This document shows, in pieces, positions 1 to 64,000 of a stretch of 64,000 nt of DNA (positions are counted from its first letter, which is position 1; each line of letters opens with the position of its first letter). The DNA is taken from the NCBI RefSeq assembly GCF_013387455.1, contig NZ_VWNC01000009.1, forward strand, positions 1 to 64,000, given 5' to 3'. Both the position numbers and the translations under genes were made by a program. The notes beneath the pieces are model-generated. The model was not told where the DNA came from and did not search any database. It was given only the letters and a program-made list of their open reading frames with translations. This stretch comes from Mariprofundus sp. NF. Its GTDB lineage: Bacteria > Pseudomonadota > Zetaproteobacteria > Mariprofundales > Mariprofundaceae.

Positions 1-25
1 AGGTTCTTTTTGATGAAGGCGTACC

Positions 26-304
26 TTACTGGGACTCCTTGGCAAAGTACGCTGCGGCCTTTTTTAGGATATCACGCTCATCCGTTACCCGGCGTAACTC
101 TTTCTTCAGGGCTCGTATTTCCTGCTGCTGAGCTGTCAGTTGATTGTGCTGAGAGTCAGGCTTCCCGAATCTGTTGATCCATTCGTAAAGGCTCTTCGTC
201 GTTATCCCTAATCTCTTTGAAACGGATGAAACCGAATGCCCTCGATCAACCACCTGTTTTACTGCTTCAATCTTGAATTCTTCTGTATATCGCTTGCCAC
301 TCAT
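26..304 (-). CDS. IS3-family transposase OrfA
   Basis: This 92-residue protein is the DNA-binding first half of an IS3-type transposase. Residues 5-50 carry the helix-turn-helix (RYTEEFK, then TTKSLYEWINRF), followed by a heptad-rich leucine-zipper segment (EIRALKKELRRV) and the family ending DILKKAAAYFAKE. An upstream ATG at 316 is in frame, but ATG 304 is better: GGAG sits about 7 bases before it and the protein then starts MSGKRYTEEF as in relatives. OrfB follows in the -1 frame and is expressed by frameshifting. Confidence 0.9.
   Translation of the reverse strand: MSGKRYTEEFKIEAVKQVVDRGHSVSSVSKRLGITTKSLYEWINRFGKPDSQHNQLTAQQQEIRALKKELRRVTDERDILKKAAAYFAKESQ
59..65 (-). promoter_or_regulatory. 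Programmed -1 frameshift site of the IS3 transposase
   Basis: On the minus strand the heptamer A-AAA-AAG lies at the DILKK codons of OrfA. A shift to -1 here bypasses the OrfA stop at 26-28 and enters a frame reading VRYAFIKKN at the window edge, the usual start of IS3 OrfB. That frameshift is how this family makes the OrfAB fusion transposase. The site and the open -1 frame are seen directly; its efficiency is not. Confidence 0.75.
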
Positions 305-350
305 CGTGACCTCCATAGAGCTAATTTGTCACGCTCTTGGGTGTCTAGCA

Positions 351-580
351 ATACGGTAGCGATTCAAACTACGGATATTGATGCTGTATTATTAAAAATA
401 TCTGAAAATTCAATCACCTTAGAGCTTTTTGAAGCGAAAAATTATAAAAAGAAAAGAGAAAATTCTGCAGCCAAAGAATTAAGAGAATTGCTTGTGCCCG
501 TTCTCAATGGGAAAGGGAGCTACCGCGTAACTAAAGTTAAAGGGTATGGAGCAAAGCTAGTGCTTAAATGCACTGCCTAG
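351..580 (+). pseudogene. 3' remnant of a gene cut by the IS element; possible PD-(D/E)XK nuclease
   Basis: An open frame of about 76 codons runs from the IS edge to a stop at 578-580 with no start codon or ribosome site of its own, so it looks like the C-terminal part of a disrupted protein. It contains TDIDAVL, a beta-hairpin-like ENSITLEL and then FEAKN. The spacing of Asp to E-x-K matches the PD-(D/E)XK nuclease core, and it is followed by a basic helix (KKKRENSAAKELREL). The stretch is AT-rich compared with the chromosome around it, which suggests transfer. The nuclease reading is an inference from a short motif. Confidence 0.5.
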
Positions 581-753
581 GGAAGGGGGAAAGTGAAAAA
601 AGTGCTACCTTTTAGTGGCAATGAGATCTTTCCTTAAAATCGTAAAATCGGGACAGTCTATCCATTCCGTTGGCAGGGGATGAGGGCAAGTCTTGCAATG
701 CAATATTGATGCTATCATTTGTTTAGAAATATTATGCAGTTACGTTTTTTCTC
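581..753. other. Intergenic stretch, AT-rich, no gene
   Basis: No coding frame with a ribosome site is visible. It contains a segment around 646-664 (ATCGGGACAGTCTATCCATT) that resembles the GGGACAG-type ends found near REP-associated transposases, but only one copy is present, so I do not call it a repeat. Confidence 0.4.
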
Positions 754-1248
754 TTACTTGCTTGCGCCCTTGGGCATGGTTCGGAAAAGATCGTGGCAGC
801 TGTTGCAGGTTTCGATCGTCTGATTCATTTTTTTTCGTAGAGACATTGCTCCTCCGGCAATGGCCAGCCATCTTACCTCTTCAGCCTGTCCTCTGAGTTT
901 GTCGCCAAGTGCTGTGAAGGTCTCAAGCTCCTGAGGGGTGAGTGTGAGTCGTTCGCCTATCTTGGGAAAAAATTGTGCGGATGCTTCAATCGAGTCAGCG
1001 ATTTTGGCGGCTTGACTGAAATATTCGGCCTCTTCTTCTTCGCTTCTTGATGCATCATCGTGATCGATAGCCTGAGATCTGATCTTCCGCATAACTGTTC
1101 TGAGCCTGGCGTCGGAAACAGCATGGATATCTGCACTGCCGGTTCTCTTTAGCTCGGACCTATCCACCTCCGCCTCCATATCAGCGGCGCATGCCTGCAT
1201 TAAAAACGCAACAAGCAGGAGGGCTGTGGCTATCATCATCTTAGGCAT
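754..1248 (-). CDS. Cytochrome c'-like haem protein, exported
   Basis: This 164-residue protein has an N-terminal signal segment with a possible lipobox (LMQAC), a helical body rich in Glu/Ala/Lys and one haem c motif, CNSCH, at residues 148-152, only 12 residues from the end. A single C-terminal CXXCH on a helical bundle is the layout of the cytochrome c' / c-556 group, which binds small ligands or shuttles electrons in the periplasm. I chose ATG 1248 because GGAGGT stands 7 bases upstream; an in-frame ATG at 1263 has no ribosome site. The gene is monocistronic. Confidence 0.75.
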   Translation of the reverse strand: MPKMMIATALLLVAFLMQACAADMEAEVDRSELKRTGSADIHAVSDARLRTVMRKIRSQAIDHDDASRSEEEEAEYFSQAAKIADSIEASAQFFPKIGERLTLTPQELETFTALGDKLRGQAEEVRWLAIAGGAMSLRKKMNQTIETCNSCHDLFRTMPKGASK

Positions 1249-1556
1249 ACATGGCACCTCCAATCCGGAATGATTTCTACCTGTTACTAGTATAGATCAA
1301 ACGGGGTAAGAGAGTATGGCCGTGGAATAATAGAGAAGCAATCAGGTCTGGCTCGCGACTGTGCCGCTTAAGTTGTTTTGCAGGGAATAGGGGGGGGGAG
1401 ACCTGCTTTTGTCCTGTTTTGTGAATTTAATTTGAAAAATAGGCAATTAATTTTGGATCTGTGAAATAGTTCACGCACCTTTTTTGCTGTTTGGGTAGAT
1501 ATTTCTAAGCAAGGACAGAAGTTGTTTATCTGGTACGAGCTGAAGGAGTGATGATC
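1249..1556. other. Intergenic region without a gene
   Basis: The divergent region between the cytochrome and the receiver gene holds no supported ORF. A run of nine G at 1390-1398 is visible, followed by an AT-rich stretch (about 1425-1500) likely to contain the promoter for the receiver gene. I cannot assign -35/-10 boxes with confidence. Confidence 0.5.
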
Positions 1557-2087
1557 ATGAACGATTTGCCCAAACGATTAATTCATATTGTTGATGATGA
1601 TGCCTGTATTCGGGAGTTTATGGAGGCCCTGTTAGAGCGGTTTGGTTACGATGTGCAATCATTTTCGGATGCTCTGACCTATATTCAGCATGTGAACTCC
1701 GATGCTTTCGTAAAACCATGTGTTACTTTTGTGGATGTAGTGATGCCATATATGAACGGTTATCAGATGATGGCAGGCCTGGCGCCTGAGAATCGCGAGA
1801 TGAAATTTATTATCATGAGTGATGGGGCTGATTCCGGTTTAGAGACTAACAGTCTGGCCTGTATGTCTTTGGCAAAACCCTTCTATCCGGGATCTCTGCA
1901 AGAGGCCCTGAATAAGGTGGATGAGTGCATGGCGTGTGGGCCATCCCATGATCTTGATTGTGGCTCAGTTGGTCGCAGTGATTCTAATGAAACCAGAGAC
2001 TGGACCTGCCCTCACACAACGGATGTTCAATATATTGCTGCTGCCGAACCCCGGCTGAATAAAAAACTCTCCGACTGTTTGCACTGA
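1557..2087 (+). CDS. Stand-alone response-regulator receiver protein with Cys-rich tail
   Basis: Residues 8-125 form a CheY-like receiver: acidic pocket VDDD, phosphoacceptor Asp in FVDVVMP, Ser in IIMSDG and the conserved Lys in LAKPF. All key residues are present, so phosphorylation is expected. There is no DNA-binding or enzymatic output domain. Instead a tail of about 50 residues carries five Cys and several His (CMAC, DC, TCPH, CLH). ATG 1557 fits an AGGAG eight bases upstream; earlier in-frame GTG/ATG codons lie too close to it. No kinase gene is adjacent, but three hybrid kinases in this window are possible partners. Confidence 0.8.
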   Translation: MNDLPKRLIHIVDDDACIREFMEALLERFGYDVQSFSDALTYIQHVNSDAFVKPCVTFVDVVMPYMNGYQMMAGLAPENREMKFIIMSDGADSGLETNSLACMSLAKPFYPGSLQEALNKVDECMACGPSHDLDCGSVGRSDSNETRDWTCPHTTDVQYIAAAEPRLNKKLSDCLH

Positions 2088-2120
2088 TAGTTTTTGCAGT
2101 TCTATATGATCTGATTTTTG

Positions 2121-2145
2121 CCCCGCATGTCGGGGTGTTTTTTTT
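2121..2145 (+). terminator. Rho-independent terminator of the receiver gene
   Basis: CCCCG and CGGGG arms separated by CATGT are followed by a T-rich tract (GTGTTTTTTTT), 34 bases after the receiver stop codon. Confidence 0.8.
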
Positions 2146-2170
2146 GAAAGTGAGATGATGAATTTCGGGC

Positions 2171-2199
2171 AAAAAAAGCCCCGGCATGATCGGCCGGGA
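2171..2199 (-). terminator. Rho-independent terminator of the small membrane peptide
   Basis: Read on the minus strand, a CCCGGC/GCCGGG stem with a short loop is followed by seven T. It lies 27 bases past the stop of the 35-residue peptide and supports that peptide being a real transcription unit. Confidence 0.75.
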
Positions 2200-2225
2200 C
2201 TATACTGACTTGGTGCTTTTGGGGG

Positions 2226-2333
2226 TTATAGAATGCCGCCTAAAAACAGGAAGAAAACTATCGCTACGCCGCCTGTAATTGATGTCAGTATAATTGCTTC
2301 CATTGAGCCGCCTACCTGATCTGAATCACTCAT
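2226..2333 (-). CDS. 35-residue single-span membrane peptide
   Basis: A short ORF encodes a hydrophilic start (MSDSDQVGGS) followed by one strongly hydrophobic helix ending at the C-terminus (VAIVFFLFLGGIL). AAGGAG sits six bases before the ATG and a good terminator follows, so I favour translation even though a longer frame extends upstream without a ribosome site. I do not recognise the family. Its size recalls small subunits of respiratory complexes or transporters, but nothing in the sequence proves that. It is downstream of, and on the same strand as, the NodIJ-like exporter, about 200 bases away. Confidence 0.6.
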   Translation of the reverse strand: MSDSDQVGGSMEAIILTSITGGVAIVFFLFLGGIL

Positions 2334-2535
2334 GTTGAACTCCTTGCCGCCACCTGGACGATCGTGTCTTCCAACATAAAATAACCGAGTAAAATAATCA
2401 AGCATTTTCAGTAGGGTTAATTCTCGTAAATATTTGAAAAATAATAATTTTTTCCGACACCCTCTCTTTCGAACTCTCTTTGAGTCGTGCTGAAGTCGGC
2501 CATATTTTGAACTATTGATGAACGATACTAGGTGG

Positions 2536-3312
2536 TTAGCGCAGAAGTCGCCGTGAGGCCAGACGGGCTGCGAGAGTGAATCCGGCAACGGCATAAAGTG
2601 CGAGAACGCCTACATGCAGCCACGGCATGGTTAGTGGCATTTCGGTCAAAAGGGGGCGAATCAGTGCCACGGCATGGGTCAGAGGTAAAAGCTGGGCAAT
2701 CATCTGAACAAGGTTGGGCAGGGTATCAATCGGATAGAAAACACCACAGAAGAGGAACATCGGAGTCACGGCCAATGTGAAGTAGTAGAGGAAGAAATCG
2801 TAGCTGGGGGAGATGGCACAGATCGCCAGAGCGGGGCCAGCAAAAGCAAGTCCAATCAGGAAGATCACAGGCAGGGCGAGAAAGGCGGTTTCCCACTGCT
2901 GGATACCACCGAGCAGGCCTGCCACGAGAAAGATCGCTGTGCCGCTAATAAGACTCTTGGTGGCTGCCCAGATCTGCTCTCCGGCAATGATCTCCTGCAC
3001 ACGAACCGGTGTGGCGAGCATCGATTCCCAGGTGCCCTGCTGATTCATGCGTGTGAAGGCTGAATAGAGGCTCTCAAAGGTGGCGGTGTTCATGGCACTG
3101 GAGCAGAGGATGCCGCTGGCCAGATAGGCCATGTAGGGGATGCCGCCCATATCTCCAATGTAGCTGCCCAGTCCGTAACCCAGACCCAGCAGATAGAGGA
3201 AGGGGTCTCCGAAATTACCCAGCATCGATGCGCCGGCCAACTGTTTCCAGACCAGAAAGTTGCGCCGCCATACAGCCAGCACATGGGTGGGAATGAGCTG
3301 GAAGAGGCTCAT
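2536..3312 (-). CDS. ABC-2 type export permease, NodJ-like
   Basis: This 258-residue polytopic protein has about six membrane helices and the ABC-2 permease pattern seen in NodJ and drug-export permeases (WKQLAGAS..GNFGDPFLYLLGLGYGLG near the N-terminus, GTWESMLATPV in the cytoplasmic loop). Its start overlaps the stop of the ATPase gene by four bases, so the pair is translationally coupled. Together they should form an exporter of a lipid-like or saccharide substrate at the inner membrane. Substrate unknown; true Nod-factor export is unlikely as no nod genes are present. Confidence 0.85.
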   Translation of the reverse strand: MSLFQLIPTHVLAVWRRNFLVWKQLAGASMLGNFGDPFLYLLGLGYGLGSYIGDMGGIPYMAYLASGILCSSAMNTATFESLYSAFTRMNQQGTWESMLATPVRVQEIIAGEQIWAATKSLISGTAIFLVAGLLGGIQQWETAFLALPVIFLIGLAFAGPALAICAISPSYDFFLYYFTLAVTPMFLFCGVFYPIDTLPNLVQMIAQLLPLTHAVALIRPLLTEMPLTMPWLHVGVLALYAVAGFTLAARLASRRLLR

Positions 3313-4226
3313 GCCTCCTCCCTCATGTCGCGGCCGGTAAGTTTGAGAAATACATCCTCCAGTGAGGCCGGGCGATGAATGAAGGTGAGTTCACTGCGCT
3401 CGGCACAGCGGGTCACCAGAGGTCGGGCATCAATGCCGTAGCAGAACCATGTATCACCGACATGGTCACGGCGGATATCCAACCCTTCGCAGAGTTCAAT
3501 GGCATCGAGTTCATTATGCAGTCCCCGAATCGCCACCACCTCCGGCTCAACATGTTCTCTGATCAGGTCTCTCGGTGTACCGCGTGTTAAAATATTGCCG
3601 CGATCAAGCACCATCAGCTCATCACACAGCTCGGCAGCCTCCTCCATGTAGTGGGTGGTCAGAATCAGGGTTTTGCCAGCAGCTTTTAGTGATCGCAGCC
3701 GTTGCCAGATCAGATGACGGGCCTGCGGATCAAGGCCTGTGGAGGGCTCATCGAGCACAATCAGGTCAGGGTCATTGATCAGGGCGCGGGCCACCATCAG
3801 TCGCCTGCGCATGCCACCGGAGAGGGTGGCGACCTGATCATCGCCACGCGAACTTAGTGCAGCGAATTCGAGTAGCTCCTCAATGCGCGGTTCGGCCTCT
3901 TTGGCAGAAATGCCGAAATAACCGGCATAAACCTTCAGATTCAGGCGTACCGAGAAGTCGGGATCAAGATTGTCCTGCTGCGGCACGACACCAACCCGAC
4001 TGTGAATGGCCGCTTCAGAGACATCTCTATCGAATAGCCGGTAGTCACCTGCAGTGACCGGGCTGAGCCCCATCAACATGCGAATCAGGGTTGTTTTTCC
4101 AGCTCCGTTGGGGCCGAGAATGCCGAAGCAGATACCGGGGCGAATATCGAAATCGATACCGCAGACCACGTCGCGATCTGCAAATGTTTTGCGCAGGGAT
4201 TTGGCGCTGACTACGGCTTGGCTCAT
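3309..4226 (-). CDS. ABC exporter ATPase, NodI-like
   Basis: This 305-residue ATP-binding subunit has Walker A GPNGAGKTT, Q-loop VVPQQDN, signature LSGGMRRR, Walker B LIVLDEP and H-loop TTHYMEEA in the right order, plus a C-terminal extension typical of the NodI/DrrA group. It drives the ABC-2 permease encoded immediately downstream. I chose ATG 4226 (MSQAVVS) because GGGAGATTAGGG precedes it and homology starts there. The longer frame runs into the regulator's promoter region. The gene is divergent from the ArsR gene with 95 bases between them, so it may share its operator. Confidence 0.88.
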   Translation of the reverse strand: MSQAVVSAKSLRKTFADRDVVCGIDFDIRPGICFGILGPNGAGKTTLIRMLMGLSPVTAGDYRLFDRDVSEAAIHSRVGVVPQQDNLDPDFSVRLNLKVYAGYFGISAKEAEPRIEELLEFAALSSRGDDQVATLSGGMRRRLMVARALINDPDLIVLDEPSTGLDPQARHLIWQRLRSLKAAGKTLILTTHYMEEAAELCDELMVLDRGNILTRGTPRDLIREHVEPEVVAIRGLHNELDAIELCEGLDIRRDHVGDTWFCYGIDARPLVTRCAERSELTFIHRPASLEDVFLKLTGRDMREEA

Positions 4227-4285
4227 GACCCTAATCTCCCATATCCAGCTACAACTGCAATGCATAGAAAATATAATATTACATG

Positions 4286-4321
4286 TTGCTAATATAATTA
4301 GAATCGAATATATTACGGGTC
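4286..4321 (+). promoter_or_regulatory. Sigma-70-type promoter and inverted-repeat operator of the ArsR operon; probably leaderless
   Basis: A -35-like TTGCTA (4286-4291), a 17-base spacer and a -10 TATATT (4309-4314) are followed 7 bases later by the ArsR start codon at 4322. Transcription would begin at or within a base of the ATG, and no Shine-Dalgarno sequence is present, so a leaderless message is likely. A perfect inverted repeat, TAATATA at 4290-4296 and TATATTA at 4309-4315, spans the spacer and the -10 box. That is where an ArsR dimer would block RNA polymerase. Boxes and repeat are seen; regulation is inferred. Confidence 0.6.
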
Positions 4322-4651
4322 ATGAATGATTTACCTCAGATCCCAGAAGATAGAATCAAAGCTGCCAGCCAGGGTTTAAGGGCGATTGCGCACGAGTTGC
4401 GTCTCTCTGTTCTCTGCCTGTTGCTGGAGCGACCGATGTGTGTCCACGAGTTGATTGAGGCTACTGGTGCAGCGCAGTCCAATCTCTCACAGCATCTCTC
4501 CAAGATGCGTATGCTTGGCATTCTTGAGAATGAGAAACGTGGTCAGGAAGTGATCTACCGTATCGCCAATCCGGCTTTTGCCGATCTGGTGCAGGCGCTG
4601 AAGTTCATCTACTGCCCTGAGATGTGTGTGGCGCCGAAAGAGGAGGGCTGA
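4322..4651 (+). CDS. ArsR-family transcriptional repressor, SqrR/BigR-like cysteine pattern
   Basis: This 109-residue winged-helix protein has the ArsR recognition region at residues 42-68 (ELIEATGAAQSNLSQHLSKM) and a wing (EKRGQEVIYRI). Cysteines occur at 32, 40, 98 and 102. C32 (SVLCLL) and C98 (KFIYC) fall at the places of the two cysteines of the persulfide-sensing repressors SqrR/BigR/YgaV; a metal-type CVCD motif is absent. It is the first gene of the TolC-RND-rhodanese cluster and divergent from NodIJ. I infer reactive-sulfur sensing by a disulfide or tetrasulfide switch; a metal or other redox signal remains possible. Confidence 0.85.
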   Translation: MNDLPQIPEDRIKAASQGLRAIAHELRLSVLCLLLERPMCVHELIEATGAAQSNLSQHLSKMRMLGILENEKRGQEVIYRIANPAFADLVQALKFIYCPEMCVAPKEEG

Positions 4652-6027
4652 TGGCCTTTTTTTGCCCCAATATATCAGTAAATTCTAATTATGTAATGAA
4701 GAGTCTACTGCTGGCTGCAGCACTCTCCGGTTCAGTTACTTCCGTGACTGCCGCAGAAATTTCTACACTAAGGCAGAGTGTGGATTATGCCCTCTCCAAC
4801 AATCGTATGCTGGCAGCCAATGTGCAGTCGGTTGAGCAGGCTAATGCGGGTATCGCCGATGCAACTGGCCGTCTGCTGCCGCGTGTTGATCTCTCCACCG
4901 GTGTGGCGCGCAGCAATGCACCGGGTGACTATTTTGGCATGAAACTCAATCAGCGCAGCATCACTGCCGCTGATTTCAATCCGGCCGTGATGAATAATCC
5001 CGGTTATATCAATAATTATCAGAGCCGTGTCGGTGTGACCATGCCGCTCTACCAGGGTGGTGCACTGTGGGCCGGTCGAAAACTTGCCGCGCATCGCGCC
5101 GAAGCAAGCATCTATGGCCACGGTTTTATGCGCCAGCAGGTGGTGTTTCAGGTGATTTCAGCCTATGCCCGCGTCAGGCAGTCACAGGCGCAGATCAGTG
5201 CGATGCAGCGTGCAGTCACTGCGGCTGATAAACGTTACAGAGATACCCAGGCTATGGAGCAACGTGGCGTGCTGATCAAAAGTGATGTGATGGATGCCAA
5301 CGTGCATCAGTTGCGTACCACGCTCAAGCTTGAAGAGGCGAAAAACAGTTATGCCAGTAGTAAAGAGATGCTGGAGCGGGTGATGGGGCTTAACGGTGAT
5401 GTCACCCTGAATACCGAAGAGGATCCACAGCTGAAGATGCCGGTTCTCACGTTGCAGGAAGCCATCAACAGCGGGATAGCCAATCGCCCCGACCTGAAAG
5501 CGGTCGAAGCGCAGTATCTGGCCTCATCAGCCGGTGTCGATCAATCACGCGCCTCATTTCTTCCGCATGTGAATCTGGTTGCGGCACAGGAGTGGAACTC
5601 ATCCACTTTCGGCGTGAAAAATCGTAATACCATGGTGGGGGCAACCGTCAGCATGAATATCTTCGCCGGTGGCTCTGATCGTGCCAAACATCGCGCTGCG
5701 CAGGCTGAATCTGTATCGCTTGAATATAAATCCGCTGATCTGAAACAGCAGATTCATAATGAGATCGGCCAGGCCTGGCGTCAGCTGGCGGAGAGTCGTC
5801 TGCGTTATGAGAGCGAGAGTGAAGCACTCAAGCAGAGCGAGGAGTCATTGCGCATTAAATCACTGCGTTTTGAGCAGGGGCTGGCCAAAACCTCAGATCT
5901 GCTTGATGCGCAGGTGCAGGCCGATTCGGCCCGCGTTGCCGCCATTCGCGCCAAATATGATTTCAACGTTGCCCAGGCAGCACTACTGCTTGCAACAGGC
6001 ACACTTAATGAAGGAGTGATTCAATGA
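4651..6027 (+). CDS. TolC-family outer-membrane efflux protein
   Basis: This protein of about 458 residues has the two internally repeated helical-hairpin halves of TolC-type channels, with YQGGALWAGRK and FAGGSDRAKHRAA marking the equivalent strand-helix junctions. It should form the outer-membrane duct of the tripartite pump encoded downstream. GGAGGG precedes ATG 4651, which overlaps the ArsR stop by one base (TGATG). However, the signal peptide proper begins at Met 4696 (MKSLLLAAALSG...AAE), so that may be the true start. The stop overlaps the next gene by ATGA. Confidence 0.9.
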   Translation: MAFFCPNISVNSNYVMKSLLLAAALSGSVTSVTAAEISTLRQSVDYALSNNRMLAANVQSVEQANAGIADATGRLLPRVDLSTGVARSNAPGDYFGMKLNQRSITAADFNPAVMNNPGYINNYQSRVGVTMPLYQGGALWAGRKLAAHRAEASIYGHGFMRQQVVFQVISAYARVRQSQAQISAMQRAVTAADKRYRDTQAMEQRGVLIKSDVMDANVHQLRTTLKLEEAKNSYASSKEMLERVMGLNGDVTLNTEEDPQLKMPVLTLQEAINSGIANRPDLKAVEAQYLASSAGVDQSRASFLPHVNLVAAQEWNSSTFGVKNRNTMVGATVSMNIFAGGSDRAKHRAAQAESVSLEYKSADLKQQIHNEIGQAWRQLAESRLRYESESEALKQSEESLRIKSLRFEQGLAKTSDLLDAQVQADSARVAAIRAKYDFNVAQAALLLATGTLNEGVIQ

Positions 6028-7052
6028 ACAGATTTATCGGTTTTGCGGCAGCAGTCTCAACCGCTCTGCTGTTAACAGCCTGTGGCTCCGATGAACAGGC
6101 CTCTCAATCGGCTTCACCACTGGTTTCCAAAGCTGAGTCGCTGACTATAACCGCGATGGATCTGCCTGTTCGTTATGTTACCAGTGGCAGTGTGACCTCT
6201 GATCATCGTGTTTCTATCTCATCTCGCATTTCAGGTTATATTCGTAAACTGTCGGTTCGTGAAGGCGATAGTGTGAAGTCAGGTCAGGTACTGGTTCGTG
6301 TTGATCCAGTGAATGCTCGGCAGGGGCTTGTGCAGGCAGAGGCTGATCTGGCTGATGCCAAGGGTGATCTGAATCGCTACGAAGAGCTGTTCAAGGCCAG
6401 TGCCGTGAGTAAACAGCAGCTTGATCGTGTGCATCTGCGTTACAAAGTAGCCCGTTCTCAGGTTGAGCAGGCCCGCAATCAGCTCGGATATGCTGAGGTG
6501 CGCTCGCCGGTGGATGGTGTGGTGGTTGAAAAACGTATGAATAAAGGTGATCTGGCATCACCCGGTGCAGCGATTCTGGTGATTGAGGATCCGGCCAACC
6601 TGCTGGTGGAGACCTATGTCTCTGATCAGTTTGTCAGTGGCATACATGAAGGTGATGAGGTGGAGATTGAGGTTTCATCACTGAAGCAGGCTTTTACAGG
6701 CATCGTGCGCCAGGTTGTACAGGCGGCAGATGCTGTCTCACATCAGTTTCTGATTAAAATTTCACTGCAGGCCAGAGATGATGTGCATCCGGGCATGTAT
6801 GCCCAGGTTGGATTTAAGGTTGCAAGCCGCAAGGGGTTGCAGGTTCCTGCCGCAGCGGTGATTGATCGTGCCGGGCTTAACGGTATCTATCTGCTTGATG
6901 ATAAGGGTGTTGCCCACTACCGCCAGATCAGAGTAGGGCAGATGAGAAATGGTCAGATTGAAGTGCTGGCCGGACTTCATGAAGGCGACACGATTGCCTG
7001 GAATGGCCAGCCTGCATTGCTAAGCGGCATGAAGGTGCAGGCTGCACAATGA
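6024..7052 (+). CDS. RND efflux periplasmic adaptor (membrane-fusion protein), lipoprotein
   Basis: This 342-residue adaptor starts with a lipoprotein signal (LLLTACGS, lipid on Cys20) and has the HlyD/AcrA order: a split lipoyl half (SGYIRKLSVREGDSVKSGQVL), an alpha-hairpin around residues 95-150, the second lipoyl half (YAEVRSPVDGVVVEKRMNKG) and the beta-barrel domain. It links the RND pump to the TolC-like channel. It overlaps its neighbours on both sides by four bases, which indicates coupled translation. Confidence 0.92.
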   Translation: MNRFIGFAAAVSTALLLTACGSDEQASQSASPLVSKAESLTITAMDLPVRYVTSGSVTSDHRVSISSRISGYIRKLSVREGDSVKSGQVLVRVDPVNARQGLVQAEADLADAKGDLNRYEELFKASAVSKQQLDRVHLRYKVARSQVEQARNQLGYAEVRSPVDGVVVEKRMNKGDLASPGAAILVIEDPANLLVETYVSDQFVSGIHEGDEVEIEVSSLKQAFTGIVRQVVQAADAVSHQFLIKISLQARDDVHPGMYAQVGFKVASRKGLQVPAAAVIDRAGLNGIYLLDDKGVAHYRQIRVGQMRNGQIEVLAGLHEGDTIAWNGQPALLSGMKVQAAQ

Positions 7053-10000
7053 GTGAAAAAACATCACTGAACAGTGAGGCGCATTCAGATAGTGAGGCGC
7101 CTCTGAATATAGCCGGTCGCCTTGGTAAAGCGGCGATGTTCTCCAATATTACCCCAATGCTCAGCATACTGATCTTCCTTATCGGTCTGCTGGCCCTGAT
7201 GGTGACCCCGCGTGAGGAGAATCCACAGATTGATGTGCCAGCTGCCAATGTCTTTGTGCAGATGCAGGGGGCAAGCCCGGAAGAGGTGCAGAACCTGATT
7301 GTGCGGCCTATGGAGATGGTGCTGCGCGAGATTACCGGTGTTGAACACACCTATGGCATGGCGATGGATTCGCTGGCTGTGGTGACTGTGATGTTTGAGG
7401 TTGGCGAAGATAAAGAGGTCAGTCTGGTCAAACTCTATGACCGCATCATGCAGAACATGGATCGTATTCCAGCCGGTGCTTCACAACCGCTGGTGAAACC
7501 GGTGGATGTGGATGATGTGCCGGCATCGGTGATCACACTCTCATCCCGGGATATGGATGGTTTAGCACTAAAACGTCTGGCTGAACGTGTTCGCGATCAG
7601 TTGGCACCGCTTGCCGGGGTTTCAGTAGCTGAAATTATTGGTGGATCTGATCATGAGATCAGTATTCGTCTGGATCCTTCGCGACTGGCTGCATATCAGA
7701 TTCCTCTGGATCAACTGCACAATGTGCTGGTGTCAGCCAATGCCGGTGGTCCGGTCGGTTCACTGGTCGGTGATAATCGTGAGACTAAAATCTGGCTGAA
7801 TGGTTATTTGAAAACCGCTGAAGAGGTCGGACAACTGGTTGTCGGCCAGTGGCAGGGCAGGGCGATCTATCTTAAAGATATTGCCACGATCTCTGATGGC
7901 GCTGCTGAGGCGGAGAACTATCACCGCATCGGTTTTGGTTCGGCTCATGCCAAGGGGCAGGGGACTTTGGAACCCGAACTTCCGGCAGTATCGATTGCAC
8001 TGGCTAAGAAACGTGGCACCAATGCGGTTGACGTTACTCAGCGTATTGAAGAGAAGCTGAATGAGCTGCAAGGCGATTTTATTCCGGGCAATGTTCAGGC
8101 CACGATCACCCGCGATTCGGGCGAACGTGCCAATGCGGCTGTGAATATGCTGCTTGAACATCTCGGTATCGCGATTGCAACGGTGATTCTGATTCTGCTG
8201 CTTTTCCTTGGCTGGCGGGAAGCGGCCATTGTGACCATGAATATTCCACTGATTCTGTTTGTGGTGCTGGCGATCGGCCTGATGGCAGATCAAACCATCA
8301 ACAGGATTACACTCTTTGCGCTTATTCTGGCGCTGGGTCTGCTGGTTGATGATGCCATCGTGGTGATTGAGAACATTCATCGTCATCTGCACAAAGGCGT
8401 GAAAAGCGCAGCGGATAAGGCACGTTTGATTGTCATTGCCACCAATGAGACGGGAAAACCAACCATTATTGCAACCATTGCTGTGATTCTGGCCTTTGTG
8501 CCGATGGCCTTTGTGACCGGCATGATGGGGCCATATATGGGGCCTATCCCGTTTAATACACCTGTGGCCATGGCCGCTTCACTGGTGATTGCCTATATGT
8601 TTACACCGTGGATTGCACAGCGTTTTCTGCCAACCCAACTGGTGAGTCAGGTGCAACATCATGAAGATGCCGAAAAGGATTGGGTTTATCGCACCTATGT
8701 CCGTTTTGCTACGCCATTGATTGAGAATAGTGGTGTTCGCAAGTTGTTCTGGCTGGTTACGCTGGTTCTGTTTGTGGCAGCGATGATGCAGCCGGGCTGG
8801 CAGTTCCTCAGGCCTGCAGGCATCAATGGCCCGCTGACCCCCGGTACAGTTGAGCTGAAGATGCTGCCTAAAGGTAATAATAACACATTTAATATCACCA
8901 TCGACCTGCCGGAAGGTGCAACGCTTGAAGAGAGTGACCGCATCTCACGTCAGGTGGGTGATGTGCTGCGTGCGCATCGTATGGTGATCGATTATGAAAC
9001 CTTTGTCGGTCAGGCCGGCCCTGTCGATTTTAATGGTATGTTGCGTGGCGCTGTACTCAGAAAAGGGGCAAACCTCTCTGAAATTCGTGTGAATCTGGTC
9101 GATAAACATGATCGCTCCATCCGTTCAGCTGCCATTGTGCTTGAATTGCGCGAGCTCTTAAGTGGTGTCATGGCGGCCAATCCGCATGCCATTATCAAAC
9201 TGGTTGAAGATCCTCCGGGTCCACCGGTTCGTTCAACACTGCTGGCTGAGATCTATGGACCTGATTATGAGGTGCAGCGCCGGCTGGCCACAGCGGTGCG
9301 TAAGCAGTTTAGCCAAACCTATGATGTGGTTGATATCGATGATTCAGTGGGTGAAAACCAGATGCAGTTGAATGTGCATGTGGATAAGGAGAAGGCTGCT
9401 CATCTGGGTGTGGCAACCAGACAGGTGGTGACAGCACTGCAAGATTTCCTTAAAGGTTATAACTTTGGTGCAGTGCATGTTGATGAAGAGCGTCATCAGG
9501 TGCGTCTGCATGTGCAGCTGCCTAAGGCACTGCGCGCCCATGCTGAAGATCTGCACCGCATCTATGTCAGCGGTGCTAACGGCGCGGTACCACTCTCCTC
9601 ATTTGCTGTGATAGAGGAGGGGGTGGCCTCTAAACCGATCTATACCAAAGATGGTCATCCGGTGACCTATGTGATGGCAGAGCCTAAGCAGGGATCACAG
9701 GTCTATCCGCTACTGGAGATGGATGGCAAGATTGATGAGCAGGAGATGCTTCCCGGTGTAAGTGTGAAAACCGGTGGCATGCGTTTCACCGATACCGCAC
9801 CGGAGAATACCTTTGGCTATCATCTGCTGTGGGATGGCGAGATGCGTCTTACACTGGATGTGTTCCGTGATCTGGGGGCTGCATTCATTGTCGCACTGGT
9901 ACTGATCTTCCTGTTGATGGTGGCCTATTATGGTCAGTTCGTGCTGCCGATGATGGTGATGGCACCAACAGCGCTGACCATGATCGGTATTTTTCCCGGC

Positions 10001-10378
10001 CACTGGATTACAGGACAGCCATTCACCGCCACATCGATGATCGGCATGATCGCACTTGCCGGTATTGTGGTGCGTAACTCCACCCTGCTGATCGATTTCA
10101 TTGTTGATTACCGTAAGCAGGGGTACTCGGTGAAAGAGTCTGTATTAGAGGGTGGGGCAGTACGTGCGCGTCCGATTCTACTGACCGCCCTGGCTGTGAT
10201 TGCAGGTACTTCAATCATGATTACCGATCCGGTATTCGGAGGATTGGGAGTATCCATGGCCTTTGGCACGCTGGCAGCCACAATCCTGACGCTGTTTGTG
10301 ACCCCGTTGATGTATTATCTGTGGCACAAAGATCGTCCACTCGAGTCCGAGCAGGCCAACTTGGAGCCTGACCAATGA
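7049..10378 (+). CDS. RND-family inner-membrane efflux pump
   Basis: This 1109-residue transporter has the RND architecture: helix 1 after an unusually long hydrophilic N-terminus (about 40 residues), a large periplasmic loop, helices 2-6, a second large loop and helices 8-12. The proton-relay pair Asp434-Asp435 (GLLVDDAIVVIEN) in helix 4 is present, as are HAE-type motifs after it. It pumps a substrate out using the proton gradient together with the adaptor and TolC-like partner. It is slightly longer than AcrB (about 1050). Substrate is not evident. Its grouping with rhodaneses is more typical of sulfur-related clusters than of multidrug operons. Confidence 0.92.
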   Translation: MSEKTSLNSEAHSDSEAPLNIAGRLGKAAMFSNITPMLSILIFLIGLLALMVTPREENPQIDVPAANVFVQMQGASPEEVQNLIVRPMEMVLREITGVEHTYGMAMDSLAVVTVMFEVGEDKEVSLVKLYDRIMQNMDRIPAGASQPLVKPVDVDDVPASVITLSSRDMDGLALKRLAERVRDQLAPLAGVSVAEIIGGSDHEISIRLDPSRLAAYQIPLDQLHNVLVSANAGGPVGSLVGDNRETKIWLNGYLKTAEEVGQLVVGQWQGRAIYLKDIATISDGAAEAENYHRIGFGSAHAKGQGTLEPELPAVSIALAKKRGTNAVDVTQRIEEKLNELQGDFIPGNVQATITRDSGERANAAVNMLLEHLGIAIATVILILLLFLGWREAAIVTMNIPLILFVVLAIGLMADQTINRITLFALILALGLLVDDAIVVIENIHRHLHKGVKSAADKARLIVIATNETGKPTIIATIAVILAFVPMAFVTGMMGPYMGPIPFNTPVAMAASLVIAYMFTPWIAQRFLPTQLVSQVQHHEDAEKDWVYRTYVRFATPLIENSGVRKLFWLVTLVLFVAAMMQPGWQFLRPAGINGPLTPGTVELKMLPKGNNNTFNITIDLPEGATLEESDRISRQVGDVLRAHRMVIDYETFVGQAGPVDFNGMLRGAVLRKGANLSEIRVNLVDKHDRSIRSAAIVLELRELLSGVMAANPHAIIKLVEDPPGPPVRSTLLAEIYGPDYEVQRRLATAVRKQFSQTYDVVDIDDSVGENQMQLNVHVDKEKAAHLGVATRQVVTALQDFLKGYNFGAVHVDEERHQVRLHVQLPKALRAHAEDLHRIYVSGANGAVPLSSFAVIEEGVASKPIYTKDGHPVTYVMAEPKQGSQVYPLLEMDGKIDEQEMLPGVSVKTGGMRFTDTAPENTFGYHLLWDGEMRLTLDVFRDLGAAFIVALVLIFLLMVAYYGQFVLPMMVMAPTALTMIGIFPGHWITGQPFTATSMIGMIALAGIVVRNSTLLIDFIVDYRKQGYSVKESVLEGGAVRARPILLTALAVIAGTSIMITDPVFGGLGVSMAFGTLAATILTLFVTPLMYYLWHKDRPLESEQANLEPDQ

Positions 10379-10395
10379 ATAACATTGTCAAAGAC

Positions 10396-10563
10396 GTTAA
10401 CCGCAGAGGACGCAAAGGAACGCAAAGTAGAATCTGAAACAGTTCGCAATGAAGATTTGGTTGGAGTGAACTGGCTAATTCACAATTAACTATCAAGTTG
10501 ATGAAGAGCCTTTTCCCTTGCTTTATTTTCCTTTGCGTAACCCTGCCTACTTTGCGGTGAAAG
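10396..10563. repeat. Intergenic repeat pair of the 'CCGCAGAGGACGCAAAGG' type, inverted arms
   Basis: The left arm (10396-10428, GTTAACCGCAGAGGACGCAAAG...) and right arm (about 10530-10562, CTTTGCG...TTTGCGGTGAA) are inverted versions of the same GC-poor repeat. They flank about 100 bases without an ORF. A related inverted pair lies at 58027-58180. Repeats of this wording are scattered between genes in many bacteria; their function is not established. Confidence 0.55.
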
Positions 10564-10604
10564 GTTGTAAGGGTTTAATTTATGAGTAAAAAAGGAGTTG
10601 AAAT

Positions 10605-10823
10605 ATGACTATTCAACGCGCTATACGAATTATTGCGGGCTCATTTATCCTGCTCAGCCTGTTTCTGGCATCACTGTATAACGGTGTGGTGTTAACTGAA
10701 CCCAGCTGGCTCTGGTTCACCGCATTTATCGGTGTGAATCTGCTGCAGTCGGGTTTCACCAACTGGTGCCTGATGGAGACTATTCTTGCCAAGCTGGGCA
10801 TGAAGCAGTGCTGCGAAAAGTAG
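10605..10823 (+). CDS. DUF2892 (YgaP-type) membrane protein
   Basis: This 72-residue protein has two membrane helices and the DUF2892 pattern (IQRAIRIIAGSFIL at the start, GVNLLQSGFTNWCLMETIL in the second helix, then CC near the end). In E. coli YgaP the same module is fused to a rhodanese domain. Here it stands alone, with a membrane-anchored rhodanese encoded next. AAGGAG precedes the ATG by 7 bases. It probably helps bring sulfur-transfer proteins to the membrane; direct evidence is lacking. Confidence 0.85.
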   Translation: MTIQRAIRIIAGSFILLSLFLASLYNGVVLTEPSWLWFTAFIGVNLLQSGFTNWCLMETILAKLGMKQCCEK

Positions 10824-10844
10824 TGGTCTGAAAGGGCCGAAAAG

Positions 10845-10946
10845 ATTGGCGGGCGCAGGCGGCTCCTCTCCCCCCCCCCATACGTGAAAGTCGTTTGCGC
10901 CTGCCGATAAAATTCTACAGAGAGATGCTGTAACAGCTGATCTCTG
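10845..10946 (+). other. Two strong RNA hairpins in the leader of the first rhodanese gene
   Basis: The 5' arm 10845-10857 pairs with 10896-10908 over 13 positions, all Watson-Crick or G-U, enclosing a loop with a run of ten C (10870-10879). A second hairpin follows at 10918-10946: CAGAGA/TCTCTG with an inner GCTG/CAGC. Neither ends in a T-run, so these are not ordinary terminators. They sit in the 141-base gap between the DUF2892 gene and the rhodanese ribosome site and could act as an mRNA-stability or processing element. Confidence 0.55.
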
Positions 10947-10964
10947 AATCGTGAGGATAGATAG

Positions 10965-11363
10965 ATGCAATTTATGCAAGAGAATGCCGTTTACATCTTC
11001 ATCGCGCTGCTGGTGGGATGGATGCTCTGGCAGCGGGTGATCTGGCCGAAGATGTCAGGGGTGAAATCGTTGAGTGCGGCTGACTATATGCAACTGCGTA
11101 ACCGGGAGCATACACTGGTTGATGTGCGCCAGCTCGGTGAGTGGCAAGCAGGGCATGCTACGACAGCAGTTCATATCCCGTTGGGTGAGGTCTCTGAACG
11201 CATGCAAGAGGTCCCCAAAGATAAGATTGTGGTGGTGATCTGTGCATCAGGTACACGCTCCTCCATGGCCGCAACAGCCTTTGCCAATGCCGATTACAGA
11301 GAGGTGTACAACTTCTCCGGTGGCATGGGGGCATGGCGCAGTGCAGGCCTTCCGGTCAGGTGA
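10965..11363 (+). CDS. Membrane-anchored rhodanese
   Basis: This 132-residue protein has one N-terminal membrane helix (about residues 8-26) and then a single rhodanese domain with LVDVRQ at 51-56 and the active-site loop CASGTRSS, with catalytic Cys93. Positive residues just after the helix (WQRVIWPKM..K) suggest the catalytic domain faces the cytoplasm. Rhodaneses carry sulfane sulfur as a cysteine persulfide. A GAGGA ribosome site lies 7 bases upstream of the ATG. First of three rhodaneses in a row. Confidence 0.9.
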   Translation: MQFMQENAVYIFIALLVGWMLWQRVIWPKMSGVKSLSAADYMQLRNREHTLVDVRQLGEWQAGHATTAVHIPLGEVSERMQEVPKDKIVVVICASGTRSSMAATAFANADYREVYNFSGGMGAWRSAGLPVR

Positions 11364-11382
11364 TTACGCCATATCGCCCCAT

Positions 11383-11417
11383 GTGACATTGTCACGGATT
11401 GAAGAGAACAACATAAT
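11383..11417 (+). promoter_or_regulatory. Probable internal promoter with palindrome before the second rhodanese
   Basis: TTGTCA (11389-11394), a 17-base spacer and CATAAT (11412-11417) form a reasonable sigma-70 promoter. A perfect inverted repeat GTGAC-ATT-GTCAC (11383-11395) covers the -35 box and could be an operator. This would let the second and third rhodaneses be expressed apart from the efflux genes. Confidence 0.45.
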
Positions 11418-11455
11418 AAGATTTGCTATATATAGAGAGAGACAGGAGTTAAAAC

Positions 11456-11878
11456 ATGGTTACAAAAAGAGTCTGGTTGATGCTGGCAGCGCTAATCATA
11501 TTACCGATGAGTGCAGCAGCCTGTGGGTTTGGTGAGAAGAGTGCTGAAGGTTATGAAAATACCGCTGTGCAACACGCTTATCAGCACTGGAATCAGGGCG
11601 CTTCATCGGCTGTGCCGTTTGTCTTTATCGATGTGCGTACGCCTGAAGAGTATGCCGAAGGCCATATTGAGGGTGCAATGTTGATTCCTGTTCAGGAGCT
11701 GGCAGAGCGTATCAGTGAGGTGCCTAAAGACGTACAGGTCTACCTCTACTGCCACTCGGGCCGTCGTTCAGCCAATGCAGCCAGCATGCTGGCAAAAGCC
11801 GGTTACACCAACATTGAGAATCTGTTGGGTGGTATCACGGCCTGGAAAGAGGCCACTCATCCGGTGGTAAAACCGTGA
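11456..11878 (+). CDS. Exported rhodanese (periplasmic or lipoprotein)
   Basis: This 140-residue protein begins with a Sec-type signal segment ending MSAAACG, where Cys23 could be lipidated. It is followed by a rhodanese domain with FIDVRTPEEY and the active-site loop CHSGRRSA, catalytic Cys99. It should act in the periplasm, unlike its two neighbours. AGGAG lies just upstream of the ATG. The stop overlaps the next rhodanese start. Confidence 0.9.
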   Translation: MVTKRVWLMLAALIILPMSAAACGFGEKSAEGYENTAVQHAYQHWNQGASSAVPFVFIDVRTPEEYAEGHIEGAMLIPVQELAERISEVPKDVQVYLYCHSGRRSANAASMLAKAGYTNIENLLGGITAWKEATHPVVKP

Positions 11879-12216
11879 TGGAGACTCTGACCGTAGATCA
11901 ACTCTATCCACGTTGGCTGATAGCCCGTGAAAAGAATGAACCCTTTGCCCTGATCGATGTGCGCTCTCCGGATGAGTATCGCACAGTTCATGTGCCCGGT
12001 GCAAAGCTGATCGCACTGAATACCATCATGGCCAGAGCCAATGAGATTCCTAAGCAGGGTGACGTGTTTCTGATCTGTCATTCGGGCGCCCGCTCTGCGC
12101 AGGCAGCAACCTATCTTGAGCAGCAGTGCGGATTTAAGAATCTGATCAATGTCAGTGGCGGAACCATGGCCTGGAGCAATGGCGGTTATCCCACCGAGCA
12201 GGGTTCTGCCAATTGA
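11878..12216 (+). CDS. Cytoplasmic rhodanese
   Basis: This protein of 112 residues has no signal or membrane segment and consists of one rhodanese domain: LIDVRSPDEY and the active-site loop CHSGARSA with catalytic Cys67. ATG 11878 overlaps the previous stop by one base (TGATG); a GTG at 11875 is a possible alternative. It is clearly related to the exported rhodanese before it, probably by tandem duplication. Confidence 0.9.
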   Translation: METLTVDQLYPRWLIAREKNEPFALIDVRSPDEYRTVHVPGAKLIALNTIMARANEIPKQGDVFLICHSGARSAQAATYLEQQCGFKNLINVSGGTMAWSNGGYPTEQGSAN

Positions 12217-12287
12217 CGCACGGCTACAAAAAGATTGTTATGCCGGAATAAGTTTAATCAATTCAAAAGAACAACAGGAGATATAAA

Positions 12288-12488
12288 ATGAAAGCAAATG
12301 TAGGAACAATTGATCGCGTACTCCGTCTGGTAGCAGGCGCGGCTCTGATCGCCTTTGGTTATATGGGTGGCTTAGCTTCCCCATGGAATGCAGTAGCCAT
12401 CGGTGCCGGCAGTGTGTTTGTGCTGACTGCACTGATTAAATTCTGCCCGCTCTATCCACTGCTGGGTATCAATACCTGCAGCAAGTAA
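12288..12488 (+). CDS. DUF2892 (YgaP-type) membrane protein, second copy
   Basis: This 66-residue protein has two helices with the family start NVGTIDRVLRLVAGAALI and ending KFCPLYPLLGINTC. The pattern of N-terminal IDR and C-terminal CPLY..LGI-TC is the classical DUF2892 form, whereas the first copy at 10605 is more divergent. AGGAG precedes the ATG at good distance. It belongs to the sulfur cluster. Confidence 0.9.
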   Translation: MKANVGTIDRVLRLVAGAALIAFGYMGGLASPWNAVAIGAGSVFVLTALIKFCPLYPLLGINTCSK

Positions 12489-12574
12489 AGATCTCCGAAT
12501 CATTTGGCAGAGAGGGTTACCTCTCTGTTGGATGAGGCGAAGGCAGTTATAAAAGGTCTGGATGGTGAATTGAT

Positions 12575-12973
12575 ATGGCAAGATTAACAGCGACATTTAA
12601 AAGTGGAGCGGCATTTGATATCGCCTGCCGTGGTCATTCGGTTGTGATGGATCAGCCGGAGAGCAATGGTGGTGAAGATTTAGGTATGACACCGCCTGAA
12701 TTCTTCGCAGGTTCACTGGCTGGTTGCATCGGTTTCTATGTTGCAAAATATTGTCAGCAGGCAGGTATTGATACCGATGGTCTTAAGGTTGATTGCGACT
12801 GGAGTGTTGCTGAAGATGCACCACGCCGTATTGGTGAGTTCACCATCGGTGTGGTTCTGCCCGGATTGCCTGAGAAGCGACGCAGGGCTGTGGAGCGTGT
12901 GGCATCATCATGCCTGATCCATGCGACCCTGCATCAGACACCCGATATCAATATCAATCTGACTACCGGTTAA
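12575..12973 (+). CDS. OsmC/Ohr-family peroxiredoxin-like protein
   Basis: This 132-residue OsmC-fold protein has the two cysteines of the family, Cys51 (LAGCIGFYV) and Cys113 (SSCLIH), needed for thiol-dependent peroxide reduction. Members such as YhfA-like proteins are often found with sulfur-transfer genes, and OsmC-type enzymes can also act on persulfides. It follows the second DUF2892 gene by 86 bases in the same direction, so I place it in the same response group. Confidence 0.85.
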   Translation: MARLTATFKSGAAFDIACRGHSVVMDQPESNGGEDLGMTPPEFFAGSLAGCIGFYVAKYCQQAGIDTDGLKVDCDWSVAEDAPRRIGEFTIGVVLPGLPEKRRRAVERVASSCLIHATLHQTPDININLTTG

Positions 12974-12994
12974 TGAACAGGAGTATTTGATCAA

Positions 12995-13336
12995 ATGAGC
13001 ATAGAGACACTTGAGCAGGCGATAGAGGAGACAGAGGCTGAACTGGATGGCCGTGGCGCCAGAAAGATGATCAGCTGGGCTGTTGTGACTATCGTTCTCT
13101 TCTTTATCCCGATTGTACTGTTTTTTCAGCTCTTTGCAGGCAGTGCCTATGAGACAAGTTATGCACCGATTGTGCTTGTATGGCTGATGGTTGCCATGGG
13201 TGTCGGTAATATGATTGCCACCGCACTGGCGGCACCGAGAACAGTAGAGCTCAGGCTGGCACTGGCTACGGCATCATCACTGCTGTTAATGCTCAAAGAG
13301 GGTGAGAAGGTAAGCGGTCAGCCTGATGCTGACTGA
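12995..13336 (+). CDS. Two-helix membrane protein, unknown function
   Basis: This 113-residue protein has an acidic N-terminal segment (about 25 residues), two membrane helices (about 27-48 and 57-80) and an amphipathic C-terminal part. An AGGAG ribosome site lies upstream of the ATG. It is 21 bases after the OsmC-like gene and probably co-transcribed. I do not recognise the family. Confidence 0.7.
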   Translation: MSIETLEQAIEETEAELDGRGARKMISWAVVTIVLFFIPIVLFFQLFAGSAYETSYAPIVLVWLMVAMGVGNMIATALAAPRTVELRLALATASSLLLMLKEGEKVSGQPDAD

Positions 13337-13373
13337 GCGGCGTGACTGTTTCGCTTTGTAGATTCATCTTAAC

Positions 13374-14027
13374 ATGAGTAGTCGATTCAACCCCCAGTTC
13401 ACCTATTATCGTCGCGATAAACTCGCCGAAGTTTTCTTTTCGATCTTTCTGGTCGGGCTCTTCTTTCCGAAAAGGATGTTCACAGGCCTTCCCCAGGCGA
13501 AAAACCTTAAAGATAGCGCCATCCTTCTGGCTATGTATCTGGCCATTCCATCGATTATGATGACCACCACCTTTGGCGCTATCGCATCAAGTCTGGCTCC
13601 GAATATGTTTATCGGCGCCCTTATCTTTATCTCTATTCTGCCGGTCTCACTGGCCATTGGTCTCTCCACATCACTGCTGTGGAGCAGCTGGTTGAGCTGG
13701 AGTTTAAGCAAGCTCTCCGGCAAGCCGGTCTCCCTGTTGGCGGTGTTTCAGGTCTGCGCCTATAGCGGGCCACCCTTTGTCATTGCATGGGGTCCGTACC
13801 TGGGGCCTGTGATGGCACTATGGAATCTGATTCTGAACTGGAAGGGGCTGCGCTTTCACTGCCAGATTGGCGGCTGGAAGGTGCTCTTGGCGATGCTTGG
13901 CGGAATCACTCTACTGGCTCTGATCATCATACTGTTGGCATTAGTACTGGTTTTGCTTCTGCCTGAAAATGTGCATATGCTGCTCGAATCGCTGGCGTTG
14001 ATCATGCAACAGAGAGGCTGGTTATAG
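13374..14027 (+). CDS. Yip1-like multi-span membrane protein
   Basis: This 217-residue integral membrane protein has about five helices and resembles bacterial Yip1-domain proteins, with an N-terminal cytoplasmic segment and hydrophobic repeats around residues 47-110 and 120-200. Function is not known for the bacterial family. It follows the previous membrane protein closely and precedes another, giving a run of three small membrane proteins at the end of the cluster. Confidence 0.65.
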   Translation: MSSRFNPQFTYYRRDKLAEVFFSIFLVGLFFPKRMFTGLPQAKNLKDSAILLAMYLAIPSIMMTTTFGAIASSLAPNMFIGALIFISILPVSLAIGLSTSLLWSSWLSWSLSKLSGKPVSLLAVFQVCAYSGPPFVIAWGPYLGPVMALWNLILNWKGLRFHCQIGGWKVLLAMLGGITLLALIIILLALVLVLLLPENVHMLLESLALIMQQRGWL

Positions 14028-14046
14028 TGATAAGAGATGTGAGTCG

Positions 14047-14463
14047 TTGAGTCCTTTATTTCAGTCGCTGCTGATCTATACAGCGATGCTGGTTGTCTTT
14101 GCCTCGATGGTGCACAGCAAAGGGCGCCATTTTAATAATATTCAAACCTTTGAACTGATCTTTCTGTTTGTGCCCTGGCTGACCGTCGTGGCTATGGCCT
14201 ATATCTTTTTCGGCTCCATCGATGCCTTATACGAGCGCACAGGCATATGGCAGTTCTTCTGGATTATGCAGGTGATCGGAGCAGGGCTGGTGGGTAGTTT
14301 CGTGCTGATGCCTCGCTACCTTGTGAAAGCCGATACGTTGGCAGCCAGATTGCTGGTCAATGTGATTGCCAGCCTGAGCATATCTGCTGTTTTTGCTATG
14401 AGCCGGGTATTCCTATTTGCACTCTCCGGTGATGCCTACAGCGTCGGTTGGCCCACAGAGTAG
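14047..14463 (+). CDS. Four-helix membrane protein, unknown function
   Basis: This protein of 138 residues has four predicted membrane helices and no recognised domain. The likely start is TTG 14047; no better codon with a ribosome site is seen nearby, so the start is uncertain. It ends 6 bases before the stop of the convergent hybrid kinase. It probably belongs with the two membrane proteins before it. Confidence 0.6.
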   Translation: MSPLFQSLLIYTAMLVVFASMVHSKGRHFNNIQTFELIFLFVPWLTVVAMAYIFFGSIDALYERTGIWQFFWIMQVIGAGLVGSFVLMPRYLVKADTLAARLLVNVIASLSISAVFAMSRVFLFALSGDAYSVGWPTE

Positions 14464-14469
14464 TTATGC

Positions 14470-17400
14470 TTATTTGATATTAGCCTGAATAGATCGGTTA
14501 AGCTCATCGAAATCAAAAGGTTTATTCAGCACCAGAGCATGCTTCATCTCTATCCCTTTATCGAGCACGTGATCTTTGTCGTAACCGGTGACCAGAATGA
14601 CCGGCATAGCTTCATCCAGCAGGCGCACAGCCTTGAAGAGTTCAACACCACCCATCCGGGGCATGATCACATCAGTGATGATCAGATCGATGCGGTCCTG
14701 ATTCTCCTTGAAAAACTGCATGGCCACTTCACCATTTTCAGCTTCCAATACCCGATAGCCCATGCTTGATAACACCTCACTGGTTGTGTTTCTAACACTC
14801 TCCTCATCATCTACCAGCAGGATCGTTCTACCCGCCTCGATAGTCGTTATCTCATTTTTGTTGTCGCTCTCTGTTATCTGCTCCTCTTCAGTTAAGGGGA
14901 GATAGACACGGAATGTTGTTCCCTTACCAACCCTGCTGTCGATCTCTACTGCACCATGATGGGTCTGCACTGCACCGTAGAGCATGGCCAGTCCAAGGCC
15001 GGTTCCTTTACCAATCTCTTTGGTGGTAAAGAAGGGTTCGAACACCTTATCCATCAGTTCACCGGGAATGCCGTGGCCATTATCTTTAACGGTAATGCAT
15101 GCAAAATGAGATGCTTTCAATTCCGGATGCCTTGACTTGAAGGAACGCGTTGCTGCAAACGGTTCCAGAGAGCATCGAATCATCGGCTTTTCGACTTCAG
15201 TCAAGGCATCGACAGCATTATTCAACAGATTCATCAGTACCTGCTGCATTTGGGTGGCATCGCCTTTGATGTAGAGTTGCTGGCTGCATGTTCGGGTTTG
15301 GTGATCAATGTTTTCCGGGATCAGTGTTTTGGCCAGTTGATATCCATCATCCATGAATCCGTTGAGCGAAAAGAGACGCATTGCCACGTTATCTTTTCGG
15401 GCAAAGGTGAGAAGTTGTTGCACCATATCAGCAGCCCGTGCGCCGAGCTTTTCGATATTGGCCAGTTTATCAGCGGCCACAGGGTGATCCTGCATCTGCT
15501 TTGTCGCCAGATAGACGTTACCCTGAATGGCAGCCAGCATATTGTTGAAATCGTGGGCAATACCCCCGACCAGTGTGCCGATCGCCTCCATCTTCTGGGC
15601 CTGACGCAACTGCTCCTCCAGTTTTTTACGCTCGCTGATATCACGGATGACACTGAAAAAGACACGCTCACCATCAAGCTCAATAATGCGTGCATTGATC
15701 TCCACCGGCATGATGGAGCCATCTTTTCTGTAATGGGCTGTTTCGAAAGTAGCCATGCCATGTTTTATAATCTGTTCCAAACGCTCAGGAACCCTTGCAG
15801 CGAATTCCGGCGGATCCAGTTCGGTGAGCCTCATGCTCATCATCTCATCTTTTGTATAACCCAGCCGCTCATAAGCAGTCCTGTTGATATCGATAAAATC
15901 ACCCTGCATATCGATAATGAACAGGCCATCACTGGAGGAGTCAAACAGCATGCTGAAGCGCCTTTGACTCGTTTCCAGAAGCTGCTGCTGACGTCTGCTT
16001 TCGGTGATGTCTCGCCAGATACAGTAAAGCTGTTTTTTTCCACCAAATTCAATCTGAGCAAGGGTTATTTCAACAGGGAAGCTTTCACCATTTTTGCGCA
16101 GGTGCTCCCATTCGAAGCGATGTATGCCGTTGGCATGAGCGGCGGCCATCATGGCATTGGCTTTCTCAAACGATTCGCGACCGTCCGGCTGTAGCTCGGG
16201 CGAGAGCTTCGAGGGATGGATGGATGAGAGCTCCTCTATCGAATCGTATCCGAGAATATCGGCGGCAGCCTGATTACAGAGCGTGAACATGTTCTCTTCG
16301 TTGATGATCCAGCAGGGATCCGGTGAGTTATTAAACAGGCCCCTGAAGCGCGCCTCGCTCTCCTGGAGTGCCGCCTGTTTCTGTTTGCTGTCAGTGATGT
16401 CCCTGTCGAAAGCGACATTATAAGCCTTGTCTCCGAACTCCATATAGTTAGCGATCACTTCGATAGGGAAACGCTCACCATTTTTGCGCTGATGTTCTGT
16501 CTCAAGAGGTATAGATATGTTCTGTTTAAGATCTTGCCAATGCTCATCCCACACTGCCATCGGAAAGAGGGGATCGATATCCGGGATGCTCATCTGTAGC
16601 AGCTCTTGCTGCGTATAACCGAGCGTTTCACAACCCGTTTTATTGATGTAGCGGATACGGGCATCCGAATCCAGGTAGGTGATATTCAGCGGGGCATGGT
16701 CGAGAACAAACTTGGCCAGCTTCAGCTCCTCTTCCTGCTGTTTAGGCTGGGTGACATCCCTTATCGTGCCCTCAACACCCGTAACATTGCCCTGTTCATC
16801 ACGAAAATAGTGCGCATTGGTCGAAACCCAGATGATTTCACCATCCACTCTTCTGATTTGGGCCTCAAAGTTGTTTACAATGCCTCCGCCCTTACGAAGT
16901 GCATCAAGGAATTTTTCTCGCTGTTCGGGATGAACGTAGAAGTCGGCAATGGTTTTATTTAGCAAGTCACCACGCTGACAAGCCATTAACTTCTCTGCTG
17001 AAGGTGAAACCATAACCACGCGGCCCTCAATATCGGTGCAGTAATAGGCATCCTGGAGGCTATTGAAGATGTTTTTTAGAACCCTTTCTGAGTTTTTCAG
17101 TGCTGTCTGTTGCTCTTTTTCAGCAGTGATATCTTCATAGGCACCTAAAATGCCGATGATGTTTTTTTCGTGATCACGAAGGGGTACCTTAGAGGTGCGC
17201 AGCCAGATTGTTTGTCCGTCGGATGAGGTTAGTGGCTCTTCAAAGGCCAGTTTGGGTGTGCCGGATTCCATGACTTTAAGATCATCTGCACGAAAGGCTT
17301 CAGCCTGTTCATGCCAGGCCATATCGAAATCACTCTTACCGATTAACTCATCCGGCGATGTAAGCCCGGCATCCCTGGCCACCAAACTGTTGCATCCCAG

Positions 17401-17502
17401 AAACTTACCTTCGCGATCTTTCCAGAAGATACGAATCGGAACGCCTTCGACAATATCCTGTAGAAGATCATGCGAGGCGAGCTGGTTGATGATCTCTTTC
17501 AT
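14470..17502 (-). CDS. Hybrid sensor histidine kinase with five PAS domains
   Basis: This 1010-residue protein has no membrane segment, so it is a cytoplasmic sensor. It carries five PAS modules (about residues 10-125, 137-250, 262-378, 385-500, 510-625). The H-box GGIAHDFNN follows, then the ATPase motifs [21 protein letters not shown] and [11 protein letters not shown], and a C-terminal receiver with [17 protein letters not shown] and LNKPF. It should autophosphorylate on the H-box His and pass phosphate to its own receiver. No output gene is adjacent. The kinase-receiver core is closely related to the two other hybrid kinases in this window. Confidence 0.92.
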
Positions 17503-17581
17503 ACTTCCCCTTTAGCGAATGTGGTTTGAACTTGTGCTGTACAATGATGTGACTAGAGCAGGATTTGTGCCACTGTTGAGA

Positions 17582-17995
17582 TCAGTCGGGCGAGAGTAAT
17601 GCCATAGGGTTGGCAAAGGCAGCCATGAGGAAGAACATTTTCAGGCAGAGAAGCCCGATCAGAAAGGCGGATGCTGCCGAGAGTGTTAAGCCCGGAATAT
17701 CGATTTTATTGAAAATAACTCTTGGCAACAGGGATAAGCCGGCCAGAAAACCACCTATACCGGCAATCATGGCCACGGCAACAGGATGAAACTCCATCTC
17801 CATTACACCCTGATGAATACTGCCAAAGGTGAGCACTACATAGGCCAGCACCATCAGAAAGGGCAGGGTGATAACAACCGGTTCCCATAACTGCCAGCTG
17901 ATTTGACGTTCTCTGCCGACAATGATTGTCAGGCCGCTGATCACTGTTGCGGGGATAGCATAGGAGACGATGGTTAAAGCGGTTGGAGAGATCAT
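17582..17995 (-). CDS. Four-helix membrane protein, unknown function
   Basis: This 137-residue protein has four hydrophobic segments and is weakly conserved in appearance; no catalytic motif is seen. It lies 20 bases downstream of the Fur-like gene in the same direction, so the two may be co-transcribed. I cannot assign a function. Confidence 0.65.
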   Translation of the reverse strand: MISPTALTIVSYAIPATVISGLTIIVGRERQISWQLWEPVVITLPFLMVLAYVVLTFGSIHQGVMEMEFHPVAVAMIAGIGGFLAGLSLLPRVIFNKIDIPGLTLSAASAFLIGLLCLKMFFLMAAFANPMALLSPD

Positions 17996-18015
17996 GACTT
18001 GCTTGCTGATGCTGA

Positions 18016-18435
18016 TTATTCGGTTGAGCAGGTAGGGCAGAGACCTGTCCAGGTCAATGAATGGTGTTCAACATGCCACTGCTGCAGCGCTTTTGGGCGA
18101 ACTGTTTTTTTCTTTTCAGGCACATCTTCAATAACACCACATGCTCTACAGAGACCATGGTGGTGGGGGGTGATATTGCTATCGAAAATCGTCTTACCAT
18201 CGGCACAGAATCGACGCAAAAGACCGGACTCCTCGAAACTTGCCAGTGTGAGATAGACCGTGTTTTGAGATATGGATGGGAAGTCGGGTTTAAGCTGTTC
18301 ACAGAGTTGTTGGGCGGTTGTGTGACTTGGCTTTGTAAGTAACAGCTCGGCAATGGCCAGACGCTGCGGCGTTGCTTTCATGCCGTGCTCGCGCAGCAGC
18401 GATTGTCTGTCGGATGTGGAATGGCTCTCATTCAT
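18016..18435 (-). CDS. Fur-family regulator, PerR/Fur-like
   Basis: This 139-residue repressor has the Fur winged-helix region (KATPQRLAIAELLL, then SISQNTVYLTLASFEESGLLRR), a His-rich regulatory-metal region (ITPHHHGLC) and two structural Cys pairs, CRAC and CPTC. A gene of this type divergent from a peroxidase favours PerR-like peroxide sensing, though an iron-sensing Fur or Zur cannot be excluded. It is transcribed away from the cytochrome c peroxidase, with an inverted repeat in the shared gap. Confidence 0.88.
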   Translation of the reverse strand: MNESHSTSDRQSLLREHGMKATPQRLAIAELLLTKPSHTTAQQLCEQLKPDFPSISQNTVYLTLASFEESGLLRRFCADGKTIFDSNITPHHHGLCRACGVIEDVPEKKKTVRPKALQQWHVEHHSLTWTGLCPTCSTE

Positions 18436-18442
18436 AGTTAGG

Positions 18443-18465
18443 ATTATTTACTAACTAGTAATAAT
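18443..18465. promoter_or_regulatory. Inverted repeat between the Fur-like gene and cytochrome c peroxidase
   Basis: ATTATTTACTA (18443-18453) and TAGTAATAAT (18456-18465) are inverted arms of ten pairs with one bulged base. The AT-rich form resembles PerR/Fur boxes (TTATAAT-type). It lies 8 bases before the Fur-like start and about 70 bases before the peroxidase, so one bound regulator could control both. A TTGACA at 18465-18470 may be a -35 box, but a matching -10 is not clear. Confidence 0.5.
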
Positions 18466-18533
18466 TGACAACAAAAAGGTGAGTCGTAGGGTTTATAGAT
18501 ATCCATCATATTTACATTCAAAGGAGTTAAAAC

Positions 18534-19601
18534 GTGAGACAATCATCACTGATAACGACTGCACTGCTGGCCATGGTCTCTTTTGCAACAGTCGCTTGCT
18601 CGGATGCAACAGAGGAAAAAACTGCGGCAGTTACACCCGCTGCTGCAACGACTGCCCCGGTAGCAGCACCAGCCCTACCGACAGATATTCCCGAAGGTAT
18701 GGGAGTACTGCCGACGTCCGTTCCTGTACCGGCTGATAATCCGCAGACCGCAGAGAAAGTGGAGCTGGGTAAAAAACTCTATTTTGAACCTGCACTCTCC
18801 AAGAGCGGTAACTTCTCCTGTAACTCCTGCCATAACCTGGGCACGGGTGGTGTTGATAACCAGCAGTTCTCCATCGGTCATAAATGGCAGCGTGGCGGCC
18901 GTAATGCACCAACCGTGCTCAACGCTGCATTCTGGTCAGCACAGTTCTGGGATGGCCGTGCACCACTGCTGGAAGATCAGGCTAAAGGTCCACCACTGAA
19001 TCCGGTAGAGATGTCCAGCATGAGTGAAGCTACCGTTGTAGCCCGTCTGAATGAGGCTGGTTACGCACCGCTGTTTGAGTCGGTATTTGGTAAGGGCTCA
19101 CTGAATTATGATAATATGGCTAAAGCGATTGCAGCCTTTGAACGCACCCTGATTACTCCGGATGCACCGTTTGATCTCTATCTGCAGGGCAAGGGTGATA
19201 TAAGTGAAGCGGCCAAGCGCGGCATGCAGAAATCAGCTGAAGTCGGCTGTACCTCATGCCATTCCGGTCCACTGTTCACCAATAACAGCTTCCAGAAGTT
19301 TGCCTATGGAACCGATGCCGGTGTGAAGTCAGTCACCGGTAAGGATGAAGATGATCATCTCTTCCGTGTTCAGTCATGGCGCAATGTCGCACTGACTGCG
19401 CCATACTTCCATGATGGTGCGGTTAAAACACTCGACGAAGCAGTTCGTATCATGGCCAGAACTCAGCTGGATACCGAACTCTCTGATGCAGACAGTGCCG
19501 ACATCGTTGAGTTCCTGAAAACGCTGACTGGTAAACAGCCGGAGGTCACATTCCCTGTGCTGCCACGTCCGGCAGGCCATGCATTAAGTTGGAGTGACTG
19601 A
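18534..19601 (+). CDS. Di-haem cytochrome c peroxidase, lipoprotein
   Basis: This 355-residue protein has a lipobox-like signal (ATVACS), an Ala/Thr/Pro-rich linker (residues 28-55) and the di-haem peroxidase domain with haem motifs C96-N-S-C-H100 and C239-T-S-C-H243. It reduces hydrogen peroxide to water in the periplasm with electrons from a small c-type cytochrome. The start is GTG 18534, 8 bases after AAGGAG. The gene is monocistronic, with a strong terminator, and faces a Fur/PerR-like gene that probably controls it. Confidence 0.93.
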   Translation: MRQSSLITTALLAMVSFATVACSDATEEKTAAVTPAAATTAPVAAPALPTDIPEGMGVLPTSVPVPADNPQTAEKVELGKKLYFEPALSKSGNFSCNSCHNLGTGGVDNQQFSIGHKWQRGGRNAPTVLNAAFWSAQFWDGRAPLLEDQAKGPPLNPVEMSSMSEATVVARLNEAGYAPLFESVFGKGSLNYDNMAKAIAAFERTLITPDAPFDLYLQGKGDISEAAKRGMQKSAEVGCTSCHSGPLFTNNSFQKFAYGTDAGVKSVTGKDEDDHLFRVQSWRNVALTAPYFHDGAVKTLDEAVRIMARTQLDTELSDADSADIVEFLKTLTGKQPEVTFPVLPRPAGHALSWSD

Positions 19602-19632
19602 TTTTCTGACAGATATCAGATTTTAATCAAAA

Positions 19633-19658
19633 GGGCCTCTTCGGAGGCCCTTTTTTTT
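19633..19658 (+). terminator. Rho-independent terminator after cytochrome c peroxidase
   Basis: GGGCCTC and GAGGCCC arms with a TTCG tetraloop are followed by eight T. Confidence 0.92.
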
Positions 19659-19684
19659 GTTATGGACGAGATGAATTCAATGCC

Positions 19685-21244
19685 TCAGGGGGCATCAAGA
19701 AGCTCTTCACCGCGATATTGCAGTGCTTCGGCAACATGGGTGGCGTTGACCTCTTGTGAAGCTGTCAGATCGGCTATGGTGCGGGAAATCTTCAGGATAC
19801 GGTGATAGCTGCGGGCTGAGAGTGAGAAGTGGTTCATGGCCCGGTCAATCAGTCTGCTGCCTTGCTCATCAGGTTTGGCGTGAGTTTCAATCGCACTGGC
19901 GTCCATGCGCGCATTAACCTGGCCACTGCCCAGCCTTCTGTATTGAATATTCCGGGCACGCAGTACACGGGCGGCAACCGTTGCTGAGTCCTCACCAGAC
20001 TGCATTCGGCTCAACTCCTGATGTTCTACCGGTGGTACATGGATACGCAGATCAAAACGATCCAGCAGGGGGCCTGATATACGCCCCATGTATCGTCTGA
20101 CCTGAGAAGGGGAGCAGCGGCATGCTTTGGTCGGGTGACCAAGGTAGCCGCAGGGGCATGGGTTCATCGCGGCAATAAGCTGAAAATGGGCGGGGAATTC
20201 AACCGTGTCGGCTGCGCGGGCAATCGATACTGATCCATCTTCCAGCGGTTGCCGGAGTGTATCGAGCACAACCCGTTTATGCTCTGGCAGCTCATCGAGA
20301 AAGAGAATGCCGTAGTTGGCTTTGGAAATTTCTCCCGGTTTGGGATTGCTGCCACCGCCGATAATGGCGACATCTGAGGCTGAGTGGTGCGGCTGCCGAA
20401 GAGGCGGACGCCTGCTCATTGGCAGGCGCGAGTTATCTCCCGAAACACTGTAGATACGGGTAACCTCCAGTGACTGTTCCATGGTCAATGGAGGCAGAAT
20501 GCCAGGTAGTCGTTTGGCCAGCATGCTTTTGCCTACCCCCGGTGGCCCGCTCATCAGCAGGTGATGACCTCCGGCTGCGGCAATCTCCAGTGCCCTGCGC
20601 GCCTGTTGTTGGCCACGTATATCAGCCATGTCCGGATCCTTCTCCTTAGGTTCACTCGTCTCAGCTTGCAGTGTGGAGCATTGCAGCTGCAGTTTGCCTG
20701 AGATGTGTTCGGCAACAGCCAGCAGATGTTCGGCGGGATAAACAGTTAAACCTTCGACAGCAGCTGCCTCATGACAATTCTTCTTGGGCAGGATCACTGC
20801 GTTATACCCTTGTTTGCGAGCAAACAGAGCCAGCGAGAGGACACCATTTACCGGATTCAGGCGGCCATCCAGAGCCAGCTCACCAATCAGGAAAGGGATC
20901 TCCTGCGTTGGCGTTTCATTCTGTTTGCTTGCCAGCAGTGGCAGTTGTGGTTGTTCAAAGATCTGGCCTGAGGCTTTGAGCAGGGCGATAGCGATGGCGA
21001 GATCAAAATGGGAGCCATCCTTACGCCTGTCGGCAGGGGAGAGGTTGACCGTGATGCGACGAAGCGGAAATTCAAATCCAGAATTGACGACTGCCGAGCG
21101 AATGCGATCTCGGGCCTCACGAACTGCGCCTTCCGGAAGTCCGACGAGACTCCAGCTTGGTAGCCCGCGTGAAAGATCGACCTCAACATCGACAGCTTCG
21201 GCATCAAGTCCACGCAGGGACGCACTACATAATCTGGCCAGCAT
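19685..21244 (-). CDS. comM: YifB/ComM-family magnesium-chelatase-like AAA+ helicase
   Basis: This 519-residue protein starts with a Lon-protease-like domain (LARLCSASLRGLDAEAVDVEVDL, about 1-170), then an AAA+ core with Walker A SGPPGVGKSM, Walker B GILFLDELPE and arginine-finger region, and a C-terminal Mg-chelatase-type domain with a Cys-rich insert (CPCGYLG...CRC). ComM helps branch migration during natural transformation. ATG 21244 matches the family start; a GTG at 21277 would add 11 unrelated residues. Confidence 0.9.
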   Translation of the reverse strand: MLARLCSASLRGLDAEAVDVEVDLSRGLPSWSLVGLPEGAVREARDRIRSAVVNSGFEFPLRRITVNLSPADRRKDGSHFDLAIAIALLKASGQIFEQPQLPLLASKQNETPTQEIPFLIGELALDGRLNPVNGVLSLALFARKQGYNAVILPKKNCHEAAAVEGLTVYPAEHLLAVAEHISGKLQLQCSTLQAETSEPKEKDPDMADIRGQQQARRALEIAAAGGHHLLMSGPPGVGKSMLAKRLPGILPPLTMEQSLEVTRIYSVSGDNSRLPMSRRPPLRQPHHSASDVAIIGGGSNPKPGEISKANYGILFLDELPEHKRVVLDTLRQPLEDGSVSIARAADTVEFPAHFQLIAAMNPCPCGYLGHPTKACRCSPSQVRRYMGRISGPLLDRFDLRIHVPPVEHQELSRMQSGEDSATVAARVLRARNIQYRRLGSGQVNARMDASAIETHAKPDEQGSRLIDRAMNHFSLSARSYHRILKISRTIADLTASQEVNATHVAEALQYRGEELLDAP

Positions 21245-21376
21245 GTTTTTATTGTAGACCAAAAAAAGGTTTTTCACATGTTGTGAAAAATTAAGATGAC
21301 CCTGGTGCTATAGAGGCCTTAACTTGTAAAGTCAGCAGTGTTGCTATGAGCCACACAGATGAAATTGAAAGTCTGC

Positions 21377-21634
21377 TCAGTGACTCAGTTTTTTCAGTTG
21401 GGCTTCGAGTTCAGCTACTCTGGCTTCCAGGGTGCGTAACTCCTCTTTTGCCCTGTTCAGCATCGCTTCCTGTACCTGCATACGCTCATGGGTGACCACA
21501 TCAAATTGAGAGAGCGCATTTTCGACAACGCTGCGCACCTGAGCTTCAGCACCCTGTTTCAGACCGCCGAGCATGCGAATGCCACCGGCAATTTTTTCTG
21601 CAATATCATCCAGTGGAAGCTGATTGTCTGACAT
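21377..21634 (-). CDS. ubiK: UbiK/BMFP-family coiled-coil accessory factor
   Basis: This 85-residue protein has an N-terminal amphipathic helix (DDIAEKIAGGIRML) and a long C-terminal coiled coil (ERMQVQEAMLNRAKEELRTLEARVAEL), as in YqiC/UbiK. That family supports ubiquinone biosynthesis at the membrane. It follows the SH3 lipoprotein and ubiX on the same strand, which agrees with a link to quinone synthesis. The symbol rests on family features and context. Confidence 0.8.
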   Translation of the reverse strand: MSDNQLPLDDIAEKIAGGIRMLGGLKQGAEAQVRSVVENALSQFDVVTHERMQVQEAMLNRAKEELRTLEARVAELEAQLKKLSH

Positions 21635-21637
21635 GGG

Positions 21638-22273
21638 TTACTCCGATTGACTCATAATAGATTTTCTTTTCGATTTGCTACTGTTGCTATTAATAATGGT
21701 GCCTTTCAAATAAGCGCTTTTGCCAGAGGGGAGGTTGATCTTCAACCAATCTTTATTCTGGGTTTTAGTGACTTCCAGATTGGCTCCGGGTCGAAACCAG
21801 CCGACACGTGCTGAGCTGGTGGAGGGTTTGAGGCGCAGATTATTGTATTTCGAGGCGTTATAGCGGGCATTGTCAGGCAGTTTCTTCAGTTTTCCGCCGA
21901 TCATTTCAATAATGGCGTGTTCGACAGACTCTTCACGCGTCGAGCCTTTGACCTTTACATAGACTGTGGTGAGTTGAGATGTCTGTTTTCGCAATGTGAT
22001 CTCACCATCCAGACGTTCATTGCCAAAACCTACGCCGTAACCACCATCGGGCTGGATCTCAAGCACATCAATATCCAGCTTCAGTTCCCACAAGGATTGC
22101 TGCACGGCAGCCAGTGATCTGCGCATGCTGGCAGGAAAGCTTTTCTCTTCACCGACAAACTGGTTAGCCACCACTTCAAGAAGTGCACCTGGAATCGCCG
22201 AGACAGCAGAGACAGCAAGGCAGCCGGAGAGTGAGAACAGGCATAACAGAGCCGTGATCGTTACTCTGCTCAT
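21638..22273 (-). CDS. Lipoprotein with DUF3568-like and SH3 domains
   Basis: This 211-residue protein has a lipobox (LFSLSGC), a central alpha/beta region resembling DUF3568 lipoproteins (about 35-125; ERLDGEITLRKQTSQLTTVYVKV) and a bacterial SH3 domain (about 140-195; LRLKPSTSSARVGWFRPG, then DWLKINLPSG). ATG 22273 overlaps the ubiX stop by four bases (ATGA), so it is coupled to ubiX. The SH3 part suggests contact with peptidoglycan or a partner protein in the periplasm. Function unknown. Confidence 0.7.
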   Translation of the reverse strand: MSRVTITALLCLFSLSGCLAVSAVSAIPGALLEVVANQFVGEEKSFPASMRRSLAAVQQSLWELKLDIDVLEIQPDGGYGVGFGNERLDGEITLRKQTSQLTTVYVKVKGSTREESVEHAIIEMIGGKLKKLPDNARYNASKYNNLRLKPSTSSARVGWFRPGANLEVTKTQNKDWLKINLPSGKSAYLKGTIINSNSSKSKRKSIMSQSE

Positions 22274-22896
22274 TCGTTTACACCCCACTGTTTTGCGGTT
22301 GGGTTGGCAATGTTTAGATGATCGAGCAGGCGATCAACGAGGAAGTCGATCAGTTCATTGATTGATTGCGGGCGATTATAAAATGCAGGCATAGCCGGCA
22401 AAATATCCACACCCATGCGGGAAAGCTTGAGCATATTCTCAAGATGTATAGCCGAAAGCGGTGTTTCCCGGGGAACCAGAATCAGCTGCCTGCGCTCCTT
22501 GAGCATCACATCAGCAGCCCGTTCAATCAGGTTGTCGGAAATGCCATTGGCTATCCTTGCGAGTGTACCCATTGAGCAGGGCACAACAACCATGCGCCTG
22601 ATGCCTGCTGAGCCAGATGCTGTGGGAGAAAACCAGTCTTTCAGCGCATAACAGCGAAGCAGGGAGACGGAGATGTCGAGATGTCTGGCAAGTTCAACGG
22701 CGCTGTTCCCGGCATCACTGGAAAGCTCAAGATCAATCTCCTGTTTGAGTACGACCCGTGCTGCATCAGAGAGGAGAATATGCTGAACAATCCCTGCTTG
22801 AGCCAGTCGCTGAATCAGTCGCAGGCCATAGGCGGAACCGGATGCGCCGGTCAGGGCGACAATGACTGATTCCTCTGTTGTTTCTGAACTGCTCAT
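22270..22896 (-). CDS. ubiX: Flavin prenyltransferase UbiX
   Basis: This 208-residue flavoprotein has the UbiX pattern: ALTGASGSAYGLRLI at the N-terminus, a central VVPCSMGTLARIANGISDNLIERAADVMLKE and ETPLSAIHLENMLKLS. It prenylates FMN to make the cofactor of the decarboxylase UbiD in ubiquinone synthesis. Length is normal. It leads a small operon with the SH3 lipoprotein and the UbiK-like gene. Confidence 0.93.
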   Translation of the reverse strand: MSSSETTEESVIVALTGASGSAYGLRLIQRLAQAGIVQHILLSDAARVVLKQEIDLELSSDAGNSAVELARHLDISVSLLRCYALKDWFSPTASGSAGIRRMVVVPCSMGTLARIANGISDNLIERAADVMLKERRQLILVPRETPLSAIHLENMLKLSRMGVDILPAMPAFYNRPQSINELIDFLVDRLLDHLNIANPTAKQWGVNE

Positions 22897-23029
22897 CTCG
22901 CCTGCTCTCTCCTGAATTTTCCGACGTCTGAAACTGTAAAAGATATTCTCATAAGGGCAATGCCCGGTTTATCTGTAGCATTAGCCGAAAAAGGGTTCTC
23001 TTCTCAGTTTTTCCGACTGGAGTGCCGAA

Positions 23030-23761
23030 TCACATCGAAAAGCTTTCGCCAAGGTAGAGACGACGGGCATCGGGATGGGCAATGATCTCATCAGAAGTGC
23101 CATGAACGATAATTTCGCCTGCGCTCATCAGGTATGCCCGGTCACATATGGAGAGTGTATCGCGAACATTATGATCGGTAATCAGCACGCCGATGCCCTT
23201 GCTTTTGAGCTCGGCAATGATGGCCTGAATATCTTCAACGGCAATCGGGTCAACACCGGCAAAGGGCTCATCCAGAAGAAGAAAACGGGGTTTGGTCACC
23301 AGTGCCCGGGCAATTTCGGTGCGGCGACGTTGTCCACCGGAGAGGGTGTAGGCTTTCTGATCCTTTACCCCCTCAATACCGAGATCAATGAGCAGATGTT
23401 CCAGCTCTTCAGCAACTTGGATATCAGGCATATTCAGCGTTTCAAAGATGGCCAGCAGGTTTTCAGCCACAGTGAGTTTGCGGAAGATGCTCGCCTCCTG
23501 AGGCAGGTAACCGATGCCACTGCGCGCTCTTAAATGCATCGGTTGCCGGGTGATATCGAGATCATCGAGTGAAACCTGTCCACTATCGGCGGTAATCAGG
23601 CCGCAAACCATGTAAAAACTGGTTGTTTTTCCCGCCCCGTTGGGGCCAAGGAGTCCGATACACTCACCGGAGAAGAGATCAATATCGACTTCAGAGACCA
23701 CCTGTTTTTTACGGTAACTCTTGCACAGGCCACGGGCCGAGAGGTGATGTACGGTGCTCAT
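23030..23761 (-). CDS. lptB: LPS export ABC transporter ATPase LptB
   Basis: This 243-residue ATPase has Walker A GPNGAGKTT, Q-loop LPQEAS, signature LSGGQRRR, Walker B FLLLDEPFAGVDP and switch histidine in ITDHNVRDT, all typical of LptB. With LptF/LptG (not in this window) it pulls LPS from the inner membrane. Its start overlaps the lptA stop by ATGA. In many proteobacteria rpoN follows lptB; here ubiX follows after a gap of 133 bases. Confidence 0.95.
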   Translation of the reverse strand: MSTVHHLSARGLCKSYRKKQVVSEVDIDLFSGECIGLLGPNGAGKTTSFYMVCGLITADSGQVSLDDLDITRQPMHLRARSGIGYLPQEASIFRKLTVAENLLAIFETLNMPDIQVAEELEHLLIDLGIEGVKDQKAYTLSGGQRRRTEIARALVTKPRFLLLDEPFAGVDPIAVEDIQAIIAELKSKGIGVLITDHNVRDTLSICDRAYLMSAGEIIVHGTSDEIIAHPDARRLYLGESFSM

Positions 23762-24237
23762 TTTGTCACACCCGGTATGGGCAGGGTGGGTTTTTCTGAC
23801 TCATCTGCATCGATGGTCATATGTGTTCTTCCGCCTTTAACCGGCTGAACTGAGGTCTCTTCTCTGTTCATATTATGAGTGATGGTTTCACCTTCAATGC
23901 GACCTCCTGGCTGCTCCAGTACGGCGTTTCCAATCAGTGTGAGGATATTATTTTTTTGATCCAGGATCGCTTTATCAGATCTGCCAGTAATCTTTTTCTG
24001 GCTCAGGCGGATATGGCCGGTTGCTACGGCATGGTCCAGTTGGTTATCTTTATAGTAGGCGACAAGTTTGTCGCAATAAAGTTCGAAATCATCCCGTTTC
24101 AGGTGAACTCTGTTAATGAACTCCGCGCGTTCGGTTTTGTGCATAAAAACCATCTTGTCGGATTCGATCTCTACCGGCCCAGCCCAAAGCGGTGTCGATA
24201 CCAAAAATAAAGCTGCAACTACCAGAATTCGGATCAC
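23758..24237 (-). CDS. lptA: LPS transport periplasmic protein LptA
   Basis: This 159-residue protein has a signal peptide (LVVAALFLVSTPLWA) and one OstA-like jelly-roll domain (IESDKMVFMHKTERAEFINRV...) that forms the periplasmic LPS bridge. The start is GTG 24237, overlapping the lptC stop by one base (TAGTG). Length is slightly below E. coli LptA (185). Confidence 0.92.
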   Translation of the reverse strand: MIRILVVAALFLVSTPLWAGPVEIESDKMVFMHKTERAEFINRVHLKRDDFELYCDKLVAYYKDNQLDHAVATGHIRLSQKKITGRSDKAILDQKNNILTLIGNAVLEQPGGRIEGETITHNMNREETSVQPVKGGRTHMTIDADESEKPTLPIPGVTK

Positions 24238-24809
24238 TATTTAACTCCCTGCCACTGAGGGTTACTGTCCTGAATCCAGATACCCTGATCAACATTGATC
24301 TTTTCGCTATTACGATTCAAGCGCATACCTTTTCCTCTGGCCGATATCGTTTTCCCTTTTATGGTAAATTTCTCAGGCACATGAACCTCATCCAGTGTGC
24401 TGTTATAAACCAACGACTCGCTTTGCATCTTCCATACTTCATATTGGACATTCACCTGCCCATTAAATTGAATGTTTCTCTGAATCGGTTCAAGCCACGC
24501 CTGTTTAGCTTCGATAGTCACTTCGCGCCCCTGCTGGGTGAAGAGTATAAGCTCCGGATTGATCAGGTGCATCATGCCATCGAGTTGCTGCTTGGCTTCC
24601 TCAGCCCGTAATTGCCAGATGACTTCGCCATCTTTACGCTCAACAATAAGTGGACTCTCCACCTCTGTTTTCGGACGTTCAACTGTTTCTGCAACAGTTT
24701 CAACCTCAGCCGGGCCGGCAAACCACATCAGACCAACGGCCAGCACAACACTGCCTGCGGAAACAGCAAGGCTAGCCCACTTTATCCATGACCATATTTT
24801 CTGCTGCAT
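24237..24809 (-). CDS. lptC: LPS export protein LptC
   Basis: This 190-residue protein has one N-terminal membrane helix (about 9-30) and a periplasmic OstA-like domain (VERKDGEVIWQLRAEEAKQ...). It anchors LptA to the inner-membrane LPS extractor. Position between kdsC and lptA supports the call; sequence conservation in this family is low. Confidence 0.9.
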   Translation of the reverse strand: MQQKIWSWIKWASLAVSAGSVVLAVGLMWFAGPAEVETVAETVERPKTEVESPLIVERKDGEVIWQLRAEEAKQQLDGMMHLINPELILFTQQGREVTIEAKQAWLEPIQRNIQFNGQVNVQYEVWKMQSESLVYNSTLDEVHVPEKFTIKGKTISARGKGMRLNRNSEKINVDQGIWIQDSNPQWQGVK

Positions 24810-24819
24810 CAGTGCCCGC

Positions 24820-25386
24820 TTACCAGCCGCAATCTGCCGGGGAGACGTTGTAACGATTAAATACTATCTCATCCCAGCTGTTTTGAGCGATCAGCAGAGC
24901 TTCTGCAGCCTGACGGATGGCGCCACGGCCACCGGGGTAATCTGAAATCCAATCGGCATAATTTGTAACAGAGATGTGGGCATCAGCAGGTGCCAGGCTC
25001 AATCCGCATTTGTACATTGGTGGCAGATCAATGACATCATCGCCCATCATGGCGCAATGTTTGGCAGCAATGCCTGACTCCTGCTCCAGTCGGGCCAACC
25101 CCTCGGCTTTATTCAGGCACTTCTGGATTACAAACTCGATACCCAGATCGGATGCTCGGGCTTGAACAACGGGGGAGCTACGGCCGGTAATGATTGCGAT
25201 CTGGATGCCTGCCCGCTGGATCATTTTGATACCGTGGCCATCACGAACATTAAATGCTTTATGCTCATCACCATTTTTATCCATAACGATGGAGCCATCG
25301 GTCATGACACCATCAACATCAAGAATAAGCATGCGGATATTGGTCGCTTTCTCAAATGGAAAATCAAATCCTTTGTGCCCGGCCAT
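24820..25386 (-). CDS. kdsC: KDO 8-phosphate phosphatase KdsC
   Basis: This 188-residue HAD-superfamily phosphatase has motif I LDVDGVMTDG, motif II ITGRSS, the Lys region near KAEGL and motif III MGDDVIDLP. It lacks a cap domain, as expected for the tetrameric KdsC. It removes phosphate from KDO-8-P for LPS core synthesis. Its ATG overlaps the kdsD stop (TAATG). Confidence 0.94.
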   Translation of the reverse strand: MAGHKGFDFPFEKATNIRMLILDVDGVMTDGSIVMDKNGDEHKAFNVRDGHGIKMIQRAGIQIAIITGRSSPVVQARASDLGIEFVIQKCLNKAEGLARLEQESGIAAKHCAMMGDDVIDLPPMYKCGLSLAPADAHISVTNYADWISDYPGGRGAIRQAAEALLIAQNSWDEIVFNRYNVSPADCGW

Positions 25387-26363
25387 TAGAGACCTCCCTG
25401 AAGAATATCATGCATATGTACAATGCCGACGATGTTCTCTGCATGCTCTTCATAAACAAATAGCACCATGATTTTCTGCTCCTCCATCAGATGCAGCGCC
25501 ACACTGGCCAGTTTTCCGGACTCAATGTTTGACGGGTTAGCGTGCATCAGTTCGCGAACTGGCGCATCAAGATCCATATGACCGGACTCCAGAATACGGC
25601 GCAGATCACCATCACTGAGGCAGCCGATCAGGGTGCCATTTTCACTGATGCCGGTAATACCAAGTCGATGTTTACTGATCTCCATGATCGCTTCGCGAAG
25701 TTTGGCATCATGTTGCACCATCGGTAGCTCATCACCCTTGTGCATCACATCAGCTACGCGCAGCAGTTTTTTGCCAAGGCTGCCTGCCGGATGCACACGG
25801 GCAAAATCCTCTTCTCTGAAACCACGTTGATTGAGAATCACTACGGCCAGCGCATCACCAAGGGCCAGTGTGGCCGTGGTCGATGCGGTAGGGGCGAGGT
25901 TGAGCGGGCAAGCTTCACGGGTGACCGGAATATGAAGTACGGTGTCGGCATGTTGAGCCAGCGTGGAGCGCGTATTACCGGTGATGGCAATTACATTTGC
26001 ACCGCGTCGTTTAATCTCCGGCAGCAGACCGCACACCTCTCGGGTTTCACCACTGTGCGAGAGTGCCAGCACGGCATCAGAACCGGTAATCATACCGAGA
26101 TCACCATGTTGCGCTTCTGCTGCATGCACGAAGAAGGCAGGTGTACCGGTTGAGGCAAAGGTAGCAGCGATCTTTTTGGCAATGATGCCTGATTTACCCA
26201 TGCCGAGAACAACAAGCCTGCCTTCGATATTCAGAATGGTTTCAACGGCATGCACAAAGCTCTCATCCAGTGCATCGCGCTGGGTTTTCAGTGCATCAAT
26301 CTCAATATTCAGCACTTCGGTGGCTTTCTCAAGCCACTGTTGCGCGTTCACTGTTGCTGTCAT
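25386..26363 (-). CDS. kdsD: Arabinose 5-phosphate isomerase KdsD
   Basis: This 325-residue enzyme has an N-terminal sugar-isomerase (SIS) domain (VLGMGKSGIIAKKIAATFASTG, ALSHSGETREV) and two C-terminal CBS domains (about 205-325). It converts ribulose-5-P to arabinose-5-P, the first step of KDO synthesis. ATG 26363 is preferred over a TTG at 26366. It is the first KDO gene of the lpt block. Confidence 0.94.
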   Translation of the reverse strand: MTATVNAQQWLEKATEVLNIEIDALKTQRDALDESFVHAVETILNIEGRLVVLGMGKSGIIAKKIAATFASTGTPAFFVHAAEAQHGDLGMITGSDAVLALSHSGETREVCGLLPEIKRRGANVIAITGNTRSTLAQHADTVLHIPVTREACPLNLAPTASTTATLALGDALAVVILNQRGFREEDFARVHPAGSLGKKLLRVADVMHKGDELPMVQHDAKLREAIMEISKHRLGITGISENGTLIGCLSDGDLRRILESGHMDLDAPVRELMHANPSNIESGKLASVALHLMEEQKIMVLFVYEEHAENIVGIVHMHDILQGGL

Positions 26364-26366
26364 CAA

Positions 26367-27821
26367 TTAATCCCAGGCAAGCTGTACGGGGTTCTCTTGC
26401 AGACTGGCCAGTAGCGGGCCGGTTTGTGTCTGGAAGCGTTGCCTCTCTGTTTTTGCCACCGGTTGTGCCGGTGGATGTTTCACTGTTAATGGGTTGACTG
26501 CCCGTCCACGGGAGCGGAACTCAAAATGCAGATGTGGGCCTGTGGCCAGACCGGACATGCCGACATAACCGATAATCTTGCCCTGACGTACTTTCATGCC
26601 CTTTTTAATGCCCCTGGCATAACTGCGCATGTGCGCGTAGGCGCTGGAGTGGTTTCTGTTGTTGTGCCGTATCTGGATGAATCGACCGTAGCCATTTTTC
26701 CAGCCGACAAAGGTGACAAAACCATCACCAATCGCGTGGATCGGTGTGCCACTTGGTGAGGCGTAATCAACACCGCGATGAGCACGGGTATAGCCGAGCA
26801 CCGGATGTTTGCGTTTGGTTTTAAAGGTTGAAGAGATGCGTGAAAATTTGACCGGTGCTTTCAGGTAAGCCTTGCGCATGCTTTTGCCTTCTGGCGTAAA
26901 GTAGTCGATTTTTCCATTGGCCTGTTCGTAGCGTACGGCTTTGAACTGATTACCCTGATTGGTGAACTCCGCAGCCAGAATGCTGCTCTCCAGCATATTG
27001 CCCTCATCATCATAGCGCTCTTCATAGACCACCTGAAAACTGTCGCCGTTGCGCAGGTCACGGGCAAAATCGATATCCCATGCAAAGATATCGACAAGGT
27101 TCATGGTGGTGCGCTGATCCATGCCTGCTGCTTCTGCCGATGCAAAGAGGCTGTCTTTAATGGCGCCGGAGGCAAAACGCGTCCTGGAATAAACGTTGCG
27201 TTCATCCAGCGTGGCCTGCCACTGAGCAGCGGTGCTGTTCTCTTTTTGCAGGTGCAGACGTTTTTCGCCACTGATATTATAGTAGATATCAGTGCTGCTG
27301 CTGCTATCCACACGTTTGAAACTTTGTCCGGCACGAATATTTTTTAGTTTATAGGCCGCATTGGCTTTAGAGATCAGAAAGTGACTTGTCGAGTGATCAA
27401 AACCAAGGCGAACAAGGGCTGCGATTGCATTATCACCGCTTTTAAGGGTGGTGGTTGTGCTTTTAATCAGCTCACCAGCTTCAGGTAGCAGCTTGGGTGA
27501 AACCCACTCTTCCTGAGGCAGAGAGACATTGGCATCAACATCCTGACCACCTGTACTGACAAACAGCATAATGGCGGCAAAGCCGATACCGGCTCCGATC
27601 AGCGGAAACCAGCCGGGAGAGGGGATGCGAGGCAACTTACCCATCGATGGCATCTTTCCGGGTAGAGTGAGTTTTGGCAGGCGCAGCGAAAGCTTTGGCA
27701 GGGAGGGCAGCGAAGGCAGCTTGAAGGAGCGTCCCTTTCTGTTTCTTCGACGACGATTCGAACCGGTTGACTGTTGCGATGAAACCCGGTCAGAAAAATC
27801 ATTATTAAATGCGTTCGGCAA
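26367..27821 (-). CDS. Membrane-anchored M23 peptidoglycan endopeptidase
   Basis: This protein of 484 residues begins with a basic cytoplasmic tail, a repetitive Leu-Pro segment (LPSLPSLPKLSLRLPKL...), one membrane helix (FPLIGAGIGFAAIMLFV), a central OapA/LysM-like region and the LytM domain with zinc ligands in HRGVDYASPSG and HLHFEF. It should cut peptide crosslinks like MepM. I prefer the start TTG 27821, because AGGAGG stands 5 bases before it. An ATG at 27884 in frame has no ribosome site and would intrude into the yajQ promoter region. Confidence 0.88.
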   Translation of the reverse strand: MPNAFNNDFSDRVSSQQSTGSNRRRRNRKGRSFKLPSLPSLPKLSLRLPKLTLPGKMPSMGKLPRIPSPGWFPLIGAGIGFAAIMLFVSTGGQDVDANVSLPQEEWVSPKLLPEAGELIKSTTTTLKSGDNAIAALVRLGFDHSTSHFLISKANAAYKLKNIRAGQSFKRVDSSSSTDIYYNISGEKRLHLQKENSTAAQWQATLDERNVYSRTRFASGAIKDSLFASAEAAGMDQRTTMNLVDIFAWDIDFARDLRNGDSFQVVYEERYDDEGNMLESSILAAEFTNQGNQFKAVRYEQANGKIDYFTPEGKSMRKAYLKAPVKFSRISSTFKTKRKHPVLGYTRAHRGVDYASPSGTPIHAIGDGFVTFVGWKNGYGRFIQIRHNNRNHSSAYAHMRSYARGIKKGMKVRQGKIIGYVGMSGLATGPHLHFEFRSRGRAVNPLTVKHPPAQPVAKTERQRFQTQTGPLLASLQENPVQLAWD

Positions 27822-27944
27822 AGAATCCTCCTGATTGCTGCATCTTAAGTGTGGCGCATTGCTTGTCAAAGCTTCCGAGGGCATGATTTTGCTTTTATAG
27901 TGGCTGTTTCCAGCCCAATTCAGATTGTAGGTCAGGGAGTAGAA

Positions 27945-28430
27945 ATGCCAAGTTTCGATATTGTCAGTGAAACCGATATGCAGGAGATGAGTAATGCGGT
28001 GAATCAGGTGGTCAAGGAGATCACCACGCGCTACGATTTTAAGGGCTCCAAGGCCAGCATTGAACTGGGTGATAACGGCATCACCGTGGTTGGTGATGAC
28101 ATCAATAAACTCAACACCGTGACAGAGCTTCTGCGTGCCAAACTGGTGCGTCGGAAACTGGAACCTTCATGCCTTGAGTATGGTGATCCACAGGATGCCA
28201 GCGGCGGCTGCAAACGGCAGGAGATCAGCATCAAGCAGGGTGTCAGTACCGAACTGGCCAAAAAGATTGTTAAAAAGATCAAAGAAGAGAAGATGAAGGT
28301 GCAGGCATCCATTCAGGGTGACCAGGTGCGCGTGACCGGCAAGAAACGCGATGACCTGCAGGCTGCCATGGCATTGGTAAAAGGCGTGGAGTCAGACAGG
28401 CCGCTCTCGTTTACCAATTTCAGAGATTGA
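27945..28430 (+). CDS. yajQ: YajQ-family nucleotide-binding protein
   Basis: This 161-residue protein starts MPSFDIVSETDMQEMSNAVNQ and keeps the family's two ferredoxin-like repeats with RYDFKGSKASIEL and KKIVKKIKEEKMKVQASIQG. YajQ proteins bind RNA or nucleotides, and in some species cyclic di-GMP. ATG 27945 is preceded by GGGAG. It ends one base before the aminotransferase start. Confidence 0.93.
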   Translation: MPSFDIVSETDMQEMSNAVNQVVKEITTRYDFKGSKASIELGDNGITVVGDDINKLNTVTELLRAKLVRRKLEPSCLEYGDPQDASGGCKRQEISIKQGVSTELAKKIVKKIKEEKMKVQASIQGDQVRVTGKKRDDLQAAMALVKGVESDRPLSFTNFRD

Positions 28431-28431
28431 T

Positions 28432-29559
28432 TTGAATCTCGGCGCGGAGTTTCCTCTCGATAAAGACCTTCTCTATCTTAACCATGCCGCAGTTGGGGTC
28501 TGGCCAAAAAGAACGGCTGAGGCTGTTAAGGCTTTTGCCGATGAGAATATGCATCGAGGTGCGGCTGGTTATCTGGAGTGGTTGAAGGTCGAGCGTGAAC
28601 TTAGGGGCAGGCTTAAACGACTGATTAACGCCGATTCAGTCGATGATATTGCGCTGAGTAAAAATACATCCGAAGCACTCTCCCTGATCGCCTATGGCTT
28701 GGATTGGCAGGCAGGCGACAATATCGTAACCAGCAATCAGGAATTCCCCTCTAATCGTATTGTCTGGGAGTCGTTGAAAGAGCGTGGCGTTGAGCTGCGG
28801 CTGGCAGACATCTCGGTTGATGATCCGGAAGCTGCCATGCTCGCTTTGTGTGATGAGAAGACACGGCTGCTCTCTGTCAGTTCTGTTCAATACGGCACGG
28901 GTTTGCGTATGGATCTGATTCGATTGGGCCAGTTCTGTCACGATCAGAATATCCTCTTCTGTGTTGATGCCATTCAGAGCTTGGGAGCGATCGAATTTGA
29001 TGCGCAGGCCTGCCATGCCGATTTTGTGGTCGCCGATGGCCATAAATGGATGCTTGGGCCGGAAGGGTTGGCTGTTTTCTACTCCAGGTCCGAAGCGCGT
29101 GATCAATTAAAATTACAGCAATATGGCTGGCATATGGTCGAGCGGGCAGGGGATTTCGACGCCGTTGACTGGACTCCGGCTCAAGCGGCCCGTCGCTTTG
29201 AACCGGGCAGCCCCAACATGCTCGGTATCTATGCGCTCAATGCCAGCCTTTCGCTTTTTGAAGCGGTTGGTATGGATCATGTGCAGAAGGGTGTGTTAAA
29301 GCGTGCCAGCCATTTGATGGCGTGGTTAGATGCTGAGGCTGATCTGGAGCTGATCACTCCATCCGAGAAGGGGCGCTTTGCAGGCATTGTCACATTCCGC
29401 AAACAAGGGTTAAACAGAGAGGGGCATGCAGCGCTCTATCGTGAACTAATGGCCAAAGGTGTGATCTGCGCCAATCGTGCCGGCGGCATTCGCCTCTCTC
29501 CTCACTTCTACTCCAATTTGAATGGATTTGAAGCCTGCTTGCGCCCGCTTCTGGATTAA
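28432..29559 (+). CDS. Class V aminotransferase, cysteine-desulfurase-like
   Basis: This 375-residue PLP enzyme has the fold-type I pattern: LNHAAVGVWPK at the N-terminus, SKNTSEALSLIAYGLDW, FCVDAIQSLGAIEFD and the PLP lysine in ADGHKWMLGPEG (about residue 205). No obvious catalytic Cys loop of true desulfurases is seen, so the substrate is open. The start is TTG 28432, one base after the yajQ stop; no ATG alternative keeps the N-terminal motif. Confidence 0.85.
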   Translation: MNLGAEFPLDKDLLYLNHAAVGVWPKRTAEAVKAFADENMHRGAAGYLEWLKVERELRGRLKRLINADSVDDIALSKNTSEALSLIAYGLDWQAGDNIVTSNQEFPSNRIVWESLKERGVELRLADISVDDPEAAMLALCDEKTRLLSVSSVQYGTGLRMDLIRLGQFCHDQNILFCVDAIQSLGAIEFDAQACHADFVVADGHKWMLGPEGLAVFYSRSEARDQLKLQQYGWHMVERAGDFDAVDWTPAQAARRFEPGSPNMLGIYALNASLSLFEAVGMDHVQKGVLKRASHLMAWLDAEADLELITPSEKGRFAGIVTFRKQGLNREGHAALYRELMAKGVICANRAGGIRLSPHFYSNLNGFEACLRPLLD

Positions 29560-29695
29560 TAAAAACAGGCCAGCAAATGGCAGCGGACTTGCTACACTTC
29601 AGATGAAACTGCTCAGAGCGATATATGTGAACAGTTTGCCTGTTGCCGTTCTTGTTCACTAGGCGGTCAGTTTAACTCAGCAGAAGGAGCGTGCC

Positions 29696-31027
29696 ATGAA
29701 AAAAATGCTGTTTGCACTACTTTTAACTGGTCTCTCTGTTGCTGCTTCTCCCGCAGGTGCCGCAGATTATAAAGTGGTCAAACCTGAGAAGGTGGGGCTC
29801 TCATCTGAGCGCCTGAAAAATATGGATCGGCTGATCGATCGCTATGTCGAGGAGAAGAAGATCGCCGGTGCGGTGGTGATGGTGGCGCGCAAGGGCAAGA
29901 TCGCCTATTTCAGGGAGAGCGGGCTGGCCGATGTCGATAAACCGATGCAGAAGGATACGATATTCCGCATTGTTTCAATGACCAAACCGATCACCAGCAC
30001 AGCGATCATGATGCTCTATGAAGAGGGTAAACTGCTGCTCTCTGATCCTGTAGGAAAATATATTCCTGAATTTCGCAACCAGAAGGTGCTGGTAGCCAAT
30101 CCGCCAGGCTCCGCTTTTCCTTATCGCCTGGAGCCAGTAAAACGTGATGTGCAAATCCGCGATCTGCTGGCCCATACCTCCGGTATTCTCTATCTGTTTT
30201 TAAATGATGTTTATCCCAATTCGACTCGCACGATGGTGACTGATCTTTATAAAGAGGCAGGTATCACCGATGGTTTCTGCAGGCCGGATGAAGAGATCGG
30301 TGATACGGTCAAAAGGCTGGCGCGGTTGCCGCTCTATGCGCATCCCGGTGAGGTGTGGGATTATGGTCTGAACTCGGATGTGCTCGGCTATCTGGTGGAA
30401 GTGGTTTCAGGTCAGAAGTTCGATGCTTTTGTAGAGCAGCGCATCTTCAGACCACTGAAGATGAAGGATAGCCACTTCTATATCCCAGAAGAGAAGCTGC
30501 CGCGTCTGGCAGCGGTTTGGAAAAGTGACTGGAAAGGCTCGCTAGTGCGTGCTGATGACAAGCCGATTATCGCGGGTGATCTCTGCCTTAATCCATCCGA
30601 TGCCGAAGCACTATCGGGCAAGTATCTGGCAGGAGGAGCCAATGTGCTCTCCACCGTTTACGACTACTTCCGCTTTGCCCAGATGTTCCTCAACGGTGGT
30701 GAGCTAGACGGTGCACGTCTGCTGAGTAGAAAAACCGTTGAGTTGATGGCTGCGACCAACCATATTGGCAAACACGATGCCGAGTTCCTGCACAGCAAAG
30801 GCTGGAAGTTCGGTTTGGGCTTTGCCATTCAGGCTGATCGTGAGCATGCTGTAGATAGTGGTGATGTCGGCACCTTTGAGTGGGCGGGCATCTACTCCAC
30901 CCGTTTCAGTGTTGATCCGAAAGAGGAGAAGATCACCATCTTTATGAGTCAAACCAACCCATTTGGCCACCACTTTGAGTTGTGGGATAAGGTGCTGGTG
31001 CAGTCGGCATCGGCCATTGCAGATTAA
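29696..31027 (+). CDS. Exported class C beta-lactamase-like serine hydrolase
   Basis: This 443-residue protein has a clear signal peptide (MKKMLFALLLTGLSVAASPAGAAD) and the penicillin-binding fold of class C enzymes: nucleophile motif S94-M-T-K97, a tyrosine motif in WDYGLNSD and an HxG-like region near the end. Family members are esterases, D-aminopeptidases or transpeptidase relatives as often as true beta-lactamases. AAGGAG precedes the ATG. It is 15 bases from the first of two solute-binding genes that lead into a kinase, which suggests its product may be sensed. Confidence 0.85.
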   Translation: MKKMLFALLLTGLSVAASPAGAADYKVVKPEKVGLSSERLKNMDRLIDRYVEEKKIAGAVVMVARKGKIAYFRESGLADVDKPMQKDTIFRIVSMTKPITSTAIMMLYEEGKLLLSDPVGKYIPEFRNQKVLVANPPGSAFPYRLEPVKRDVQIRDLLAHTSGILYLFLNDVYPNSTRTMVTDLYKEAGITDGFCRPDEEIGDTVKRLARLPLYAHPGEVWDYGLNSDVLGYLVEVVSGQKFDAFVEQRIFRPLKMKDSHFYIPEEKLPRLAAVWKSDWKGSLVRADDKPIIAGDLCLNPSDAEALSGKYLAGGANVLSTVYDYFRFAQMFLNGGELDGARLLSRKTVELMAATNHIGKHDAEFLHSKGWKFGLGFAIQADREHAVDSGDVGTFEWAGIYSTRFSVDPKEEKITIFMSQTNPFGHHFELWDKVLVQSASAIAD

Positions 31028-31042
31028 GAGAATAGGAGATTG

Positions 31043-31879
31043 ATGATGCAGTTATTTGCCAAAATTATATTTGCAGCCGTAGCTCTTGGGATGATGGTGC
31101 CGAATCAGGCACTGGCAACCGGACCACGCGTTACTACCTCACTCTTCTCGCCACACCACAATCAGATTCATGCTGTCGATTTTCCGCCCTTTGTCTCCTC
31201 TGAGGTGGTGGATGGCGGTGTGGTCTCTGAAATTATCACAACAGCGATGAGACGCTCTGAGATTGATGCCGTAGTCACCACCCACCCGGTTGAGCGCATG
31301 GTCTACTATTACCTGTTGCAGGAGAAGGTGATGGCAGTAGCTGGCTGGCATTTTGATTTCACCAAAGCGCAGCGTGAGCAGTTGATCTTTGTGCCGGTTG
31401 TGTCGCTCACAGAGCGCTATTTCTACTATAAGCCAAGTCATCCTCAGGGATTAAATGTCGCAAATGCTACTGATCTGAAGGGGCTGCGTTATGGTGCGCA
31501 TCAAGGTGAAGAGACAGAGCGCTATAGCAAGGCCGGAGCCGAGGTTGTGTATGGTAGAACCGTCACATTGCTGAAGAAGCTGCAGCGTGGTGAGGTTGAT
31601 TTTATCTGTGCGCCACCCCGCTCGGTGGAGTGGCTGCTTGAGCGTTATATGAAGAATGAGAAGCAGAATGTCATAGCGATGCCTGAGGAAGCTGAGCCCG
31701 ATGTGTTCTATATGGTTTTTAATCGCCAGCATTCACTTGGTGAACAGGCGGCTGAAAAATTCAGGGCAGCACTTATTGCGATGGAAAAAGATGGCACACT
31801 AGCTAGAATCACCAGTAAGCATTTCGGTGATGGGGAGTTAGGTGGCCTGTTTCTGAAGCGGTTAGAAATGATCAAGTAG
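31043..31879 (+). CDS. Periplasmic solute-binding protein, family 3 type, without transporter
   Basis: This protein of about 278 residues has a signal peptide (ending NQALA) and a two-lobed amino-acid-type binding domain (DFPPFVSSEVVDGGVVSEIITTAMRR, then LKGLRYGAHQGEE and LKKLQRGEVDFI). AGGAG sits upstream of ATG 31043/31046. There are no ABC permease or ATPase genes here, so it probably senses rather than imports. It is followed at once by a second, distantly related binding protein and a kinase. Confidence 0.8.
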   Translation: MMQLFAKIIFAAVALGMMVPNQALATGPRVTTSLFSPHHNQIHAVDFPPFVSSEVVDGGVVSEIITTAMRRSEIDAVVTTHPVERMVYYYLLQEKVMAVAGWHFDFTKAQREQLIFVPVVSLTERYFYYKPSHPQGLNVANATDLKGLRYGAHQGEETERYSKAGAEVVYGRTVTLLKKLQRGEVDFICAPPRSVEWLLERYMKNEKQNVIAMPEEAEPDVFYMVFNRQHSLGEQAAEKFRAALIAMEKDGTLARITSKHFGDGELGGLFLKRLEMIK

Positions 31880-31926
31880 ATCAGTTGCTGGAGGTTTATA
31901 TCTTAATTTCATTGATATCCAGAGCG

Positions 31927-32730
31927 ATGGTTCGATCTGTGATCACTGTGATTGTAGGCAGTTTGCTGTTGTGCAGTAGTGTGGTAGCAGGTGAGGTTGT
32001 AAAGCTGGATGCCAATGAGAGCAGACCATTCTTGTCCCCATCGCTGGCAAAAGATGGCATGGTGGGTGAGATTATTCATGCTGCATCTGCTGCTGCAGGT
32101 ATCGAGTCACAGATAATCTATAAACCTTTAAAACGAATGATTGAAAATGACAGTAACAATGATCTTGGTAATCCCATGTTTTTTATGAATAATCAGGATT
32201 TTTCAGCCGTGGTTCCGCTGGCGGTTTATCATGTCTCGTTGTTCTACTATCGCCCTAAACATGGCCATGCACATGAGATTGTCTCTGTTGAAAGCCTGAA
32301 AGACCACAGGGTTGGTCTGTTAAGTGGAACCCTTGTTAACAGGAGTGCCTTTAAGCGCGCAGGCATTGTTTTTGAAGAGAGTTACGCTCATGCCTCGCTG
32401 TTCAGGAAGCTGCACAAAGGGCGACTGGATGTGGTGATTGAGGTCGATCTGGTTGGCCGGGCGTTCATCCAAGAGCTTTTTCCCGAAGAGGTCGAGAATT
32501 TTGGTGTGACGCGTATGCCCCAGTCAGCATCACCAATCGCCCTGAATATGGCTGTTAATCAACCACAGGCAGCAGCTCTGGCTGCACGCTACAGAGAGGG
32601 GTTGCGCAAGATCAGAGAGAGTGGTGAATACAGAGCAATCCTGCAAAAATATTATGGTGAGCAAATTCCTGCAGATTATGAGCAACAGCTGGACCGTTTC
32701 GGATATATCTATCAGGAGGTCTCCCAGTGA
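31927..32730 (+). CDS. Second periplasmic solute-binding protein next to the kinase
   Basis: This protein of about 267 residues has a signal peptide (VITVIVGSLLLCSSVVAG) and a family-3-like domain (RPFLSPSLAKDGMVGEIIHAA, LKDHRVGLLSGTLVNRSAFKRAG, LHKGRLDVVIEV). The start is uncertain: ATG 31927 gives a normal signal peptide but a weak ribosome site, while TTG 31885 would add a stretch. Its stop overlaps the kinase GTG start by four bases (GTGA). It likely delivers a ligand to the kinase's periplasmic domain. Confidence 0.78.
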   Translation: MVRSVITVIVGSLLLCSSVVAGEVVKLDANESRPFLSPSLAKDGMVGEIIHAASAAAGIESQIIYKPLKRMIENDSNNDLGNPMFFMNNQDFSAVVPLAVYHVSLFYYRPKHGHAHEIVSVESLKDHRVGLLSGTLVNRSAFKRAGIVFEESYAHASLFRKLHKGRLDVVIEVDLVGRAFIQELFPEEVENFGVTRMPQSASPIALNMAVNQPQAAALAARYREGLRKIRESGEYRAILQKYYGEQIPADYEQQLDRFGYIYQEVSQ

Positions 32731-35699
32731 ACCAGCTGATCAGCAGCATTAAAAGTAAAATTATTCTGGCTGTAATTCTTATCGTAAGTGCTGGGTTTGT
32801 TGCCTATGAGGCTTATGAGTTTACTGAGATGAAGCAGGCGGCGACAGCTGAACTGCATGAACTGGCTGACCGGACTGCCGTGCGACTGGCCGAGAGTATG
32901 GTTCTGCCGGTGTGGGAGATCGATAAACAGTGGGTTGCCAGTATTATCGAGAGTGATATGCAGGATAAACAGCTATTCGCCGTGATTGTCTATGCTGATG
33001 GTGAACTGTTTGAGGGCAGGGAGCGCGATAATAGATGGCAGAGCACCCCTTCAGTTAATCAATTTGACAGGGATTATATCACTGCCTCAAGAGAGATTAT
33101 GAGAGATGGCAGTGCGATAGGCAGTGTGAAAGTCTATATCACCACCAGATTTATGAGTGAAGAGATTCAAACGCGCCTGATTGATGAAGCGAAGGTGCTT
33201 CTGCTTGTTGCGCTACTAATCGTGATTACCCTGATTACATTGATTGATCGCGTGATTGTGCGTGCACTGCAACAACTGTTAAAACAGACAGAGGCCATTG
33301 CAGATGGTGATTACTCACAAAGTATTCAACTGCATCAAAGAGATGAGATGGGCAGGCTGGCGGCAAGTATTGATCGTATGAAAGGGAGTATCCAGCAGCG
33401 CGAAGCGGAGAGGAATCAGGCGCTTGATTCAGTGCGTGAGAGTGAACGCCGCTATCGCGCTTCGATAGACAATGCTGCCGATGCCTTTTTCATGATTGAT
33501 ATGAATGGCTATTTCAAAGATGTGAATCAGATGGCCTGCTCCAGCCTTGGCTATAGGCGTGATGAACTGCTCACAATGTCGTTAGCGGATATGGAGACCT
33601 CATTTTCACTGGATCAACTCTCAGCTCTGTTTAGCTCAATGCAGATTGGAGAGATGAAATCCCTGGAGGGGGATCATCTACGCAAGGATGGCTCAACCTT
33701 TCCTGTTGAAGTGCGCATTTCACTGAATGAGCTCGATGGTGAACGCTATATCCTTGCTTTTGCACGTGATGTCAGTGAGCGCAAGCAGGCTGAGAATATT
33801 TTGCGCGAGAGTGAAACGCGTTTCAAAGGGCTTGCGCAGCAGGTTCCGGTTCCTCTCTGCTATGTTGCCAAAAGTGGCGATGTTGAATTTATGAACAGCC
33901 GTTTTACCTCGACTTTCGGCTACACTCTGGAAGATATGCCGACAATCGAACAGTGGTGGCCACTGGCCTATCCGGATGAGAGTTACCGAGAGTGGGTGCT
34001 TGAAACTTGGGGTGAGGCGTGCCAGCGGGCTATTGAGAACCAGCACGATATTGAGCCGATCGAGTACCGGGTAAGATGTAAAAGTGGTGACGTGAAAACA
34101 GTAGAGATTTCAGGTGTGTTCCTTGGTGAAGATTTGCTTGCAACACTGGTGGATATGACTGAACGCATCGAATCTGAAGCCAATATTCGTAAGCTCTCTC
34201 TGGCTGTTGAGCAGTCGGGTGAAGCGATCATGATTACCGATCTGCAAGGCACTATTGAATATATTAATCCGGCATTCAGTGAGATGACTGGATATACTGA
34301 AAATGAGGCGTTGGGGCAGAAGCCGAATCTACTCAAAAGCGGCAACCAGAGTGAGGCCTACTATAAATCGATGTGGGATAGATTGGCTGACGGAAAGGTC
34401 TGGCATGGCAAAGTGGTGAACAGGAAGAAGAGCGGTGACTTCTATCCTGCGATGCTGACGATCTCTCCGATTAAAAACCAACAGGGAGAGACCACTAACT
34501 ATATTGCCTTGCAGCAGAGCCTTGAGGAGATGGAGGCGCTGGAGGCGCAGTTTCATCAATCCCAGAAGATGGAGGCGATCGGTACGCTGGTCGGTGGCAT
34601 TGCCCATGATTTTAATAACAATCTGGCTGGCATCACAGGTAACCTCTATCTGGCCAAAAAGGCGGCCAAAGATATCCCGGAGATTGGTCAGCGCCTTGAG
34701 AATGTGGAGAAACTCGCTTTTGGTGCTGCAGCAACGATTCAGCAGCTGTTGGCCTTTTCGCGTAAAGGTGTTGTGCAGATGCATCCGCTCTCGATCGCAT
34801 CATTTCTGAAAGAGACGGTTAAACTCAGTGAAATCTCGTTGCCGGAAAACATTGCATTCAAGCTGAATGTGAATGATCCCGATATGAAGATCAATGGTGA
34901 TATCACCCAGCTGCAGCAGGTGTTGATGAATCTGATTAACAATGCTCATGATGCTGTGGATGATTGTAGTGAGCCTTGCATCGCTATCTCCTTGCATCGA
35001 TTCCATGCTGATAAGCAGTTTATCGCAATGCATGAGGGTTTGAGAGAGGGTGAATATGCCTGTATTGAGGTGAGAGATAACGGTTGTGGTATGAGCGAAG
35101 AGAATATCCAACATATCTTTGAGCCATTTTTTACCACCAAAGAGCTGGGTAAAGGCACGGGGCTGGGCTTGGCGATGGTCTATGGTGCAGTCAAAACACA
35201 TGGCGGTGTGATTGATGTGCAATCAGCTCAGGGTGAAACATCGGGCACGACCATGCAGATCTACCTGCCATTGATAGAGTCAGATGCGTTACTAACCGGT
35301 GATGTCGATATGGATCAGGTGGTTTCAGGGCAGGGTGAAACCATTTTGCTGGTGGATGATAATCAGACGGTGCTGGAGACAGGGCGTGATGTGCTTGAAG
35401 GGTTGGGCTATCAGGTTTTGACGGCTGAAGATGGTGAGTCAGCGATCGAAGTGTATAAAACACATATGAGTGAAATTGATCTGATTATTCTCGATGTGGT
35501 GATGCCGAAACTTGGTGGTGTAGAAGCGCTACAGGCGATCAAGGATTTCAATCCGGAAGTAAAAGCGATGTTTGCCACTGGTTACGACAAAGCCAGCACG
35601 CTTGGCGGCATGAACCAGGAGCTCAAAGAGAGGGTGATCAGTAAGCCATTTGCGATGAGTAAGCTCAGTCAGATGATTCGCGAAGTGTTGGAGAGTTAA
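32727..35699 (+). CDS. Membrane hybrid sensor kinase with HAMP and three PAS domains
   Basis: This 990-residue protein has membrane helices at about 10-28 and 155-175 around a periplasmic sensor of about 125 residues. After these come a HAMP domain (to about 230), PAS modules at about 240-355, 365-480 and 485-605, the kinase core with H-box [30 protein letters not shown] and [11 protein letters not shown], and a receiver with [16 protein letters not shown] and ISKPF. The start is GTG 32727, overlapping the binding-protein stop. I infer that the two binding proteins signal through it. No separate output regulator follows. Confidence 0.92.
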
Positions 35700-35732
35700 T
35701 CTAAGTCCCATGGCAGTGGCCAATAGATAGAG

Positions 35733-35767
35733 CAGGGGCGGAAAAGCTTATCTTTTCACAGCCCCTG
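35733..35767. terminator. Long hairpin between convergent genes, possible two-way terminator
   Basis: CAGGGGC (35733-35739) pairs with GCCCCTG (35761-35767), with an inner GAAAAG/CTTTTC pairing and a short loop. It lies midway between the convergent kinase and motB stops. The T-rich tail is weak, so factor-independent termination is only likely. Confidence 0.55.
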
Positions 35768-35792
35768 ACTCTGTTTCTTATCTGTTAACCTG

Positions 35793-36554
35793 TTAACGGA
35801 CTCTGAGGAATTCAGGTCCCATCTCAACCACAAACTCAACACGGCGGTTAATGGTTCTGCCTTGCTCGGTGGCATTGGAGACCAGCGGCCGCGTATCGGC
35901 GTAACCGGTTGCATGCAATCGCTCCGGAGGAATGCCGAGTGAGATCAGGGTTTCAACTACCGATGAGGCACGTGCAGAGGAGAGCTCCCAGTTGGATTTG
36001 TAGCGACCACTGCGCATCGGGATATTATCGGTATGGCCTGCCACCTCAACCTTGCCGGTATAGTTGTGCAGTACTTTGGCGAGATTCTTCAGTGGAACTC
36101 TCGCCGCCTCATTAACATGGGCCTGACCTGCGGCAAAGAGCAGGCTGGCATCCATCTGCAGGCGGATCTGACCCGGTGACATTTTAAAGTCCATGACACC
36201 ACCAAGCGAGTTGCTACCAAGGATTTGAGAAAGCTTCTCCTCCTGTCCCTGGCGTTGGCCCTGCCTCTGAATGGTGGCGCTCTCGGATACCGGAGCGCCC
36301 TCAGTGGCTGTCTTCTGCGGTGAGGAGGGGGCCTGCATTTTCATGCCTGCTTTGGCGTGGCTCATGGAACCTAAAATAATGAACAGCGCCAGCAGCAGTG
36401 TCATCAGATCGAGATAGGCGACCATCCAGCTGTCATGGGTGATATCCGCTCCATCATCATCGAACTGATCGCCAGGATCGCTGAGTATATTACTGCGAAT
36501 CGACTCCATTTTAGAGCCTGAAGGTGATTTTTTACCTGTTGGATTAGCGTTCAT
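35793..36554 (-). CDS. motB: MotB-family stator protein
   Basis: This 253-residue protein has one membrane helix after a hydrophilic N-terminus ([18 protein letters not shown]) with the ion-binding Asp in AYLD, and a C-terminal OmpA-like peptidoglycan-binding domain ([15 protein letters not shown]...[10 protein letters not shown]...GYADTRP). The region between them has a Gln/Arg-rich linker ([11 protein letters not shown]). With MotA it forms an ion-driven stator. No other flagellar genes are in the window, so it may serve a flagellum encoded elsewhere. Confidence 0.9.
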
Positions 36555-37405
36555 TAGAAGTCATCGTCCTGAGCGCTGCTGCTCTTTGTGCCCCGTTTAC
36601 TCGGGGCTCGAAGCTCATCATTAAAGGCACTGCTGTTACCTTTAAGCTCATCACTGTACTGAGCGGAGAAGGATTTCAGTGTCTCACGAATAAACACCGG
36701 ACTGCGGTTACCTGCCAGCATGATGGTTCCCTCAACAATCATACGCATGATCATGGCCCGTTTTTCTGTACGCCGTTCAAGTTTGATGGCAATCGGTTTG
36801 AAAATAAGGTTGGAGAGCACAAGACCGTAAAGGGTGGTCATCAGGGCGACAGCCATATTGTGGCCGACATTGAGAAGGTCGGGGCCGTTGACGGTGTAGA
36901 GCATATTTACCATGCCGACCAGCGTACCGAACATGCCGAAGGCGGGGGCGTAAACACTCATAGTATGGAAAATCTGCGCCTCAGCACGCTCCTGCTCCCT
37001 TAAACGTTTGATGCGCCACTGCAGAATATTGACAATCTCATCGGCAGGGGTGTTATCGATCACCAGCTGAATCGAGGTTCTCAGAAACGGATTGGCGATG
37101 CGTTCAAGCTGATCCTCGATACGGGCCAGATCACCGTGGCGGCGCAGGCGTGCAGCATGGGCGATTTCAGAGATGTCATCACGAACAGAGTACTGGGTGT
37201 TGCGGAAGACATGTCCTAATACCCGCCAGACTTTACCAAGCTCCTGTGTCGGAAAACTGACAAGTGTGGCGGCAAGGGTGCCTCCGATCACGACCAGCAG
37301 GCCGGGCAGATTGATGTAAACGTTAGGCTCAACCGCAGAGAGGAAGATCGAGACCACAATCAGGCCGATGCCGACCAGAATTCCTGCAATAGTAGATAGA
37401 TCCAT
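36554..37405 (-). CDS. motA: MotA-family stator protein
   Basis: This 283-residue protein starts [16 protein letters not shown] and keeps the MotA/PomA pattern: four membrane helices, a cytoplasmic loop with charged residues ([16 protein letters not shown]), and helices 3-4 with [16 protein letters not shown] and [14 protein letters not shown]. The N-terminus is more like sodium-type PomA than E. coli MotA. It overlaps motB by one base and is divergent from the cyclase gene. Confidence 0.92.
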
Positions 37406-37599
37406 AACGATCTCCTTGGCAAAAGTGTCTGTAGATATTGAATAGTAAAATCTACAGGTAAATAAGCAATAATGCGGCCAATGTCGTTGTCAGAAAAACT
37501 CTTATATGGGAGCCGGCTCTGTTTGGCAGATAAAATGCTAGTAAAAAGGGATTGATGAACCATAGTCTCTCTACACTGTGGATAGGAAAGGGGAAGTTT

Positions 37600-39006
37600 A
37601 TGTCATTGCGTTGGGGTTGGAGTCTGCTGACATTGGTTATGGTTGCGGTGGTGGCTGTAACCATGATGTTAAGTATTACCGATATCGAGAAGAAGGCGTG
37701 GAAGGCCAGTGAGCAGGAGCAGGCTGAACTGCTTATTTCACTGCTTTCCGATGAGTTGAAGATGCCGATGTTGGCTGGCAGTAAGACCGAGGTTGAAACC
37801 CTGATAGGCATGTTTATCCATCAGGTTCCGGGTGCAACAATATATCTACATTGGGCATCCGGTGATTCACAAACATTCGGTGATGGTTTTATCCCAGATC
37901 AGATCAATGGACTGGAAAAACTTGATGCTCAACCCAAATTGATTCGTGGTCTGGATAAGTGGTATGGGATGGGGGTGAAATACAATACCGCCCAGATGGG
38001 TTCAATTGCGATGTATGTGCCCGGCAAAGCCTGGGATGTTTATGATGCGGAGATCAAGCTCAGGGTGGCGATGGTGGCCGCTGTGATTGCGCTTCTGGCC
38101 GCACTGCTGGTCTATATGCGAACTGGCCGCATTGTGAATTACCTGCGCATGCTGGCCAGAGCGAGCAAACGGGTCGGCGGTGGTGATTTTTCCGTACATG
38201 TGCCGATACAGAGTCAGAATGAGTTCGGCAAAACCTTTCATCATTTTAATCAGATGGTTTCCAGTCTGGAGCGTCGTGAAAAGATTCATGATATGTATGG
38301 CGAGTACCAGCGCCCGCAGGCCGTTGCCGATGAGTTCGACAGAAATGCCCAGAAGTCTGAAAAGTCACGCGAAGTGACCGTTCTCTCTATTGATATGGTC
38401 GCGTTTAACCGTTATCTGAAACGGGTTGATCAGGAGGAGGCGCTCTCCACGCTGAATCGCTCTTTTGCACTATTTCAGTTTATCGCTCATGAGTTCGGTG
38501 GTCATATCGATAGTGTCTCTGGTGATGCCATGATCGCAGTCTTTAATCATCCATTCGAGTTGAAAAATCACGAGAATCAGGCAGTTAAAGCTGCCATCGC
38601 CATCATTGAAGCCAGTCACCGGCTTGAGATTAACCGCCCTGATGGCGGTGCGGTTGAGTTCAGGGTAGGACTTGCCATTGGTGAGGTGATTATCGGCCAT
38701 CTTGGTGTAGGACGTCGTAAATCACTGACCATTCTTGGTGAGCCGATTTCACTGGCCTCACAGATGGCCAAAGTGGGGGATGCCACTGCGGTAACTGCAC
38801 CTTATGGCACGATGCTTTCGCTCGGCCACGGTTTTAAGCAGAAAGAGTTGGGTATGCGAACCCTTGCCAGTGGCGAAGAGGCGCGTTGCATTACCATCCT
38901 GCCGGGCGAAGCCTATGTTGAGCAGGAGGTGGAAGAGGCTGTGAACAAGGCATTTATGCGCATTGAACCGGGCAACTTCTACGATGATGACGATGAGGGG
39001 TGGTAA
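37600..39006 (+). CDS. Membrane HAMP protein with degenerate class III nucleotide cyclase domain
   Basis: This 468-residue protein has two membrane helices (about 8-26 and 158-176), a periplasmic segment, a HAMP domain (about 178-230) and a class III cyclase domain (about 262-450). The two metal Asp are present (LSIDMVAF and SGDAMIAVF). The base-selecting Lys is Ser (DSVSGD), the next Asp is Glu (LGEP), and the catalytic Asn/Arg pair of NLASR is SLASQ. So nucleotide cyclisation is doubtful and it may be a regulatory pseudo-enzyme. ATG 37600 follows GGGGAAG; an upstream TTG at 37552 is less likely. Confidence 0.82.
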   Translation: MSLRWGWSLLTLVMVAVVAVTMMLSITDIEKKAWKASEQEQAELLISLLSDELKMPMLAGSKTEVETLIGMFIHQVPGATIYLHWASGDSQTFGDGFIPDQINGLEKLDAQPKLIRGLDKWYGMGVKYNTAQMGSIAMYVPGKAWDVYDAEIKLRVAMVAAVIALLAALLVYMRTGRIVNYLRMLARASKRVGGGDFSVHVPIQSQNEFGKTFHHFNQMVSSLERREKIHDMYGEYQRPQAVADEFDRNAQKSEKSREVTVLSIDMVAFNRYLKRVDQEEALSTLNRSFALFQFIAHEFGGHIDSVSGDAMIAVFNHPFELKNHENQAVKAAIAIIEASHRLEINRPDGGAVEFRVGLAIGEVIIGHLGVGRRKSLTILGEPISLASQMAKVGDATAVTAPYGTMLSLGHGFKQKELGMRTLASGEEARCITILPGEAYVEQEVEEAVNKAFMRIEPGNFYDDDDEGW

Positions 39007-39037
39007 GGTTCGTCGTTAACAGAACCCACACTTATAG

Positions 39038-40606
39038 TTAACTCTCACTACCTGAAGTTCTGGCGCGGACAATCGTGCATTTGCAGTAGTTAGGGCCACT
39101 CTCCATGATCTCGCGGATCTTGAAATGAATGTTCTCATCGCCGTTTCTGATGGCGAAGACCATATTGCGATAGACACGGTTTTCCGGGAACCATGCCGTA
39201 AGTGAGCCTTGATCCGGTGCGATAAGCAGTGGCCAGCTGCGTTTGGCATTCATCGCTTCACTACCACTCTCAATGCTGGCCTGCACTACTTTTACCGGTA
39301 TCCTGAACAGTTCAATGCCAAGCCTCTGCTCTCCACTCCGGCTCAGTTTTATCCAGCGCACAAAACCAATCTTTGGTTGATCGCTATCGGGAAACCAACT
39401 GATGCCGACCAAAGAACCGACTACATCAGTTAGCTTTTCATCGCTATTGAGCCGTTCAACACAGATTCCTGACGTTTCACTGTCGATGAGACGCCACTGA
39501 AGATCTGAACTGTTTGTATCGGATTGTTGGGGTCTATTTTGAACTGTAGCAAGAAAGGATTTCGTACTCGCCCATTCAAATATGACATGGGTGTTGGGGC
39601 AGTTGCTGCGTTGTTGGCGTTGCGGATGGGTGGTTAAAGCATCGAGCATGGCATGGCCACCAATTTGGGTTGTCAGCATCGCCTCCTCGGTATGCAACTC
39701 GTTGCGCTGCTGATCCCGATTCTCATGCAGTGAATCAATATGTGTGACCGCTGTGTTCAGGCGTTGGATCAGGCTATCGACTGGAATGATGAGCGCATCA
39801 AAGGGGAGTGAGCCGTGAATCTCTTGCATGAATTTCGGAGGATCGTTGGGTCGACTCATATTGGTGAGCAGGCAGGTAATACCAGCAGATGCTGGAAGTT
39901 GTGTCTGTTGCGGGCAGTAGTGGGCTTGCAGCTTGTTTATGTGGTACTCCATCTCCCTTGTAATCATATGCTGCTGTTCAACTGTTTTACTGAAAAAATC
40001 GATCGCTCGAAGCAGTTCATGCCTGCATATGGCGGTGATCAATAATTGGGCTTTGGGCTTGAGCTGTTCATCCAGAGAGGCAGCAACATCCAGGCCTAAT
40101 CGGGCCAGTTCAAAGAATTGGCGCGTGGCGATCACCGGCGTTGCCCGGTACTGCTCAAGGGTGAGTTGCAGAATCTTGACTGCCAGTTCAACGCTGTTAC
40201 CAACCATCTCAACCAGTGGCGCATAATAACGACTCTCTTTGCGAGCCTCTGACTGCACCATGTCGATAGCGATTTTGTGTGCGTTAAGAACTGCCGCAGT
40301 CATCTCACCATCGAAGAGGTTCAGTTCCTGCTCAAAACGATTGAGTACCTTCAGGCGAAAAGAGATGGGGATCAGGGGGTTGGCATTGAGGCGACCAAGG
40401 TAGCTCTTCATATTGGCGGTGAGCTGCCTGCGTTCAGCCTCTGAACTGTTGATGGCGTAGGCGTTAAGTTTCCCCTCGATATCTGTGAAGGGGAGGGTGA
40501 TAGCATCGGTCAAAAGCTCGGTTTTACCGAGGCTCAAGCGTTGAGGGTGCAGGCGAAGTTCGGTATCGAGAGATAGTGGAATAGAACCTGGATCAGACAT
40601 ATTCAT
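39038..40606 (-). CDS. Unknown protein with PilZ-like C-terminal region
   Basis: This 522-residue soluble protein has a largely helical N-terminal two thirds. The C-terminal region (about 360-470) has a PilZ-like order: RLIDSETSGICVE, VVGSLVGISW, IGFVRWIKLSRSGEQRLGIELF. The usual PilZ RxxxR motif before it is not clear, so binding of cyclic di-GMP is uncertain. It is convergent with the cyclase-like gene and downstream of the oxidoreductase on the same strand, with about 55 bases between. Function unknown. Confidence 0.65.
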   Translation of the reverse strand: MNMSDPGSIPLSLDTELRLHPQRLSLGKTELLTDAITLPFTDIEGKLNAYAINSSEAERRQLTANMKSYLGRLNANPLIPISFRLKVLNRFEQELNLFDGEMTAAVLNAHKIAIDMVQSEARKESRYYAPLVEMVGNSVELAVKILQLTLEQYRATPVIATRQFFELARLGLDVAASLDEQLKPKAQLLITAICRHELLRAIDFFSKTVEQQHMITREMEYHINKLQAHYCPQQTQLPASAGITCLLTNMSRPNDPPKFMQEIHGSLPFDALIIPVDSLIQRLNTAVTHIDSLHENRDQQRNELHTEEAMLTTQIGGHAMLDALTTHPQRQQRSNCPNTHVIFEWASTKSFLATVQNRPQQSDTNSSDLQWRLIDSETSGICVERLNSDEKLTDVVGSLVGISWFPDSDQPKIGFVRWIKLSRSGEQRLGIELFRIPVKVVQASIESGSEAMNAKRSWPLLIAPDQGSLTAWFPENRVYRNMVFAIRNGDENIHFKIREIMESGPNYCKCTIVRARTSGSES

Positions 40607-40661
40607 ATCTCTCTGCAGATGCCGGTTTCAAAGCAGTTGTCGTTGAACCGGCCAGTCTGCA

Positions 40662-42062
40662 TTAATTGCCGGTGCAGATGCGATCTACCAGCTCTTTAAC
40701 CGTTGGGACGAATCCATTGGCATAGAACGGATCACTACCAAAGCGATAGGCGGCATGGCCTGCGAACATCAAATTATGGTCAGGGTTCTCACCGTGACCG
40801 ATCTGCTGCAGCGTTTTCTGGATGCAGAAGCTGCGTGGATCAGCCTTGTGGCCGGTGGTGCCTTTTTCATTGGCAGCCCAGTTGCTGAACTTGCACTGCG
40901 AGAGGCAGCCCATGCAATCTAGCTGATCCTGACGAATCTCTTTGGCTTTTTCCGGTGTTACAAAAACCAGTGTCGAGTCAGGTGTAGCCAGCGCTTTACT
41001 GAAACCTTCGTTAATATATCCCTTGGCACGTTTGAGATCCTGACGGGTCAGGTAGACCTCTTTATTGCGAACGCCAAAGGTGAACAGCTCAGAGTGATCT
41101 CCGGCAGGGTGATCCACGAATGCGGTTTCACGATCGGAACGATCATAGAGCTCATGCAGGAAGCTGTTGTAAACAGCAGAGGAGTAGAAACCGGTAGGGG
41201 AGAAACGGTTGAGGTTGATATCCCCCTCACTGAGTGTGAGCAGGCGCTTTTTCCACGCATCAGAGATCGGGCTCTCCTGGGTGAGCAGAGGGCGCGTACC
41301 AAACTGGAATGTGATCGGGCCAATCTCCGGGTTGTTCAGCCAGTTGCTCCACTCATTCAGACACCATACGCCACCAGCCATAACAATCGGTACATGGTTC
41401 AGGCCGAACTCATTCATGGTTTTACGGATGGCCGCAACGCGCGGGTAGGGATCTTCCGGTTTGTCCGGACTCTCAGAGTTGGAGAGGCCATTATGACCAC
41501 CAGCCAGCCATGGATCTTCGTATACTACACCACCCAACAGGTCGGGAAGTTTACGGTAGGAGCGCAGCCAGAGGGCGCGGAATGCGCGCGCTGAGGAGAT
41601 GATCGGGTAGTAGTGAACATTGTACTTGGCAGCCAGTGTAGCCAGTTTGAAAGGCATGCCGGCACCACAGGTGATGCCATGAACCATACCTTTAGCACCC
41701 TCCATAACACCCTCGAGAACGCGTTCAGCACCGCCCATCTCCCAGAGTACATTCATGTGCAGTCGGCCATTGCCCCCCGAAACTTCATGGGCGATTTTGG
41801 CCTGTTTGATGCCACCTGCAATGCCTTGTGCTACAAGCTCATCAAAACGCTCCAGTCGGCTTCTACCGTGGTAAACGGTGCGGATGATTTCGCCATTGTC
41901 ATCAACCCTGTCGGCATTTACCGCTGAGAATGTGCCAACACCACCTGCTGCTGCCCATGCACCGGAACTTAAGCCGGTCGAGACGGCAACGCCTTTGCCC
42001 CCCTCAATAAGAGGCAGTACTTCTTTACCGGAGATCATGATGGGCTGAAGGTCTAAAGACAT
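40662..42062 (-). CDS. Flavin-dependent oxidoreductase, nitronate monooxygenase family, with Cys cluster
   Basis: This 466-residue TIM-barrel flavoprotein has the family's phosphate-binding parts (GITCGAGMPF, VPIVMAGGVW) and motifs around GGHNGLS. Near the C-terminus it has DCMGCLSQCKFSNW, a C-x2-C-x3-C group that could bind an iron-sulfur cluster, which classical nitronate monooxygenases lack. I chose ATG 42062 because AAGGAAG stands 6 bases upstream; a longer frame to 42170 has no support. Substrate unknown. Confidence 0.82.
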   Translation of the reverse strand: MSLDLQPIMISGKEVLPLIEGGKGVAVSTGLSSGAWAAAGGVGTFSAVNADRVDDNGEIIRTVYHGRSRLERFDELVAQGIAGGIKQAKIAHEVSGGNGRLHMNVLWEMGGAERVLEGVMEGAKGMVHGITCGAGMPFKLATLAAKYNVHYYPIISSARAFRALWLRSYRKLPDLLGGVVYEDPWLAGGHNGLSNSESPDKPEDPYPRVAAIRKTMNEFGLNHVPIVMAGGVWCLNEWSNWLNNPEIGPITFQFGTRPLLTQESPISDAWKKRLLTLSEGDINLNRFSPTGFYSSAVYNSFLHELYDRSDRETAFVDHPAGDHSELFTFGVRNKEVYLTRQDLKRAKGYINEGFSKALATPDSTLVFVTPEKAKEIRQDQLDCMGCLSQCKFSNWAANEKGTTGHKADPRSFCIQKTLQQIGHGENPDHNLMFAGHAAYRFGSDPFYANGFVPTVKELVDRICTGN

Positions 42063-42214
42063 GTGGGCTTCCTTAAGTGGGTTTCCTTCATCCGTGAAGG
42101 AAAAACTGTATAAATCGATCGACATGGGTTGATAGGCGGTCAATCTAGCAAAGGTGGTGAAGCGTGGCAAAGTTAAACGATGTCATGCTCCAGTCTGACT
42201 GATAGATTCTGGCC

Positions 42215-43321
42215 ATGGAAAAGTTGAATTGTTTTGCTGTAACGCTGCCCGGCCTCGAAAAGATCGTGGCTGAAGAGCTGGGACTACTCTCGGTTGATGA
42301 AATTAAAATCGATGATGGCGGTGTCCGCTTTCAAACAACGATGGATGGTCTGTTTCGCGTTAATCTGCGTCTGCGTTGTGCTACCCGTATTCTGATCCGG
42401 CTGGCTGAGTTCAGAACCCATTCGTTCCCTGAGCTGTATAACAAGGCCAAGAAGATCCAGTGGGAGCGTTATGTTACTGCGACCACTAAGCTTGACGTGC
42501 GCGCCTCCTGTCACGGCACCAAGCTGCTGCATACCGGCCGTGTTGAACTGGCTGTGACCGATGCGATCAGGAATAAACATGCCTTGCCTGAATCTGCTCT
42601 GAAGGGCTCTGAGATGCTGCATCAGGCAGTTCTTGTGCGGATGGATGATGATATCTGCTCTATCAGTATCGATACATCAGGCGAGCGACTTGATCGGCGT
42701 GGTTATCGACACCACTCCGGCAAAGCACCTCTGCGTGAGACGATCGCTGCAGCGATATTAAACTGGAGTGACTGGCAGGAGAGTGAAACACTACTCTTGC
42801 CGATGTGCGGATCAGGCACCTTTGCCGTTGAGGCTGAGTGGATGGCAACGCATCGGGCTGCAGGTCTGGATCACGTTTTCCCGTTCAAACAGTGGCCCTG
42901 CTTTAAAGAGAAACGCTGGTTGCGTGTGTTTGGCAAAGCTGAAGCGATGCAGCGTGATGTTACAGTGAACATTCTTGCCAGTGATCTGGACAGGGAGATT
43001 CTCGAGCAGGCCAGAAAGAATGCAAAAGCTGCATCAGCCAGCCGCATTCAATTTGCGGTTCAGGATGTGCTGAAACTGTCGCCACCGGCAGGCGTTGCAC
43101 CGGGTTTGATTATCTGTAATCCGCCCTATGGGGATCGTATTAAAGGTGATGTGAAAAGCATCTACCGCCAGCTTGGAGAACTGTTTAAAAGCGCTTTCGA
43201 TGGCTGGAGAATGGTGGTGATTGTGCCGGATCAGGGCTGTGAGAATGAGCTTGGCCTGCCAGTAAAACGACGCCTTAAAATCAAACATGGTGGAAAATGG
43301 GTGCATATCCTGCAGCTGTAG
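42215..43321 (+). CDS. THUMP-domain class I RNA methyltransferase (RlmL N-terminal-like)
   Basis: This 368-residue protein starts with a ferredoxin-like/THUMP domain (about 1-160: CFAVTLPGLEKIVAEELG) and ends in a Rossmann methyltransferase domain with MCGSGTFAVEA and the amino-methylation motif NPPYGDR. That is the COG0116 layout, which includes the 23S rRNA m2G2445 methyltransferase half of RlmL. The second (RlmK) half is absent here, as in many bacteria. Confidence 0.88.
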   Translation: MEKLNCFAVTLPGLEKIVAEELGLLSVDEIKIDDGGVRFQTTMDGLFRVNLRLRCATRILIRLAEFRTHSFPELYNKAKKIQWERYVTATTKLDVRASCHGTKLLHTGRVELAVTDAIRNKHALPESALKGSEMLHQAVLVRMDDDICSISIDTSGERLDRRGYRHHSGKAPLRETIAAAILNWSDWQESETLLLPMCGSGTFAVEAEWMATHRAAGLDHVFPFKQWPCFKEKRWLRVFGKAEAMQRDVTVNILASDLDREILEQARKNAKAASASRIQFAVQDVLKLSPPAGVAPGLIICNPPYGDRIKGDVKSIYRQLGELFKSAFDGWRMVVIVPDQGCENELGLPVKRRLKIKHGGKWVHILQL

Positions 43322-43397
43322 TCACTGTTGATTTAGTATCATTTATTGGTTTAATAACAGGCCATAACAGTGAGTGTTACGAATCTGGAGGCTGATT

Positions 43398-43826
43398 ATG
43401 TTGAAAAGTGATCACAGTGGAAAAAAATCATCATGGATGTCGATCCTTTCGATACTGGCTGCCTTCTCTCTGATTGGATGTGCGGCGGCGCCATCGTCAC
43501 CTTCAGTGAAAAACACGCCTCCGCCTGTTCAGGAACCTGTTCAGATGAGTGCGCAGCTTATTATCAAATTCACCCATGCCCTGACGACTGATCAGGCCCC
43601 TAAGAAGCTCGCTCAGTTAAGTCGCCAATATATGGTGGATTTTCAGGTTGTTCGTGAGATGTCCGGTGGTGCCTTCGTGATCAAGGTCAATAATATTGCG
43701 GGCGAAAGACACCTGAGTGCGCTGCTGGAATCACTTAAGCAGCGGGGCGATGTCGCATATGTCGAGCGGGACAGCATGATGCAACACCATGTAATGCAGC
43801 CCAATGGCAACGTGCCAGCAAGGTAG
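43398..43826 (+). CDS. Lipoprotein with stand-alone subtilisin-propeptide (I9)-like domain
   Basis: This 142-residue protein has a lipobox (SLIGCAA), a Pro-rich linker and an about 80-residue domain with the pattern of S8 protease prodomains/I9 inhibitors (LIIKFTHALTTDQAPKKLAQLSRQ...GDVAYVERDSMMQ). No protease domain follows. ATG 43398 has GGAGGC in front. It could inhibit or help fold a secreted subtilisin-like protease encoded elsewhere. Confidence 0.68.
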   Translation: MLKSDHSGKKSSWMSILSILAAFSLIGCAAAPSSPSVKNTPPPVQEPVQMSAQLIIKFTHALTTDQAPKKLAQLSRQYMVDFQVVREMSGGAFVIKVNNIAGERHLSALLESLKQRGDVAYVERDSMMQHHVMQPNGNVPAR

Positions 43827-43850
43827 AGAGCAGCAACAGCTCAAACAGAG

Positions 43851-43873
43851 GGAGCCATCTGGCTCCTTTTTTT
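43851..43873 (+). terminator. Rho-independent terminator after the I9-like lipoprotein
   Basis: GGAGCC and GGCTCC arms with an ATCT loop are followed by seven T, just before the convergent ilvA stop. Confidence 0.88.
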
Positions 43874-43876
43874 GAT

Positions 43877-45385
43877 TCAGAGAAACAGGTTGTAGATCGG
43901 GTTGTCGCTCTCGTTGACGTAGGTGTAACCCAGTTCATCAAGGTAGTTCTCAAAGGCATCGTGCTCATGCGGTGGCACCTCAATGCCGACCAGTACCCGG
44001 CCATAGGCTGCGGCATGGTTGCGGTAGTGGAACAGTGAGATGTTCCAGCGTCCGGCCGCACGAGTGAGGAACTCCAGCAGGGCACCGGGGCGTTCCGGAA
44101 ACTCAAAACGGTAGAGCCTCTCATTCTCCACCAGATCGCAGCGTCCACCAACCAGATGGCGGATATGCAGTTTGGCAAGCTCATTATCCTGCAGGTTCAA
44201 AGTTGCCAGACCTGCAGAGAGCATCGCATGCTCCAGAGCTGCAATCTTAGCGCTATCGCTGACACTGATGCCGGCAAAGACATGCGCCTCTTTGCGGCTG
44301 GAGAGGCGATAGTTGAACTCGGTGATGTTGTAGTCACCGATGATCTGGCAGAAGTTAAGGAATGACCCCGGTTTTTCAGGGATGGTGACGGCAAACAGCG
44401 CTTCACGTCCTTCACCCATCTCGGTACGTTCAGCGACATGGCGCATACGATCAAAATTCATGTTTGCACCACTGTTGATCGCAGTCAGCAGCTGACCACG
44501 AGCACCTGTGTTGCGCACATATTTCTTCAATGCAGCTACACCGAGTGCACCGGCCGGTTCAACGATGGAGCGATTCTCCTCGTAAATATCTTTGATCGCA
44601 GCGCATATCTCATCGGTATCAACGAGCATAATCTCATCAACATACTGGCGAACCAGATCAAAGGTCAATTTGCCGACCTTTTTAACCGCTACACCATCGG
44701 CAAAGATACCGACCTGTTTGAGGCTGACGCGTTCACCGGCTTTGATCGAATCATACATGGCTGCCGAATCAACCGGTTCAACGCCGATAATGCGGGTTTT
44801 GGGAGAGTGCGTTTTCAGATAGATCGCCATGCCTGCAGCCAAGCCGCCACCACCGATGGGGATAAATACAGCATCCAGATCACCGGGATACTGACGCATC
44901 ATCTCCTCAGCAATGGTGCCCTGACCGGCAATCACCAGTGGATCATCATAGGGGTGAATAAAGACCATGCCGTTCTCTTCGCAGAGTCTATATGCGTGTT
45001 CACTGGCGTCGGAGTAGCTGTCGCCAAACAGTACCACTTCACCACCCATGCGGCTGACCGCTTTGACTTTGATATCGGGTGTGGTGCGTGGCATAACAAT
45101 GATTGCTTTGATACCAAGCTTATGGCTGGAGAGGGCGACACCCTGGGCATGGTTGCCGGCAGAGGCGCAGATCACACCACGGGCACGCTCGGCCTCGGTT
45201 AAGTGGGCAATTTTGTTGTAAGCACCGCGCAGCTTGAAAGAGAATACCGGCTGCAGATCTTCGCGTTTGAAGAGGACTTCATTGTTCAAACGTGATGAAA
45301 GTTTCGGTGCAAGCTCCAGCGGAGTTTCAATGGCAACGTCATAGACACGTGCTTGTTCGATGGCCTCAAGGTATAAATCGCTCAT
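43877..45385 (-). CDS. ilvA: Threonine dehydratase, biosynthetic
   Basis: This protein of about 502 residues has the PLP lysine in FSFKLRGAYNKI, the glycine loop GGGGLAAG and two C-terminal ACT-like regulatory domains (about 325-405 and 415-500: ALFAVTIPEKPGSFLNF and YRFEFPERPGALLEF). Two ACT-like domains mark the isoleucine-regulated biosynthetic form. It makes 2-oxobutanoate for isoleucine. The start is taken as ATG 45385 (MSDLYLEAIEQA); ATG 45403 is possible. Neither has a strong ribosome site. Confidence 0.93.
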   Translation of the reverse strand: MSDLYLEAIEQARVYDVAIETPLELAPKLSSRLNNEVLFKREDLQPVFSFKLRGAYNKIAHLTEAERARGVICASAGNHAQGVALSSHKLGIKAIIVMPRTTPDIKVKAVSRMGGEVVLFGDSYSDASEHAYRLCEENGMVFIHPYDDPLVIAGQGTIAEEMMRQYPGDLDAVFIPIGGGGLAAGMAIYLKTHSPKTRIIGVEPVDSAAMYDSIKAGERVSLKQVGIFADGVAVKKVGKLTFDLVRQYVDEIMLVDTDEICAAIKDIYEENRSIVEPAGALGVAALKKYVRNTGARGQLLTAINSGANMNFDRMRHVAERTEMGEGREALFAVTIPEKPGSFLNFCQIIGDYNITEFNYRLSSRKEAHVFAGISVSDSAKIAALEHAMLSAGLATLNLQDNELAKLHIRHLVGGRCDLVENERLYRFEFPERPGALLEFLTRAAGRWNISLFHYRNHAAAYGRVLVGIEVPPHEHDAFENYLDELGYTYVNESDNPIYNLFL

Positions 45386-45424
45386 AGGGCGGCTTGCTAC
45401 CATGAACGCAATAAGGATTCGAGT

Positions 45425-46213
45425 TTGAAGATAGTCAAAGTAGATCAGATAGAGCGCGGGATGGCATATGCCGAGGCCTGTTTTGAGACCTTTCGGGTGA
45501 TCGATGGTCACTGTTTTGCATGGCCTGCACATCAGCAGCGTCTGGCAATTGGGCTCTCAGAGTTCGGAATTGAGCTTGCTGATGATGATTATCGGAGCCT
45601 GCATGAGTCAGCCGTTGATTCGGCGGCCGAGGCAGGGGCTGATGCTCTGGTTCGGGTTACTGTCACTGGCGGCGAAGCGGGGTGGGGCTTGATTAATACA
45701 ACAGCATCCCCATCGGCCTATATTCAGTCCATGGCTTTTACCGGTTATAGCGGAGCTGTCAGCCTGCGTTTGAAACGCTGGCCATTTCCACTAAAACAGA
45801 AACGGGCCAAGTTCTGCTCAGATTATGCTGAAACCCTGCGTGCCTTGAAAGGCTCAAAGGATATTGATCTGCTGTTTGAGCGGGATGGTCTGCTGATCGC
45901 TGCTGCTACGGCCAATCTGCTGCTCTATCGAAAAGGGAGATGGTGGACGCCTGTTGCTGGTGATGGCGTGCTGCCGGGGGTGGTGCGAGGGGCTCTGATT
46001 GAAGCTGGTGTGGTTGCGGAAGCGGAGTGCCCGGTTACATGGCTTAACGACTGTGAAGCCGTGGCATTGACCAACAGCGGTCAGTTTGTTCGCAGAGTGG
46101 CAGAAATCACAGATATTCAGCGCTATGATGGCGATCATCACGCATTCAGTGAGCTTACGAAGGTGTTGGCCGGAGAAACCGGCACGCCAAAGGATGATGG
46201 AATCACTTCATGA
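45425..46213 (+). CDS. pabC: Aminodeoxychorismate lyase-like PLP enzyme (PabC)
   Basis: This 262-residue fold-type IV PLP enzyme has the N-terminal RGMAYAEACFETFRV, a Lys region near RAKFCSDYAETLRAL and the C-terminal VTWLNDCEAVALTNSGQFVRRV. Length fits PabC better than branched-chain aminotransferases, and its neighbour mltG is the usual partner of pabC in many proteobacteria. The start is TTG 45425, 39 bases from the divergent ilvA. It overlaps mltG by ATGA. Confidence 0.85.
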   Translation: MKIVKVDQIERGMAYAEACFETFRVIDGHCFAWPAHQQRLAIGLSEFGIELADDDYRSLHESAVDSAAEAGADALVRVTVTGGEAGWGLINTTASPSAYIQSMAFTGYSGAVSLRLKRWPFPLKQKRAKFCSDYAETLRALKGSKDIDLLFERDGLLIAAATANLLLYRKGRWWTPVAGDGVLPGVVRGALIEAGVVAEAECPVTWLNDCEAVALTNSGQFVRRVAEITDIQRYDGDHHAFSELTKVLAGETGTPKDDGITS

Positions 46214-47202
46214 AAAAATTGATTGGATTATCAATGATCGGTCTGCTGTTACTGGCTGGACTGGCAGGTTGGCTCTTCTGGCAGGCATCGGTCGCAGTGC
46301 AACCGGCTACAGCGGTGGAACTGGATATTCCTAAGGGGGCTTCAACGATAAAAATCGGGCGCCTGTTGCAGGAGCAGGGTGTTATCAGTTCCAAGCTGGT
46401 TTTCAGAATTGCAGCACGTCTGCAAGGGGTGTCGGCAGGGTTGAAGAGTGGTCTCTACCGCTTTGATGAGGCGGCCAGCATCAATACGATCATTGAACGC
46501 CTTGAACGTGGTGATGTGATGCGGTTTCAGGTGACTGTGCCTGAAGGGTTGCGTAATGATGAGATCATTGCGCTATTGGCGAGTAAAACCGGTGTCAAAG
46601 CGGAGCTGTGGCAGACTGAACTGAACAGGCTGCTGCCAGAGAGCCCTGATGGCCGTCTTCTGCCGGAGACCTATCAATACACCAAGCCGCTTAATCCGGC
46701 CGAGTTGCTCAGTTCGATGATCAAAGCGCAGCAGGCAGTGCTGAATGCATTGAGCCCTGATCCGGCGGTTCAGGAGCGGTTGCGTATTGCCGCTTCGATT
46801 ATTGAAAAGGAGACGATGCTGGATCACGAACGTCCACTGGTTTCAGCGGTGATTCGAAATCGTCTGGCCAAACGCATGCCACTACAGATGGATCCAACCG
46901 TTATTTATGGCATCTGGAAAACAACAGGTGCCTTTTCAGGCGATATCCGCAAGCGGGATCTCTCAGCTGATACGCCGTGGAACACATACACACGCCGGGG
47001 ACTGCCGCCGACACCTATCGGTAATCCCGGTGCCGCTTCACTGAAGGCTGCTGCTGCACCGGCGGATGTCGATTATCTCTTCTTTGTTGCTGATGGTACA
47101 GGTGGACACAAGTTTGCCGCCACCCATGAAGGGCATCTGGCCAATGTGGAGCAGTGGATCAGGATTGAACGGCAGAAGAATAGATCGGGCAGTAAAAAGT
47201 GA
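46210..47202 (+). CDS. mltG: Endolytic peptidoglycan transglycosylase MltG
   Basis: This 330-residue protein has an N-terminal membrane helix (LIGLSMIGLLLLAGLAGWLF), a LysM-like region and the YceG/MltG catalytic domain with the key Glu in ASIIEKETM and MDPTVIYGIW...RRGLPPTPIGNPG. It cleaves nascent glycan strands and sets their length. It is coupled to pabC upstream and the DUF4911-like gene downstream by four-base overlaps. Confidence 0.94.
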   Translation: MKKLIGLSMIGLLLLAGLAGWLFWQASVAVQPATAVELDIPKGASTIKIGRLLQEQGVISSKLVFRIAARLQGVSAGLKSGLYRFDEAASINTIIERLERGDVMRFQVTVPEGLRNDEIIALLASKTGVKAELWQTELNRLLPESPDGRLLPETYQYTKPLNPAELLSSMIKAQQAVLNALSPDPAVQERLRIAASIIEKETMLDHERPLVSAVIRNRLAKRMPLQMDPTVIYGIWKTTGAFSGDIRKRDLSADTPWNTYTRRGLPPTPIGNPGAASLKAAAAPADVDYLFFVADGTGGHKFAATHEGHLANVEQWIRIERQKNRSGSKK

Positions 47203-47465
47203 CGGATGAGCCGACCCTGATTATTGAGATTGAACTGCCGGTTAAACTCTCGTTTCGCTTTCAGATGCTGCTTGAGGGCGAAGATGGATTAGCCGTGGTG
47301 CGCTGCTACGACCCGGAACATAAAAAACAGCAACTCTGGACTACACCTTCGCAGCGCAGCGAGCTGCTCGACTGGTTGACCTCACTGCCCGCTGCTTTTG
47401 GAGTGAAGGTGCTGGATGAGTGGATTTGGGGTAGTAGGGAAGGCGATAACAAGGCCCACGTTTAA
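47199..47465 (+). CDS. Small DUF4911-like protein
   Basis: This 88-residue protein of mixed alpha/beta character (IIEIELPVKLSFRFQMLLEGEDGLAVVRCYD) resembles DUF4911-domain proteins. The start is GTG 47199, overlapping the mltG stop (GTGA). Its function is unknown; coupling to mltG suggests a cell-envelope or metabolic link only by position. Confidence 0.7.
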   Translation: MTDEPTLIIEIELPVKLSFRFQMLLEGEDGLAVVRCYDPEHKKQQLWTTPSQRSELLDWLTSLPAAFGVKVLDEWIWGSREGDNKAHV

Positions 47466-47493
47466 GCCGCGCAACACCTTTTCATTCATTCTG

Positions 47494-47907
47494 TTATTCG
47501 ATTACCTTTTTTCTCAGAGACTTCAGCTTTCCACGTTCATTTTTGTTGTTTAATCGGCGTTTGACCGAATTATGAGATTTTCGCGTAGGTCTTCTCTTTT
47601 TCTGTACAACCATCGCGGCTTTGATCAGCTCCTGCAGGCGGGATAAAGCATCGGCTCTGTTCTGCTCCTGACTGCGAAACTGCTGGGCTTTGATGATGAT
47701 CACACCGTCAGTTGTGATGCGCTTATCTCTAAGCAGTAGCAGCCTCTCTTTATAGCGCTCGGGAAGTGATGAAGCGTTGATATCAAAGCGCAGATGAATG
47801 GCGCTGGATACCTTGTTGACGTTCTGTCCACCAGCCCCCTGAGCACGGATAGCGGTGATTTCTATCTCGCTATCTGCAATGAAAAGCGCGTCCGAAATCT
47901 GTAGCAT
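47494..47907 (-). CDS. arfB: Ribosome rescue peptidyl-tRNA hydrolase ArfB (YaeJ)
   Basis: This 137-residue protein has the release-factor GGQ motif in RAQGAGGQNVNKVSSAIHL and a basic C-terminal tail (RRPTRKSHNSVKRRLNNK...) that enters the mRNA channel of stalled ribosomes. Length equals the E. coli protein (140). It frees ribosomes on non-stop messages. It is two bases from the exonuclease gene upstream. Confidence 0.94.
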   Translation of the reverse strand: MLQISDALFIADSEIEITAIRAQGAGGQNVNKVSSAIHLRFDINASSLPERYKERLLLLRDKRITTDGVIIIKAQQFRSQEQNRADALSRLQELIKAAMVVQKKRRPTRKSHNSVKRRLNNKNERGKLKSLRKKVIE

Positions 47908-47909
47908 GA

Positions 47910-48824
47910 TCAGATGTTAAATTCCCTGACGGAATAGCGATCTTTGGCCGTAATGTCGTTAAATGTGAATGTTGGGGTTTTGCCTCTATACACGACATCG
48001 GCAAGCCACTGCTCTTCAGTCTCAATATCTGACTGACTCACAGATTTGCTCCATACACCCTTTTTCTGCTTGCCGTGGTCACTGTAGGCAACATGGGCCA
48101 GCCAGCGGTAGCCGCGTGCCTTAAGATCATCTTTGCGGTCAAACGGAGCACCTACAGCAAAAAAGCGGCGGCTCTTTTCGCGTGCGCCTGCCAGCAGTGC
48201 GCTCATAGCCAACTCGCCTGATGCAGGAAGTTTTTTGCTGAGCAGATGCAGTGTGGCCTGAGCATCATTGACTGCCCGATGACCATCAAAGAAGTAACCC
48301 AGTTTGTAGGCGATATAATCAAGTTTAAGGCTGGCGATATCCTCATCCATCCAGTCGATATCATTGAAGGTACAGGCCCAGTTGGCTTCAGCAGTGAGTG
48401 GCAGACGACGCTCCAGCATCTGACGGTCAAAGGCTGAATTGTGGGCGATAATCAGATCAGCTTTTTCCAGCCAGAGGTTGATCTGGTCATCATCGAGCTC
48501 TTCACCTTTAATCATCTCATCGGTAATGCCGGTGATCTGAATGATGATATCCTGCAAAGGTTCCAACGGGTCTTCAAAGCCGCCATAGCTGTGCAGGATG
48601 CGATAGATCAGGCCTGTGTGTGCATCATATTCAAAAGCGATAAAACCCACTTCGATGATGGCATCATTGGCGGTATCCAGCCCGGTTGCTTCGGTATCAA
48701 TAACAATGCCAATGCGCGGTGTGGTTGGTTGCCCCTGATTGTAAACTTCGGGTGCATTGAGCCGTTCAATGACCCTGTATTGGCCAGAAGCTTCCAGATG
48801 TTTAATTGCTTCAATATCATTCAT
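47910..48824 (-). CDS. DEDD-type 3'-5' exonuclease domain protein
   Basis: This 304-residue protein has an RNase T/DnaQ-like domain with Exo I VIDTEATGLD, Exo II LIIAHNSAFDRQ and Exo III HRAVNDAQATL (the DEDDh pattern). A C-terminal region of about 100 residues (from GAREKSRRFF) includes a BRCT-independent small domain seen in some exonucleases (YRWLAHVAYSDHGKQKKGVWSKS). Its exact substrate is unknown. Confidence 0.88.
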   Translation of the reverse strand: MNDIEAIKHLEASGQYRVIERLNAPEVYNQGQPTTPRIGIVIDTEATGLDTANDAIIEVGFIAFEYDAHTGLIYRILHSYGGFEDPLEPLQDIIIQITGITDEMIKGEELDDDQINLWLEKADLIIAHNSAFDRQMLERRLPLTAEANWACTFNDIDWMDEDIASLKLDYIAYKLGYFFDGHRAVNDAQATLHLLSKKLPASGELAMSALLAGAREKSRRFFAVGAPFDRKDDLKARGYRWLAHVAYSDHGKQKKGVWSKSVSQSDIETEEQWLADVVYRGKTPTFTFNDITAKDRYSVREFNI

Positions 48825-48888
48825 TTTGCCACCCCGAGTCCCCTGTTAATAGGGGCAACACTGCACGTCGTGACGAGAAAATAAAATC

Positions 48889-48920
48889 GAACCGCGAATG
48901 GACGCCAATTAACACGGATC
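48889..48920. repeat. Single copy of the 'ACCGCGAATGGACGCCAATTAACACGG' type intergenic repeat
   Basis: The segment GAACCGCGAATGGACGCCAA and the following TTAACACGGATC have the wording of widespread short intergenic repeats. It is related in style to the two inverted pairs at 10.4 and 58.1 kb. Only one arm is present. Confidence 0.4.
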
Positions 48921-49004
48921 AGAACCTTCTTTAGGCAATGGCTGTTCACTGTTCAGTTAATGATGGCATAGTGACGACATGATTGAAACGTAACGGGGGA
49001 AACG

Positions 49005-49784
49005 ATGAAGCTACCCATTTATCAAATAGACGCATTCGCCTCAAAACCATTTGAGGGAAATCCTGCCGCGGTTTGTCCGCTCGATGCGTGGCTTCCCGAT
49101 GCTTTGATGCAGCTGATCGCCGAGGAGAACAATCTCTCGGAGACCGCCTTTTTTGTGGCAACAGAGGAGGGGTTTCATATTCGCTGGTTTACCCCGACAA
49201 CTGAGGTTGATCTTTGTGGGCATGCTACGCTGGCAGCAGCCTATGTACTGTTTGAGTGCCTCGGTTTTGATCAGGATACCATTGTATTTGATTCGCGATC
49301 CGGTTTGTTGCCGGTAACCCGAGAGGGGGATCTGCTGCTGCTCGATTTTCCCGCCCAGCCCGCGGAAGCTTGTGAGACACCCATCCAGATTCAACACGCC
49401 TTTGGTATCGAACCTGTAGAGTGCCTCAGAGCTGAGGATTATCTGGTGGTCTTTGAGCTGGAAGAGGATCTGCTTCTGGCTGATCCGAATCTTGAGCTGC
49501 TCAGAGAGCTTGATGGGCGAGGGGTGATTCTCACTGCGCCATCAGACACTTATGATTTTGTTTCACGCTTTTTTGCCCCCAAGCTCGGCATTGATGAAGA
49601 CCCGGTCACCGGCTCCTCTTTTACGCAGCTGGCTCCCTACTGGGCTGTCCGTTTGGGGTGCTCAAAACTTTATGCCAAACAGCTCTCCAGTCGCGGTGGT
49701 GAGGTGAGGTGTGAACTTGATGGTGATCGCGTGTTCATCGCCGGTGGTGCGGTAAAATATCTGCAAGGCGAGATCGAAGTTTAA
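49005..49784 (+). CDS. PhzF-family isomerase/epimerase
   Basis: This 259-residue protein has the PhzF pattern: IDAFASKPFEGNPAAVC, catalytic Glu in NLSETAFFV, RWFTPTTEVDLCGHATLAAA and DPVTGSSFTQLAPYWA. Members isomerise or epimerise small acids; the substrate here is unknown. It stops just before the DsbA-like gene. Confidence 0.92.
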   Translation: MKLPIYQIDAFASKPFEGNPAAVCPLDAWLPDALMQLIAEENNLSETAFFVATEEGFHIRWFTPTTEVDLCGHATLAAAYVLFECLGFDQDTIVFDSRSGLLPVTREGDLLLLDFPAQPAEACETPIQIQHAFGIEPVECLRAEDYLVVFELEEDLLLADPNLELLRELDGRGVILTAPSDTYDFVSRFFAPKLGIDEDPVTGSSFTQLAPYWAVRLGCSKLYAKQLSSRGGEVRCELDGDRVFIAGGAVKYLQGEIEV

Positions 49785-50408
49785 GTGGTAAGACTCTACT
49801 ATGTGCATGATCCGATGTGCAGCTGGTGCTGGGCATTTCGTCCTCTCTGGCACTCCTTGAAGGAGCAGTTGCCAGAGCAAGTAAATGTAACCTATCTCTT
49901 GGGTGGTTTGGCGCCGGATTCTAAGCTGCCTATGCAGCCTGAACTTCAGCAGCAGATTGAGAAACACTGGCGCACGATTCAGAAGCGTGTTCCCGGCACG
50001 AAGTTTAATTTTGAATTCTGGCAACGCTGCACACCCAGGCGTTCAACCTATCCGGCCTGTCGGGCTGTGATCGCTGTCAGAGCTCAGGATGCCTTAATAG
50101 AGGATGCCATGCTTCTGGCCATTCAGCAGGCCTACTATCTGCAGGCTCGGAATCCCTCGGATGATGATGTTCTTATAACTTGTGCCGGGTCGATTGGTCT
50201 GGATGAGAAGCAGTTCGCCTCTGATTTGAACAGCCCTGAAACTGAGCAGCAGTTGCTGCATGAGATTGCTTTGAGTCGAAGCATTGGAGCGCATGGGTTT
50301 CCCTCTCTGATATTAGAGAAAGAGGGGTGTTATCATCCTATAGCTGTGGATTATAGGGATGCAGCCAGGATGCTGAATGAAATTCATCATCTGCTTTCTG
50401 AGTGTTAA
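49785..50408 (+). CDS. DsbA-family (FrnE-like) thiol oxidoreductase
   Basis: This 207-residue thioredoxin-fold protein has the active site CSWC in DPMCSWCWAFRP and the DsbA helical insertion. It lacks a signal peptide, so it is likely cytoplasmic like FrnE-type proteins, and cis-Pro is in IGAHGFPSL. The start is GTG 49785, directly after the phzF stop. Confidence 0.88.
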   Translation: MVRLYYVHDPMCSWCWAFRPLWHSLKEQLPEQVNVTYLLGGLAPDSKLPMQPELQQQIEKHWRTIQKRVPGTKFNFEFWQRCTPRRSTYPACRAVIAVRAQDALIEDAMLLAIQQAYYLQARNPSDDDVLITCAGSIGLDEKQFASDLNSPETEQQLLHEIALSRSIGAHGFPSLILEKEGCYHPIAVDYRDAARMLNEIHHLLSEC

Positions 50409-50489
50409 CAGACCCCAATTTATAAAGGGGTATGCAGGGTCTCACCACTGTTATTGTTAGCGTCGTTATTCAATGATAGGGGTGTTCTG

Positions 50490-50888
50490 ATGATCAAAGC
50501 TGTGTTGTTAAAGATTTTCCGTGAAGGTGTGGGTGGCTTGATGGCTTTTATCAGTTTTTTAACCCGACCCCGAAAAATAAAACGGACTCCTGAGCTACAG
50601 GCCGAGGTGGCTGAAAAAGCAGCAACCATGTCGCTCTATCAATATTTTGCCTGCCCGTTCTGCATCAAAACACGCCGTGCTGTTCATCGCTTGAATATCC
50701 CTGTTGAGTATCGTGATGCGCAGCCTCGCGACGGCGAACATCGCAAGGTTTTAGCGCAGCAGGGTGGTCAGATGAAGGTGCCATGTCTGCGCATCGAAAA
50801 GGGTGATGAAGTGATCTGGATGTATGAGTCCAATGATATTATCGCCTACCTGAACCGGCAGTTTGATCCCGCTATGGCTACTGCTTAA
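50490..50888 (+). CDS. Glutaredoxin-like protein with N-terminal hydrophobic segment
   Basis: This 132-residue protein has a hydrophobic N-terminus (about 1-25; MIKAVLLKIFREGVGGLMAF) and a glutaredoxin domain with CPFC (YFACPFCIKTRRAV), TVP-like KVPCLRI and YESNDIIAYL. The N-terminus may anchor it to the membrane. ATG 50490 follows a GGGG-containing ribosome site. Confidence 0.85.
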   Translation: MIKAVLLKIFREGVGGLMAFISFLTRPRKIKRTPELQAEVAEKAATMSLYQYFACPFCIKTRRAVHRLNIPVEYRDAQPRDGEHRKVLAQQGGQMKVPCLRIEKGDEVIWMYESNDIIAYLNRQFDPAMATA

Positions 50889-50999
50889 CCACCCTCATTA
50901 TCTGAAGTTCTGAGTTGTAAATATCTATATCCTTTCCTGATTTAGCTTGCAAAAGTGAAAGCAGTGCTTCACAGTCTGTTTGCTTATCCTGGAGGGGTT

Positions 51000-51899
51000 A
51001 TGAATGCAAAAGGTGTGTCACTGAATGATGAATTCGGTATCAAGGGGCAGCTAGCCTTCCGCGATGCCGGTGATGGTTTTATCGTGATCGATATCGATAA
51101 CAGCCACTGCACGGCAAGTATCGCGGTGCAGGGCGCACATCTTATGACATGGACGCCGAAAGGAGAGCAGCCGGTGATCTGGATGTCCCCGGTTGCCAAA
51201 CTCGCTCACGGAAAATCGATTCGCGGCGGCGTGCCGATCTGCTGGCCGTGGTTCGGTGCACATGCCACAGAGAGCAGCTTTGGCGGCCACGGTTTTGCCC
51301 GCACCGTAGATTGGGATGTGATCGGAACAGAAGCCCTTGATGATGGTTCCACCCGGATCAGTTTCGCCATTGCCAATATCAACAGGGAGCAGTGGCCGCA
51401 TCAGGCACCTGCTGAAATACATATGACCATTGGCTTTGTGCTGGAAATGGCACTGGTCACAGTGAATCAGGGTGATGAAACGATCACTGTTGGCGATGCA
51501 CTGCACACCTATTTTTGCGTTGGTGATGTGAGTAAGACCACCATCCGCGGACTGGCCGATTGCGACTATATCGACAAAGTGGGTGAGACCGCTCGCAGAA
51601 AACAGGCGGGTGATATCACTATTGGTTCAGAGGTGGATCGTATCTATCTGGACCGGGGGCAGGATGTGGTGATTGAGGATCCGGTTCTGGAGCGTGAAAT
51701 CCGTATTGAGAAACTTGGCAGTCACTCAACCATCGTCTGGAATCCGTGGATCGATAAAACCTTGAAGATGGGTGATTTCGGCTCTGATGACGGTTATCTG
51801 GGCATGGTCTGTGTCGAAAGTGCCAATGCTGATGAGGATGTCGTTCAGCTTTCGCCCGGCGAGTCGCATAGCCTGTGGGTACGCTACAGTGTCGAATAA
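51000..51899 (+). CDS. Glucose-6-phosphate 1-epimerase-like mutarotase (YeaD family)
   Basis: This 299-residue beta-sandwich epimerase has the YeaD pattern: GAHLMTWTPKGEQPVIWMSP, IRGGVPICWPWFGAH, GFARTVDWDV and GDALHTYF with conserved His, Asp and Glu. It interconverts anomers of hexose 6-phosphates. ATG 51000 is preceded by GGAGG; the longer frame from 50955 lacks a ribosome site. The next gene overlaps its end. Confidence 0.9.
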   Translation: MNAKGVSLNDEFGIKGQLAFRDAGDGFIVIDIDNSHCTASIAVQGAHLMTWTPKGEQPVIWMSPVAKLAHGKSIRGGVPICWPWFGAHATESSFGGHGFARTVDWDVIGTEALDDGSTRISFAIANINREQWPHQAPAEIHMTIGFVLEMALVTVNQGDETITVGDALHTYFCVGDVSKTTIRGLADCDYIDKVGETARRKQAGDITIGSEVDRIYLDRGQDVVIEDPVLEREIRIEKLGSHSTIVWNPWIDKTLKMGDFGSDDGYLGMVCVESANADEDVVQLSPGESHSLWVRYSVE

Positions 51900-52689
51900 G
51901 ATCGTCAGGCTCCTGCTTCCAGCCCTGCTTCTGTTGTTGGTGAGTCTGACTGCACACGCCGATGTACAGACGAAAGAGATCACTTATCAGGTCGGTGACA
52001 CTGAATTTACCGGTTATCTGGCTTATGATGATGCTAAAACCGATAAACGACCCGGTATCCTCGTGGTACATGAGTGGTGGGGCCATAACGCTTATGCACG
52101 CAAACGGGCTGAGATGCTGGCGGCGTTAGGCTATACGGCCTTTGCACTGGATATGTACGGCACTGGCAAGATTGCCGATCATCCCGATGATGCAAAAGTG
52201 TTTATGCGTGCAGTGATGGGTGATCTACCCGAGATGAAGAAGCGCTTTGAAGCGGGATTGAATATCCTGAAGAGCCATCCGAGTGTGAACTCCGAAATGA
52301 CGGCAGCTATCGGTTACTGCATGGGTGGTGGTATCGCGCTGAATATGGCCAGAGCAGGTGCCGATCTGGATGGCGTTGTCGTTTTTCATGGCTCTCTTGC
52401 AGCCAAAGAGCCGGTAGCGTCAGGGCAGGTCAAAGCCGAAATCATGGTCTTCACAGGTGCAGAAGACCCCTTTATTCCTCGTGCGCAGGTGCTGGAGTTC
52501 GAGAGCGAGATGAAAGCTGCAGGTGTGACCTACACAGTGACAACTTATCCCGATGCCAAGCACAGTTTTACCAATCCTCAAGCCGATAGTTTTGGCGAGC
52601 GTTTTGACATGCCGATGGGTTACGACAGAGCCGCCGATGAAGACTCCTGGCAGCAGATGTTACAGCTCTTCGAGAGGATTTTCAGATAA
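51889..52689 (+). CDS. Exported dienelactone hydrolase family protein
   Basis: This 266-residue alpha/beta hydrolase has a signal peptide (LLLPALLLLLVSLTAHAD) and the dienelactone hydrolase triad: Cys in GYCMGGGIAL, Asp in GAEDPFIP and His in AKHSFT. The start is GTG 51889 inside the end of the mutarotase gene. A longer ORF to 51772 would replace the signal peptide with non-homologous sequence. Substrate unknown. Confidence 0.87.
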   Translation: MSNKIVRLLLPALLLLLVSLTAHADVQTKEITYQVGDTEFTGYLAYDDAKTDKRPGILVVHEWWGHNAYARKRAEMLAALGYTAFALDMYGTGKIADHPDDAKVFMRAVMGDLPEMKKRFEAGLNILKSHPSVNSEMTAAIGYCMGGGIALNMARAGADLDGVVVFHGSLAAKEPVASGQVKAEIMVFTGAEDPFIPRAQVLEFESEMKAAGVTYTVTTYPDAKHSFTNPQADSFGERFDMPMGYDRAADEDSWQQMLQLFERIFR

Positions 52690-52738
52690 ACATTAAGCCT
52701 TCTGGTATGCAGCAGCGGTAGAGATTATCCCTGTAAAC

Positions 52739-52768
52739 AAAAAAATGTCTCCCATAACGATGGGAGAC
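52739..52768 (-). terminator. Rho-independent terminator of the glycine-zipper gene
   Basis: Nine-base arms GTCTCCCAT (52747-52755) and ATGGGAGAC (52760-52768) around a four-base loop are followed on the minus strand by seven T. Confidence 0.9.
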
Positions 52769-52795
52769 ACCTTATGAGTGCTTAGCTGGTTACTT

Positions 52796-53161
52796 TTAGT
52801 CTCTCTCACCACGCTCATGCCTGTGGCTGCGATTGCGATCATGGTTACGACTGTATGATGGCCTATGCACACGATGCTCGGAGCGATGTGCGATCGGCCT
52901 GTAGTGTGCGCGTGGCTGCTGTTGAACAACATAAGCTGGCTGGTGCTGACTTGCGAACAGTGCTCCGGCAATGGTGCCCAGAACTGCGCCGAAAACTGCG
53001 CCTTCAACGACCTGATTGTTACTGGAGCCTACGACGGCACCGGTTGTTGCACCGACGATGGCGCCGGTGGCCATAGAGCGATCCTGATAGGAGGCGGCCT
53101 GTGCCAGAGGAGCGGCAAGCAGAGCTGAGGTCAGTAGGGCTGCGGTAATCATTCGTTTCAT
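52796..53161 (-). CDS. Exported glycine-zipper protein
   Basis: This 121-residue protein has a signal peptide (ITAALLTSALLAAPLAQA), a glycine-zipper segment (TGAIVGATTGAVVGSSNNQ then GAVFGAVLGTIAGALF) and a His/Arg-rich C-terminal tail. ATG 53161 (MKRMITAALL) is used; the ORF extends upstream without need. Such proteins sit in the outer membrane or periplasm and are often stress-induced; function unknown. Confidence 0.82.
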   Translation of the reverse strand: MKRMITAALLTSALLAAPLAQAASYQDRSMATGAIVGATTGAVVGSSNNQVVEGAVFGAVLGTIAGALFASQHQPAYVVQQQPRAHYRPIAHRSEHRVHRPSYSRNHDRNRSHRHERGERD

Positions 53162-53345
53162 CTTATTCTCCTGCGGGATGGTTTCCCTCATATGGAGAAC
53201 GCTAACGGCTGAAATGTGCGTGAGTGCATTGGCTCTGTAAAATGAGTGCAAAGAAATTGTAAAATTTCAAAATCAAAATTCGCTGGTTTACGAAATGGGC
53301 GCTATTGAGCAGCGTTAAGCTCTCTACGGTAGGGGGCAGGCTTCT

Positions 53346-53978
53346 GTGAACAGACTTATTACATTTGAGGGTGTGGACGGTTGCGGTAAGAGCACGCAGC
53401 TCAAACTTGCTGCTGCGTGGCTAGAGGCGCGTGGTGAAAAGGTGGTTTGCACCTTTGAGCCGGGTGATACAGCACTGGGCAAGGAGATTCGCAGACTGCT
53501 GCTGGCAGGTGAGTTTGTACCGGTTGCTGAGTCTGAACTGCTGCTGTTTCTGGCTGATCGTGCCCAGCATGTGCGCGAGGTGATTCAGCCTGCCCTTGAG
53601 TCCGGTGCATGGGTGTTATGTGATCGTTATTCAGACTCTACTTTGGCTTATCAGTTGGCAGCACGAAAGCTGGGTGATGGTGCGACCAATCTGAAAGAGA
53701 TGCTCAACTTTGCTGAGTGTGGCGTAAGCCCGGCCCTGACACTCTGGTTTGATCTGCCTGTTGCCATTGCTGCAGAGCGTATGAAAAAGCGCGCTGAAGC
53801 GGGTGAGAAACCTACGCGTCTGGATGATGAGGCGATCTCATTCCATGAACGGGTAGCGGCGGCATTTGCCGCTCAGTTTGATGCTGATGAGGGGCGCATT
53901 GTTCGTATTGATGCAAGCCGGGATATCAAGGGTGTGAAGGAGCAGGTGGAATTGTTGTTACAGAGACGTTTTTCGTGA
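53346..53978 (+). CDS. tmk: Thymidylate kinase
   Basis: This 210-residue kinase has the P-loop GVDGCGKSTQ, DRYSDSTLAYQ and the LID region RMKKRAEAGEKPTRLDD. It phosphorylates dTMP. The start is GTG 53346 after GGGGGCAGG. It overlaps holB by four bases (GTGA). Confidence 0.94.
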   Translation: MNRLITFEGVDGCGKSTQLKLAAAWLEARGEKVVCTFEPGDTALGKEIRRLLLAGEFVPVAESELLLFLADRAQHVREVIQPALESGAWVLCDRYSDSTLAYQLAARKLGDGATNLKEMLNFAECGVSPALTLWFDLPVAIAAERMKKRAEAGEKPTRLDDEAISFHERVAAAFAAQFDADEGRIVRIDASRDIKGVKEQVELLLQRRFS

Positions 53979-54901
53979 TAGAGCTATTAGGCCATCAGGC
54001 CGTTGAGGAGCGTTTTGCTGATGCGATGCGTCGCAATCATATGCATCACGCATGGTTGCTGCATGGGGTTCGCGGTATCGGTAAGTTTGCATTGGCAGAG
54101 AAACTGGCTGCAATGCTGATGTGTGAAACGCATTCGGCATGCGGAGTCTGCCATGGCTGTCAGATGTTAAACGCAGGTTCCCATCCAGATCTCATCTCTG
54201 TTGGTCTTGAAGAGAAGAAACGTGATATCTCCATTGCTCAGGTACGGGAGATGCTCGGTTTTCTCTCTCTCAGTGGTGCCGAGAGTGAAAACCGGGTGGT
54301 GATTCTGGATGATGCCGACCGGCTGAATCATCAGGCTGCTAATGCGTTGTTGAAGGGGTTGGAAGAACCATCTCCGGGTAGTGTGCTGTTGATGGTCTGT
54401 GCTGATGCTATGAAGTTGCCTGCTACAGTTCGTTCCCGTTGCTTAATGCAGCACTGTTCTCCACTGACAGAAGATGATGTGCGTAGTGTGCTGGCATCCA
54501 GGCTGGATGCAGAGACGATCGGGCTGGCCGTTCAACTGGCCGATGGTTGTCCGGGTTCAGTGCGTTGCCTTGAGGATAGCTCGGTGGCCAAGGCTCTGGC
54601 GGAGTGGCAGAGACTGGTTGAAGACCTGAGTCAGGCCGATATCGGCAAGATTGATAACTGGTGTAGATCCAATGTGGCAACGGTGCCACACGAATTGATT
54701 ATCCGGGCGCTGCTGCAACCTCTCTATCCGAGACTACAGCAGCCCCAAAGCAGCGGTTTTGAGGCCTTCGAGGCGGTTCACTTGGCCGTGAAGGCTTGTC
54801 TGCGCTGGCCGGGTGAGGTGATTCGACAGTCTCTTCGTGCTGCACCCACACTTCTCTCCAATGTGCTGGAGCTGCGTGCTGCACTGCGAACTTCAACGTA
54901 G
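53975..54901 (+). CDS. holB: DNA polymerase III delta' subunit
   Basis: This 308-residue clamp-loader subunit has HAWLLHGVRGIGKFALAEKLA, the zinc-binding cysteines in MCETHSACGVCHGCQML, and ILDDADRLNHQAANALLKGLEEP. The start is GTG 53975, coupled to tmk, which is the common tmk-holB order. Confidence 0.92.
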   Translation: MIELLGHQAVEERFADAMRRNHMHHAWLLHGVRGIGKFALAEKLAAMLMCETHSACGVCHGCQMLNAGSHPDLISVGLEEKKRDISIAQVREMLGFLSLSGAESENRVVILDDADRLNHQAANALLKGLEEPSPGSVLLMVCADAMKLPATVRSRCLMQHCSPLTEDDVRSVLASRLDAETIGLAVQLADGCPGSVRCLEDSSVAKALAEWQRLVEDLSQADIGKIDNWCRSNVATVPHELIIRALLQPLYPRLQQPQSSGFEAFEAVHLAVKACLRWPGEVIRQSLRAAPTLLSNVLELRAALRTST

Positions 54902-55007
54902 GTAATCGAGGCTAGGATTCATCGCCAAGCGGGTTAGAGTGCGACCGTACCTGGCGTTAACAACAGGAAGTTATGAATAGCGCCTCATCAGGAGAATGGT
55001 CCACAGC

Positions 55008-56546
55008 ATGGGAAATTACTACGTTACCACCCCGATCTATTATGTGAATGATGAGCCGCATCTTGGCCATATCTACACCACGATTGCAGCCGATGTGCTG
55101 GCCCGTTTTAAACGTCTGAGCGGTGAGAACGTCTTCTTTCTGACCGGCGTGGATGAGCATGGGCAAAAGGTGCAGCAGGCGGCGGAAGCGCGTGGCATTG
55201 AGCCGATTGAGTTGGCCAATCAGGTGGTGGCGCGTTACGAGAGCCTATGGCCTGAACTCTCCATCAGTAATGATGATTTTATCCGTACCAGTTCCGAGCG
55301 CCATAAGAAGGGTGTGCAGGCGATGTGGCGCAGGCTTGAAAATGCCGGTGCGATCTACAAAGATTTCTATGAAGACTGGTACTGCGTACCATGTGAAAGT
55401 TACTGGACTGAAACTCAGCTCAAAGATGCCGAGTGCTGGGAATCCAAAGGCTGTCCGGACTGTAAACGGGAAGTGGAGAAGATTCAGGAGGAGTCATACT
55501 TTTTCCGCCTGAGCGCTTTTCAGGATCGTCTTGTTGAACATATCAAAGCCAATGATGATTTTATTATGCCGCTCTCACGCCGTAATGAGGTGCTCAGCTT
55601 TGTTGAGGGTGGTTTGAGGGATCTCTCCGTATCCCGCACCACCTTCTCATGGGGCGTGCCTGTACCCGGTGATGAGAAGCATGTGATCTATGTCTGGATC
55701 GATGCGCTGACCAACTACCTCTCCGGTCTGGGCTTCCCTGATCAGGAGGTGCCGGAGCACTGGCCTGCTGATGTTCAACTGATCGGTAAAGATATTCTCC
55801 GTTTTCATGCCGTCTATTGGTGTGCGATGCTGATGGCAGCAGATCTGCCGCTGCCTAAGCGTGTCTATGCGCATGGCTGGTGGACTGTCGAAGGCGAGAA
55901 AATGAGTAAATCAAAAGGCAATGCGCTGCGTCCTGCCGATCTGCTGGCTGAATATGATGCCGATGTGATTCGTTACTTCCTGCTGCGCGAAGTGCCGTTT
56001 GGGCATGATGGGGATTTCTCATTTACTGCGCTCAAACAGCGCTATAACTCCGAATTGGCCAATGATGTCGGCAACCTTCTGAACCGATCACTGGCGATGC
56101 TGAACAAGTATCGTGATGGTGTCCTTGCTGAGGTGGATGAACTGACAGACGCTGATCGGGCGCTGATTGCTGATGTGAATGGCATGCAGGTTGATGTGGC
56201 TGAGGCGCTTGATCGACAGGCATTTCATCTGGCCATTGAGCGGATCAGCGTTGTGGTGCGTCATGGTAACCGCTATGTCGAAGAGAGCGCGCCCTGGGCA
56301 CTGGCCAAGCAGGGCGATGACAAACGTCTGAACACCGTGCTTTACCATCTGGTGGAGACACTGCGTCTGGTAGCGCTACAGCTTCTGCCATTCATGCCGA
56401 CCAAGATGGGGCTTATGCTTTCTCAGATTTATAACCGGGAAGTTGATATCGAAACGATCTTATATGCTGAACAGGGTGGCTGGGGTCTTCTAAAAGCCGG
56501 GCATCAGTGCGCCAAGCCGAGTCCGATCTTTCCGCGTATGGATTAG
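55008..56546 (+). CDS. metG: Methionyl-tRNA synthetase
   Basis: This 512-residue class I synthetase has HLGH, KMSKS and a zinc knuckle of CXXC type (CVPCESYW...CPDC). The C-terminal tRNA-binding (EMAP-like) domain of E. coli MetG is missing, giving the short form. ATG 55008 (MGNYYVTTPIYY) matches relatives; ATG 54996 is also possible. Confidence 0.95.
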   Translation: MGNYYVTTPIYYVNDEPHLGHIYTTIAADVLARFKRLSGENVFFLTGVDEHGQKVQQAAEARGIEPIELANQVVARYESLWPELSISNDDFIRTSSERHKKGVQAMWRRLENAGAIYKDFYEDWYCVPCESYWTETQLKDAECWESKGCPDCKREVEKIQEESYFFRLSAFQDRLVEHIKANDDFIMPLSRRNEVLSFVEGGLRDLSVSRTTFSWGVPVPGDEKHVIYVWIDALTNYLSGLGFPDQEVPEHWPADVQLIGKDILRFHAVYWCAMLMAADLPLPKRVYAHGWWTVEGEKMSKSKGNALRPADLLAEYDADVIRYFLLREVPFGHDGDFSFTALKQRYNSELANDVGNLLNRSLAMLNKYRDGVLAEVDELTDADRALIADVNGMQVDVAEALDRQAFHLAIERISVVVRHGNRYVEESAPWALAKQGDDKRLNTVLYHLVETLRLVALQLLPFMPTKMGLMLSQIYNREVDIETILYAEQGGWGLLKAGHQCAKPSPIFPRMD

Positions 56547-56617
56547 GAATCGATTTTGTGGAAAATTTAATCGCTTCGGAGCATCCTTAACCGCCATGAA
56601 GGTGAGGGGAGGCTAGG

Positions 56618-57142
56618 GTGCCAAGACGGCTACTGAAAAAGATTATGCCTGATCATAAAAAGATCAGAGAGCACAAACATCTGCGCTGCTTCGGCACGCT
56701 TCTGCATAATCCGGCACTGTGGCATATGAATCGTCACTCTGTTGCTAAAGCCTTCGCTGTCGGTCTCTTCTTTGCCTGGGTGCCGGTGCCATTTCAGATG
56801 GTGCTGGCTGCCGGTGGTGCTATCCTCTTTCATGCCAATCTTCCACTCTCAATTGTGCTGGTCTGGCTGACCAATCCGCTCACCATGCCGCCGATGTTTT
56901 ATGGCGCCTATAAGCTGGGCGCGTGGCTACTCGGTGAAGAGCTGCAACATTTTGAAATGGAGCTCTCATTTGCCTGGTTGCAGCATGAGATGTCACTGAT
57001 CTGGGCACCGTTCCTGATTGGTTGTCTGGTGCTTGGTATTGTATCGGCGCTGCTCGGTTTCTTCGGTATTCAGATCGCCTGGCGCCGGATGGTGGTGAAA
57101 CGTTGGCGCAAAAGGCATCTTCGGCATGGTCGCCTCAGCTGA
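56618..57142 (+). CDS. DUF2062 membrane protein
   Basis: This 174-residue protein has the DUF2062 layout: a basic N-terminus, then about three helices with SVAKAFAVGLFFAWVPVPFQMVLA and VWLTNPLTMPPMFYGAYKLGAWLLG. The family is of unknown function. The start is GTG 56618 after GGGGAGG. It overlaps the next gene by 17 bases. Confidence 0.88.
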   Translation: MPRRLLKKIMPDHKKIREHKHLRCFGTLLHNPALWHMNRHSVAKAFAVGLFFAWVPVPFQMVLAAGGAILFHANLPLSIVLVWLTNPLTMPPMFYGAYKLGAWLLGEELQHFEMELSFAWLQHEMSLIWAPFLIGCLVLGIVSALLGFFGIQIAWRRMVVKRWRKRHLRHGRLS

Positions 57143-58019
57143 ACTCTGGAGCCTGATCTCCGAGTCGCTGCACAATATCACTGGCTGTGGTGCAATCACT
57201 GATTCACACGCACTCTCCGGCGGCAGTATCAATTCGGCATATCGGGTCAACACAGAAGAGGGGGTACCCTATTTTGTCAAACTCAACACACTTTCGTCAC
57301 TGTCGATGTTTGAGGCAGAGTCTGACGGTCTTGATGAGCTGGTCGCTGCCAACGCCATACGGGTGCCGTTGGCGGTAACCACAGGCAGTGGAGCAGGGCA
57401 CAGCTGGCTGGTGAGTGAGTATATTAATCTTGGCAGCGGTGAGAGCACTTCCCAACGGCTGCTTGGTCTGCAGATGGCTGCCCTGCACCGGAATAGTGAC
57501 AGCAGTTTCGGCTGGTATCGCGACAACACCATCGGCTCAACGGCGCAGATTAACACGGAGTCGGATAGCTGGGTGGATTTCTATCGCGACAATCGTCTGA
57601 AATTCCAACTCGATCTTGCCGCCAGAAACGGCTTCACCGGTTCACTGCAGTCCAAGGGTGAACGCCTGCTTGCCGATCTCGATAGCTTTTTCACCGACTA
57701 TTCACCGCAGCCTTCACTGCTGCATGGTGACCTCTGGGGTGGTAATGCTGCCTTTGATGAGCAGGGGCAGCCGCTGATCTTTGATCCGGCCGTCTATTAC
57801 GGTGACCGTGAGGCCGATGTCGCCATGACTGAACTGTTTGGCGGTTTTAGCACCGAGTTTTATGCGGCATACAATGATTCATGGCAGCTGGATACTGGAT
57901 ACAGAGTGCGTAAAACACTCTACAATCTCTATCACATCCTCAATCACGCCAATCTCTTCGCTGGTGGTTACGCCGCACAAGCCGAATCGATGATGGATCA
58001 ACTCCTATCTGAAATCTAA
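57126..58019 (+). CDS. Fructosamine kinase / phosphotransferase family protein
   Basis: This 297-residue protein-kinase-fold enzyme has the catalytic LLHGDLWGGNAAF and IFDPAVYYGDREADVAM motifs. The family phosphorylates fructosamines on glycated proteins or related small molecules. It overlaps the DUF2062 gene, suggesting co-transcription. Confidence 0.9.
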   Translation: MVASAELWSLISESLHNITGCGAITDSHALSGGSINSAYRVNTEEGVPYFVKLNTLSSLSMFEAESDGLDELVAANAIRVPLAVTTGSGAGHSWLVSEYINLGSGESTSQRLLGLQMAALHRNSDSSFGWYRDNTIGSTAQINTESDSWVDFYRDNRLKFQLDLAARNGFTGSLQSKGERLLADLDSFFTDYSPQPSLLHGDLWGGNAAFDEQGQPLIFDPAVYYGDREADVAMTELFGGFSTEFYAAYNDSWQLDTGYRVRKTLYNLYHILNHANLFAGGYAAQAESMMDQLLSEI

Positions 58020-58026
58020 AAAGGTA

Positions 58027-58180
58027 TTAACCACGAAGGACACAGAGAGCAGGAAGAAAAGAACCATAAAAATTGGAAAGAATTTCGTCATGCATCTCAT
58101 TTACAGTGAATATTGAAAGCTATTACTCCCTATCTAACGCTTCTTTGTATCTTCGTGTACTCTGCGTTCTTCGTGGTGAA
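58027..58180. repeat. Second inverted pair of the 'CCACGAAGGACACAGAG' type repeat
   Basis: TTAACCACGAAGGACACAGAG (58027-58047) and the inverted CTTCGTGTACTCTGCG...TTCGTGGTGAA (58151-58180) flank about 100 bases without a gene. The pair has the same design as the one at 10.4-10.56 kb, with partly different bases. Confidence 0.55.
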
Positions 58181-58189
58181 AAGCAGTCT

Positions 58190-59575
58190 TTACTGACCTG
58201 CGACGGTCATGCCGGAGATGGCAATGCTCGGTACGGCAGAAGAGCCGAACCAGGTCAGGTCGGAGCCGACCATCTCGATATTGGCAAACATCTCTTTCAG
58301 GTTTCCGGCAATGGTGATGCCGGATACCGGCCGAACGATTTTACCATTCTCAATCAGGAAGCCTGCTGCACCGCGTGAGTAGTCACCGGTAACACCATTA
58401 ACGCCGAAACCGATCATTTCGGTGACCAGCAGGCCGTTGCCGATCTCTGCAAACATCTGCTCCTGCGTCTGCTGGCCAGGATGCCAGATCAGGTTGGAGG
58501 AGCCGATACCGATATCACCGGTCAGGCCGCGCATGGCACTACCGGTCTCCGGTTGTTTGAGGCGTTTGGCGGTATAACGGTCGGTGAGAAAGCAGTTCAG
58601 GCGCCCATGATCGATAATGTTACGGCCAGTACAACGGGTGCCTTCGCCATCAAACAGGCGGTTACCCATGCCATCGGGGTGATCCGGGTTATCTTCAATG
58701 CGGACAAACTCGGGGAAAATCGATTGGTTTAATGCGTCGGCAAGAAAGGTGCGCTCCTGCAGGACAGCACGCCCGTTAATGGCTCCGATCAGATGACCGA
58801 GCATCGAGGTGGCAGTGCGTGGTTCAAAGATGACGGTGGTGCGCCCACTCTCCATGCTGCCGGGGTTGAGCATAGCAATCGCACGTTTGGCTGCTTCGTG
58901 AGCGATCATTTCCGGAGTTTTCAGATCGGAAGCGTGAAAGGCGCGGTGCCAGGCGTAATCGCGCTGCATCCCTTCACCACTGCCTGCAATCACTGAAACA
59001 CTGAGTGAAGCTGAGGATTTGGCATAATCGGCTGCAAAACCATCACTGGAGGCGTAGGCAACATGGCTGCTGCCAAAGCTTGCATCGGCTCCCTCTGAAT
59101 TACTGATCTCTGCTGAGTAGTTGCGGGCGATCTCTTCGCACTGCATCGCTGCATCACGCGCTTTCTCAATACTCCAGCCGTGATCCTGATCGGGATAGCG
59201 GGCACGCCATGCAGCCAGTTCATCTGCATTCGGGTGGTCTGCACCAACAGGTGGAACTGCATCGGGATCGGGTTCTGAGATCCTGGCCATGGCCACAACC
59301 TGATCAGCAAGTCTTTTCAGACCTGCCTCAGAGAGGTCGGAGCTTGAGGCGGTGGCAAAGGCCAGTCCTCTACCGGTTTCAACAAAGGCGCGCAGCCCCA
59401 TGCCCTGTGCATCCTCGCGTTCAACCGACTCAACGGCACCGTTGCGGATACTTACCGAGTCACCGGTATCACAGACCGCCAGTGCATCGACATAGATGGC
59501 TCCGGCTTGTTTGGCACATGCAACCAGACGTTCTGCATGGCCACTGATCGATTTAATGGTGTCAGAGTGGCTCAT
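58190..59575 (-). CDS. pmbA: Metalloprotease subunit PmbA (TldE)
   Basis: This 461-residue protein has the TldD/PmbA fold with GYSRGAAGFLIENGKI-type glycine-rich C-terminal region and lacks the zinc HExxxH motif, as expected of the non-catalytic partner. TldD-PmbA degrade unfolded peptides and mature some RiPPs. Its start overlaps the tldD stop. Confidence 0.93.
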   Translation of the reverse strand: MSHSDTIKSISGHAERLVACAKQAGAIYVDALAVCDTGDSVSIRNGAVESVEREDAQGMGLRAFVETGRGLAFATASSSDLSEAGLKRLADQVVAMARISEPDPDAVPPVGADHPNADELAAWRARYPDQDHGWSIEKARDAAMQCEEIARNYSAEISNSEGADASFGSSHVAYASSDGFAADYAKSSASLSVSVIAGSGEGMQRDYAWHRAFHASDLKTPEMIAHEAAKRAIAMLNPGSMESGRTTVIFEPRTATSMLGHLIGAINGRAVLQERTFLADALNQSIFPEFVRIEDNPDHPDGMGNRLFDGEGTRCTGRNIIDHGRLNCFLTDRYTAKRLKQPETGSAMRGLTGDIGIGSSNLIWHPGQQTQEQMFAEIGNGLLVTEMIGFGVNGVTGDYSRGAAGFLIENGKIVRPVSGITIAGNLKEMFANIEMVGSDLTWFGSSAVPSIAISGMTVAGQ

Positions 59576-61011
59576 GCTTCAGTTCCTCCTACGGTTAACT
59601 CATCAATGCGCAGGGTAGGCAGTCCCACACCGACAGGTACCGACTGGCCGCCTTTACCGCATGTGCCGACACCGGGATCAAGTTCCAGATCGTTGCCGAT
59701 CATCGAGACCTTCTGCAGCACTTCATGGCCAGCGCCGATCAGCGTTGCCCCTTTAACCGGGTACTGAATCTTGCCGTTCTCCACGTAGTAGGCTTCCGAG
59801 GTGGTGAATACAAATTTACCCGAGGTGATATCAACCTGACCGCCACCAAAGTTGACGGCATAGATCCCTTTATCGAGGGAGCTGAGGATATCATCGGGTG
59901 AATCACTGCCGGCTAACATAAAGGTGTTGGTCATACGTGGCAGCACCGGATGGGCATAGGATTCTCGGCGACCGTTGCCGGTGGAGGCCTTGCCCATCAG
60001 ACGGGCATTCTGCCGATCCAGCAAATAACCGGTCAGGATACCATCCTCAATCAGTATATTGCGCTGGCTGGAGGTGCCTTCATCATCGACATTGAGCGAA
60101 CCACGGCGCTCGGCGATGGTGCCATCATCAACCACGGTAATACCCTTGGCGGCAACGCGTTGGCCAAGCTTATCGGAGAATACGGAGGTTCCCTTGCGGT
60201 TGAAATCACCCTCAAGGCCATGGCCGATCGCTTCATGCAGCAGAATGCCGGGCCAGCCGGGGCCAAGTACCACCGGCATGGTGCCAGCCGGCGCATCATG
60301 GGCATCGAGATTCAACAGGGCTAAGCGTACCGCCTTGCGCACCAGCTCTTCAGCCTGATCATCATCAGTGAAGCGGTGCAGTGAGAAGCGGCCGCCGCCA
60401 CCGGCACTGCCGGTTTCGCGTTTGCCGTTCTGCTCAACCACGACCGATACATTCAGCCGCACCAGTGGTCTGGCATCATGAATGAACGCGCCATCCATGC
60501 GCACAATATGAATATCGGAGAATGAGGATGAGACGTTGGCAAAGACCTGTTTAACACGTGGATCGAGGCTTCTGGCCAGCTGATCCAGCCGCTCAAGCAG
60601 CGTTTTGCGTTGGGTGAAGTCGAGTCCTGCAGCCGGATTGCTGCCCTCATAGAGCAGGGGGGGTGGCGTGGCTTTGTGAATAGCGACAGGAGGCCGCTGC
60701 TGACCACTCTCGGCAATGGCACGAGCCGAACCTGCAGCCTGCATCAGGGCATCAGAATCAAGGCGGTCTGTAAAGGCGTGACCTGCCGCTTCGCCTTTAA
60801 TGACACGTGCACCAAGCCCCTGATGGGTGGATGCAGAGACATGTTTGACGCGTCCCTCTTCAAGTGCCAGTGATTCTGAAACACTATGTTCAAGGTAGAG
60901 GTCACCATCGTCGGCACCGGCCGGAAGCATGTGCGAAAGGACGGATTGAAGGGTTTCAATGGAGACTGGAGGGGTATCTAAGTTTTGATCAGGCATATCG
61001 GCAATCGTCAT
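59572..61011 (-). CDS. tldD: Metalloprotease subunit TldD
   Basis: This 479-residue protein has the zinc motif HEAIGHGLEGD and the TldD pattern, e.g. EEGRVKHVSASTHQGLGARV and the C-terminal GVGTCGKGGQSVPVG. It is the catalytic half of the TldD-PmbA protease. The four-base overlap with pmbA indicates an operon. Confidence 0.95.
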   Translation of the reverse strand: MTIADMPDQNLDTPPVSIETLQSVLSHMLPAGADDGDLYLEHSVSESLALEEGRVKHVSASTHQGLGARVIKGEAAGHAFTDRLDSDALMQAAGSARAIAESGQQRPPVAIHKATPPPLLYEGSNPAAGLDFTQRKTLLERLDQLARSLDPRVKQVFANVSSSFSDIHIVRMDGAFIHDARPLVRLNVSVVVEQNGKRETGSAGGGGRFSLHRFTDDDQAEELVRKAVRLALLNLDAHDAPAGTMPVVLGPGWPGILLHEAIGHGLEGDFNRKGTSVFSDKLGQRVAAKGITVVDDGTIAERRGSLNVDDEGTSSQRNILIEDGILTGYLLDRQNARLMGKASTGNGRRESYAHPVLPRMTNTFMLAGSDSPDDILSSLDKGIYAVNFGGGQVDITSGKFVFTTSEAYYVENGKIQYPVKGATLIGAGHEVLQKVSMIGNDLELDPGVGTCGKGGQSVPVGVGLPTLRIDELTVGGTEA

Positions 61012-61035
61012 GGCTGACCGGAATCTGTCAAGCCT

Positions 61036-61191
61036 AAGGATGCTCTGGAAAAGTCAGAACATCCATTGCAAGCCATGGATGGCTTGCCAAAATCATGCAA
61101 AGTAAGTGCTTGATTTTGTAAGCGAAGGCAAAACCACGCTTTTACCTTCGCGTTCTGAAAAACTACATGGACGTAGTTATTCAGAGCTTCC
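61036..61191. repeat. Hairpin-rich intergenic element with inverted ends (MITE/REP-like)
   Basis: Terminal segments AGGATGCTCTGGAAAA (from 61038) and TTATTCAGAGCTTCCC (to 61192) are inverted versions of each other. Between them four hairpins follow in a row: GCAAGCCA/TGGCTTGC (61068-61087), AAAATCA/TGATTTT (61089-61117), GCGAAGGCAAAA/TTTTACCTTCGC (61122-61151, one mismatch) and AACTAC/GTAGTT (61161-61178). There is no ORF. No second copy is present in this window, so it may be a mobile repeat or a structured regulatory region. Confidence 0.55.
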
Positions 61192-61261
61192 CTAAAAGAT
61201 AAGTGGGATTGATTGGTTACTGCATTTGGATTTTGCCTGAGCAGGCTCTATGCTCTGCCAC

Positions 61262-61471
61262 ATGGTTGAATTAATGATAGTTTCCGATCAGGTCATGTTG
61301 CAGGTGATTTGTGATGCACTGGCATCCAGATCAATCTGTTTTCGTGTTGAGAACAGTGGCATGCAGGCCTTGATGCCGCTACCGGGTGTGATGGATGCGC
61401 GCATCCTTGTCGATGAGGATGATCTGGCCGCGGCCGAAAAGATACTGGATGATCTGGAGTTGAATGGATGA
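61262..61471 (+). CDS. DUF2007 small protein
   Basis: This protein of about 69 residues has the DUF2007 pattern (VICDALASRSICFRVENSGM...ARILVDEDDLAAAEKILDDL). The family resembles PII-like/ferredoxin-like signal proteins, function unknown. ATG 61250 is an alternative start. It overlaps the next gene by four bases. Confidence 0.8.
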   Translation: MVELMIVSDQVMLQVICDALASRSICFRVENSGMQALMPLPGVMDARILVDEDDLAAAEKILDDLELNG

Positions 61472-62175
61472 TTAAAGGTGCATTGGCTTTTCTGGCAGGA
61501 CTGAAACTTCTCTTTCAACGCAGTGAGTTGCGGGCACTGTTGTGGCGCATGCTGGGTCTGCTGTTTCTATTTATGGTGCTGCTCTCCACGGCGGCCTTCT
61601 GGGGTGTCGACTATCTTGCTACGCTGTGGATTCCGCAAGGTGATGCCTGGTACTGGCAGCTGCTCTCATGGTTTGTCTGGCTGCTGGCCCTGCTGCTGGC
61701 CTTGATCAGTGGCGCAATTGCCTATGTGACACTTGGTTCGGCAGCGGTGGCACCGTGGCTGGATGAGCTGGCCGGGCGTACAGAGATGATATCCGGGCAG
61801 TCGGTGCGCCCCGAACCTGTCCCATGGCTGACACTGGTGCTACAGAGCCTGACCAACTCTCTGCGACCACTGCTGGGGCTGCTGCTGTGGGGTGGGGCAG
61901 CACTACTCTTTTTCTGGTTACCACCAGTGGCCACTGCAATCTGGAGTTATGGCTGTGTTCGTTTTCTGATGTATGAGTTGATTGATACACCGGCCTCGCG
62001 CCGAAACTGGGACTTTGCCGGACGAAAAATACGACTGAATGAAAAGCGCTGGTTCTATCTCGGTTTTGCAGGCCTTGCCGCATTGATGCTGATGGTGCCA
62101 GTTCTTAATCTGGCCGTGATTCCTGCTGCAGTTGTCGGGCTCTCCAGCGTTATCAAGGAGCCTCAGGAGTCCTGA
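61468..62175 (+). CDS. EI24-domain membrane protein
   Basis: This 235-residue protein has four to six membrane helices and the EI24/CysZ-like pattern. CysZ takes up sulfate, but most EI24 proteins in bacteria have no known role, and the family call is from hydrophobic layout and RKIRLNEKRWFYLGF-type motif near the end. Its stop overlaps the convergent kinase by 13 bases. Confidence 0.75.
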   Translation: MIKGALAFLAGLKLLFQRSELRALLWRMLGLLFLFMVLLSTAAFWGVDYLATLWIPQGDAWYWQLLSWFVWLLALLLALISGAIAYVTLGSAAVAPWLDELAGRTEMISGQSVRPEPVPWLTLVLQSLTNSLRPLLGLLLWGGAALLFFWLPPVATAIWSYGCVRFLMYELIDTPASRRNWDFAGRKIRLNEKRWFYLGFAGLAALMLMVPVLNLAVIPAAVVGLSSVIKEPQES

Positions 62176-63908
62176 AGACGTTCATGAATCAGACGGCTGA
62201 ACGTGCTGATTTCAAATGGTTTGGAGAGCTGAATCTCTGTTTCGCTGTTTGAATTGCCTGCGGCACGATCAATTTTATCATAACCGCTGATAAACAGGGC
62301 TTTGACGTCAGGGTTGATTTTGCGAATTTCAAACAGTGCATCTGAACCGCCCAGCTTAGGCATCACAGCATCAATAATAATCAGGTCGATGCGCTCTCTG
62401 TAGGATTTGTATAACTCGACAGCCATTGCACCATCGGCTGCTGTGACAACCTGGTAATTCAGTCTTTTCAGGATCTCGCGTCCTGTGGTGAGCAGACCAA
62501 GATCATCATCCACCAGCAGGATGGTCTCGCCATGGCCACTGATCAACGTACTCTCTTTCTCAAATGCTATCTTACTGCCTGACTGATCGGTTAACGGCAG
62601 GTAGACATTAAACAGTGTCTCTCCGTCCAGTTCAGTGGAGATAAAACCGCCATGGCTTTGCACTGCGCCGAGTGCCATGGAGAGCCCCAGCCCTGTGCCT
62701 TTGCCGACTTCTTTGGTGGTGAAGAACGGTTCAAAGATTTTTTCGCGGTCTTCTCTGCTGATGCCACAACCATTGTCACGAATGCTCACACAGGCATAAA
62801 CCGGGGCATCTGCATCAGGATGTTGTTTTCGGAATGCATCGGTCACGCTGATTTTCTCAAGTTTAAGACAAATCTCAGGTTCACTGGTTTCTGCAACAGC
62901 ATCGCGTGCGTTATTGATCATATTCAGGATCACCTGATGCAGAAGATGGATGTCACCGGAGATGGTCATCGGCTCTCTGGAGATATCGAGGATAAAATTG
63001 ATATGTTCGGGCGTGCTGCTTTTGTGAAGCTTGCCTATCTCCTTCAGGTAACCATTAAGACCGATCGGTTGCATGGTGATGGTGCCACGACGTGAAAAAG
63101 CGAGCAGTTGCTGGATCATCTCAGCTGCTGAGAAAGCGAGATTCTCAATGCCTTCAAGCTGCGAAACTATCTCGGGACGATCTTCTATCTCATCCTTGAT
63201 CAGGAAGATGTTGCCGGTAATGGCTGCCAGGGAGTTGTTGAAATCATGGGCGATACCACCAACCAGCGTGCCGACAGCCTCCATCTTCTGGGCCTGATAG
63301 AACTGTTGCTCCAGTTTTTCATGGCTCTCGAGATTCTGTTGCAGGCCGATGAAGTGGGTGATCTCACCTCGACCATTGAGGATAGGGGAGATACTCATCA
63401 TGGCAGGATAGAGTGAACCATCCTTGCGCTTATTGATGATTCTTTTTTGCCACGTGCAGGCACTCTCAATAGTTGATGCCATCTCGCTGTAAAAAACGGC
63501 ATCGTGTTTGCCGCTCTTCTGAATGTTTGCCCGCTTGCCAAGGGCCTCTGCAATGGTGAAGCCTGAGAGTTTTGTGAATGCGGGATTCACAAACTCGATA
63601 ACACCATGCCTGTCGGTGATGCAGATCGCCTCCTCGGTCTGGTTGATGGCGCTGGAGAGTTTCATCAGGTGAGCATTGGAGATATCGAGTTTGTTGGTGG
63701 AGAGCTGCGCATAAATACCGAATAGCAGAAACAGGATAAACAGCAGACTGCGTATATAAATTTCAAACGTTGAAGGGGATAACAGCTGTTCGAGAAAGGG
63801 TTCGTGAGAGAAAAAGGCTGAATCGATGGCTGAATCGAGAAGCCATACCGCGATGCCGCAGCCAATGCCGATAAATATGAATTTCTGCTTTATTATAAAT
63901 GAGTGCAT
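62163..63908 (-). CDS. Hybrid sensor kinase with two membrane helices and one PAS domain
   Basis: This protein of about 581 residues has two N-terminal membrane helices (about 10-25 and 50-68), one PAS domain (about 80-200), the kinase core with H-box [29 protein letters not shown] and GTGLGLSMALG, and a receiver with LVDDD, IIDAVMPKLGG and LSKPF. The core is closely related to the kinase at 32.7-35.7 kb. ATG 63908 is preferred; the frame extends to 63977 without better support. Confidence 0.9.
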   Translation of the reverse strand: MHSFIIKQKFIFIGIGCGIAVWLLDSAIDSAFFSHEPFLEQLLSPSTFEIYIRSLLFILFLLFGIYAQLSTNKLDISNAHLMKLSSAINQTEEAICITDRHGVIEFVNPAFTKLSGFTIAEALGKRANIQKSGKHDAVFYSEMASTIESACTWQKRIINKRKDGSLYPAMMSISPILNGRGEITHFIGLQQNLESHEKLEQQFYQAQKMEAVGTLVGGIAHDFNNSLAAITGNIFLIKDEIEDRPEIVSQLEGIENLAFSAAEMIQQLLAFSRRGTITMQPIGLNGYLKEIGKLHKSSTPEHINFILDISREPMTISGDIHLLHQVILNMINNARDAVAETSEPEICLKLEKISVTDAFRKQHPDADAPVYACVSIRDNGCGISREDREKIFEPFFTTKEVGKGTGLGLSMALGAVQSHGGFISTELDGETLFNVYLPLTDQSGSKIAFEKESTLISGHGETILLVDDDLGLLTTGREILKRLNYQVVTAADGAMAVELYKSYRERIDLIIIDAVMPKLGGSDALFEIRKINPDVKALFISGYDKIDRAAGNSNSETEIQLSKPFEISTFSRLIHERLQDS

Positions 63909-64000
63909 AAAATGAGTGTAGATGAAGATTCGCAAACTGCAAAAGTAACTGTAAATAGACCTGCTTATATGCGGCAAGATAAATCCCCGTAAAACGTAGG

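Follow-up and report, generated by a model that had tools for sequence, protein, structure and literature searches.

A run of genes in the 2.53-Mb genome of a marine, iron-oxidising Mariprofundus (Zetaproteobacteria; 24 contigs) joins an ArsR-family repressor to a complete TolC-adaptor-RND efflux pump and a series of sulfur-handling proteins, and raises two questions: whether the pump is a chance companion of these genes or a regular member of a response to reactive sulfur, and what it exports. The initial annotation of the window, by which we mean the whole 64,000-nucleotide stretch of contig C9 that was analysed, had treated the pump as the unusual feature of the group. We suggest, with a probability of roughly 0.6, that this is a sulfide/persulfide-response cluster derepressed through ArsR, whose pump would remove a product built up under sulfide; judging by gene order, the pump is a recurrent part of that response and no local oddity.

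Gene content and boundaries of the cluster

Genes were assigned from open reading frames and family searches on the window. The first (4322–4651, + strand; HTH_5, 2e-13) encodes an ArsR-family repressor of the SqrR/BigR/YgaV/HlyU type, carrying C32 and C98 together with the additional cysteines C40 and C102. It is followed on the same strand by a TolC-family outer-membrane channel (4651–6027; TolC/OEP, PF02321, 2e-63), whose signal peptide suggests that the true start is an in-frame ATG about 45 nt downstream, by an RND periplasmic adaptor, a lipoprotein with lipobox Cys20 (6024–7052; RND_mfp, TIGR01730, 3e-61), and by an RND permease of 1109 residues with no cysteine among them (7049–10378; ACR_tran, 7e-154). 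These four reading frames overlap by a few bases, a tight operon arrangement.

Behind the pump, likewise on the + strand, lie a DUF2892/YgaP-TM protein of a pump-linked subtype, DUF2892a (10605–10823; PF11127, 6e-13), with an invariant C55 (27/27); three rhodaneses (PF00581), namely RhdA with an N-terminal membrane anchor and the loop CASGTR (10965–11363; 3e-17), RhdB with a PspE-like export signal (11456–11878; 2.5e-22) and the cytoplasmic RhdC with the loop CHSGAR (11875–12216; 3e-16); a second DUF2892/YgaP-TM copy, DUF2892b (12288–12488; PF11127, 1e-21), with invariant C53 and C64; and an OsmC-family thiol peroxidase-like protein (12575–12973; PF02566, 5e-16), with C51 and C113 invariant in 11 sequences. 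The cysteines of interest in the rhodaneses, DUF2892 proteins and OsmC are all conserved in relatives, those of the rhodanese CxxGxR active-site loops invariably so (C93 of RhdA 24/24, C99 of RhdB 26/26 and C68 of RhdC 23/23). Every component listed in the initial annotation was found, all in one direction, between 4322 and 12973. Its island, drawn from 4226 to 14463, proved too long at the far end: 12995–14463 encodes three membrane proteins for which family searches give a weak Yip1 match, otherwise nothing convincing and no sulfur family, and which are kept in the nearest relatives only, so that we set the end of the sulfur cluster at 12973.

On the other side, a divergent ABC-2 exporter (ATPase and permease; 2536–4223, − strand), found at this position in the closest relatives too, has its intergenic region in common with arsR and could share the arsR operator. 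The flanks further hold a multi-PAS hybrid histidine kinase (14470–17502, −), a cytochrome c'-like protein (754–1245, −) and a transposase fragment (26–316, −). Elsewhere in the genome, a further DUF2892 copy of the pump subtype lies directly downstream of a MarR-like gene (L163, G000:C1:310500-316000), and a DUF2892b copy lies behind a CRP-like regulator (L164, G000:C1:54000-59500), a pair that in relatives sits inside the sulfur cluster.

The pump and its neighbours in other genomes

Throughout the Mariprofundales the gene order ArsR-TolC-MFP-RND-DUF2892a-RhdA-RhdB-RhdC persists. The search for the same arrangement in related genomes, proposed with the initial annotation, found ArsR-TolC-MFP-RND-DUF2892-rhodanese(s) in about 24 Mariprofundales genomes and partial modules in other families. 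When 33 members of the pump clade from outside the Zetaproteobacteria were compared with 40 other RND loci for neighbours within 5 kb, DUF2892 was found beside 14/33 and 0/40, respectively (Fisher 2e-6), and ArsR beside 8/33 and 0/40; none of the 40 control pumps has a DUF2892, ArsR or SQR neighbour. Rhodanese neighbours (5/33 versus 2/40) are not significant alone. In a separate set of 14 genomes, the best-match RND lies within 5 kb of DUF2892 in 11/14, against 0/91 for the other RND pumps; the selection of these genomes was partly guided by the linkage itself, which inflates the first figure; the control figure is unbiased. Within its own genome, no RND other than the window pump has a DUF2892 nearby, and at L076 the gene order is SQR-DUF2892-MFP-RND.

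Because the DUF2892 linkage holds for 14 of the 33 distant clade members and for none of the 40 controls, we regard the pump as a recurrent partner, contrary to the initial view of it as unusual in a persulfide-response group. The pairing is moreover on record in a 2025 neighbourhood analysis centred on H. denitrificans sHdrR/SoxR, which places RND efflux pumps beside sulfane-sulfur ArsR regulators (PMC12423496); those pumps may belong to the clade described here or to another. The clade is not purely sulfur-linked, since 18/33 distant members are without any scored marker, no sulfur gene adjoins the pump in genome G030 (L063), and the three plasmid relatives described below likewise stand apart from sulfur genes.

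In a tree of 68 RND proteins including AcrB, MdtB/C, CusA and the control pumps, the window permease falls in a fully supported 44-member clade, which sits on a long branch and excludes AcrB, MdtB/C, CusA and all controls. Rows with sulfur neighbours are clustered on this tree (10 changes versus 20.0 in shuffles), and not every row has them. The permease shares with HAE-type pumps (AcrB, MdtB/MdtC, MexB) the fold family and the DD/R/T proton relay (D434, D435, R1039 and T1046), but it is 20–23% identical to the E. coli pumps, belongs to a separate clade and has R1009 in place of AcrB K940, a position that is Arg in all 44 clade members, while the D, R and T of the relay are kept. Everything that defines the HAE group (ACR_tran; D407, D408, K940, R971 and T978 in AcrB numbering) is present except K940. 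A heavy-metal (HME) type was considered and rejected, as the CusA metal-binding methionines and E939 are absent (M573, M623, M672 and E939 are T, L, E and R here). Among the permease residues inspected, none points to a sulfur ligand. In other families, the clade pumps of L072, L091 and L099 show a second association: small membrane proteins of a recurring type, about 185 aa long, come after them, one at L072 and two each at L091 and L099.

It is possible, though not probable, that reactive sulfur induces the operon while the pump itself is a broad exporter of lipophiles, for instance membrane-damaging metabolites or antibiotics, that was co-opted for this response and has no sulfur substrate. 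The HAE-type relay and the missing heavy-metal methionines would suit such a pump, and antibiotic tolerance in E. coli has been linked to YgaV (PMC9774250). Plasmid relatives of the permease are 37–46% identical to it, and the three examined (44–46%) lie beside TetR or AraC regulators and lipid, isoprenoid or fatty-acid genes, without sulfur linkage. These plasmid members, together with the many clade members that lack sulfur neighbours, make a lipophile a serious rival substrate. Against it, the DUF2892 linkage is repeated in unrelated families and is absent from the other RND pumps of the same genomes, which hints at a closer link to sulfur.

The sulfide/persulfide-response reading draws further on the sulfur genes of relatives. 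Across 29 zetaproteobacterial loci we count SQR in 15, DUF302 in 15, TauE in 10 and an ETHE1/PDO-like hydrolase in two, all in the same cluster, which bears out the reactive-sulfur neighbourhood originally proposed. The cluster SQR of relatives matches solved structures of the A. ferrooxidans enzyme at 1e-166. Neither the window strain nor either of its two closest relatives has the cluster SQR. In G007, G020, G016 and others it occupies the slot before osmC, and here that slot holds, at 12548–12574 (+), a local match to the last SQR codons of relatives (the SQR 3' end of L045) that was reached by 0/2000 shuffles. This suggests that an SQR gene was deleted from the gap before osmC and probably left a scar there, though the match is short and may partly reflect conservation of a ribosome-binding region. 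The genome yielded a single SQR homologue, a distant SQR-like flavoprotein (L165, G000:C5:203566-204435; about 39% over 270 aa).

The regulator and its promoter

In alignments, C32 and C98 of the ArsR protein fall on the sensing-cysteine positions of YgaV, BigR, SqrR and HlyU, and all 25 zetaproteobacterial orthologues carry both. In an AlphaFold model (mean pLDDT 87), C32 lies in helix 2 (25–36) and C98 directly after the last helix, helix 5 (84–97), which matches the helix 2 and helix 5 placement described for the conserved cysteine pair of persulfide sensors (PMC10509353). The SqrR/BigR-type pair recognised in the initial annotation therefore stands, alignment with SqrR, BigR, YgaV and metal-type ArsR proteins having put both residues on the SqrR positions rather than away from them. 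Among regulators of known inducer, the best solved-structure matches are YgaV (55 bits), BigR (49), HlyU (49) and SqrR (48), and metal-type regulators score lower (NmtR 35, SmtB 31, CgArsR 30, CadC 27). The NCBIfam BigR equivalog NF040642 gives 58 bits against a curated cut-off of 155, so the protein is not a BigR orthologue in that sense. A fold search with the model ranks SqrR and HlyU high, but it places M. smegmatis SmtB first and metal sensors close behind, and so does not discriminate inducer type. In other families, the pump-adjoining ArsR proteins of L085, L093, L100 and L103 keep C32 and C98 but not C40 and C102, which marks the persulfide pair as the shared feature; as an exception, L070 retains the module and the operator and has D at position 32.

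We consider it improbable that ArsR responds to thiophilic metals or metalloids (As(III), Cd, Hg or organotin) via C40, C98 and C102 and that the cluster confers metal resistance. The idea stays alive because every zetaproteobacterial orthologue has C40, at the position of an arsenic-type ligand (cysteine 1 of the E. coli ArsR CxC), and nearly all have C102; moreover, E. coli ygaVP is called a tributyltin-inducible operon in a 2008 paper title cited in PMC12423496. As(III) sensors carry a C-(V/A)-C motif (PMC10509353), however, and its second cysteine is absent here: helix 3 has C40-V-H42, and position 42 is H, N, Q or A in relatives. Distant members of the module, moreover, have neither C40 nor C102, the CusA methionines are absent from the permease, the cluster neighbours are sulfur genes, and the genome has a separate CVC-type ArsR beside an arsenite-transporter-like gene (L166). 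An arsenic-type ArsR was rejected on its CVH in place of C-(V/A)-C and the lack of arsenic genes nearby.

Ahead of arsR, the inverted repeat ATATTA-N8-TAATAT (4276–4295, +), conserved in relatives, is a candidate ArsR operator over the −35 box of a sigma-70-like promoter, TTGCTA-N17-TATATT (4286–4314, +), identified by its consensus match and ungapped conservation; an imperfect second copy in the sequence (4292–4311, +) covers the −10 box. The upstream regions of most orthologues align ungapped, with TTGCTA or TTGATA, 17 nt, a TATATT-like hexamer and ATG 7 nt on, and because the ATG is so close to the −10 box the arsR mRNA is predicted, from the consensus match, to be leaderless. With 0–1 mismatch, the repeat occurs, in register or offset by half a repeat, in 18/24 orthologous promoters versus 0.2% of shuffled upstream regions, and the distant locus L070 has a perfect copy of ATATTA-N8-TAATAT. 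The 4-8-4 spacing is that of the SqrR site, ATTC-N8-GAAT (PMC9774250), with half-sites ATTA/TAAT instead of ATTC/GAAT. A genome-wide search for the pattern gave six sites; none of the other five lies beside sulfur genes, and we therefore claim no wider regulon. A perfect operator-like repeat, ATATTATTATTTTATAATAT, directly upstream of a cbb3-oxidase-like operon (L161, G000:C3:18199-18218) may have arisen by chance or may mark a further target of the regulator.

Co-transcription of the sulfur genes downstream of the pump with the ArsR operon is plausible from their arrangement; since gaps of 226 nt (after RND), 141 nt (after DUF2892a) and 92 nt (after RhdA) intervene, a single transcript from arsR to osmC is something that we infer. 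Scans for sigma-70 promoters and terminators gave site counts no higher than in shuffles. The 226-nt gap holds an inverted repeat (arms 10410–10427 and 10521–10538) and folds slightly better than shuffles, but as z is only −2.0 we claim no terminator there. A repeat-like element (ACCGCAGAGGACGCAAAGG ... CTTTGCG) at 10400–10538, between RND and DUF2892a, is present in single copy in the window. An accidental pairing of two independent units, one the ArsR-controlled pump and the other a rhodanese/DUF2892/OsmC group with promoters of its own, would account for the 226-nt gap with its repeat-like element, the further gaps, a promoter-like site at 11389–11417 and the absence of an operator box before DUF2892a or any later cluster gene, but it is very improbable given an order kept across the Mariprofundales, an RND-DUF2892a junction that is short or overlapping in many relatives, and partial modules that recur in other families.

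A proposed sulfide response

From gene content and order, the conserved cysteines, the operator-like repeat and promoter, and the recurrent linkage, we infer an inducer, repression, downstream co-transcription and a substrate as follows. Reduced ArsR would bind the boxes at 4276–4311 and block its own leaderless promoter. A rise in sulfane sulfur (persulfides, polysulfide) would form a sulfur bridge between C32 and C98, as in SqrR/BigR/HlyU, sensors marked by an intraprotomer tetrasulfide and loss of DNA binding, and take the repressor off the DNA, allowing expression of the TolC-adaptor-RND pump and of the sulfur genes that follow. Together with the two DUF2892 proteins and OsmC, the cytoplasmic, membrane-bound and periplasmic rhodaneses would pass on or reduce sulfane sulfur, and the proton-driven pump would clear from the membrane or periplasm the product that accumulates under sulfide. 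Our leading guess for this substrate is a sulfane-sulfur species (polysulfide, zero-valent sulfur or an organic persulfide), an unrelated lipophile being less likely. The SQR, TauE and PDO of relatives would belong to the same response.

We favour the persulfide-response reading because of the cysteine pair, the SQR, DUF302, TauE and PDO genes of relatives, the DUF2892 linkage and the conserved operator; the D32 of L070, the lost SQR of the window strain, the lack of a downstream operator box, the clade members without sulfur neighbours and a permease that gives no sign of a sulfur ligand count against it. Sulfide does not support the growth of two Mariprofundus strains in which SQR genes have been annotated (PMC5513912), which fits a role in detoxification, and both sqr and a rhodanese are under SqrR control in R. 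capsulatus (PMC9995734). A narrower proposal, that the K940R-type RND clade works with the pump-linked DUF2892 subtype as a dedicated export route for sulfane sulfur, expelling the zero-valent sulfur or polysulfide that SQR produces at the membrane, seems doubtful to us.

Among known systems, E. coli ygaVP (the YgaV repressor and the YgaP rhodanese-DUF2892 fusion) is the minimal relative: it has the same RSS-type ArsR cysteines, with a rhodanese and a DUF2892 under that regulator, but it lacks a pump, OsmC, SQR and extra rhodaneses, and in Mariprofundus rhodanese and DUF2892 are separate genes. The SqrR/BigR/HlyU operons (sqr, blh, rhodanese, TauE, PmpAB) have the same helix 2/5 cysteine pair and 4-8-4 operator spacing, and SQR, PDO, TauE and rhodanese neighbours in common with the Mariprofundus relatives, whereas the Mariprofundus ArsR has the extra C40 and C102 and a complete tripartite RND pump as its presumed first target. 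Persulfide-sensing ArsR regulators with rhodanese and sulfur-transporter neighbours have been described (PMC10509353). In the open-access literature we found no paper on this RND clade or its tie to DUF2892. Described here are the RND clade, its DUF2892 linkage with controls and the candidate zetaproteobacterial operator; an RND pump beside a sulfane-sulfur ArsR was already known (PMC12423496).

How cells dispose of excess sulfane sulfur other than by oxidation is poorly known. In many proteobacteria gene order links this pump clade to persulfide sensors, SQR and DUF2892, which makes it a concrete candidate exporter. The same linkage makes the function of DUF2892/YgaP-TM proteins testable, and the cluster indicates a sulfide-defence system in iron oxidisers.
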